Below are positions 1 to 37,857 of a stretch of 37,857 nt of DNA, in pieces. The stretch lies in contig JAHYJD010000025.1 in assembly GCA_019429365.1 (NCBI GenBank), positions 1 to 37,857 of the forward strand. The letters run 5' to 3'. This stretch comes from Bacteroidales bacterium (GTDB lineage Bacteria > Bacteroidota > Bacteroidia > Bacteroidales > UBA7960). Each line of letters begins with the position of its first letter. The stretch's first letter is position 1. The notes beneath the pieces are model-generated. The model saw only the letters and a list, made by a program, of their open reading frames with translations. It was not told where the DNA came from and made no database searches. A program made the position numbers and the translations under genes.

Positions 1-248
1 CCTCGTAAATACTGGCATTTTCGCCCAAACTCCTCTTACTTATTTTTGTTTTTCCGATATCGCTTTGGTCGATTTAAAAAAAATTTAATAAATATTCCAA
101 AAGGCTTTTTTTAATTTTGCCAGTTTCAATCTTATTGCCATTCAGGGCATTTCCAGACTGATATCAAATCAAAAGAATAAAAATTTACAAATTGTTTTGT
201 AATTATTAAAATTTTTTATAAAATTACCATCTCATTCAGAAAGGATTT
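1..248 (+). promoter_or_regulatory. AT-rich leader upstream of ROK regulator, weak promoter-like element
   Basis: This stretch carries no convincing reading frame and is strongly AT-rich, especially after position 60. A TAATTTTG element at 112-119 fits the Bacteroidota -7 consensus TAnnTTTG, but I see no clear TTTG -33 box at the proper distance. If used, it would give a leader of about 120 nt in front of the ROK gene. The promoter assignment is weak; the lack of a gene is fairly clear. Confidence 0.3.
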
Positions 249-1478
249 ATGATGAAGAAACTAATTGACCATTACCTGAATACCGGTGAGACCAGCAACG
301 GAAGCAGGCTGAATGAACAAAAAATGAAGATCGTTCAGGCAATTTCCCAGCGCAGGGAGCCCCTGACTATCCCCGAATTAAGCAGCAAATTGAAAATAAC
401 TGCCCCAACCTGCATTAAGCTGGTCAATCAGTTGATGGAGGCTGGGATAATAAACGAAGTGGGAAAAAAAGAAACCCGGGCAGGTCGCAAGCCCTTTCTA
501 TATGCTCTTGACGGAAGCAACTTTCAGGTGATCGCAATTGAGATTTTAATGAAGAGGGTGTCGTTTTCAATAATGGACAATCATCTGAATCCGATTTTTG
601 TAAAGCATAACAGGGAATTTGCCCTCGACAACACCCCAGAGAGTTTGCAAGGGGTAGTTAAGTTTATTAAAGATTGCATGATTGAGGCCAGTGTGAGTTC
701 GCGCGAAATTATTGGCATGGGCGTGGGCATTACCGGCCGGGTTAATAAATTGGATGGTGAGTCACTAACTTTTTTTAACTTCATGGGCAAGCCCCTTGCC
801 GCTTATTTTTCGGGAATATTTGATATGCCGGTGTTTATCAACAACGACACCCGCTGTTTTGGCATGGCCGAGAAAATTATTGGCAAGGCCAAGAGTATTT
901 CCAATGCCATTGTTATAAACCTGAGCCGTGGCCTGGGTACCAGCCTGATTATTAATAATTCGGTGGTGGAAGGCGGTGCGGGATTTGCCGGAGAGTTTGG
1001 CCATATGCAATGGGGCCTTAACGACAAGGTTTGTATTTGCGGTAAAAAGGGCTGTCTTGTCAACGAAGTCGGCGGCTTTACCCTCGAGGAACAATTTATG
1101 GAGCGCATCACCCGGGGCGAAAAATCGCTTGTGACAGAAAAGGTTTCGATTGACGATATCCGTTACGACGATATTTTGAATGCAGCCATTGAAGGTGATG
1201 CCCTGTCTATTGACATGGTGCAGCAAATGGCCCTGCGCCTGGGCAAAGCCTTGGGAAATATTGTGAATCTTCTGAATCCTGAACTTATTATTATTGGCGG
1301 AAAGTTTGCCAAAGCCCGCGATATCCTTATCGACCCTGTTAAGACCGGTATGGCGAGTTCTGCACTGGTAAGTCCGCTTAAATATTGTGAAATTGATTTT
1401 TCGGAAATGGGAGACCTGGCTGGCATGAAAGGTGCCGGGGCCCTCGTTTTGGAGCATTTTGAGTTTATTAAATATTAA
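249..1478 (+). CDS. ROK-family transcriptional regulator (NagC/Mlc-like)
   Basis: This is a 409-residue protein with an N-terminal winged-helix region (about residues 22-75) followed by a ROK sugar-kinase-like domain (about 92-405). Visible ROK features are the NND motif with Asp200, the zinc-ligand EFGH motif around residues 249-252, and the cysteine cluster CICGKKGC at 262-269. The residue order after the cluster (LVNE) departs from the usual GCLE. Proteins of this architecture are usually repressors that sense a sugar or sugar phosphate; the fused DNA-binding domain argues against a pure kinase. Two ATG codons stand in tandem at 249 and 252; the first is used here. It is convergent with the DUF721-recF pair. 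It is more than 10 kb from the glycan locus, so no direct link to that locus is shown. The target sugar is unknown. Confidence 0.88.
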   Translation: MMKKLIDHYLNTGETSNGSRLNEQKMKIVQAISQRREPLTIPELSSKLKITAPTCIKLVNQLMEAGIINEVGKKETRAGRKPFLYALDGSNFQVIAIEILMKRVSFSIMDNHLNPIFVKHNREFALDNTPESLQGVVKFIKDCMIEASVSSREIIGMGVGITGRVNKLDGESLTFFNFMGKPLAAYFSGIFDMPVFINNDTRCFGMAEKIIGKAKSISNAIVINLSRGLGTSLIINNSVVEGGAGFAGEFGHMQWGLNDKVCICGKKGCLVNEVGGFTLEEQFMERITRGEKSLVTEKVSIDDIRYDDILNAAIEGDALSIDMVQQMALRLGKALGNIVNLLNPELIIIGGKFAKARDILIDPVKTGMASSALVSPLKYCEIDFSEMGDLAGMKGAGALVLEHFEFIKY

Positions 1479-1490
1479 ATGTTTTATGCA

Positions 1491-1515
1491 AATAACAATT
1501 GCATTAATTGTTATT
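1491..1515. terminator. AT-rich hairpin between convergent genes
   Basis: The arms AATAACAATT (1491-1500) and AATTGTTATT (1506-1515) form a perfect 10-bp stem around the loop GCATT. It lies between the 3' ends of the ROK gene and the DUF721 gene, where a bidirectional terminator would be expected. The stem is all A/T except for one G-C pair and the following T-runs are short, so it may be weak. Confidence 0.45.
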
Positions 1516-1529
1516 AAAGCAAAACCCAT

Positions 1530-1820
1530 TTACCTTAATATCAAATCTTCCACCACCTCTTTGCCAATGGCTTCGTTGATCATTTTAATGATCTTGGTTT
1601 TGCCGTACGAGAGTTCCTGGCGCAAGGCAGGGGAGCTGAGCTGAACGGTAAGCGTTTTGTTGCGAAGACTTATGCGCTGGGTGTATCGCGCAATCCCGGG
1701 CCCCATGATCTTTTCCCAGGTTTCCGCAATCTGTGTTTCGGTCACTTTCTCTTCCAGCCCGAAATTTTTCAGAAACTCCTTTATGACCTCACCTAAAGTT
1801 TGCTGATTTGATTTTCGCAT
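1530..1820 (-). CDS. DUF721 (DciA-like) protein
   Basis: This 96-residue protein has the DUF721 pattern: an N-terminal helical segment, the central W-x-x-I-x-G-x-x-I-A-x-x-T segment (WEKIMGPGIARYT, about residues 35-47), and a C-terminal KH-like beta/alpha part ending IGKEVVEDLILR. DUF721 includes DciA, which acts at bacterial replicative helicase loading in species lacking DnaC/DnaI; short versions like this are typical of Bacteroidota. It starts 2 nt after the recF stop codon, so the two are cotranscribed, and recF-DUF721 adjacency is common across bacteria. Family membership is solid. The helicase-loading role is inferred from the family. Confidence 0.85.
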   Translation of the reverse strand: MRKSNQQTLGEVIKEFLKNFGLEEKVTETQIAETWEKIMGPGIARYTQRISLRNKTLTVQLSSPALRQELSYGKTKIIKMINEAIGKEVVEDLILR

Positions 1821-1822
1821 AG

Positions 1823-2947
1823 TTAACGGGCGTTGCTAAGGTTTGAGACTTTGGTGATGTTGCCGGCTTCAACCAGGAAGATCCTGGTGTCGCCTTTTAT
1901 CTTCCTGAAAAGGGTTTCAAGGCGTTCGATGTGGGTGTCGGTAACAAACACCTGGCCGAATGTTTCATCGCTTACCAAAGTCATAAGCTGTTCCACGCGG
2001 CTTTCATCAAGCTTGTCGAAAATGTCATCGAACAACAGAATAGGGCTGAAGCCTTTGATGTTTCGGGTAAATGTATATTGCGCCAGCTTCAGGGCGATCA
2101 GGAACGATTTCTGTTGGCCCTGGCTGCCATAGCGTTTTACCGGCACATCATGTATGAAAAAGGCCAAATCGTCTTTGTGAATGCCCACGGTGGAGTATTG
2201 AGCAATCAGGTCCTTGTCGCGGGCTTCGAGCATTTGCTTGCCAAAATCGCCTTCAACCAGGGTGCTCTGGTATTCGATGGTAACCTTTTCATTTCCACCC
2301 GACAAGGTTTTGTAATAATCATTGAATACAGGAAGGAATTCATCGAAGAACCGCTTACGCTCTTCGAAGATCATTTCTCCGTGCATAATCATCAGCTCAT
2401 CATAAACCTCGAGGGAGGCTGCATCGAATCTGCGCCTTTCGGCGAACATTTTCAGCAAGGCATTTCGCTGCGCAAGGGCCTTGTTGTAACTAAGCAAGTG
2501 GTGCAGGTAATCGTGATTGTATTGCGAAATTACGCCATCAACGAATTTACGTCGCTCGTCGCTTCCGCCAAGTATTAATTGGGAATCACCAGGGCTTATC
2601 AATACCAGGGGGTAAAGGCCGATATGGTCAGAAAGCCGCTCGTATTCCTTTTTGTTGCGCTTGAATACCTTGCGCTGCTGCCGTTTCACCCCGCAATACA
2701 ATTCATCTTCCTGCCCGTTTACCTTGTATTGTCCCTGTATCATGAACATATCTTGCCCGAACATGATATTCTGGGTGTCAATAGGGTTGGAAAAGCTCTT
2801 GCAAAATGAAAGGTAATAGATGGCTTCAAGCAGATTGGTTTTACCTGTTCCGTTGTTGCCTGCGAAGCAGTTGAATTTAGATGAGAATTCAAGAGAAATC
2901 TCCGGGTAGTTGCGAAAATTGAACAGTGAAACCTTAAGCAGGTGCAT
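1823..2947 (-). CDS. recF: DNA replication/repair protein RecF
   Basis: This is an SMC-like ATPase of 374 residues that binds gapped DNA and helps RecO and RecR load RecA. Visible motifs are the Walker A site GNNGTGKTN at about residues 30-38, the ABC-type signature region YGSQGQQKSF in the C-terminal third, and the Walker B segment ILLFDDIFDKLD. The start at 2947 is chosen because the protein then begins MHLLKVSLFNFRNY, the usual RecF N-terminus. A longer reading to 2986 adds 13 residues unlike the family. A TACCTTTG promoter-like element lies just upstream of 2947 and would exclude the longer start. The gene is followed after 2 nt by the DUF721 gene. Confidence 0.95.
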   Translation of the reverse strand: MHLLKVSLFNFRNYPEISLEFSSKFNCFAGNNGTGKTNLLEAIYYLSFCKSFSNPIDTQNIMFGQDMFMIQGQYKVNGQEDELYCGVKRQQRKVFKRNKKEYERLSDHIGLYPLVLISPGDSQLILGGSDERRKFVDGVISQYNHDYLHHLLSYNKALAQRNALLKMFAERRRFDAASLEVYDELMIMHGEMIFEERKRFFDEFLPVFNDYYKTLSGGNEKVTIEYQSTLVEGDFGKQMLEARDKDLIAQYSTVGIHKDDLAFFIHDVPVKRYGSQGQQKSFLIALKLAQYTFTRNIKGFSPILLFDDIFDKLDESRVEQLMTLVSDETFGQVFVTDTHIERLETLFRKIKGDTRIFLVEAGNITKVSNLSNAR

Positions 2948-2963
2948 GAAACGGGCTTTTTGG

Positions 2964-2971
2964 CAAAGGTA
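2964..2971 (-). promoter_or_regulatory. -7-type promoter element for recF-DUF721
   Basis: Read on the minus strand this is TACCTTTG, matching the Bacteroidota -7 consensus TAnnTTTG. It lies 17 nt upstream of the chosen recF ATG, implying a very short leader. No clear -33 TTTG is seen at the expected spacing, so this rests on the -7 match and position only. Confidence 0.4.
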
Positions 2972-3177
2972 TAAAATTGCGGGCAAATAGTATCACCAAT
3001 GGCAGCAGGTGTTTTGAAGGCTTGTTTAATATGCAGAAAAGGCTATAGGTCATTATTTTAATGATAAAAACCTGATTTTTCTTGCATTAAGTGAACCTTT
3101 TTGATGCAGTGTTGTTTTTTCCCAATAACAACCCAATCAATTAATGAAGCTAAGTAACTCAATTAAATGAATCACAA

Positions 3178-5367
3178 ATGGACAATTTTCTAATCTACCT
3201 TGTTCCGCTGATCGGATTGGTCGCGCTGGTTTTTACTTTTTTCCGGACTTCCTGGATAAATAAACAGGATGCCGGAAATGACAAAATGAAAAAGATCGCA
3301 GCCTATATTTCCGACGGTGCAATGGCCTTTATAAAGGCCGAATACAAGATCCTGGCGATTTTTGTGGCGCTGATCACCGTGTTATTAATTTTTGTGGCCG
3401 ACCCCGAGACTTCTTCTCCGCTGGTGGCCTTTTCTTTTTTATTGGGGGCCTCCAGTTCGGCCCTGGCCGGTTTTATCGGCATGCGCATTGCCACCAAGGC
3501 CAATGTGCGCACCGCCAACGCAGCCCGTACGAGCCTGAACCAAGCCCTTAAAGTAGCCTTCACAGGCGGAAGCGTTATGGGTTTGAGTGTTGTCGGCTTG
3601 GGAATGCTCGGACTGGGATTTCTGTTTATTCTTTACACCAATATTTTTGGTTATGAAACACCCTTTACTGTAAGCCGAATCCTTTCTATTATTACCGGCT
3701 TTTCTTTTGGTGCATCTACCATAGCGCTTTTTTCGCGGGTGGGTGGTGGCATTTTTACCAAAGCTGCCGATGTGGGCGCCGACCTTGTAGGTAAGGTAGA
3801 ATCGGGCATTCCAGAAGACCACCCCATGAACCCCGCAACAGTTGCCGACAACGTAGGCGACAACGTGGGCGACGTGGCCGGTATGGGTGCCGACCTTTTT
3901 GAGTCATACGTAAGCTCTATTATTGCTGCCATGGTGCTCGGGGTTTCGTTGTTAACGGCCACTTACACCGATAATTTCAACGGTCTTTCGCCTGTGGTAC
4001 TCCCCATGTTTCTGGCTGCTGCCGGGGTTATAGCCTCAATTATTGGCACCTTCTTCGTTAGGGTAAAAGAAGGCGGCAATCCGCAGAGTGCCCTCAACAT
4101 CGGACAACTTTTGGCTGCTGTGGTTATGCTGGGTTTTTCCTACCTTATCATCACCAATATCCTTCCGGAGAAAATTGTATTTAACGACCTTCTTTATGGT
4201 GGCGCAGAGCGTACCATTACCTCTTTCAATATTTTCCTTTCTTCAATGATTGGTCTGGCAGCAGGATTGATTATCGGTTACTCAACCGAATATTTTACCG
4301 GATTGAATTATTTGCCCGTTCGAATCATTGCTTCCCAATCCACTTCGGGCAGTGCCACCAACATTATTTCGGGTTTGGGTATTGGTATGTTCAGCACCAT
4401 TATTCCAATTCTAACCATTGCTGTCACTATTATGGTGGTGTTCAACCTTAGCGGTTTATATGGCATTGCTATTGCTGCGGTGGGTATGCTTTCAAACCTG
4501 GGTATTCAGCTTTCTGTTGATGCCTACGGGCCTATTTCTGACAATGCCGGTGGTATTGCCGAGATGTCGGAACTGCCACCCGATGTGCGCGAAAAAACCG
4601 ACAAACTCGATGCCGTGGGTAATACCACTGCCGCCATTGGAAAAGGCTTTGCCATTGGATCGGCCGCCCTTACTGCACTGGCACTGTTCGGTGCTTATAT
4701 GACAGCTGCCAATATTTCTTCCATTGATGTATCTCAGGCAGTAGTCATTTCCACACTGTTCGTTGGGGCTCTTTTGCCTTATGTATTCTCCGGTCTTACC
4801 ATCAAAGCTGTGAGCGATGCTGCCATGGCCATGATCGAAGAAGTTCGCCGTCAATTTACCACCATCGAACCCTTAAAGAAGGCGCTGGCCGTAATGAAGA
4901 AAAACGACCACAAGCCCATGGCAGAATGGTCGGCCGAAGACATTAAGGTAATGAACGATGCCGAGGGAACACCCGACTATGCCCAGTGCGTTACCATCTC
5001 AACCCGTGCTGCCTTGCGGCAGATGATTCTTCCCGGTGTTATTGCGGTGAGCTTTCCGGTAATCACTGGTCTGTGGCTTGGCCCCGAAGCCCTTGGTGGC
5101 TTGCTTGTTGGTGTAACCGTTTCTGGCGTGCTGCTGGCCATTTTCCAGTCTAATGCTGGTGGCTCGTGGGACAATGCCAAAAAGCTTATCGAAAGCGGTT
5201 TTACACACAAAGGGGTAACTTACAAGAAAGGTTCGGAAGCCCATAAAGCTGCAGTAGTTGGCGACACAGTGGGTGATCCGCTGAAAGATACTTCAGGACC
5301 TTCGCTGAATATTCTGCTGAAACTGGTTTCCATTGTTGCCTTGGTATTGGCAGCTACCGTTTTTTAG
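3178..5367 (+). CDS. hppA: Membrane-bound ion-pumping pyrophosphatase, K+-dependent type
   Basis: This 729-residue multi-spanning inner-membrane protein hydrolyses pyrophosphate and couples it to H+ and/or Na+ export. Family signatures are present: [11 protein letters not shown] at about residues 198-208 and the DNVGDNVGD substrate-binding loop from about residue 224. The C-terminal [15 protein letters not shown] motif is also present. At residues 481-490 the sequence is [10 protein letters not shown]. The Ala after GNTT, rather than Lys, marks the K+-dependent subfamily, which includes Na+-pumping and Na+/H+-pumping members found in Bacteroidota. Which ion is pumped cannot be settled by eye. 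The gene is monocistronic, with a strong terminator just after it. Confidence 0.96.
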
Positions 5368-5385
5368 AAACGAATTATTTATGAT

Positions 5386-5423
5386 AAAAAAAGCGGCAGC
5401 CTTTCCAGTTTGCCGCTTTTTTT
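5386..5423 (+). terminator. Rho-independent terminator after hppA
   Basis: GCGGCA (5393-5398) pairs with TGCCGC (5411-5416) across a 12-nt loop. It is preceded by seven A and followed by seven T, so the stem can extend with A-T pairs. It starts 18 nt after the hppA stop codon. Confidence 0.88.
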
Positions 5424-5577
5424 ATGGAAACATATCCTCTGGTTGGCTTGCAAGAGTCATTGTTTTTTTGTAAATTTAAACCTTATATATTGTTTATCAG
5501 TATTTTATAAAGTTATTTACAGGGCATGATTCACTATGATTTTTTTGAATCGGATGCCGAAAAAGGAGGAAAGAGCC

Positions 5578-6000
5578 ATGGAAAAAATTAAAATGCTGTT
5601 TGTTTTATTAACTGGCATGGTGCTGAGTTATGCTGTTTTTGGCGGGCAAAGCTTTTCCCCACCCGATACCCTAAACGTCAAAGAGCAGGAGGCACCCACG
5701 GACACAGTAGAATACGAGTTGCTGATTATTGATCCGGGATTTGATATGTGGTTTCAGCGGAATATGCGACCAGCCAGCTATTACAGTTTATCGTATCTCG
5801 AAAACTGGAACCGTCAGTTGGTGAACCAATGGAATATGATGATTGCCAGACCGGGCAGGCCGGGCTGTATGCCTTCCAATTACGTGCATTACGACCCGAA
5901 TGAAAACTACGGACTGGAATTAAACCACAAACTTTTCTATTATTTCAAATACGTGCAGCAACGCTGCCGTATCTTCGACAGCTTTCCGCGCAGCTGGTAA
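5578..6000 (+). CDS. DUF6146-like secreted protein
   Basis: This protein of 140 residues has an N-terminal signal peptide (MEKIKMLFVLLTGMVL...) followed by a short linker. A compact domain follows, with ELLIIDPGFDMWF, SLSYLENWNRQLVNQWN and the ending NYGLELNHKLFYYFKYV. These match my recollection of the Bacteroidota-restricted DUF6146 family, whose function is unknown. The start at 5578 is preferred over the in-frame upstream ATGs because the signal peptide begins there and a purine-rich AAAAGGAGGAAAGAG stretch, an unusually good Shine-Dalgarno for this phylum, lies directly upstream. It is convergent with mnmA, with only 8 nt between the two stop codons. Confidence 0.7.
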   Translation: MEKIKMLFVLLTGMVLSYAVFGGQSFSPPDTLNVKEQEAPTDTVEYELLIIDPGFDMWFQRNMRPASYYSLSYLENWNRQLVNQWNMMIARPGRPGCMPSNYVHYDPNENYGLELNHKLFYYFKYVQQRCRIFDSFPRSW

Positions 6001-6008
6001 AACCTGAC

Positions 6009-7223
6009 TTAAGCTATCACACCGCTTCCCAGGCTTTCTTCCTGATTGTACCATGCAAAGAACTGCCCCGGTGCAATGGCCCGTTGGGGTTCATCAAAAA
6101 TAACGTACAGCCCTTTCTCGCGCATCACCAGGGTGGCCATGGTGAGTGGTTGCCGGTAGCGTATACGCGATTGGTAGCGGCCGCTTTGACCAGGCTGCAG
6201 CCTGAGGTCTTCGCGGATCCAGTGCACGTCTCTGGTGGCCACAAATAATCCGTAGTTCAGCAGTCCGGGATGGTCTTCGCCAAGGCCGGTAAAAATCAAA
6301 TTGGCAGCGGTGTCTGTAGCCAGCACAAACATAGGTTTTTCCATACCGCCTACATTCAGGCCCTTGCGCTGCCCAACAGTATAGTAGTGGGCGCCGTTGT
6401 GCTCACCCACTTTTTTGGCAATTTCGGGGCTTAACCGGGGAGCCGCAACAACTTCTTCCAGCCAGCTTTCATCTATGGTATCCCAGGTTTTTCCTGCAGG
6501 CAAAACGGGTTTTTCAAGCTTGCGAAAATCTTCGGGAATAAGATAAATGTCTCCTTGCTTGGGTTTAAGCTGTTGCTGAAGGAATTCGGGCAGGCGCACC
6601 TTACCAATAAAGCAAAGCCCCTGGCTGTCTCTTTTCTCAGCGGTAACCAGCCCTTGTCGGCGGGCAATATCGCGCACTTCGGGTTTCTGTAAATGTCCGA
6701 TGGGGAAGAGGGCTTTGGCCAGCTGCTCCTGGTTGAGTTGACAAAGAAAATAGCTCTGATCTTTGTTTTTGTCGGCTCCGGCAAGCAGACGGTATATGGT
6801 CTGGCCGTCTTTTTCAAAACTATCTTTCTGGCAATAGTGTCCGGTGGCTACCATGTCGGCGCCCAGCTTTTCGGCCGCTTTCAGAAAAAGGTCGAACTTC
6901 ACTTCGCGGTTGCAAAGCACATCGGGATTGGGTGTGCGCCCGGCCTGGTATTCGGCAAACATATAATCGACAATGCGTTTGCGGTATTCTTCACTGAAAT
7001 CGAGCGTATAAAATGGGATGCCCAGCTTTTCTGCCACCATCAGGGCATCAGTGCTGTCTTCTACCCACGGACATTCTTTGGAAATGAGCACCGACTCGTC
7101 GTGCCAGTTGCGCATAAACACACCGATCACATCATAGCCTTGCTCCTTTAACAAATAAGCGGCCGCCGAGCTGTCAACACCGCCCGACAAGCCAACCACA
7201 ACTTTTATTCCTGGTTTTGCCAT
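6009..7223 (-). CDS. mnmA: tRNA-uridine 2-sulfurtransferase MnmA
   Basis: This 404-residue enzyme installs the 2-thio group on the wobble uridine (U34) of Lys, Glu and Gln tRNAs. The PP-loop GLSGGVDSS sits at residues 11-19. The catalytic cysteines are in [10 protein letters not shown] (Cys104) and DSQGLCFIG (Cys204). The central [11 protein letters not shown] motif and the C-terminal beta-barrel are also present. The start at 7223 is chosen because [15 protein letters not shown] is the normal N-terminus; the open frame upstream to 7289 adds 22 unrelated residues and would run over the likely promoter at 7287-7294. Confidence 0.96.
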
Positions 7224-7286
7224 TGTAATTAAATCTGCCAGAGATAACCCTTTCGGGCAAATAAAAGTCTCATGGCTTATTGGGTG

Positions 7287-7294
7287 CAAAGTTA
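7287..7294 (-). promoter_or_regulatory. -7-type promoter element for mnmA
   Basis: On the minus strand this reads TAACTTTG, followed by CA. It fits the Bacteroidota TAnnTTTG -7 consensus and lies about 64 nt upstream of the mnmA start. The -33 region is not clear. Confidence 0.5.
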
Positions 7295-7331
7295 CGTATT
7301 CCTGACGAACTGGCGGGTTGTTACCTATATG

Positions 7332-9581
7332 CTAGAATTTTCCGCTGAAGCGCAAACTGAAATGCCGCTGGGGCTGAATGTCGCCCGGACGGCCCATATA
7401 TTCGGCATTGGTAAGGTTTTTTATCGCAAGCGAGATGGCGTAATTCGCAGAAATACGGTATCCCAGGCTAAGGTCCGCCAGAAAATGTCCGCGGTTATTA
7501 TCCAGCCAGTAATCGTAAAAGCCGGGCAGGATGGCTTCTCGCGTTAATTCGTTCACAAACACATCGTCGATGTTGAGTATGCGCGAACGGGCAAAAAGGT
7601 GGAGGCCAAGTTCGTACCTGTGGAGGCTGGTCGAAAGGCTTAGCTTGGCCGAGTGCTTGCGCCGGTATTTCAGTAAAGTGCCGGTATCTTTCAGGGTGTA
7701 TGGATTGAATTCTGTTGGATACATGAATACATAGCCGCCATTAATGCTATAGTTAAACCGGCCCAGCCTGGTGTTGAGCATAAACTCCAGCTCCATACCA
7801 TATACCCTTGAGTTTTCGGTATTATTTGCCTGAAAACCCAGACCAAACTCGCCGGAGTATGGGTCGGGATACAAGCCAAACAGAAACTCAATCATGTCTT
7901 TATTCCTGGTATAAAACAGGGCCAGGTCAACCAAGCCATCCAGTTTTTCAGTCAGAATGCCTTGCTTAAGGCCCAGTTCGGCATTCCAGCCCGACTCTGG
8001 ATTCAGGGTTGGATTAGGAAAAATCCGAACTGCTCCCAGCGTGGTGGCAGCAAATTTTTCGGCAATGGAAGGGTAGCGGTAGCCCTGCCCAAAGGAGCCC
8101 CGCAAAAAAGTAAGTTCGGTTAAACGATAATTTATGCCGGCCCTGAAAAGGGGCACCAACTTGTCGCTCAGGCCATTCAGGCTGTTGAATTCAAGCCGCA
8201 GTCCACCCACCAGTTTCAGTCGCTCAGTGGGGCTAAAATCCGACTGGACGTAAGCCGCCAGGTTGAGTGACTCGTGATCGCCGTAAAAGTTGGAGCGGAT
8301 CGTGTTGCTTTGCTGTACCAGTCCTGCATTAAGGTTTACCAACGGACTGATGTTGTACCAGACCTGGTATTCGGCAAAAAGTGACTGCGCCTGGCTGTCG
8401 ATCTGGTTGCCACTGGGGAAGCGGTTATTCAGAAACTGGTATCGCATGCGCACATCGTGCGAGAAATGCCCGCTTCTTTTAAAGCTAATTGTGGGGTCGA
8501 GTACAAGAATCGTTGCATTGAGCCGGGTGGCAGTGCTGGTATCGTGCACCAGGGCACCTGTTTCAGCATTTTCCCAAAGCACAAAATCGGTTTTGTCGTT
8601 CATCAGAAAGTTGGCCTGAAGCCCGTAAGTTAGGCCTTCCATTTTCTGATTGTGGTGTTTGACCATAAGATTCATTCGTCCGGAGGTCTCGTCGTTGCGC
8701 TTGCGATATCCGGGATCGCTCTGAAAAAATGCTCCGGCGCCGAAATCCGTATCCCCGTATTTTTTCAGGTGAGAAAAGGAATAATTGCTGAGAATGCGGG
8801 GGCTGTCCCACCACACCCAGTTTTGTTGTCTGGGTTTGTCAAATATTCCCGCTTCCGCGAAAAAGGAAGTGCTTCCGCGGCTGCTTGCTTCGGCGGTACG
8901 AAAGTTAATAATACCATTAAGTGCTGACGAGCCATATAAAACCGAGGAAGCACCTTTGATAATTTCAATCTGGGAAAGGTTTTCGAGGGGCAGTGCCGAC
9001 CATCGTATGCTGCCCACATCGGGCGATACCATAGGCAGGCCGTCCACCAGTGCCATCACCCTGCTTCCTGCACCATAAGCAAAGCCGCTGCCTCCCCGCA
9101 TGGAGGCCTGTCCGTCGAGCACTTCAATGCCGGGCTGCTTGTTGAGGAGTTCGGTGGGATCGGTAATGTGCTCGCTTTGCAGGGCTTTGGGCTTAATAAT
9201 ACTTACGGAAACCGTCGATTCAGCTACCCGCTGCTCCACCCGTCCGGCGCTAACGATTACCTGTTCCATTTCGGTAAGCTCGGGCTCAAGGGCAAAGTTG
9301 AGTGTCAATAGTTCTCCTGCACGAAGGTTTAGCGGCCGTGAAATACTGCTGTAACCAACGTATTGAATGCTGAGGGTATAGTTTCCCGCAGCCATTACAA
9401 TGCTGAAGTTTCCTTCCTGGTCGCTTACCGTGCCACGGTCGCGGGTCAACAAAATGGTAGCTCCCGGAAGGACCTCGCCGGTTTGCCGGTCAGTAATACG
9501 GCCATTAAGAGTGGCAGTGGACTGGGCAAAAGCAATACCCGCCCAAAACAGCAGAAATAAAGCAGTAAGACTTCGGGACAT
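7332..9581 (-). CDS. TonB-dependent outer-membrane receptor
   Basis: This 749-residue protein starts with a Sec signal peptide (cleavage near AFAQ). A carboxypeptidase-regulatory-like beta-sandwich follows (about 22-105, GRITDRQTGEVLPGATI), then a plug domain (about 115-230). The plug contains IKGASSVLYGSSALNG and RVMALVDGLPMV. A 22-strand barrel ends in LRFSGKF with the usual terminal phenylalanine. The size is that of a siderophore, heme or cobalamin-class receptor rather than a SusC protein of about 1000 residues, and no SusD is adjacent. The substrate cannot be assigned. The ATG overlaps the stop codon of the upstream lipoprotein gene (TAATG), so the two are translationally coupled and probably act together at the outer membrane. 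Confidence 0.9.
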   Translation of the reverse strand: MSRSLTALFLLFWAGIAFAQSTATLNGRITDRQTGEVLPGATILLTRDRGTVSDQEGNFSIVMAAGNYTLSIQYVGYSSISRPLNLRAGELLTLNFALEPELTEMEQVIVSAGRVEQRVAESTVSVSIIKPKALQSEHITDPTELLNKQPGIEVLDGQASMRGGSGFAYGAGSRVMALVDGLPMVSPDVGSIRWSALPLENLSQIEIIKGASSVLYGSSALNGIINFRTAEASSRGSTSFFAEAGIFDKPRQQNWVWWDSPRILSNYSFSHLKKYGDTDFGAGAFFQSDPGYRKRNDETSGRMNLMVKHHNQKMEGLTYGLQANFLMNDKTDFVLWENAETGALVHDTSTATRLNATILVLDPTISFKRSGHFSHDVRMRYQFLNNRFPSGNQIDSQAQSLFAEYQVWYNISPLVNLNAGLVQQSNTIRSNFYGDHESLNLAAYVQSDFSPTERLKLVGGLRLEFNSLNGLSDKLVPLFRAGINYRLTELTFLRGSFGQGYRYPSIAEKFAATTLGAVRIFPNPTLNPESGWNAELGLKQGILTEKLDGLVDLALFYTRNKDMIEFLFGLYPDPYSGEFGLGFQANNTENSRVYGMELEFMLNTRLGRFNYSINGGYVFMYPTEFNPYTLKDTGTLLKYRRKHSAKLSLSTSLHRYELGLHLFARSRILNIDDVFVNELTREAILPGFYDYWLDNNRGHFLADLSLGYRISANYAISLAIKNLTNAEYMGRPGDIQPQRHFSLRFSGKF

Positions 9582-9991
9582 TACTTTGCCTTAAAGGTCA
9601 TTCGGATTAAAAGGCTTTGTCCGGGATTTAACGGATCGGGAAAAGCAGTGCTGATTTTTAGGTCTGTTTTGGTAAGTTCCTCAATCAAGGCCGTAAGCGG
9701 CAGCGGTAGTTCCTCAGTAGTTATAACCAGCTGGGTTTCGTTTTGCGAAAAACGCCAGGTGCCCTGGTAATTACCAAAAGTTCCGGTGCCGTCGGTATTG
9801 AATTTTGCATCGCCCATAAAATCCACCAGCATGCCGTCGGGGCCACTGGCGTCCTGCCCGTTTACCAGCAGGCTGTCAGAGGTCCAAACGTGGGCAGTGA
9901 GCAAAGTAAAGGGAGTGTCTTCATCCTCCTTATCGCAACCAAAAGAAAGGATTAATACTGCCGAAAGAAAAAGCAGAACAAATTTTTTCAT
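9581..9991 (-). CDS. Small lipoprotein, lipocalin-like, function unknown
   Basis: This 136-residue protein has a lipoprotein signal peptide with lipobox LSFGC (Cys19). The acidic stretch DKEDEDTP follows and resembles the lipoprotein export signal for the cell surface. The mature part reads like a lipocalin-type beta barrel of the Bacteroidota kind: LLTAHVWTSDSLLVNG near the N-terminus, then GTGTFGNYQGTWRFSQNETQLVI. It is upstream of, and overlaps by one base, the TonB-dependent receptor, suggesting an accessory surface protein for that receptor. The fold call is from pattern only. Confidence 0.72.
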   Translation of the reverse strand: MKKFVLLFLSAVLILSFGCDKEDEDTPFTLLTAHVWTSDSLLVNGQDASGPDGMLVDFMGDAKFNTDGTGTFGNYQGTWRFSQNETQLVITTEELPLPLTALIEELTKTDLKISTAFPDPLNPGQSLLIRMTFKAK

Positions 9992-10087
9992 GGCGTTATT
10001 TTTTGTGAACGAATGTGTAAAGTAAAGTTAGAAGAATTTTTTAAAAAGAATGCGCTAAAATTAATACCCGAATAGTATCCGGCTTTA

Positions 10088-11356
10088 TTAATGCATTCTG
10101 CTTTCCCACCTGAGGCCTTGCATGTCTTCCCAGGGCTGTCTTATTTCCGGCTGGACAACCGGATCTGTTTTGGTTATGCCTGAAAGAATATAGGCCAGGG
10201 CAATTTGCAAAGAGCCTTCCTCCGGATCTCCAAAATCACGCGTCAGATCGTCAGGTGCAGGCACATCAACCGGGATGCCGTCAAAATAATCGCCTTCATC
10301 ATTCGCATTTTTTGTTTTGAAAGTGATCGGGGCGAAAGCATATTTGTCGTCATAATTAAAAATATTCGAACCCATAGGCTTACCATAGGTGGTATTGCCC
10401 ACAATAACCACATCAATAAAAGGTCTCAGCCCATTTATCATTAACTCGCTGGCAGAGGCACTGCCACGAGTGCAAATTGTAATTAGACGGCTCAGACTTA
10501 GGCTGTTTTCTAAACTTTCCAGCTCAATCGTGGTGTTGCGTTCTTCTGCTTTATTCGCATTGTATTCGAATTTTACAAAAGGAAGGCCTGATAGCGCAGG
10601 GCCTGCAATCATGCTGGCCAGTTGGGTGGCAATGGATACCAAACCACCCCCATTGTAGCGCATATCAAGAATGAGTTCTTGTATGCCCGCTGCTGAAAAA
10701 TCAGCAAAAACGGCATTGAGTTCGGCTTCAGTGGGTTCTCTGAAACTTTGAAGAACCAGATAACCAATTTTCAGCCCTTCGTAATCAAAAACGTTATGAT
10801 GCAATACGGTATTTGCAAAAATTTCCTTTTTCTCCAGGGTCAAAACTACCTGGGTGCTTTGGGGCGTTATAAAGGTAAAAGTGTTTTTAACCCCTATTTC
10901 ATTGGCTCCCAGCATTTGTGAGATATTCATGCCGGGGCTCACAGCCAGCCCATTAATTTTATCAATGATCCAGCTTCGGCGCACCCCCTGCTGATACATT
11001 TCTGTGGTATTATGAATAAACCCTACACGAAGTTTTCCAGATGAATCCCATGCAGAACCAAAGCCATAACCAATGAGCCGCGACTGCTGGTAATAAGCAA
11101 GGAACTCATCCCAATCGGCTATTAAGCTCCATCTGTCAAGCGGTTTGTTGCGAACAGCTTCAAGAACTTCATAAACAGAACCATAGTTTGCTGGGTTTAT
11201 CACCGGTATAGTATTGTTCCAGTAATACCAATCCTGCATAAATTCATAAAAGTCTTTGTTTTCAACAACGATTTCCTGATCGGACTGATCGTCTTTTTTA
11301 CAACCGAAATTGATCAGAAGCAGAAAAGCAAAAATAAGGAAGATATATTTTTTCAT
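10088..11356 (-). CDS. S41-family (C-terminal-processing-like) peptidase lipoprotein
   Basis: This 422-residue protein has lipobox LINFGC (Cys19) and a KKDDQSD stretch resembling the surface-export signal. A helical N-terminal region comes first. A PDZ-like segment (about 110-175, WIIDKINGLAVSPGMNI) follows, then the S41 catalytic core (about 195-400). The Ser-Lys pair is visible: Ser301 in GSASASE and Lys326 in NTTYGKP, 25 residues apart as in E. coli Tsp. LDMRYNGGG is the conserved beta-strand segment before them. It is likely a surface or periplasmic endopeptidase. The gene stands alone: 96 nt from the next minus-strand gene and separated from susD by a terminator. A role in digesting the peptide part of glycoproteins is possible but not shown. 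Confidence 0.88.
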   Translation of the reverse strand: MKKYIFLIFAFLLLINFGCKKDDQSDQEIVVENKDFYEFMQDWYYWNNTIPVINPANYGSVYEVLEAVRNKPLDRWSLIADWDEFLAYYQQSRLIGYGFGSAWDSSGKLRVGFIHNTTEMYQQGVRRSWIIDKINGLAVSPGMNISQMLGANEIGVKNTFTFITPQSTQVVLTLEKKEIFANTVLHHNVFDYEGLKIGYLVLQSFREPTEAELNAVFADFSAAGIQELILDMRYNGGGLVSIATQLASMIAGPALSGLPFVKFEYNANKAEERNTTIELESLENSLSLSRLITICTRGSASASELMINGLRPFIDVVIVGNTTYGKPMGSNIFNYDDKYAFAPITFKTKNANDEGDYFDGIPVDVPAPDDLTRDFGDPEEGSLQIALAYILSGITKTDPVVQPEIRQPWEDMQGLRWESRMH

Positions 11357-11442
11357 AGGGACAAATGGCTGCTAGTAATGATTGCTAAATTAGTAAATAA
11401 ACAAACGATACTTTTTTTTGTTTCGGACACGATAAAAACAAG

Positions 11443-11466
11443 AAAAGCGGCCCGGAGGCCGCTTTT
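11443..11466. terminator. Bidirectional-looking terminator after susD
   Basis: AAAAGCGGCC (11443-11452) and GGCCGCTTTT (11457-11466) form a perfect 10-bp stem around the CGGA loop. In minus-strand reading it ends in a short T-run. It lies 30 nt past the susD stop codon and isolates the S41 gene from the glycan operon. Confidence 0.85.
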
Positions 11467-11496
11467 CAAAACCAATCACAACACTAACCAAAACAA

Positions 11497-13410
11497 TTAG
11501 TTTTGCTTTGCCCACCACAGCGGGGTAAGTACGGCATCAGGACCGCCCAGGAAGCCAACTGCCTGTTCATAGCCAGCGGGGTTGCTGTTTTGCAGGGTGG
11601 AGGGATAGGGCACACGCTGCGGGAAAAAGGCTGAACGGCTTTCCATATAATTTGACTGAGTCAAAGCCGGCATGGTCGAAATGGGCAACTCAACCGAGGG
11701 GTTCTCAAAGAAAGGAAGCCCCAGGCGACGGTGATCACTCCATGCTTCCAGTGGCAGCCATGGCAATTGTGAGAGATACTTTTGGGTAATGATCTTGGTG
11801 AGCAGATCATTTTTGGTTGCTCCGTTATTGTGTAAGTGATTTACCGGGTAGGTGAAGGTCCAGGTACCGCTTTCCCCAGTATAACCGTCAACATAGTTCA
11901 TGGTAACCGTGGCAGGAGGTTCGGCAATGTGTTCCCACTTCACGGAGGTGCCAGCCCGGTTATAGCTTTCAGACTGCAAATAATCTGACAGGTATTCTGT
12001 TACTCCAAAGTAAGCAAAGCTGGCGGCAACTCCTTCTTCATAGGCAGTTTTACCGTCCATTGGCGTTGTCCAGCCTCTTACTGCAGCCTCAGCCACAAGG
12101 AAATAAGTTTCCCAGGGGCCAAAGAAAACACGGCTGCTGGTGCTGTTGCGATACCTGTGCGCCAGGCGGGGATTGGTGCCTACATAAAAAGAGAAATTGT
12201 TTTTGGCTGATTTAACACCCCAGGCACCTAAACAGGCCGCGTTCCATGTACCGGCACCGTTGAGGGTGGTTAATACATTGCTGTCGTCATCGACCAAAGT
12301 TCGGGAAGTATTAAATGCGTCCTGTGTCCAGGAAGGATAATGGTTGAAATCGGCGTTATCGAACCAGCCAGGAATAATAAAGGCTTTATAAGCCCTGGGG
12401 TCCATAATCGGATACAAACCATCAAAAATGAAACCAGCAGTGGGGTCATTGGTGTAAGTGCCCATGTGTTGCTCGAACCGTAAACCCATATAATCGGCTG
12501 GCTTAATATTTTCATGGAAAACTTCAGGCACCTGTTCTTGTGTGGGTATGCCACCTAAACCAATGTAGAGATTGTTGAGGGTGGCTGAAAGTGGTTGCGA
12601 GTTCCATTCGCGCGTCATAACCCCGGTAAGGTCATCCCAGCCTGGTTTCTCATCAACCGAAAACATGTCGGTTGCATGGGTGATGATCGGTCCGGCAGCT
12701 GCAGCTTCAAACTCAGTCTTGGCTTTGGCCGGATCAGCTTCTGAGAGCCTCATAGCCAATCGCATGCGCATGGAGTTTCCATATTTTACCCATTTCAGGT
12801 AGTCAAAACCATAGGCCTTGTCAAATTTAGCCAGATCGGCCGGGTTTTGTACATTTACATCGATTTTTGACACAGCATCAGCCAATTCTGCAAGCATGAA
12901 ATAATATACGGTTTGAACATCCTTAAACTCAGGATTAATCCCCTGGAAGCCATCAATGGGCATGGGGCCGTAGTTGTCAGTAAACTCACTCATCAGATAA
13001 ACACGCCAGATACGTGCTATTTGAAGCAGGTTGTTGGTGTATGAAAATACCACCCCGGCTTCAATCTTTTCTTCAGCCACGCTAACGGCAAGATTGGCCG
13101 TTTTTAACCAGCCAGAAAGAAAGCTGTAGTTGTCGATGCTCCAGCCGTCATTATAACTGCCAGTGGCAATAACACCATTTAGTCTATGCTGGCGGGCACC
13201 GGTTTTCCAGTAAAGGATAAATTGGCGTTCGGCCACGTGGGGATTCATTTGAGCTCCGGTGATTGAATTGTTGAGGAAGTACTCAACCTGCACCTGCTCG
13301 AAGTTGGCAGCTTTGGGGTCGGTGTTTACATCGAAGAAATCCTCGCCGCACGACACAAACAAAAGGCTGCCCGTTATTAGAATAAAAGCTGTTTTGATTA
13401 TATTTTTCAT
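11497..13410 (-). CDS. SusD/RagB-like surface glycan-binding lipoprotein
   Basis: This 637-residue lipoprotein has lipobox LLFVSC (Cys21). GEDFFDVNTDPKAANFEQV follows, the N-terminal pattern of the SusD-like group with an NTDP motif. TPR-like helices follow through the mature chain, and WLPLEAWSDHRRLGLPFFEN near the C-terminus is the usual conserved SusD segment. It forms the lid of the outer-membrane SusCD transporter and binds oligosaccharide. It begins 12 nt after the susC stop and is the last gene of the minus arm, ahead of a strong terminator. From the neighbouring PNGase F homologue the ligand is inferred to be an N-glycan or a glycopeptide derived from one. Confidence 0.93.
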   Translation of the reverse strand: MKNIIKTAFILITGSLLFVSCGEDFFDVNTDPKAANFEQVQVEYFLNNSITGAQMNPHVAERQFILYWKTGARQHRLNGVIATGSYNDGWSIDNYSFLSGWLKTANLAVSVAEEKIEAGVVFSYTNNLLQIARIWRVYLMSEFTDNYGPMPIDGFQGINPEFKDVQTVYYFMLAELADAVSKIDVNVQNPADLAKFDKAYGFDYLKWVKYGNSMRMRLAMRLSEADPAKAKTEFEAAAAGPIITHATDMFSVDEKPGWDDLTGVMTREWNSQPLSATLNNLYIGLGGIPTQEQVPEVFHENIKPADYMGLRFEQHMGTYTNDPTAGFIFDGLYPIMDPRAYKAFIIPGWFDNADFNHYPSWTQDAFNTSRTLVDDDSNVLTTLNGAGTWNAACLGAWGVKSAKNNFSFYVGTNPRLAHRYRNSTSSRVFFGPWETYFLVAEAAVRGWTTPMDGKTAYEEGVAASFAYFGVTEYLSDYLQSESYNRAGTSVKWEHIAEPPATVTMNYVDGYTGESGTWTFTYPVNHLHNNGATKNDLLTKIITQKYLSQLPWLPLEAWSDHRRLGLPFFENPSVELPISTMPALTQSNYMESRSAFFPQRVPYPSTLQNSNPAGYEQAVGFLGGPDAVLTPLWWAKQN

Positions 13411-13422
13411 TTTTCCCGGTTT

Positions 13423-16400
13423 TTAGAATGAAACATTTAAGTTAAACAGGAAGATCCTAGAGGTAGGAGGCGCCGAATTTTCAAAGCCAATGGCATTGGT
13501 TCTTGTGGCGTAAACTGACTCAGGATCAAGACCGTTCAAATGGCTCTTAATCAGCCAAACGTTATTTACAGAAACCCCGGCATTAACCCCCTGGATAGGC
13601 ATTCCAGCAAACCACTTACGGGGAAGATTATAATTCAGGTTAATATTCCTGAGCCGGATGCTGGTGGCATCATACACATTGGCTTCATTGATACCCAGGT
13701 TACTGCCACTCCAGCCAATGGTGTTCCAATATTCCTGGGCGCTAATGGCGGTGGTATTTGCCCGGTAGGTTCCGTCGCCATTGGCTATGACACCCTGAAC
13801 GAGAACGTCCTCCCGTTTTCCATCAGGCGCCGTAACTGCGGCAACACCCAGCCGTTGCAAATAGGTGTTGGTGGCTGAGAATATTTCCCCGCCCAAGCGG
13901 CCATCGATGGTAAAACCAAAGGTTAAACCTTTATAAGAAAAATTGTTGGTGAAGCCCAGCAAGCCAGTGGGGTTTTGGTTACCCAAATAATGACGCTCGG
14001 TGGTGGCAACTGGATACCCAAGTTCGGAAAGTAGCAGTTCTCCGTAATGGGGGCTGTCTTCGTCTGTTACCCGACGGAAGGCAGAACCGAAAATGTCACC
14101 GTATCCACCGCCTACCACTGCTTCAATTCTCAAATGGTCGTATCCGCCAAGGAAATATTTCTCAATGTCTTCATACAAATCAATAATGGTGTTTTCATTT
14201 CTGGAGAAGTTAATCTGGGTGTTCCAGTTTAAACCATTGGGGTTTTGAAGAATGCGGCCATGAACCATAAGTTCAATTCCCTGGTTCTGGATATCACCGG
14301 CATTAATTTTCCTGAATTCAAACCCGCTCAAGGGGTCCATTGGAAGGTTGATAAGTTGGTTGGTTGAGTTTTGACGGTACCAGGTAAAGTCAATGCCTAA
14401 ACGGTTCTCGAAGAAGCGGAGATCAGCACCAAACTCCCTTGAGGTGATCAACTCACTTCTCACGTTGGGGTCGAAAAGAATGTTACCAACATTGGCGGTG
14501 GTATTGCCCAAAGGATCGCTTCCAATACCATAGGTATTAAAAAGTTGATAAGGCTCCAGGGAGTTACCCACCTGAGCAAAGGAGGCGCGAATCTTACCGA
14601 AAGTAAACCAGCGTGGCAGTAAAACGTCCATGCTTTCGAGCATTTCAGAGAACACCAGGGTGGAGTTTACTGATGGGTAGAAGTAAGAACGGTTTTCAAT
14701 ATTCAGGGTTGAAGACCAGTCATTTCGCATGGTAGCGTCGAGGAAGAAGTAGCCTGCCCAGTTAAACTGCACTAAGGCAAAAACAGAAGCAATCCTTTTC
14801 TGGCTCATTCCCTCCCAAACGGAAGGATTGGAAATACCATTGTTTATGGCAAAAAGGTTGGGCACTTCCAGTGGACCAGAGTTAGCGCTGATATAGGATT
14901 TTTCCTGCATCATGATGTTTGTACCAATGGTGCCTGATACACCGAGCCTGTCAATAAGGTTGTCTTTCCCCCCAGACAGCATCGTGGAAAAGTTATGTTC
15001 GAAAAATGTTTCTTTCCCCAAAGTGTATCGGCCAGCCGGGGTGTGGCGACCACCTGCAAAAAGCTTCGACTCATAATTGGTAGTGTAAAGGTCGGATCCG
15101 GCTGAAACTTCTGCATTTAACCAATCAGTAAAGGCATACTTAACAGATCCCTGTAAAAGGAAACGGTCGCGAATGTCAGAGTTCAGGTCGTACTGGGCTC
15201 CCCAATAGGGGTTTATGTCATTGGCACTATTGTACCATACCATTTGACCCAACTCATTTACCGGCGGGTCGAATTTGCGCACGTCAATGGTACGTGGCAA
15301 TACGTGCATGGTATAATAAGTGTTGGAATAGTTAAAACCAAGAATGGGACGGTTTTTTGCATTGGAATTGATATACTGAACCTTGGCATCGATGGTCCAC
15401 TTGTCTTCTGCACCAAAGTTAGCAACGGCACGAGTGAGCAAATTGGTTCGGGTCAATTCTGTGCCCGGGATAACACTTTGATCGTTGCGGCGTGTAAAAG
15501 AGGTGTAAACCGAAGCTTTGTCATACTGTTGCTGGAAAGAGAGGGAATAATTTTGTGCAATGCCTGGCTCAAAAAAGTTACCAACGTTATCATAAGCTGT
15601 CATGGGAACCATTTGGCCGGTCCAGTCTTCCACCATTTGACCAGTAATGGCCGGGCCCCAGCTCAGGTTAGACAGCGGGTCGAAAATCCCGTTGCTACCT
15701 TGCCCAAAACTATTTTGTAACTCTGGGTGGGTAAAAACAGACTCAACGCCCAGGGAAGCAGAAAAAGTGATACCAAGACCTGGTTTTTTCTGGCCCGTTT
15801 TGGTAGTAATTAAAATTACACCATTACCAGCCCTTGACCCGTAAAGGGCGGCAGCAGAGGCCCCTTTCAGGACCGAAATGCTTTCTATATCCTCCGGGTT
15901 AAGGTCAGACATACCGTTACCCAAGTCAAGGGAGGGTTGCCAGTAGTCATTGTTATCGGCTCCCGTGAAGTTATTCATCGGAATACCATCCACAACAATC
16001 AGAGGCTGGTTGTCGCCCGTTAGTGAGCTAAAACCCCTCAGTACGATTTTTGAAGAACCTGCAGGACCAGTGCTGGAACGAACTACTTCCAGGCCTGAAA
16101 CCTTACCGGTAAGCGCGTTGGCAAGATTGGCTTCACCGGTCTGAACCAGTGCATCACCGCTTACTTCCTGCATGGCATAACCCAGCGATTTCTTCTCGCG
16201 GACAATACCAAGGGCAGTTACCACAAACTCATCAAGCATGGTTTCTGTAGGAGCCAGGGCCACGTTTAAGGTGCCAGCCTGCTGAATAACCACTTCTTTG
16301 GTTATCATGCCAATGTAGGAAAATACCAGGGTTGCTCCCTGCGGTACCCGGATGGAATATTCCCCGTCGATGCCTGTGGTGGCACCTGTCTGGGTGCCTT

Positions 16401-16539
16401 TTACTACTACACTGACACCCGGAAGGGTCGTTCCATCAACCTCATTGGTAACCGTACCTGTAACCAGCAGGGTCTGACCAAACGCAACGCTGACCAGAAG
16501 CCCCATGGTCAAAACAAAAGAAACAATTTTTTTTCTCAT
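13423..16539 (-). CDS. SusC/RagA-type TonB-linked outer-membrane transporter
   Basis: This 1038-residue protein has a Sec signal peptide (cleavage near VAFGQ). A carboxypeptidase-regulatory-like domain covers about 22-105. The TonB-box and plug region covers about 110-245, with the SusC hallmarks QPLIVVDGIPM and ISVLKGASAAALYGSRAGNG. A large beta-barrel ends in a C-terminal phenylalanine (FLFNLNVSF). It imports oligosaccharides across the outer membrane with the downstream SusD partner. The signal at the plug N-terminus lacks an obvious STN or anti-sigma-interacting extension, so ECF-sigma/anti-sigma control is not indicated. A 223-nt upstream gap suggests that susCD also has its own promoter. 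Confidence 0.96.
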   Translation of the reverse strand: MRKKIVSFVLTMGLLVSVAFGQTLLVTGTVTNEVDGTTLPGVSVVVKGTQTGATTGIDGEYSIRVPQGATLVFSYIGMITKEVVIQQAGTLNVALAPTETMLDEFVVTALGIVREKKSLGYAMQEVSGDALVQTGEANLANALTGKVSGLEVVRSSTGPAGSSKIVLRGFSSLTGDNQPLIVVDGIPMNNFTGADNNDYWQPSLDLGNGMSDLNPEDIESISVLKGASAAALYGSRAGNGVILITTKTGQKKPGLGITFSASLGVESVFTHPELQNSFGQGSNGIFDPLSNLSWGPAITGQMVEDWTGQMVPMTAYDNVGNFFEPGIAQNYSLSFQQQYDKASVYTSFTRRNDQSVIPGTELTRTNLLTRAVANFGAEDKWTIDAKVQYINSNAKNRPILGFNYSNTYYTMHVLPRTIDVRKFDPPVNELGQMVWYNSANDINPYWGAQYDLNSDIRDRFLLQGSVKYAFTDWLNAEVSAGSDLYTTNYESKLFAGGRHTPAGRYTLGKETFFEHNFSTMLSGGKDNLIDRLGVSGTIGTNIMMQEKSYISANSGPLEVPNLFAINNGISNPSVWEGMSQKRIASVFALVQFNWAGYFFLDATMRNDWSSTLNIENRSYFYPSVNSTLVFSEMLESMDVLLPRWFTFGKIRASFAQVGNSLEPYQLFNTYGIGSDPLGNTTANVGNILFDPNVRSELITSREFGADLRFFENRLGIDFTWYRQNSTNQLINLPMDPLSGFEFRKINAGDIQNQGIELMVHGRILQNPNGLNWNTQINFSRNENTIIDLYEDIEKYFLGGYDHLRIEAVVGGGYGDIFGSAFRRVTDEDSPHYGELLLSELGYPVATTERHYLGNQNPTGLLGFTNNFSYKGLTFGFTIDGRLGGEIFSATNTYLQRLGVAAVTAPDGKREDVLVQGVIANGDGTYRANTTAISAQEYWNTIGWSGSNLGINEANVYDATSIRLRNINLNYNLPRKWFAGMPIQGVNAGVSVNNVWLIKSHLNGLDPESVYATRTNAIGFENSAPPTSRIFLFNLNVSF

Positions 16540-16762
16540 GACAGATTTTGTTTTGTTGGGAATTGGATTAATGAAATTGAATGAAAAAGAAAAAAATTGA
16601 AATTTGGTTGGTAAATGGTTTTAGATTTTGCCCTAACGACCCTGGGTCTTTTTTGCCAAAAGCCATTAATGACAATTCGCAAATGTATAAAAAAACTAAA
16701 ACGATTTAGAATATTAGGAAAAAATTTTTAACAAAAATTTAACATTAATGAAATAGCTAAGA
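16540..16762 (-). promoter_or_regulatory. Leader and probable promoter region of susCD
   Basis: This 223-nt AT-rich gap separates the phosphatase-fold gene from susC. On the minus strand TACATTTG (16687 to 16680) fits the -7 consensus TAnnTTTG and would give a leader of about 135 nt. Within that leader lies GACCCTGGGTC (16638-16648), an 11-bp palindrome with one central base. No -33 box is clear and no riboswitch fold was recognised. Confidence 0.42.
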
Positions 16763-17638
16763 TTAATGAAGAAAATCTGTCGGTTTGAATTTAACCACCA
16801 CCGGCCAATGGTCTGAAATGTAAAGGTTACCGGGTTTTATTCTGTCAATAGATGAACTGATTACCTGAAAATGCGGGCTGACGAAAATGAAATCGATAAA
16901 TGGTTGTATTTCAACGTGTCCAAAACCGTTGTAGGTTCCTTGCTGCAAAAGTGCATAGGTCGGTTCGGATTCAGTTGCGTTGGTTAGCTGGTTTTCTTTC
17001 AGAAACAGTTCGGCAAGCCGCTGATAGGTTTCGCTTTCAATATCGAGGTTAAAATCGCCGGTTACGATCAGGGCATTGCTTCCCGCGATTTGATGCATTC
17101 TTTCCGACATGATTTGGGCGCTGAGCCAGCGGGCTTCATCGCTTACGTGGCTGTAATGGGTGTTAAAGACAAAAAGTTCCCTGCCGGTTTTCTTAATATG
17201 CAAATGCGCCCAGGTTGCAATGCGGGGCAGCACGGCTCCTGGACCAATGCTTCCTGGCACATCTGGTGTTTTTGAAAGCCAGAATTGGCCCTGGCCCAAA
17301 AGATCAAAAACTTCTTCCTTGAAAAAAATGGGGGAGTATTCACCTCCTTCAAGACCATCATCACGGCCTGTGCCCACCCGTACATAAGCAGGCATCATGG
17401 TTTCAATATCTTTTACCTGGTGGTGCAAAGCTTCCTGGAAACCCACAATATCGGGCGCTGTCTCCCGAAGGTAATCCTCAACCAGTCCGATACGGTTTGG
17501 CCAGGCATTGAGGCCATCAGCCGGATTGTCGTACCTGATATTGAACGACATGACGCTCAGCTCTGTTTCTTTTTGACTGCAAGCCAAAAGGGCCGGCAAT
17601 AAGAAGGTTAATATCAGGAGTTTTGGAGATATTTTCAT
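16763..17638 (-). CDS. Endonuclease/exonuclease/phosphatase-fold lipoprotein
   Basis: This 291-residue protein has lipobox ALLAC (Cys20). The mature part is a complete EEP-superfamily metal-dependent phosphoesterase domain. Motifs are SFNIRYDN (about 30-37), DIVGFQEAL (metal Glu, about 62-70), FNTHYSH (about 158-164), VTGDFNLD (about 195-202) and the C-terminal SDHWPV His-Asp pair. Exported proteins of this type occur in many Bacteroidota polysaccharide loci, where the substrate is usually unproven. It follows the GHL10 gene by 15 nt in the same operon. Surface anchoring and this position suggest it acts on a phosphorylated or phosphodiester-bearing glycan rather than on nucleic acid, but this is inference. 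Confidence 0.88.
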   Translation of the reverse strand: MKISPKLLILTFLLPALLACSQKETELSVMSFNIRYDNPADGLNAWPNRIGLVEDYLRETAPDIVGFQEALHHQVKDIETMMPAYVRVGTGRDDGLEGGEYSPIFFKEEVFDLLGQGQFWLSKTPDVPGSIGPGAVLPRIATWAHLHIKKTGRELFVFNTHYSHVSDEARWLSAQIMSERMHQIAGSNALIVTGDFNLDIESETYQRLAELFLKENQLTNATESEPTYALLQQGTYNGFGHVEIQPFIDFIFVSPHFQVISSSIDRIKPGNLYISDHWPVVVKFKPTDFLH

Positions 17639-17653
17639 AATCTGTTTATTTGA

Positions 17654-18772
17654 TCAAAATTCTTTGATTACCTTAAAATGGTCTTCGGTTAAGTGGTTGA
17701 ATGCGAAAAGGCTGACTCCTGCAGCGCCTGCTTTTTTCGAAATCTCCATTGCGTGCTGAAGTTTTGCCGGATCAAGCGAAGGAATGAAAAGCCCGGAATA
17801 AACCGGCTGCTTAACCTCCAGTTCGGCAATTTGCTTTTCAAGGTGCTGGCCTATCCATTCAAGGTCGACATTGTAAAAATTATGATACAACATGGGAAAG
17901 TAAGCATCCAGCTTCCACTTGCGCCATTCCTGCCTTACCGCTTCCCAGTTGGGAAACACAGCAGCGGTAATAGGTACGTTTTTGCGGTGTGCTTCGGGCA
18001 CAAGGTGCTCGTTGACAAGACGTGTAATGGAATCCTGCCTGAACTGCCGCCATGCTAAATTGGCTGAGGGGTCTTCAAGGTCTTTGAGGGGGTCAATGCC
18101 GCTCTGTTCCTTAAAAAGACTCCGGCAAGTTTCGCAATAACAATAATCATATTCGGGATATTCGCGATCCTGCACAATGTTGTAAACTGGTTGAAGCGCT
18201 TCTGCAATGATCACATCGGGCAGGCGCACATAATCAAGGTGGACGCCCGAAACCCCGTTTATGCTGGCAAGTTCCCTCACATTGGCACTGACAAAATCAA
18301 TCACGCCGGGGTTGTTTGGGCACATAAAGCGGTAATAGCCAACATAGGCAGGGTGGCTGTGGGAAGGTTGCCCGAGGCCATTTACGGCATACCAGTCGGG
18401 ATGGTTTTCAATAAAATAGGGGTTATTGTTTGGCATAGTCCACATCCAGGCATGCACTTCAATGCCGGCTTTCTTACCTAAATCGATTAACCTTTCAAGC
18501 AGCGGCTCCTCAAGTGGAAGGTGATCCGATTCAAACCAGGCTTTATGGCTGCTGTAAATCTGCACAAACAATCCATCAATGCCATTGGTTTTCATGGTTT
18601 CAAGCTGCATTAACCACTCATCATCGCTCAGTCCTGGCCTGGGCGTAAGCCATACCCAGTTTTTCCAGCCGGACTGGTTGCCAGGCAAGCCGCAGGCATA
18701 CCCCAGATATTGAAATGCAGAAATTCCCAGTCCCAGGATCCCAGCTTTTTTTATAAAATTGCGCCGATTCAT
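17654..18772 (-). CDS. GHL10-type (DUF187) glycoside hydrolase-like protein
   Basis: This 372-residue protein opens with a twin-arginine-like export signal (MNRRNFIKKAGILGLGIS) and has a possible lipidated Cys27. The rest is a TIM-barrel of the GHL10/DUF187 family. Examples are QLETMKTNGIDGLFVQIYS, IDLGKKAGIEVHAWMWTM, DFVSANVRELASINGVSGVHLDYVRLPD and DAYFPMLYHNFY. The characterised relative DigH (YddW) of E. coli cleaves denuded peptidoglycan glycan strands, so the family can act on GlcNAc-containing chains. The gene is 9 nt downstream of the PNGase F homologue. An action on the GlcNAc-rich core of N-glycans is a reasonable guess only. Catalytic residues cannot be assigned by eye. Confidence 0.82.
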   Translation of the reverse strand: MNRRNFIKKAGILGLGISAFQYLGYACGLPGNQSGWKNWVWLTPRPGLSDDEWLMQLETMKTNGIDGLFVQIYSSHKAWFESDHLPLEEPLLERLIDLGKKAGIEVHAWMWTMPNNNPYFIENHPDWYAVNGLGQPSHSHPAYVGYYRFMCPNNPGVIDFVSANVRELASINGVSGVHLDYVRLPDVIIAEALQPVYNIVQDREYPEYDYCYCETCRSLFKEQSGIDPLKDLEDPSANLAWRQFRQDSITRLVNEHLVPEAHRKNVPITAAVFPNWEAVRQEWRKWKLDAYFPMLYHNFYNVDLEWIGQHLEKQIAELEVKQPVYSGLFIPSLDPAKLQHAMEISKKAGAAGVSLFAFNHLTEDHFKVIKEF

Positions 18773-18781
18773 TTTCGTGTT

Positions 18782-19807
18782 TTAATTTACTACTGGTTTT
18801 TCAATAGGCTCATTGCTTTTTACCACCACATAGGTTGAGATGGCGTAATAGGCATGCTTGTTATCAGCACTTGTCAAAAAGTTATTTGTCCAGGGGTGGA
18901 AGCGGTATTCAAAGGCAAAAGAGTTTCCTGCAAAAGGATTTGACAGCTTATTGTTTCTTACAGGTGCTTCCATGCCTGGGCACCAGCCGGCACGGTCCGG
19001 AGCCCAGTTTCCGTTTTGAGGCTGCACAGGGTTTTCGCCACAACCAATAGGACCCATCTCGTGGGCGAATGTTATTTGAGAGTTGATCAGCACATCGTGG
19101 GTACGGAAGCACCATTCGGCACAGGGCCTGCCGTCAGGATCAACCGGGGTGGCATGCCCCCAGCCGGTTATGATGGTGCGCAAGCTTGTTTCAGCCGCAT
19201 TGGCCGGGATGCTTATGTTTTTTTGCAGAACAAAATCATGTGCTTCGCCGTAAGGCACACCACCCAAAGACCATGAAGCATAGTCAAGAACCTCTTCAAC
19301 GGCATAATACTTGTAATCGGGCGTTCCTTCGGTTAACTCAAAATCAATAGATACCAGCCAGCCATCACTACCCCATACTTCGACAAACGACTTAAGTTTA
19401 ACCTGACCCGTAAGTAAAGATTTGAAGTCAGTAACGTCAACCATAAAGCCTCTGCCTCTTGCGGCATTGTCCACTCCATAAGGCGTTATGTACCTTGCAA
19501 TCTCTATCCATTTTTCGGTTTCGGGGTGCTGCAAGCGCACGTTGGCAAACATATCCCAGGCATTGCATCCGCCTTCTGGGCAACGCAGCCTAATAAACAT
19601 TCTTGCTTGCTCCACTTTCGTGGGATCAACGGGAAACTCAAATACCTCTTCGGCGGTTTGAGAGTGGCCGCTGCCAAAGGCATGCCGCGCACTTGCAAAA
19701 GTTGTAATGGTATGCACTACCGGTTTTTCATCAATTGGGTCTTTATCGCCACACGAAGCAAAGACTATTATAATGGAAACGAACAAAGGCAATAATTTTT
19801 TTTGCAT
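18782..19807 (-). CDS. PNGase F-type peptide-N-glycosidase lipoprotein
   Basis: This 341-residue protein resembles Elizabethkingia (Flavobacterium) PNGase F along its whole length. That enzyme cleaves the Asn-GlcNAc amide bond to release intact N-glycans. Matching segments include FGSGHSQTAE (N-terminal), VDVTDFKSLL, GTPDYKY, GVPYGEAH, GWGHA, CAEWCFRTH and NWAPDRAGWCPGM. Equivalents of the PNGase F catalytic residues are Asp85 (D60, in AWDMFANV), Glu143 (E118) and Glu231 (E206, in CAEWCF). The residue after the key Asp is Met86 where PNGase F has Arg61, which may change glycan recognition. Unlike the classical secreted enzyme it has a lipobox (FASC, Cys19) followed by GDKD, so it is probably held on the cell surface. 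Confidence 0.94.
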   Translation of the reverse strand: MQKKLLPLFVSIIIVFASCGDKDPIDEKPVVHTITTFASARHAFGSGHSQTAEEVFEFPVDPTKVEQARMFIRLRCPEGGCNAWDMFANVRLQHPETEKWIEIARYITPYGVDNAARGRGFMVDVTDFKSLLTGQVKLKSFVEVWGSDGWLVSIDFELTEGTPDYKYYAVEEVLDYASWSLGGVPYGEAHDFVLQKNISIPANAAETSLRTIITGWGHATPVDPDGRPCAEWCFRTHDVLINSQITFAHEMGPIGCGENPVQPQNGNWAPDRAGWCPGMEAPVRNNKLSNPFAGNSFAFEYRFHPWTNNFLTSADNKHAYYAISTYVVVKSNEPIEKPVVN

Positions 19808-20021
19808 AATTTTTTTTAATTTTATTTAGTAACTCCAAATCTTAATTCCCGCCGTTTATCAAACGCGCTTGAAACTTGTAAACGAAAAACCTCCCCCCAA
19901 CCCCCTCTAAAGCCTGCCTGCCGGCAGGCAGGGGGGAGTCTGAACCCGAACCTTGAACCTTAAACCTTAAACCTTGACTGCCGTCAGGCAGGCTTGAACT
20001 ATAAACTTTAAACCAGAAACT
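19808..20021. repeat. Intergenic repeat region with CTGCC palindromes
   Basis: This 214-nt gap between the PNGase F and CBM9-like genes holds a perfect 20-bp palindrome, CCTGCCTGCCGGCAGGCAGG, at 19913-19932. It is flanked by CTCCCCCC (19891-19898) and GGGGGGAG (19931-19938), which can form an outer stem. Short direct repeats of CCTTGAA/CCTTAAA type follow. A second, related hairpin CTGCC-GTCA-GGCAG lies at 19978-19991. The pattern resembles dispersed intergenic repeats of Bacteroidota genomes. It may also act as a transcript-end or processing structure within the operon. Confidence 0.7.
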
Positions 20022-21152
20022 TTAATAAAACATCGCCCTTTCATGAAAAGGGTCATTGGTTTTCCAAAGGCGGCCATCTTCGCTAATGTGCCAGGTTGAC
20101 TTGCCGTCAGGGTCGGACGCCGAGAGCCTGAACCGGGTGCGGGCCACATCAAAATCGAAGGATATATGCGTGAAAAGCTCAGGTTTATTGGGTTCAAGTT
20201 CGTCAAAACTTTTTGCGTATCTATGGTTTTTCCAAAAATACTGGTGCTGAAGGTAATACAGTTCACGCAAGGCAAACTTAACGTTCTCTTCAGGCTTAAA
20301 GTTAAATTCTTCGGTTTGGTTACCGCTAATATTGCCGGAAAACTGAACGTAACCCCAGAATTCGGGGCGGTGCATATCAATAACATACTGCGGCGACCAT
20401 ACCCAGTTGTATTCAGGGAAAGGCGCAGCGGTTTCAGGGTTTATGCGCTTGCGGTATTGTCCGTCTTCCACCTCGAGCTGCCATTGCACCCTCGAAAAGT
20501 TGACTCGCCACTGCTCTCCCGGCAGGGGAGGACGTTTTCCTGGGGCGGCTTCGGCCAGCACTTTCCATGGGAAGGCCATTTCAACCACCCAGAGGGTGTC
20601 GGTATCTGAAGGGTCGTTGAGGGTTCCCTGGAGCTGTATGCCGAATTTAAAACCGGCCACATCCCAGGCGCTGATGGGGATGCCGCCGTTGCGGTAAGGT
20701 TTGGTGAGCATCAGGTCCCAGAGGGTGCCCAGGGCATTGATCTCCAGCTCGTAATAGTTATGGGTATCGCCGCTGGGGTCAATAAACACCTCAAAATTGT
20801 TTTCATGAAATATGATGGATTCCCTTTCGGTGAAGGTGGCCCAGAGGTGGGGCTCTTCAAGCTTTGCGGCTATGTAAAAATAGGTGTCGTCCCACAGCAT
20901 TTTCACTTTCGTGGAAAAATGCGGTAATGGCATGTCCTGACCTTCAATATCTTGAAATTCTTCAGTCCAGGGCGCATGTTGCCAGCAGGGTTCATCCAGT
21001 TTTCCGTCAAGGATTATCGGGCCAGCAGCCCGGTAAGCCACATAGGTTTTCGGGAAGGCCTCAAAAAGCTTTGCCTGGGCATTTCCTTTCCCCGAAAGGG
21101 AAAAAAGAAAGAACAAAACCAAGGCTAAATTTTTCGTGTGATTGGCTGCCAT
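20022..21152 (-). CDS. CBM9-like carbohydrate-binding secreted protein
   Basis: This 376-residue protein has a signal peptide ending near GKGNAQA. A CBM9/DOMON-like beta-sandwich of about 200 residues follows. Typical segments are ILDGKLDEPCWQHAPW, TKVKMLWDDTYFYIAAKLEEPHL, NNFEVFIDPSGDTHNYYELEINALGT and TDTLWVVEMAFPW. After WGYVQFS a helical segment and a short C-terminal strand region follow, with no recognised enzyme motif. Such proteins bind glycan or glycan-derived ligands without catalysis. It lies 5 nt downstream of the esterase-like gene, so the two are cotranscribed and perhaps work as a pair. Confidence 0.82.
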   Translation of the reverse strand: MAANHTKNLALVLFFLFSLSGKGNAQAKLFEAFPKTYVAYRAAGPIILDGKLDEPCWQHAPWTEEFQDIEGQDMPLPHFSTKVKMLWDDTYFYIAAKLEEPHLWATFTERESIIFHENNFEVFIDPSGDTHNYYELEINALGTLWDLMLTKPYRNGGIPISAWDVAGFKFGIQLQGTLNDPSDTDTLWVVEMAFPWKVLAEAAPGKRPPLPGEQWRVNFSRVQWQLEVEDGQYRKRINPETAAPFPEYNWVWSPQYVIDMHRPEFWGYVQFSGNISGNQTEEFNFKPEENVKFALRELYYLQHQYFWKNHRYAKSFDELEPNKPELFTHISFDFDVARTRFRLSASDPDGKSTWHISEDGRLWKTNDPFHERAMFY

Positions 21153-21157
21153 TTTTT

Positions 21158-23668
21158 TTAGTTTAAACGAAATTCACCATTTTCCACACTCCAGTCGTTG
21201 CCAAAGAAACCGCTGGCCCTGATGCCTTCAATGCCATCGCGCAGCCAGTTCACATCGAAGATCAGCAGGTCGGGGAATCCGGTGATGCCCGAGAAGTAAT
21301 CGTTTGGAGCCAGCGACCGCATGCCTTCCATGCCGGTGCCCGCCACCACCCCTACGCTGGCAAAGTCGCTGTCGGGGCGCGGGTAGATAAAAAAGGTGCC
21401 GAGGTTGTCTCCGTTAATGGTATAGTCGCCCAAATCGATTCTGCCGTTCTCCACCCTTACTGGGGCGTCCTTCAGCAGCAGATCCCAGGCCTTGTGGTTG
21501 CTGGCACTTCCGTATAGAATCACATTGCGATCGGCAAATCTTTCAATGGAAAATTCAGTGTCGGCTATAATGTCAATCGATCCATTGCCACGGTAAAGGA
21601 AAGTTTCGGCATCGAAACGGGCCTTGTTTTTATACCATTCGTTCTCTTCGGCAGTTCCTCCGGTGGCGTAAACGAAAACCATACTATTGGTGAAGGCCAG
21701 TTTAAAGCCGCCGTAGCGGGCCGGATGTTTCTCGGCAGCCATGGGCCCAGGAATGGTTTGCCAGGTATGGTCAATTAATTTCAGCGTCAGGTCTTTTCCA
21801 ATTTCAGCTCTGAATTCCTGTCCGTTAACAATGATTACTGGTTGTGTGTCAAAATTCATTTTCGAAAGCAGCAAAGTAATAGACGCCACGTTATCGAGTT
21901 TTCCGGAGATAGTGTCGTTGTGCCTTTTGAGGTCAACAGTACTCACTTCGTAATGCCTGATTTGCTGGTTGACCTGCACCCAGTAATTTGTGGCTGAAAC
22001 ACCCGGCGAAGCCGTGCGAAACTCGATATGCTTCATCTCATTGGTGGCCGGAATGGTATTGTGTTTCATAAAATCAAACAGCGGGGGCCAGTCCATGGCA
22101 TGGTCGCCATCCCAGTGCGTGGCACCGGGCTGCTCGCGATAAATAATGTTATTGTGAAACTTGCTGAGTCTTTCGCGCATCATGCGTGCCTGCTCCACCG
22201 ATACGACCATGTCGGCATCGCCATGCAGCACATAAATCCCCGATTGCAGGTAGTTGCGCTCCAGGTTCAGGGTGCGGCCGGGCATGGCACCGCGATAAAT
22301 CATCTGGTAATGGGGATTGCTGAAAAGCAATGTGTCGGAACCGCTTCGGCGATAGCCAATAATGTCGGCATATCCGGCGGCCGGACCAATGACGGCAAAC
22401 TGATCGGGGTAGGTTGCGCCCAGGAACCAGCTTCCGTGCCCGCCCATGGAGTGGCCTGTAAGATAGGTTTTTGCAGGGTCGGTTGGGTAAATTCTCTTTG
22501 CGTCAGACATTACTTCAAGGGCGTCCATGCGACCCCATTCCTCCCAGTTGAAGCCAAAGGGCCTTCGGTTGGTGGGAGCCACGATGTGGGCCCAGTCTTT
22601 TTGCTTGTAGGCACGCGTCTGGTTGCGGGCTTCAACAGATGCTCCGTGGGTTGACAGGATAAAAGCCTGACCAGGACGGTTGGAGGTGGAGGGTGCCACA
22701 CTATAGTATTGTACGCTGCCATCGATATTGCTCACAAAAGTGCGTTCGTGATGGCGGCTGGCATCCTGCTGATTCAAGGCAATTTCGGTGCGGTGCACTT
22801 CCTGTCCGGCCTGGTCGCGCAAAACCAGCGTGGCATTTACCTGCTCTGCACGGGTATTGCGCCTGGGTGCAGGTACCTGGAACTTTACCTTGCGGGTAGC
22901 CATGGCAATAATGGGGTCCATTTGTGTGGTGGCCGTTTCGCCCGATGGCAGTCTGCAGGTTATGCTGTATCCTTCAATGCCTTCCTGCCCGCTGTTTACC
23001 ACCCTGATAGCGCCCCACTTGTTGTCGCGTTCGCCCCGGATCAGGGCAGGCAGGGTCATGTCGCGATTTGAAAACTGCACTTCCTGATGTGGAAGCACGA
23101 TTTTGGCAGTTACCCTGCCAAAGCGTCCGTGTGAAAAAAGAAACTGATTCAGGCCTTTTTTTAGGGTAAAGGGTATAAGGGTATATCCAAAATCGTAATG
23201 GTCGCCTTCGTGGGGCATTCCATTGATAAAAACGCGCGTATGGCCCTTGGCATCAAGAAAAACGGTAACTTCCTCGGGCGATTCGAGCTCGGTGTAAAGC
23301 CAGGCACGGCCCAGGTTCCCGGTGAAAACATTTTCATAGTTGGCCTCAATGGCCTCCCAAACAAGCTCCAAGGGGTCGTTCTTATAGTTCTCGCTCAGGC
23401 GCAGGCCGTCTTCGGGCCGCTGAAACTTTCCGGTGGCCACCTGCCAGGCTATAATGTCTTCGCCGCCCGATAACACCCCCGGACGAACCGCAGCCCTAAG
23501 TGCCCATCCTTTTGTAAATTCGTGAAGTATTATTCCCTCTTCAGTATTTTCAATCCGGTCCTTACCAAAATATTCTACAATATTTCCGGTACGCTGGGCT
23601 TTTGTTTCGCCGAAAGGCAAAAAGAAAATAACGGAGACTAATGCAATGATTCTTAAGCGCCTTGCCAT
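21158..23668 (-). CDS. Large secreted alpha/beta-hydrolase (esterase/S9-like)
   Basis: This 836-residue protein has an N-terminal signal peptide (cleavage near TKAQR) and a long N-terminal beta-rich region (about 30-310). An alpha/beta-hydrolase core follows (about 330-540), then a C-terminal region (about 545-836) of unknown fold. The catalytic triad is legible: Ser407 in GHSMGG, Asp484 in VLHGDADM and His518 in GATHWDGDH. The core is like prolyl-oligopeptidase/feruloyl-esterase-type enzymes; whether it removes an acyl group or cuts peptide is undecided. It is the first gene of the minus arm, divergent from the GH20 gene, with a promoter-like element and a dyad just upstream. Confidence 0.82.
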   Translation of the reverse strand: MARRLRIIALVSVIFFLPFGETKAQRTGNIVEYFGKDRIENTEEGIILHEFTKGWALRAAVRPGVLSGGEDIIAWQVATGKFQRPEDGLRLSENYKNDPLELVWEAIEANYENVFTGNLGRAWLYTELESPEEVTVFLDAKGHTRVFINGMPHEGDHYDFGYTLIPFTLKKGLNQFLFSHGRFGRVTAKIVLPHQEVQFSNRDMTLPALIRGERDNKWGAIRVVNSGQEGIEGYSITCRLPSGETATTQMDPIIAMATRKVKFQVPAPRRNTRAEQVNATLVLRDQAGQEVHRTEIALNQQDASRHHERTFVSNIDGSVQYYSVAPSTSNRPGQAFILSTHGASVEARNQTRAYKQKDWAHIVAPTNRRPFGFNWEEWGRMDALEVMSDAKRIYPTDPAKTYLTGHSMGGHGSWFLGATYPDQFAVIGPAAGYADIIGYRRSGSDTLLFSNPHYQMIYRGAMPGRTLNLERNYLQSGIYVLHGDADMVVSVEQARMMRERLSKFHNNIIYREQPGATHWDGDHAMDWPPLFDFMKHNTIPATNEMKHIEFRTASPGVSATNYWVQVNQQIRHYEVSTVDLKRHNDTISGKLDNVASITLLLSKMNFDTQPVIIVNGQEFRAEIGKDLTLKLIDHTWQTIPGPMAAEKHPARYGGFKLAFTNSMVFVYATGGTAEENEWYKNKARFDAETFLYRGNGSIDIIADTEFSIERFADRNVILYGSASNHKAWDLLLKDAPVRVENGRIDLGDYTINGDNLGTFFIYPRPDSDFASVGVVAGTGMEGMRSLAPNDYFSGITGFPDLLIFDVNWLRDGIEGIRASGFFGNDWSVENGEFRLN

Positions 23669-23708
23669 GATCCTGATTTTTTTAACTGTTTTTAAATTAA
23701 TTATTATC

Positions 23709-23735
23709 TTGCGACCTAAATTGATTTAGGCGCAA
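23709..23735. promoter_or_regulatory. Imperfect dyad in divergent promoter region (candidate operator)
   Basis: TTGCGACCTAAAT (23709-23721) and ATTTAGGCGCAA (23724-23735) are inverted copies except for one extra A in the left arm, around a TG centre. The dyad sits in the 151-nt region between the divergent esterase and GH20 genes and runs into the minus-strand promoter-like element at 23733-23740. This placement suits an operator that controls the minus arm or both arms. No second copy was noticed elsewhere in the window. Confidence 0.5.
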
Positions 23736-23740
23736 AAATA
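23733..23740 (-). promoter_or_regulatory. -7-type promoter element for the minus-strand glycan operon
   Basis: Read on the minus strand this is TATTTTTG, fitting TAnnTTTG. It lies 65 nt upstream of the esterase ATG and overlaps the right end of the dyad. No clear -33 box was found. Confidence 0.42.
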
Positions 23741-23819
23741 ATAAACTAATTTTAACTGGCTTTTTTTTCATGAGGAAGTGAAGAAAAATCTTAAATTTCC
23801 AATCTAAAAAAATAATGGT

Positions 23820-26402
23820 ATGCGTAACTTATTTGTATTGTTAATGGTCGCATTTTCGCTTTTTTCTTGTCAAAGTGAGCGTCTTCCGGGCAATACCGAC
23901 ATTGCCGTTGAGTGGGAAGTTGTCAGCAATCAGGTTTCGGAGCAAGCCCTTGTCAGGGCGCGCTTTGTTATTTCCAATAACAGTGGATTTACACTCGATG
24001 ACGCCAACTGGGTTTTGTACTACAATCAGTCTCCCCGTAACATCGCTTTTGCCGGTGAGCAGGTTAAAATCGAACACATCAATGGCGATTGGTACCGCAT
24101 GATGCCTGCTCCAGGCTTCTTGCTTGAGCCGGGCCAGGAAATTGAAATACTTTATGAAGCGGGGGCCTGGTGGATAAAAGAATCCGATGCCCCTGCCGGG
24201 CTTTACTTCGTTTTTACCGATAAGAACGGAAATGAAAATATTTTGGAGGCACTGAATTATACAATTCTGCCTTTTGAGCGGCCTGAACAAATTACCCGCC
24301 ACAACAATGACTTTATGCCTATTCCTACCCCCGAAAATACTTTTGAAGAAAACCAGGGTATGTCGTTACTTCCCGGCGATGAGTTGCTTACGGTAGTGCC
24401 CAGCCCGGTTTCAGTGGCGAAAAGTGGAGAATTGGTGATTTTTAATGAACCCTTGCAGGTAATTTACCTGCCTGAGCTTGAAAGGGAGGCTGGTATGCTG
24501 GCCCAAATCCTGGAGGAGGCTACCGGAAAAAAGATTACAACCAAACCTGGCACCGAAGCAGCCGCGGGTAGTGTGTTGCTTTCTATGGGCAATGTGCAGG
24601 TAGCCGGAAAAAACAAGGAAGCCTACCACCTGAAAGTAGCTGCCGATAAAACCATTATTATTGAAGGCAGCGATGCATCCGGAGTGTTTTATGGCATACA
24701 AAGCCTGCTGGCATTGTTTCCGGTGGAAGGACTGCTGCAGAAAAATCCTGAACTCATCCTGCCCGTAGTAACGATGGAAGATGCCCCCCGCTTTGGATAC
24801 AGGGGGCTGCATATTGATGTGTCCAGAAACTTCCAGACCAAAGAAACCATAAAAAAGGTAATGGATGTGATGGCTTTTTACAAGCTGAACGTGCTTCATT
24901 TTCACCTCACAGAAGACGAAGGCTGGCGACTGGAAATCCCCTCCTTGCCAGAGCTTACGGAGGTAGGCGGGCAGCGCGGTCATACCACCATGGATGCCGC
25001 AGCCTTGCATCCTGCCTATGGCTCAGGGCCTTTCCCCAACGCCCAGGGCAGTCATGGCAGCGGATTTTATACCCGCGAAGAATACATTGACTTGCTGAAG
25101 TATGCAAACGAAAGACACATCAAAGTTATTCCCGAAGTAAACCTGCCAGGTCATGCCCGGGCTGCCTTAAAGGCCATGGAAGCCCGCTACGAGCGTTTTA
25201 TGGCGCAAGGCAATGAGGCAGCAGCCAACGAGTTCAGGCTCATCGACCCGGAAGAAACCTCAGAATATTTCAGTGCCCAGTCGTTTAAAGATAATGTGGT
25301 GAATGTGGCCAGGGAATCGGTGTATCATTTTCTGGAGACTGTGCTCGACGAGATAATTGATATGTATACCGAAGCTGATTCGCCTCTCGACATTGTGCAT
25401 ATTGGCGGCGACGAAGTGCCAAATGGGGCATGGACCAGCTCACCAATGATTGATGAATTGATGGCGCAATGGCCCGATATTGACAAGCCTGCCAATATGC
25501 ATATTTATTTTACCCGCCGTGCCCTCGAGATTTTTAAAGCCCGCAATCTGCGCATGGGGGGCTGGGAGGAAGTTGGTATGTATCGCAACGAAAAAGGGGC
25601 ACATGCTGTTTATACCGATTTTGCCGGAGGTCAGCTGATACCATATGCCTGGAACAGCCTGTGGGGAGCTCAGGACCTGGCCTACCGTTTTGCCAATGCA
25701 AATTACCCGGTAGTAATGTGCCACGTGTCAAACTTCTACTTCGACCTGGCATATAATAAAGACCCAAAAGAACCAGGGCTTTACTGGGGCGGTTTTGTAA
25801 AAACACGCAACGCTTGGCATTACAGCCCATTCTATGTATTCAATACCATTCTTCGGACCAATATGGGCGCACCCGTCGACCCCGAAACGGCCTATGCAAG
25901 CATGGAACGACTCAGGGCTGATGCCCGCAAAAACATTCTTGGCCTTCAGGCGCAAATGTGGAGTGAGACCATTAAGGGACCTGAAATGCTCGAGCATTAC
26001 CTGCTGCCCAAAATTACCGGGTTGGCAGAGTCGGCCTGGGCCCCGGAAAGGAGATGGGAAACCACCGCCGATGCTGACTTGCGCCAAAAGCAGGTAGAAG
26101 AAGACTGGAATATTTTTGCCAACACCCTGGGGCGGAAAGAATTGCCCCGCCTGGCTTGGCTGTCGGGGGGCTACCAATATCGCATTCCCACTCCCGGTGC
26201 AGTTATCAAAGATGGTTTGCTGCATGCCAATGTAGAATTTCCGGGCCTTGTTATTAGGTTTACTACCGACGGCAGCGAGCCAACGCCTGCCTCAAACGAG
26301 TACCAGTCGCCGGTTGCTCTTGGAGCAGTGCAGGTTAAACTGAGGGCATTTGATGCCTCAGGACGTGGCAGCAGTTCCGTAAGCCTTGGGATTGATGATT
26401 GA
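23820..26402 (+). CDS. GH20 beta-N-acetylhexosaminidase with chitobiase-type N-domain
   Basis: This 860-residue lipoprotein (lipobox SLFSC, Cys17) removes terminal beta-GlcNAc or beta-GalNAc. An N-terminal CHB_HEX-type beta-sandwich covers about 25-165 (GFTLDDANWVLYYNQS). The GH20b domain covers about 185-320. The GH20 catalytic barrel covers about 325-740, with GYRGLHIDVSRNF, LHFHLTEDEGWRLEI and the catalytic Asp531-Glu532 pair in HIGGDEV. A C-terminal chitobiase-type immunoglobulin-like domain covers about 780-860 (RFTTDGSEPT). The architecture matches Serratia-type chitobiase, suggesting a chitobiose-like substrate. Substrate-assisted catalysis with Asp-Glu is the family rule. It is the first gene of the plus arm. 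Confidence 0.95.
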   Translation: MRNLFVLLMVAFSLFSCQSERLPGNTDIAVEWEVVSNQVSEQALVRARFVISNNSGFTLDDANWVLYYNQSPRNIAFAGEQVKIEHINGDWYRMMPAPGFLLEPGQEIEILYEAGAWWIKESDAPAGLYFVFTDKNGNENILEALNYTILPFERPEQITRHNNDFMPIPTPENTFEENQGMSLLPGDELLTVVPSPVSVAKSGELVIFNEPLQVIYLPELEREAGMLAQILEEATGKKITTKPGTEAAAGSVLLSMGNVQVAGKNKEAYHLKVAADKTIIIEGSDASGVFYGIQSLLALFPVEGLLQKNPELILPVVTMEDAPRFGYRGLHIDVSRNFQTKETIKKVMDVMAFYKLNVLHFHLTEDEGWRLEIPSLPELTEVGGQRGHTTMDAAALHPAYGSGPFPNAQGSHGSGFYTREEYIDLLKYANERHIKVIPEVNLPGHARAALKAMEARYERFMAQGNEAAANEFRLIDPEETSEYFSAQSFKDNVVNVARESVYHFLETVLDEIIDMYTEADSPLDIVHIGGDEVPNGAWTSSPMIDELMAQWPDIDKPANMHIYFTRRALEIFKARNLRMGGWEEVGMYRNEKGAHAVYTDFAGGQLIPYAWNSLWGAQDLAYRFANANYPVVMCHVSNFYFDLAYNKDPKEPGLYWGGFVKTRNAWHYSPFYVFNTILRTNMGAPVDPETAYASMERLRADARKNILGLQAQMWSETIKGPEMLEHYLLPKITGLAESAWAPERRWETTADADLRQKQVEEDWNIFANTLGRKELPRLAWLSGGYQYRIPTPGAVIKDGLLHANVEFPGLVIRFTTDGSEPTPASNEYQSPVALGAVQVKLRAFDASGRGSSSVSLGIDD

Positions 26403-26442
26403 TGATTTTTGTTTTTTGATTTAAACTGTTTTAGTGATTAAT

Positions 26443-26922
26443 ATGGAATATTCAAAGGGCAAACTGATTTCACTGGTGGCGCTCCGGCTGGTTATTGGGT
26501 GGCATTTCTTTTACGAAGGCATGGTAAAGGTGCTGAATCCGGCCTGGACTGCCAAGGCTTACCTCCTTGATTCAGGGGGCTTTGCCAAACCTTTTTTCGA
26601 ATGGATCGCCTTTAACCCCTCCTTGCTGGCTGTCAGCGATTTTGTTAATGCCTGGGCGCTCACTCTGGTAGGATTTTTTCTGCTGCTGGGCTGGTGGGTT
26701 CGCCCGGCCGCCATTGCCGGTATGCTGTTGCTGGGCATGTATTATCTTTCCCATCCTCCTTTTCCGGGAATAGAATACCTTTTTCCCATCGATGGCAATT
26801 ATTTTATAATTGATAAAACCATGGTGGAGCTGGTTGCCCTCGGGGTGATGCTGAGCTTCCCCACTGCACATATCATTGGACTGGAAAGACTATTCAAGAA
26901 AACAAAACCTTCTTTGCAATAA
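26443..26922 (+). CDS. DoxX-family membrane protein
   Basis: This 159-residue inner-membrane protein has four predicted membrane segments. It carries the DoxX pattern: RLVIGWHFFYEGMVKVLNP at the start, ALTLVGFFLLLGWWVRPAAIAGMLLL in the middle, and NYFIIDKTMVELVALGVML near the end. The ATG at 26443 is preferred over the GTG at 26434. The family includes subunits linked to quinone-dependent oxidation, though most members are uncharacterised. It lies directly before the exported Gfo/Idh gene with 1 nt between, so the two are cotranscribed. A role in disposing of electrons from periplasmic sugar oxidation is possible but is inference. Confidence 0.86.
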   Translation: MEYSKGKLISLVALRLVIGWHFFYEGMVKVLNPAWTAKAYLLDSGGFAKPFFEWIAFNPSLLAVSDFVNAWALTLVGFFLLLGWWVRPAAIAGMLLLGMYYLSHPPFPGIEYLFPIDGNYFIIDKTMVELVALGVMLSFPTAHIIGLERLFKKTKPSLQ

Positions 26923-26923
26923 A

Positions 26924-28492
26924 ATGGATCAGGAAAAAGATAAAAACAAGCCCGGCGAATTTAACCGCCGCGATATTCTGAAAGGGTTGGCTGCCATTCC
27001 AGCATTCGGGCTTATTGGCTATGGGTTGTTCAAAGAAATTGGCGAACTGAAGGCCAGCCGCATCAACTTACTTGGACAGGACGATTCCATTATTCCTAAG
27101 GGAGCTCCCCTGGTGTTGCAGGGCGAAACCATACGCCTGGGCATTGTAGGCTGCGGCGGGCGGTCGCGTTACCTGCTTAAGGCCCTTGGATTTCTTCATC
27201 CCGAGCGCATCGACGAGTATGCTGGTTGGGCCCGCACCAACAAATACTGGAAAGAGTACATGGAAGAATTTTTTGCCCAGGACAATCTTAATGTGAGAAT
27301 CACAGCCATATGTGATGTGTTCGACAAGAACGCTCGCCTGGGGGTGGAAATAGGCGCCAACCTTTACCGCAACGGCAGGGGAGGCGCAATGGACACTATT
27401 CCGAAACGGTATCAAACCTATCAGGAGTTATGCGCCTCCCCCGAGGTCGATGCGGTAATAATTGGCACACCTGACCATTTGCATGTGCCGGTGGCACTCG
27501 AAGCCGCCCGCAACGGAAAGCATGTGTATTGCGAAAAACCACTTTCGTGGACCGTGGAAGAAACCTTCGAGGTGCGACAGGTGGTGAAAGATTCGGGCAT
27601 AGTGTTTCAGCTGGGACACCAGGGCCGGCAAACCGACAGCTACCAGGTTGCCCGCTCACTCATTAATCGCGATGTAATTGGCAAAATATCGCTTATTGAA
27701 GTTTGCACCAACCGTAACGATCCCAATGGGGCCTGGGTGTATGACATTGACCCTGAAGCCAGCCCCGATACCATAGACTGGAAGCAGTTTATTGGCCCTG
27801 CGCCCTGGCACGAATTCAGCCTGGAACGTTTTTTCCGGTGGCGCTGCTGGTGGGATTACAGCACCGGGCTGAGTGGCGACCTTTTTACCCATGAGTACGA
27901 CGCCCTCAACCAAATTCTCGACCTTGGCATCCCTCATTCGGCTATGGCTTCCGGAGGTATTTACTTTTACAAAGATGGCCGCACCGTGCCCGATATACTC
28001 AACATGGCCTTTGAATATCCCGACCGGGATTTTACATTGCTGTATAGCGCCACCCTGGCCAGCGAAAAAAAACGCGGCAAGGTCATTATGGGCCACGATG
28101 CCTACATGGAACTTGACGAGACCCTGCTCATTATGGCCGATCCCAAATCGACCCGTTATGCTGAGCAGATCGAAAAAGGTATTATTGAGCCGCATAAGCC
28201 GCTGTTTTCATACGTGCCCGGGCAGGATCGCGTGGATGCCATCACTTCGCCCACAGAGAAGTACTTTGCTGAGCGGGGATTGCTCTACACTTTCCGCGAT
28301 GGAAAAACCTACGATACTTCCCATTTGCATTTGCGCGAGTGGCTCAACTGCATCAGGAAAGGCGATGGCTCACAGCCCAGCTGCGACATAGATCAATCGT
28401 TCGAAGAAGCTATGACAGCGCATATGGGAACCATTTCGTACCACGAAGGCCGACGGGTTTACTGGGATGCTGCCAGCGAAAAAATTGTGTAG
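26924..28492 (+). CDS. Exported Gfo/Idh/MocA-family dehydrogenase (Tat-type signal)
   Basis: This 522-residue protein has a twin-arginine signal (NRRDILKGLAAIPAFGLIGYG, about residues 10-30 in part). The Rossmann fold follows with LGIVGCGGRSR (about 68-78), TAICDVFD, IIGTPDHLHVPVAL and the conserved HVYCEKPLSW lysine motif. The C-terminal domain has WWDYSTGLSGDLFTHEYD. The family oxidises or epimerises sugars with a tightly bound NAD(P); exported members are expected to recycle their cofactor in place. The start at 26924 is chosen over 26876 because the upstream extension overlaps the doxX gene and precedes the normal signal peptide. It is the first dehydrogenase of a 3-keto-glycoside-type cluster. 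Confidence 0.92.
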   Translation: MDQEKDKNKPGEFNRRDILKGLAAIPAFGLIGYGLFKEIGELKASRINLLGQDDSIIPKGAPLVLQGETIRLGIVGCGGRSRYLLKALGFLHPERIDEYAGWARTNKYWKEYMEEFFAQDNLNVRITAICDVFDKNARLGVEIGANLYRNGRGGAMDTIPKRYQTYQELCASPEVDAVIIGTPDHLHVPVALEAARNGKHVYCEKPLSWTVEETFEVRQVVKDSGIVFQLGHQGRQTDSYQVARSLINRDVIGKISLIEVCTNRNDPNGAWVYDIDPEASPDTIDWKQFIGPAPWHEFSLERFFRWRCWWDYSTGLSGDLFTHEYDALNQILDLGIPHSAMASGGIYFYKDGRTVPDILNMAFEYPDRDFTLLYSATLASEKKRGKVIMGHDAYMELDETLLIMADPKSTRYAEQIEKGIIEPHKPLFSYVPGQDRVDAITSPTEKYFAERGLLYTFRDGKTYDTSHLHLREWLNCIRKGDGSQPSCDIDQSFEEAMTAHMGTISYHEGRRVYWDAASEKIV

Positions 28493-28509
28493 GGATTAAA
28501 AAGAAAGAG

Positions 28510-29559
28510 ATGTCAGAAAAGATCAATGCTGCAATAGTAGGATTCGGATTGTCAGGAAAGGTATTTCACGCACCCTTTCTGCAAACAAGCCCCTTGTTCA
28601 GGCTGTATACGATTGTCTCATCTGGCACAGAGGCCCAAAGCTGCTATCCGGCCGCCAGGGTAATTTCAAGTTTCGATGAGCTGCTTGCTGATCCGGCCCT
28701 TGAGTTGGTGGTCCTCTGTACGCCTCACCATCTGCATGCCGGGCAGGCCATCCGCGCCCTGGAGGCAGGTAAGCACGTGGTTGTTGAAAAACCGGTGGCC
28801 ATGAGCAGCGCCGAAATGAATCAAATCATGCAGGCAGCTCAAAAGTCTGGTAAGCAGATATTTCCATACCACAACCGCCGCTGGGATGGCGACTTCATGA
28901 CGCTGCGCCATCTCATCGCAGCAGGCTTTATTGGCGAAGTGCTTGATTTTGAATCGCATTTCGATCGTTACCAGCCCGAGGTAAGGAGGGCCGAGTGGAG
29001 ATATGTGAATGAAAATGGCGGCGGTACTCTCTTCGATCTTGGTCCACACCTGATAGATCAGGCCATTTGCCTGTTCGGAAGGCCCGATGCGGTTTGGTGC
29101 AGGCTGTACTTTCAGCGGCCGGGCAGCAAGGCAAACGACAGTTTCGACCTGAAACTTTTTTATCACCGGACAACGGCCACCCTCCGGGCCGGAATATTCG
29201 TGATGGAGCCCGGACCGCGCTTCCAGGTACATGGCACGCTTGGCTCATACATAAAATATGGGCTCGACACCCAGGAAGCTGCGCTTAAGAAAGGCAAAAA
29301 GCCAACCGCAATAAATTTCGGCAGTGAACCCGAAAAAATGCACGGACTATTGCATTCAGTTGCACGCAAACAATCCCTAAGAGAAAAATTTAAAACCTTT
29401 TCCGGACGATATATGGGTTTTTACGAAAATGTGTATGATGTCATTTCGGGAAAAGACCGCCCAGAAGTAACTTCAGAAGATGCCTTGCTCAACCTTCAGA
29501 TAATTGAAGCCGCTTTAATTAGCCACATTGAAAAAAGAATCATAAATTTAACAGCCTGA
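28510..29559 (+). CDS. Cytosolic Gfo/Idh/MocA-family oxidoreductase
   Basis: This 349-residue protein has no signal peptide. The N-terminal NAD(P)-binding fold reads AAIVGFGLSGKVFHAPFL (residues 6-23), and the lysine motif is HVVVEKPVAMS. PYHNRRWDGDF and GGGTLFDLGPHLIDQA lie in the catalytic domain. This is the pattern of E. coli YdgJ and B. subtilis IolU/IolW-like inositol or sugar dehydrogenases. The start at 28510 gives the standard N-terminus; an open frame back to 28339 overlaps the upstream gene in another frame. In this cluster it could reduce a 3-keto sugar back after import, while its exported relatives oxidise. That division of labour is inferred. Confidence 0.9.
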   Translation: MSEKINAAIVGFGLSGKVFHAPFLQTSPLFRLYTIVSSGTEAQSCYPAARVISSFDELLADPALELVVLCTPHHLHAGQAIRALEAGKHVVVEKPVAMSSAEMNQIMQAAQKSGKQIFPYHNRRWDGDFMTLRHLIAAGFIGEVLDFESHFDRYQPEVRRAEWRYVNENGGGTLFDLGPHLIDQAICLFGRPDAVWCRLYFQRPGSKANDSFDLKLFYHRTTATLRAGIFVMEPGPRFQVHGTLGSYIKYGLDTQEAALKKGKKPTAINFGSEPEKMHGLLHSVARKQSLREKFKTFSGRYMGFYENVYDVISGKDRPEVTSEDALLNLQIIEAALISHIEKRIINLTA

Positions 29560-29611
29560 AGTCAATTATTCTTTGGTGTTGATTTTTTCTAAACCTGAAA
29601 ATCCATTAAAA

Positions 29612-30466
29612 ATGAGTACACGACGCGAGTTCTTACGATCTTTATCGTTGCTTTCAGCAGGGCTTTTTCTGGCTTCTGCAAAAGGCAAAAAAGTAAATCA
29701 GCTGCATTCCAGTAAGAAGGGAATTGGCATACAGCTATATTCTTTAAGGGATGTTATCTGGGACGACCTGCAGGCTACCATGGAAGGAGTGAGCAGCATT
29801 GGTTTTTCAGGTGTGGAGGCATATGGTTTTGATGGGCGCTCTTTCTTCGGAATGGAAGCAAGGGCATTTAAGCAACTTTGCGACGACCTGTCCCTCGAAA
29901 TTTACAGCACCCATACCGGGATTACAGAACTTAATGCTGCCGCATATGCCGAAACGGCCGCCGACATTGGGATGAAATTCCTGGTGCTGCCGTCCTTTGG
30001 AGGGCGGCCAAACAGCACCATTTCCGATTACCAGCGGGCTGCCCAAGAAATGAACCGCATGGGTGAAATCTGCAATAGTTTCGGGGTTCGCTTCGGCTAC
30101 CACAACCACGATTTCGAATTTAAAAAGATTGGCGAAGTCATGCCATTCGATATTTTATTGAAAGAAACCGAACCCGAACTGGTTACTTTCCAGGCCGATA
30201 CCTATTTCTTCGCCAAGTCAGGTCTCGACCCGGTTCAATGGTTCAAAAACTACCCCGGTCGCTTCGAATCGCTGCATTTGAAAGACCTGGGCATGGATGG
30301 TGAGAGTTGTATTATTGGCAACGGAGTTGTTGATTTTGAAGCAGTGCTGGCTTCGGCTGGTGCCAAACTGCTTATTTACGAGCAGGAACATTGCGCGGAA
30401 GGTTCGTCGCTTTACTGCGCAGAGCAGAGCATCCGTTATATTCATTCACATTTATTAAAGCCTTAA
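29612..30466 (+). CDS. Exported sugar phosphate isomerase/epimerase-fold protein
   Basis: This 284-residue protein starts with a Tat-like signal (STRREFLRSLSLLSAGLFLASA). The rest is an AP-endonuclease-2-type TIM barrel: GIGIQLYSLRDVI, GVEAYGFDG, YSTHTGITE, FGYHNHDFEF, QADTYFF, LHLKDLG and the final YEQEH segment supply the metal-binding Glu, His and Asp residues. Relatives such as E. coli YcjR act on 3-keto glycosides made by a Gfo/Idh partner (YcjS). Export together with two Gfo/Idh enzymes fits a periplasmic 3-keto-sugar step. The start at 29612 is chosen for the signal peptide; an open frame to 29573 adds 13 unlikely residues. Confidence 0.88.
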   Translation: MSTRREFLRSLSLLSAGLFLASAKGKKVNQLHSSKKGIGIQLYSLRDVIWDDLQATMEGVSSIGFSGVEAYGFDGRSFFGMEARAFKQLCDDLSLEIYSTHTGITELNAAAYAETAADIGMKFLVLPSFGGRPNSTISDYQRAAQEMNRMGEICNSFGVRFGYHNHDFEFKKIGEVMPFDILLKETEPELVTFQADTYFFAKSGLDPVQWFKNYPGRFESLHLKDLGMDGESCIIGNGVVDFEAVLASAGAKLLIYEQEHCAEGSSLYCAEQSIRYIHSHLLKP

Positions 30467-30470
30467 AACT

Positions 30471-31955
30471 ATGGAAGAAGCTGACAAAAAGAGCAATGCC
30501 ATGGATCGCCGCAAGTTTATCAAAAACACGGCCCTGGCCTCTGCAGGTTTTATGATCATGCCCAGTCATGTCGTATCAGGATTGGGTCACCGCATGCCCA
30601 GCGACAAGCTGAATATTGCCGGTGTGGGCGTGGGTGGCCGCGGTGGCGGCGTGATAAGGGCCGTAAACAGCGAAAACATTGTGGCCCTGTGCGATGTCGA
30701 CTGGAAATACTCGGCCCGCATCTTCAGCGAATTTCCCAACGCACGTAAATATTACGACTGGCGTGTGATGTTCGATGAAATGAAAGACTCTATTGATGCC
30801 GTAGTAGTTGGTACTCCCGACCATACCCACGCCATCATCAGCATCAATGCCATGAAAATGGGTAAACACGTGTATTGCGAGAAGCCGCTGACACATTCTG
30901 TTTGGGAGTCGAGAGAAATGACCCGGGTAGCCAAGGAGTACAAAGTGGCTACCCAGATGGGCAACCAGGGCAATTCAGGCGAAGGTATCCGTCAGACCTG
31001 CGAATGGATTTGGGATGGTGCCATCGGCGAGGTTCGCGAAGCCCATGCCTGGACAAACCGCCCCATTTGGCCGCAAGGCCTCGAAAGGCCAGCAGAATCA
31101 ATGCCAGTGCCCGACACCCTTAACTGGGACGTATTCCTCGGGCCTGCACCATACAGGCCTTTTCACCCAACCTATACGCCATGGAACTGGCGCGGATGGT
31201 GGGACTTCGGCACAGGGGCCCTGGGCGATATGGCCTGCCACATTATGGACCCCATTTTCATGGCCCTTAACCTGAAATATCCTACCAGGGTGCAGGGAAG
31301 CTCCTCACAGTTCAACACCGAGTCGCCACCCCTGGCCGAAGTGGTGAAGTACGTCTTCCCCGAAAGGGAAAATTTCCACAACCTGGCCATGCCTGAAGTT
31401 TCAGTTACATGGTGGGATGGCGGACTATTGCCTCCAAGGCCTGAAGAATTGCCCGATGGTGAAGTGATGGGACGCGATCCCAACGGGGGCTGCCTGCTGA
31501 TTGGCACCAAAGGCAAGATTATGACCGGATGCTATGGCAGGGATCCATTCCTGCTGCCGCTCGATTACAACCAGAACTACAAGCGCCCGGCTCCTCAGCT
31601 GCGACGCGTTGACACCAGCCACGAAATGGACTGGGTAAGGGCCTGCAAAGAGAGCCCCGAATACCGGCAGGAAGCCAGCTCATATTTCGGCTATTCAGGT
31701 CCCATGAACGAAATGGTGGTGATGGGTGTGGTAGCCGTCAGGCTGCAAGACCTCAAACGAGAACTCCTTTGGGATGGCGAAAATATGCGCTTTACCAACA
31801 TCGGCGATAACGACGAGATCAGGGTGGTGCAAAGCGATAAATTCGAAATTATTGACGGGCACCCCCACTTTGATACAAAACACGAAACCATGAATGCCAA
31901 AGCTGCTGCTGAGGAGTATATCAGACATACCTACAGGGCAGGCTGGACCATGTAA
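30471..31955 (+). CDS. Second exported Gfo/Idh/MocA-family dehydrogenase
   Basis: This 494-residue protein has a twin-arginine signal (MDRRKFIKNTALASAGFMI from residue 11) and a glycine-rich Rossmann motif, AGVGVGGRGGGVIRA. VVGTPDHTHAII, the lysine motif HVYCEKPLTHS and a C-terminal region with WNWRGWWDFGTGALGDMACH follow. It belongs to the large Bacteroidota/Planctomycetota group of exported Gfo/Idh proteins. It differs clearly from the first exported dehydrogenase, so the pair is not a recent tandem duplication. GH109 glycosidases share the fold, but I see nothing that assigns this protein to that family. It follows the isomerase gene by 4 nt and precedes the DUF1080 gene. Confidence 0.92.
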   Translation: MEEADKKSNAMDRRKFIKNTALASAGFMIMPSHVVSGLGHRMPSDKLNIAGVGVGGRGGGVIRAVNSENIVALCDVDWKYSARIFSEFPNARKYYDWRVMFDEMKDSIDAVVVGTPDHTHAIISINAMKMGKHVYCEKPLTHSVWESREMTRVAKEYKVATQMGNQGNSGEGIRQTCEWIWDGAIGEVREAHAWTNRPIWPQGLERPAESMPVPDTLNWDVFLGPAPYRPFHPTYTPWNWRGWWDFGTGALGDMACHIMDPIFMALNLKYPTRVQGSSSQFNTESPPLAEVVKYVFPERENFHNLAMPEVSVTWWDGGLLPPRPEELPDGEVMGRDPNGGCLLIGTKGKIMTGCYGRDPFLLPLDYNQNYKRPAPQLRRVDTSHEMDWVRACKESPEYRQEASSYFGYSGPMNEMVVMGVVAVRLQDLKRELLWDGENMRFTNIGDNDEIRVVQSDKFEIIDGHPHFDTKHETMNAKAAAEEYIRHTYRAGWTM

Positions 31956-31998
31956 TTTTATTAATCAAAAAACCAAACCAAACTAGAAAGGAAGAAGT

Positions 31999-32751
31999 AT
32001 GAAAAAAATGATGCTGTTAATGGTGCTGGCTCTTGCTGTGGCTGCTTGTGGCGGTCAGCAGCAAAAGGCCGATGCCGAAGAAGTAGTTGCCGATAATACC
32101 TTGACTGAAGCCGAAATCGAAGAGGGCTGGATGTTGCTTTTCGACGGAGAAAACCCCGGCAATTGGCGCGGATACAACAAGGATTATTTCCCCAACGGTT
32201 GGGTGATCGAAGAAGGCATGATTCGTTGTATCGGATCAGGCCGTGGTGAAGCGGGTGGACTGGAAGGAGGCGATATCATTTATGATGAGAAGTTTTCGGA
32301 TTTTGAGCTTTCGCTCGAATGGAAGATATCGCCCGGAGGTAACAGCGGTATCTTTTACCTGGCTCAGGAAAGTCCAGATATGACCATCTGGCAGACCGCC
32401 CCTGAAATGCAAGTGCTCGATAACACAACACACCCTGATGGCCGCGATGGCTTGCACAGTGCCGGGGCGTTGTACGATCTCATTGGGGTTGACCAGGATA
32501 AAGTGAAGCCGGTTGGCGAATGGAACCAGGTGAGAATACTTATTTACAGGGGTCAGGTGGAGCATTGGCTGAACGGCGAAATGGTCGTGAAATATCACCT
32601 TTGGACACCCGAATGGTACGAAATGGTTGCCAATAGCAAATTTCCAAGTTACAATCCTGACTGGGCTGAAGTGGCTCAGGAAGGATACATTGGCCTGCAA
32701 GACCATGGCGACGATGTGTGGTATAAAAACATCAAGCTGAGAAAATTGTAA
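31999..32751 (+). CDS. DUF1080 lipoprotein (3-keto-glycoside hydrolase/lyase family)
   Basis: This 250-residue lipoprotein (lipobox AVAAC, Cys16) has one DUF1080 concanavalin-like beta-sandwich. Typical segments are GWMLLFDGENPGNWRGYN, DFELSLEWKISPGGNSGIFY, PEMQVLDNTTHPDGRDG, SAGALYDL, WNQVRILIYRGQVEHWLNG and the ending GYIGLQDHGDDVWYKNIKLR. Family members (PF06439, 3-keto-disaccharide hydrolase) cleave glycosides after the sugar has been oxidised at C3. Placement behind two exported Gfo/Idh dehydrogenases and an isomerase is the classic context and supports that role. AAAGGAAGAAG lies directly before the ATG. A terminator-like hairpin follows. Confidence 0.92.
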   Translation: MKKMMLLMVLALAVAACGGQQQKADAEEVVADNTLTEAEIEEGWMLLFDGENPGNWRGYNKDYFPNGWVIEEGMIRCIGSGRGEAGGLEGGDIIYDEKFSDFELSLEWKISPGGNSGIFYLAQESPDMTIWQTAPEMQVLDNTTHPDGRDGLHSAGALYDLIGVDQDKVKPVGEWNQVRILIYRGQVEHWLNGEMVVKYHLWTPEWYEMVANSKFPSYNPDWAEVAQEGYIGLQDHGDDVWYKNIKLRKL

Positions 32752-32765
32752 GGCTTTTTTGCAGT

Positions 32766-32804
32766 AAACATAAGCCGGTGGTAGGTTACTGCCGGCTTTT
32801 GTTT
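32766..32804 (+). terminator. Terminator-like hairpin between DUF1080 and GH29 genes
   Basis: AAGCCGG (32772-32778) pairs with CCGGCTT (32792-32798) around a 13-nt loop. An outer AAAC/GTTT pairing extends the stem, and TTTTGTTT follows. Only 37 nt separate it from the GH29 start. It may fully end the dehydrogenase operon or reduce readthrough into the hydrolase genes. Confidence 0.75.
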
Positions 32805-32841
32805 ATTTAATTGAGGATTACTTTTTAAAGGAATTGTTTTT

Positions 32842-34674
32842 ATGAGAAGAGTACTTTCCCTTGCGGGAAGCAGGAATGGTTTTGTCCTGGCTTTCCTGAT
32901 ATTTTTTTGCTTTCCCCTTTTTAGTCAGGATTATGTTGTAGAAGAATCCTGGGAATCCTTGCGCAACCGTCCTTATCCGCAATGGTTCAAAGATGCCAAA
33001 CTGGGCGTATTTATTCATTGGGGGGTGTATTCGGTGCCATCGTATGGCGGTCCTGAATCTTATGCCGAATGGTATTTGCGGGGTTTACAGGCCGGTGCCC
33101 AGAACCGAATAGACTTTATGAAAGAATACTGGGGCGAAGATTTTGAATACGAGGACTTTGCTCCCTTGCTCAAAGCCGAACTTTTCGATGCCGACGAATG
33201 GGCCGAAATTTTTGAAAGGGCAGGAGCTAAATATATCATTTTGGTAAGCAAGCACCACGACGGCTATTGCCTGTGGCCCAGCGAATATGCTCCCGGATGG
33301 AACAGCGTGGATGTGGGCCCCATGCGCGATGTGGTGGGCGAAGTGGCCGATGCCGTGCGCAAGCGCGAAATAAAATTCGGGCTGTATTATTCGCTTCCGG
33401 AGTGGAACCACCCGCTGCACCGCTGGTATATCGACCCGCACGAAGACATTCATCCCTACATTCAGCAGCACATGATTCCGCAGTTCAAGGAAGTGGTGAG
33501 CACCTACAAACCCCATGTGTTGTTTACCGATGGAGAGTGGTTTCATTCGGCCGAAGATTGGAATGCGCGTCAGCTTATAGCCTGGTATTACAACCTGGTG
33601 GGCCCCGATGCCATTGTGAATGATCGCTGGGGCCATGGGGCTGACATTGGCTTCAAAACGCCCGAATACAGCTCGGGCCGTATTCAGACCGACCGCCCCT
33701 GGGCAGAGGTGCGCGGGCTGGGCCGGAGCTTTGGCCTCAACCGTAACGAAAAACTGGAGGCTTATATGAGCCCCGAAGAACTGATCCATTTTTTTGCCAG
33801 GGCAGTGGCCAACGGAGGTGGCATTACCATCAATGTGGGGCCTGGAGCCGATGGCAAAATTCCGCTCTTGCAGCAAGAACGGTTGGAGCAGCTTGGTGCC
33901 TGGATTAGGGTGAACGAGGAGGCCATTTATGCCTCGACGCAATGGAGTAAAAACGGCGAAGAAAAAGAGGTGACACTGGAGCGCATCGACCCGCAGGTTC
34001 ATTTCAATTGGGTGAGAAATTCTCCCGGTCAACCCATTTCGGAAGATAACTTCACGGCTACCTGGACCGGATATATCATGCCCGACTTCTCCGAAGAATA
34101 TCTTTTTTCGGCTGTGGCCGATGACGGGATGCGCCTTTACATCGATGGGCAGTTGGTACTCGATATGTGGAACCAAACAAAAGAGGGAACCCAGTCGGAA
34201 GCCATGCGCGAAGGGATAGGGCAGGCCCTGGAAGGCAAAGTGCGACTGCGCAGGGGGCAAAAATATCCGATAAGGGTTGAATACCGCGAAGATTATCAAA
34301 ATGCCAACATCAGTCTTTTCTGGGAGAGCCGTTCGCTGCCGCGTGAAGTGGTGCCACAGAAGAACCTTTTTTCCCGTAAGGAAAACCAAACCGGCGATGG
34401 CCTGAGTGCCGTGTACCGCTCAATGTATCAATACCTGGCCTATACCCACAACCATGGAAACCTTTATGCCATTGCCTTTGAATGGCCCGATGAGGTGCTG
34501 ACCCTTCCCATTGCCGAACCGGATGCCGGAACAAGCATAACGTTGCTGGGCCGCGAGGGTGATTTGCCCTGGAAATATGAAAATGGAAAGCTCAAAATAG
34601 ATGTGAGCCAGGTGAGATACAATGAAATACCTGGCCACTATGCCTGGACCTTTAAAATCGAAAACTATGAATAG
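32842..34674 (+). CDS. GH29 alpha-L-fucosidase with C-terminal PA14 domain
   Basis: This 610-residue secreted enzyme has a Sec signal (cleavage near PLFSQ). The GH29 barrel (about 30-365) carries KLGVFIHWGVYSVPSY from residue 53 and SKHHDGYCLWPS. The nucleophile region HVLFTDGEW has Asp230, and GGGITINVGPGADGKIP closes the barrel. A PA14 domain follows (about 388-505, with FSAVADDGMRLYIDGQLVLDMW), which probably binds glycan. A short C-terminal strand region (about 520-610) is last. It removes alpha-linked fucose, for N-glycans the core or antennary fucose. The stop codon overlaps the next GH20 gene by 8 nt, so these two are translationally linked. Confidence 0.94.
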   Translation: MRRVLSLAGSRNGFVLAFLIFFCFPLFSQDYVVEESWESLRNRPYPQWFKDAKLGVFIHWGVYSVPSYGGPESYAEWYLRGLQAGAQNRIDFMKEYWGEDFEYEDFAPLLKAELFDADEWAEIFERAGAKYIILVSKHHDGYCLWPSEYAPGWNSVDVGPMRDVVGEVADAVRKREIKFGLYYSLPEWNHPLHRWYIDPHEDIHPYIQQHMIPQFKEVVSTYKPHVLFTDGEWFHSAEDWNARQLIAWYYNLVGPDAIVNDRWGHGADIGFKTPEYSSGRIQTDRPWAEVRGLGRSFGLNRNEKLEAYMSPEELIHFFARAVANGGGITINVGPGADGKIPLLQQERLEQLGAWIRVNEEAIYASTQWSKNGEEKEVTLERIDPQVHFNWVRNSPGQPISEDNFTATWTGYIMPDFSEEYLFSAVADDGMRLYIDGQLVLDMWNQTKEGTQSEAMREGIGQALEGKVRLRRGQKYPIRVEYREDYQNANISLFWESRSLPREVVPQKNLFSRKENQTGDGLSAVYRSMYQYLAYTHNHGNLYAIAFEWPDEVLTLPIAEPDAGTSITLLGREGDLPWKYENGKLKIDVSQVRYNEIPGHYAWTFKIENYE

Positions 34675-36994
34675 GAGAAAAATCATTTTCATGGCCGTGG
34701 TACTCGGCATTTTTATGATGTCGTGCCGGTCGAAAACCCAATATGAGAATATCAGCCTGATACCGCTTCCGGTAAAAATGGATGTTTCAGCAGGCAGTTT
34801 TACTATAAAACCGCAAACCCCTCTTTTGTTTTCGACTCATGAGCTGGAAGGCATGGCGGATTATGCGGCTGAACTTTGGGACGCCTATCTGGGCTTTGAA
34901 CTCAGGACTGAAAAGGATGATGGACTGAAGGGAAGCAATACCATAACTCTGGCACTTAATTCGCGTTACGATGAGGAACTGGGTGAAGAGGGATACACGT
35001 TGAGGGTTAAAAAAGATGGCATACGTATTTCAGGTAACAGGCCTGCAGGGGTACTTTACGGCATTCAAACACTCTATCAGCTGTTGAGTACCAATTCCGA
35101 AGGGAAACTGCCACTGGTAAACATCAAAGATTACCCGCGTTTCAGTTACCGTGGGGTGCATCTGGATGTGGCGCGCCATTTCCATCCAATGGAATTCATT
35201 TACAAAATGATGGACCAGATGGCCATGCACAAGCTCAATGTGTTTCACTGGCACCTGATCGACGATCAGGGCTGGCGCCTTGAGATCAAGAAATATCCCA
35301 GGCTTACCAGTGTGGGCGCCTGGCGGGTGGATATGCCGGAGCTGCACTGGAATGCCCGACCGTTGGTGAACGACCCGGCCAGCGCCACCTACGGCGGATA
35401 CTACACCCAGGAAGAGGTGAAAGCCCTGGTGGCCTATGCAGCAGAGCGCAACATTACCGTTATACCCGAAATTGAAATGCCGGCCCACGTCATGTCGGCA
35501 CTGGCTGCCTATCCCGAGCTTTCATGCACAGGCGAAAACCTGGGTGTACCTCCTGGCGGGGTGTGGCCCATTACGCACATTTATTGTGCTGGCAACGATG
35601 AAACCTTCGGGTTTCTCGAAAATGTGCTGCTGGAAGTGATGGAATTGTTTCCTTCAGAGTACATTCATATTGGAGGTGATGAGGCCGACAAGACCAACTG
35701 GAAATCATGCCCCAAATGCCAGACACGCATTGAAGAAGAAGGGCTAAACGATGAGGAAGAGCTTCAAAGTTATTTCATTACCCGCATCGAAAAGTTTCTG
35801 AACGCACAAGGCCGTCAGATCATTGGCTGGGATGAGATTCTGGAGGGCGGTCTTGCACCCAATGCCACGGTGATGTCGTGGAGAGGAGAAGCCGGTGGTA
35901 TTGAAGCGGCCAAAATTGGCAATACGGTAGTGATGACTCCGGGAAGTCATTGTTACTTTGATCACTATCAGGGTGACCCCGACCTGGAACCCCTGGCTTT
36001 TGGAGGATACACCACCCTGGCAAAGGTCTATTCGTACGAACCCATTCCAGAAGTGTTGACCAAAGAAGAAAGCAAGCTCGTGCTGGGTGCCCAGGCCAAT
36101 TTATGGACCGAATATATTTCTGACACCCGTCACGCAGAATACATGTATTTTCCACGACTGGCTGCACTGGCCGAGGTGGTTTGGTCACCAAAGAATCATC
36201 GCGACTGGGGCGACTTTTCCAGAAGGATGGAGGCCCAATACAAGAGATATGAAGTACAAGACATCAACTACGCGCTCAGTGCCTTCCAGGTGAGCGCCAG
36301 CCCCAAGGTAAATATTGATGACAAAACGCTCAGAATCACCCTCGCCTCTGAGGTTTACAAACCTGAGATCCGTTACACCCTCGATGGCAGCACACCCGAT
36401 GTAAGTTCATTGCTTTACACCAGTCCTTTTGAAATCAATCAGACTACCACAGTGAAAGCTGCCGTAACGCGAAACGGCCAACTGATTGACCAGGTAATTG
36501 AACGGGAGTATTACCTGCACAAAGCCTTTGCAGCAAATATTGAAATGGAGCACCCCAACAGCCCGAATTATGATGCCCATGGAGAGTACAGCCTGGTAAA
36601 TGGCATCAGGGGTAGCCGCAGCTACTCTGATGGCAACTGGAAGGGTTTCAGTGGGGTTGATCTGGTGGCAACTATTGACCTTGGCGAAGAAACAAGCATA
36701 AGCCATGTTTCGGTTGATGCATTGCAAACCTCCGGTTCATGGATATTTGTACCGCAATGGGTTTCCTTCGAAATATCGGCCAGTGGAGAGAATTATGAGC
36801 TGCTTGAAACGGTGATGAATACCATTGATGTAAACGATAGCCGGCGCCTTGTGGAGGTGTATGCCACCAGGCAGCCGGCTGAAAATGTCCGCTTCATCAG
36901 GATTACAGCCAAGAACCAGGGGGTGTGCCCTCCGGGCCACACTGGCGAAGGTCAACCCGCATGGTTGTTTGTAAGTGAGATTGTGGTGGAGTAG
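34667..36994 (+). CDS. GH20 beta-N-acetylhexosaminidase with F5/8-type C-domain
   Basis: This 775-residue lipoprotein (lipobox FMMSC) has a GH20b domain (about 28-145) and a GH20 catalytic barrel (about 150-515). The barrel contains SYRGVHLDVARHF, FHWHLIDDQGWRLEI and the catalytic Asp338-Glu339 in HIGGDEADKTNW. A chitobiase-type Ig-like domain (about 545-615, YTLDGSTPD) and a C-terminal F5/8 type C (CBM32-like) domain (about 620-775) follow. The start at 34667 is used because the upstream in-frame ATG at 34622 lies inside the GH29 gene and precedes no signal peptide. It lacks the N-terminal chitobiase domain of the first GH20 enzyme, so the two probably act on different beta-linked HexNAc contexts. 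Confidence 0.95.
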   Translation: MNRRKIIFMAVVLGIFMMSCRSKTQYENISLIPLPVKMDVSAGSFTIKPQTPLLFSTHELEGMADYAAELWDAYLGFELRTEKDDGLKGSNTITLALNSRYDEELGEEGYTLRVKKDGIRISGNRPAGVLYGIQTLYQLLSTNSEGKLPLVNIKDYPRFSYRGVHLDVARHFHPMEFIYKMMDQMAMHKLNVFHWHLIDDQGWRLEIKKYPRLTSVGAWRVDMPELHWNARPLVNDPASATYGGYYTQEEVKALVAYAAERNITVIPEIEMPAHVMSALAAYPELSCTGENLGVPPGGVWPITHIYCAGNDETFGFLENVLLEVMELFPSEYIHIGGDEADKTNWKSCPKCQTRIEEEGLNDEEELQSYFITRIEKFLNAQGRQIIGWDEILEGGLAPNATVMSWRGEAGGIEAAKIGNTVVMTPGSHCYFDHYQGDPDLEPLAFGGYTTLAKVYSYEPIPEVLTKEESKLVLGAQANLWTEYISDTRHAEYMYFPRLAALAEVVWSPKNHRDWGDFSRRMEAQYKRYEVQDINYALSAFQVSASPKVNIDDKTLRITLASEVYKPEIRYTLDGSTPDVSSLLYTSPFEINQTTTVKAAVTRNGQLIDQVIEREYYLHKAFAANIEMEHPNSPNYDAHGEYSLVNGIRGSRSYSDGNWKGFSGVDLVATIDLGEETSISHVSVDALQTSGSWIFVPQWVSFEISASGENYELLETVMNTIDVNDSRRLVEVYATRQPAENVRFIRITAKNQGVCPPGHTGEGQPAWLFVSEIVVE

Positions 36995-37003
36995 CAGGAG
37001 TAA

Positions 37004-37240
37004 ATTGCCAAAGGACAGCGCGTGGAGTCATTTGCTGTGGAAGCCTTGCTAGATAGGCAATGGCAGGAGATAGCCAGCGGAACTACTATCGGATACAAAC
37101 GCCTGCTGCACTTTTAACCGGTAACATCCGACCGCATTAGGATTTCCATTAATGAAGCCAGACACCATGCACTGATTTCCAGATTGGGATTATATCTGAC
37201 GCCCGAAATTCATTCCGACCTGGTCGTTGACAGCAAATAG
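37004..37240 (+). pseudogene. Remnant of a GH29 alpha-L-fucosidase C-terminus
   Basis: The 310-nt gap between the GH20 and GH95 genes keeps one reading frame with the C-terminal pattern of GH29 fucosidases. It reads GQRVESFAVEA, then a QWQEIASGTTIGYKRLLHF segment, an in-frame TAA at 37115-37117, then PVTSDRIRISINEAR and LISRLGLYLTPE. It ends at a TAG at 37238-37240. The frame continues unbroken across the TAA, so one nonsense change explains it. The barrel-encoding part is missing altogether. The intact GH29 nearby ends in a PA14-type region unlike this, so the remnant is from a second fucosidase, not a copy of the neighbour. The rest of the gap (37241-37304) shows nothing recognisable. Confidence 0.78.
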
Positions 37241-37304
37241 AAGAATCGGAAAATTATAATCCCTGGCTGAGCTTCCAAGGGTAACCCGATAAATTGGTTT
37301 AAAT

Positions 37305-37857
37305 ATGAAAAGACTAATTGGCTTGGTTTTCATTCTATTGATATTTTTTGCCTGTTCGAAACGAATCGACAAAACCGCTGAGTTGGTTCTCTGGTATGAT
37401 TCTCCAGCAACCGATTGGATGAAGGAAGCCCTTCCTGTGGGCAATGGTTATATGGGTGTGATGTTTTTTGGAGATCCTGACAAAGAACATTTGCAGTTTT
37501 CTGAAGGCTCTTTGTGGGCGGGCGGTCCGGGTTCTGGGGCACAGTATAATTTCGGGATCAGGGAGGGCGCTTATCGATTTCTTCCGGAGATAAGGGAATG
37601 GCTGGAACAAGGCAATACCAGCAAAGCCTTTGAACTGACAAGTCAGCATTTAAGTGGTATTATTCATCCCCGTGAAGGACTTGGTTTTGGCGATTATGGC
37701 GCCCAGCAAACCATGGGCGACTTGCTGGTCAACGTTCAGAATCAGGGCGAAATTTCTGGCTACCGCAGGGAGATGAACCTGAACACCGGAAGGGGAGGAG
37801 TGAATTATAAAGCCGGAGAAGTGACTCATAGCCGCACTTTATTTGGAGTTTACCCCC
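37305..37857 (+). CDS. GH95-type alpha-L-fucosidase, N-terminal part (cut by window edge)
   Basis: An open frame begins at ATG 37305 and runs off the window after 184 residues. It starts with a lipoprotein signal (lipobox IFFAC, Cys17). The GH95 N-terminal domain follows: LVLWYDSPATDWMKEALPVGNGYMGVMFFG, in parts, then LQFSEGSLWAGGPG and GDYGAQQTMGDLLV. Most GH95 enzymes have NE in the LQLNEDTLWSGGP motif where this one has SE. GH95 enzymes invert alpha-1,2-fucosyl (some alpha-L-galactosyl) linkages; the catalytic residues lie beyond the edge. The position after GH29 and GH20 genes supports a fucosylated-glycan target. Confidence 0.9.
   Translation, partial: MKRLIGLVFILLIFFACSKRIDKTAELVLWYDSPATDWMKEALPVGNGYMGVMFFGDPDKEHLQFSEGSLWAGGPGSGAQYNFGIREGAYRFLPEIREWLEQGNTSKAFELTSQHLSGIIHPREGLGFGDYGAQQTMGDLLVNVQNQGEISGYRREMNLNTGRGGVNYKAGEVTHSRTLFGVYP

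Follow-up and report, generated by a model that had tools for sequence, protein, structure and literature searches.

A probable deletion relic of a second GH29 gene beside GH20 in a Bacteroidales glycan-use cluster

We conclude with high confidence that the spacer between a GH20 gene and a GH95 gene of a Bacteroidales bacterium holds a deletion relic, that is a pseudogene fragment, of a GH29 gene, probably one of subfamily B. This conclusion is carried by the homology of the spacer to GH29 enzymes, by the presence of the same left junction in a second species, by an intact GH29 gene at the corresponding place in a third and by the stop codons in the frame. The window, the stretch of DNA that was analysed, makes up the entire contig C177 (37,857 bases) of a 3.57-Mb draft genome, which comprises 224 contigs and is 95.9% complete. 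A glycan-use cluster occupies the right part of the window and runs from a GFO/IDH/MocA oxidoreductase to the start of GH95. The features are listed below, GH29A and GH29B being labels that we take to stand for type A and type B of the two GH29 kinds.

30471-31955: GFO/IDH/MocA oxidoreductase
31999-32751: 3-keto-disaccharide hydrolase-type protein
32842-34674, plus strand: GH29A, an intact GH29 with PA14 and Fucosidase_C domains, of another GH29 type than the remnant
34622-36994, plus strand: GH20 gene (790 aa), left flank of the remnant
36983-37003, plus strand: left junction, with the last GH20 codons and stop V-V-E-TAG (TAG at 36992-36994) and a second stop, TAA, at 37001-37003
37004-37240, plus strand: GH29 remnant, 78 codons (the internal TAA at 37115-37117 counted among them) and then TAG at 37238-37240; about residues 428-507 of the intact G002 enzyme
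37241-37304, plus strand: 64-nt spacer from the remnant to the start of GH95
37305-37857, plus strand: 5' part of GH95 (184 codons, N-terminal domain), cut by the contig end

GH29 homology of the spacer

Between the 26 open reading frames taken as genes there are 10 gaps of 60 nt or more, and the one between GH20 and GH95 (36995-37304, 310 nt) exceeds all others in length. An earlier note had read in it a C-terminal GH29 sequence in one frame with a single internal TAA, and this reading is borne out by phmmer, tblastn and Markov controls. The note had also proposed a GH29 search with the translated frame. A phmmer search of the PDB gave 13 distinct sequences at E<=10, and 12 of these had E<=0.014. 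The top match (1.1e-16) was to positions 395-463 of 4zrx, which bears no other name than 'F5/8 type C domain protein'; after it came SpGH29 and two others of its set (from 2.2e-11 for SpGH29 to 3.2e-11, positions 387-451 of 451-452), '0940_GH29' (1.2e-8) and a putative alpha-L-fucosidase chain (1.6e-6). The weaker matches, down to an E of 0.64, include alpha-1,3/4-fucosidases (0.0065) and several named fucosidases. Moreover, the remnant is about 59-60% identical (60% over residues 1-75) to the GH29B of G002, a genome of the same genus. It is these chain matches, together with 59% identity to an enzyme that bears PF01120, that mark the stretch as derived from GH29. Against the G002 enzyme the real gap scored 92.8 bits and the best of 2000 Markov-randomised gaps 26.9, so that the homology stands far above chance. 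In Pfam and NCBIfam the remnant matched nothing at E<=1, as can be understood from its being part of a module; even the intact G002 enzyme gives no Fucosidase_C match at E<=0.01.

The G002 enzyme (P0001, 717 aa) carries PF01120 at 86-374 and a NedA-like galactose-binding module at 394-477, followed by CHB_HEX_C/Fn3-associated and F5/8 type C domains up to residue 711. The remnant corresponds to about residues 424-507 and so takes in the second half of the first beta-sandwich module plus a short stretch of linker; the catalytic (beta/alpha)8 domain is absent from it (no PF01120 match at E<=1). As for the type of GH29, the intact GH29A of the window carries PF16757, which the GH29B of G002 lacks at E<=0.01. 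In the profile and phmmer searches the remnant matches SpGH29 and alpha-1,3/4-fucosidase chains and not Fucosidase_C. We take these chains to belong to subfamily B, whose usual activity is on alpha-1,3/4 linkages. The beta-sandwich module of SpGH29 spans residues 318-451 according to a legend in PMC10154630; as the remnant matches 387-451, about half of the module would be missing. The C-terminal domain that had been claimed can thus be identified, but only about its second half is present. Compared with enzymes of the SpGH29 kind (PDB 6orf, 6org and 6or4; also 4zrx), the remnant has neither the catalytic domain nor the first half of the module, carries stops in frame and is no enzyme.

When the spacer was searched by tblastn with the G002 GH29, the match began ahead of 37004, at 36983 (query residue 424), and ended at 37228 or 37234, reading through the GH20 stop and the TAA behind it. 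It fills 237 to 246 of the 310 nt, and to this extent the unusual spacing that the note wished to explain is accounted for. The remnant amounts to about 80 residues matching GH29 chains, out of 717 in the G002 enzyme, with TAG, TAA and TAA in frame. Truncated, interrupted and with an intact homologue in a relative, it has the marks of a pseudogene fragment. In the 64 nt that follow, neither the tested proteins (at E<=0.001) nor Rfam (at E<=1) gave a match.

In its own genome the remnant matches only itself at E<=1, and the single GH29 catalytic match is the PF01120 at 32935-33921 in GH29A. A tblastn search of the 10 gaps at E<=0.001 yielded no relic besides this one; its queries were the 26 window frames and eight proteins of the cluster, of which G002 supplied six and the window two, and it would miss other families. 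Traces of GH35, GH110-like, GH2 or GH95 genes were absent from the 310-nt gap at E<=1, and a 9-residue match there to the radical-SAM protein (E 0.93) was taken as chance. On the flanks, the GH20 C-terminus shows a weak F5/8 type C match (23.1 bits, under the Pfam cut-off of 28.2), and the window's genome yielded no GH95 catalytic domain, the contig ending at GH95 codon 184. The listed GH20 start overlaps the end of GH29A by 53 nt (34622-34674), and the protein matches of loci L068 and L069 show the same kind of GH29A/GH20 overlap.

The same place in related genomes

The remnant was searched against 147 genomes, its own included, and matched in 34 of them at E<=0.001. Within the genus, matches came from G003 (96% identity) and G002 (60%) but not from G001; the GH29B of G002 is the nearest intact relative among the 147 genomes. 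The G002 genes run in one direction in the order GH29A-GH20-GH35-GH29B-GH110-like-GH2-GH95, the protein with GLAA-B barrel domains being presumably GH110-like, and GH95 is followed by a radical-SAM protein, a BNR-repeat protein, a GH20-domain protein and a LacI-type regulator. The syntenic comparison suggested in the note has thus uncovered an intact GH29B between GH20 and GH95, which supports its view that a second GH29 once stood here and was mostly deleted. The rich cluster of G002 (L060 and L157, on contig C27), with its second GH20-domain protein before the LacI-type regulator, would suit complex fucosylated, mucin-like or blood-group-like glycans.

G003 (UBA4814; contig taken as DHFW01000041.1) carries GH29A, GH20, the remnant, a headless GH95, a LacI-type regulator and GH92. 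Over 36900-37235 it agrees with the window at 329 of 336 bases, both junction stops included. The codon at the window's internal TAA is TCA in G003; since G003 has the same left junction, this TAA cannot be counted as part of the deletion. The stretch 34214-34509 of the window's GH29A (296 nt) is missing from G003, whose GH29A shows no Fucosidase_C match at E<=0.01.

We then consider how far G002 may stand for the ancestor. A scan of named genomes with GH20 as the query gave 80 loci, with flanks of uneven length. GH29A lies directly before GH20 in 10 of these (L067-L069, L071-L073, L080, L082, L083 and L085), and a GH29B-like match lies downstream of GH20 in two (tblastn E<=1e-10, best non-overlapping matches): L067, which is G003, and L084, where the order is GH20-GH29B-GH35. 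At the 7 of the 80 loci where Pfam was used to name the gene after GH20, it is a LacI-type regulator (L070, L073), GH92 (L072), a CBM9-like protein (L071), a sulfatase (L069), another GH29 beyond an unscanned 170-codon frame (L068) or GH29B (L084). With content so varied, the G002 order need not be ancestral. Moreover, a family search with the G002 GH29B matched 8 of 47 genomes at E<=1e-20, the window's own, G002 and G003 among these; the other matches are distant (30-48% identity), so G002 may have acquired its GH29B apart. A domain tree of the window, G003, G002 and the other remnant-search loci with enough sequence grouped the window with G003 at 0.97 and joined G002 at only 0.52, with the broken copy of G093 next (0.83). 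Descent from the same gene copy as that of G002 therefore rests mainly on position. If the ancestor was G002-like, the GH35, GH110-like and GH2 genes would have been lost too. Measured against the G002 layout, the left junction lacks about 3.2 kb, made up of GH35 and 423 GH29B codons, and less if GH35 was never present.

The two edges of the remnant

The codons at the left junction end the GH20 gene and also align with a GH29 motif, V-V-x-L-Q-E-Y/D-I. At this motif the intact GH29 of L009 reads N-V-V-M-L-Q-E-D-I-A-K and others are similar, with CAG GAG TAT or CAG GAG TAC in L006, L008, L022 and L029. GH20 ends with E-I-(V/I)-V-E and a stop in L068, L071, L080, L082 and L085. Because GH20 and GH29 read alike over V-V-E, the exact break point is ambiguous; junction partners that read alike fit a deletion between short repeats, without proving one. 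We infer the following course of events. In an ancestor, GH20 and GH95 would have been separated by an intact GH29 and probably by further hydrolase genes. A deletion would have joined the end of GH20 to the middle of the GH29 beta-sandwich module, where both read alike; GH20 would have remained whole, and the start, signal peptide and catalytic domain of GH29 would have been lost. The right edge near 37235 would be due to a second break or, with lower probability, to a short-form GH29 that ended there naturally. The window copy also carries the internal TAA.

Such a junction might also arise if an assembler had joined two distant stretches. Both carriers are drafts, G003 being a metagenome assembly in about 60 contigs, and identity along GH20 is mosaic, as described below. 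Against this, the same left junction is found in two genomes regarded as separate species, which are identical from 36960 to 37115, across GTG-GTG-GAG-TAG-CAG-GAG-TAA-ATT, and differ on both sides of that stretch. We find an artefact hardly credible.

The right edge as it stands in the window is known from one genome only. The remnant continues as TPEIHSDLVVDSK, so that its last 10 or so residues resemble the linker of the long forms (G002 SPEILSDPVITRNKEG, G138 APEIMSLPTISRNKQG). Among the relatives' tails compared, those of the short forms L007, L013, L017, L018, L019 and L027 reach no more than about 8 residues past the conserved end. The remnant may nevertheless be the true C-terminus of a short-form GH29, a variant of the gene-loss view with a single deletion and an original right flank: an in-frame stop follows at once, several relatives end soon past this module, and only 64 nt separate the stop from GH95. 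Since TPEIHSDLVVDSK is longer than the short-form tails and resembles the long-form linkers, we hold this variant to be possible but rather unlikely, and a second break is probably what set the edge. The note's word 'tail' may therefore not apply: the fragment may be internal to its gene, the G002 gene running about 210 codons further.

In G003 a further change is seen at this edge. Identity to the window ends at 37235, and the frame continues into GH95, the joint running from ...EIHSDLAVDS to ILFFFG... and aligning with the G002 GH95 from residue 205. V-D-S occurs in both partners; the codons at the break are GTTGACAGC in the window, GTTGACAGC in G003 and GTAGACAGT in the G002 GH95 (7 of 9 bases). 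The simplest reading is that G003 would have arisen from a window-like state by a short-repeat deletion that removed about the first 217 GH95 codons; the GH95 part gone from G003 cannot be seen, and the window contig stops before the GH95 point concerned. The product of this joint is a chimeric frame of 635 codons (L059, contig C9 of G003, 7884-9791, minus strand), a GH29 module fragment fused to GH95 without about its first 217 codons. Its PF22124 domain is complete and the GH95 N-terminal domain is absent; the frame presumably has no signal peptide.

We also weighed whether the remnant was kept for a function, as a stand-alone sugar-binding module, as an extension of GH20 by read-through of the stop, or as a regulatory RNA. 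The frame of G003 is open after the second stop, and identity between the two carriers is high. However, the piece is only about half a beta-sandwich module (by the module limits in that PMC10154630 legend), the remnant is set off from GH20 by two stops in each of the two genomes and, in the window, is interrupted by a third, and the DNA right beside it is gone in G003. The half module and the stops make the stand-alone module and the GH20 extension unlikely; for a regulatory RNA, no Rfam match was found at E<=1 over 36900-37400 on both strands. A retained function thus appears very improbable. We return to the pseudogene reading: judged from its sequence, the remnant very probably makes no product.

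Age, parallel decay and turnover of the locus

The junction stops TAG and TAA are common to the window and G003. Synonymous divergence between these two is about 0.065 in the remnant, 0.046 over GH20 36011-36992 and 0.024 over GH20 34622-35410. In 77 remnant codons we count about 3.5 synonymous and about 3.5 replacement changes, including the last codon beside the G003 break; with so few changes neutral drift is not demonstrable from this pair, and against G002 synonymous sites are saturated, giving no dN/dS value. Over GH20 35411-36010 synonymous divergence rises to about 1.4, with 0.02-0.05 in the flanks, either because a tract was imported into the window or G003 or because an assembly is chimeric. 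Identity between the two is 92-99% outside 35410-36009 and 77-87% inside it (over 34510-37235), and 90% on average over 27513-34213. This mosaic indicates that recombination or assembly chimerism has touched GH20, and the scar may have spread by transfer.

The earlier note spoke of a recent remodelling of fucose specificity. 'Recent' is fair for the loss only in a loose sense, and specificity is a matter of conjecture, as GH29 also includes alpha-galactosidases and alpha-glucosidases according to passages of PMC10154630.

A GH29B gene is also broken in G093 (L004, contig C16), which belongs to another family of the order and would be a separate case of decay. There, residues 11-217 and 426-494 lie in different frames; the junction reads ...AACAGGAATATATT..., joined at CAGGAATAT, with an upstream in-frame TAA. 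As in the window, the break is at the Q-E-Y-I codons (residue 426), here joined to about residue 217 of the catalytic domain; unlike in the window, the deletion lies inside the gene and the N-terminal part is retained. In G002 the catalytic-domain position reads CAGGAATAT and the module position GAATACATT, so that a short repeat may have been involved in G093. Breaks at the Q-E-Y-I codons in two lineages are two cases picked after the fact, a lead and no finding.

The remnant resembles known prokaryotic pseudogenes (64-genome survey, PMC522871; Pseudofinder, PMC9336565) in being a truncated, stop-bearing homologue, located in a spacer, of a gene that a relative has intact. Nothing here differs from these in kind; what is particular is the sugar-use cluster and the further deletion beside the scar in a related genome. 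Among the papers listed, none appeared by title and abstract start to give an account of such a relic; one may still exist in print.

Taken as a single case, the remnant is ordinary, one eroded gene in a sugar-use cluster, and would seem to reflect everyday gene loss at a sugar-use slot of varying content. Within one genus, it belongs to a series of an intact gene (G002), a trimmed gene with its scar (the window) and a scar with a deletion into the next gene (G003). One might go further and suppose that the stretch from GH20 to the LacI-type regulator is a turnover slot in this Bacteroidales group, where whole hydrolase genes would enter and then be trimmed by deletions between short repeats within coding motifs that recur (for GH29 Q-E-Y-I, in two lineages; for GH95 V-D-S), sometimes leaving chimeric frames such as that of G003; we offer this as a distinctly doubtful conjecture. 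The GH95 frame of G003, if annotated, would be a truncated enzyme with a foreign N-terminus, and fucosidase gene counts in such clusters read better when relics are sought.
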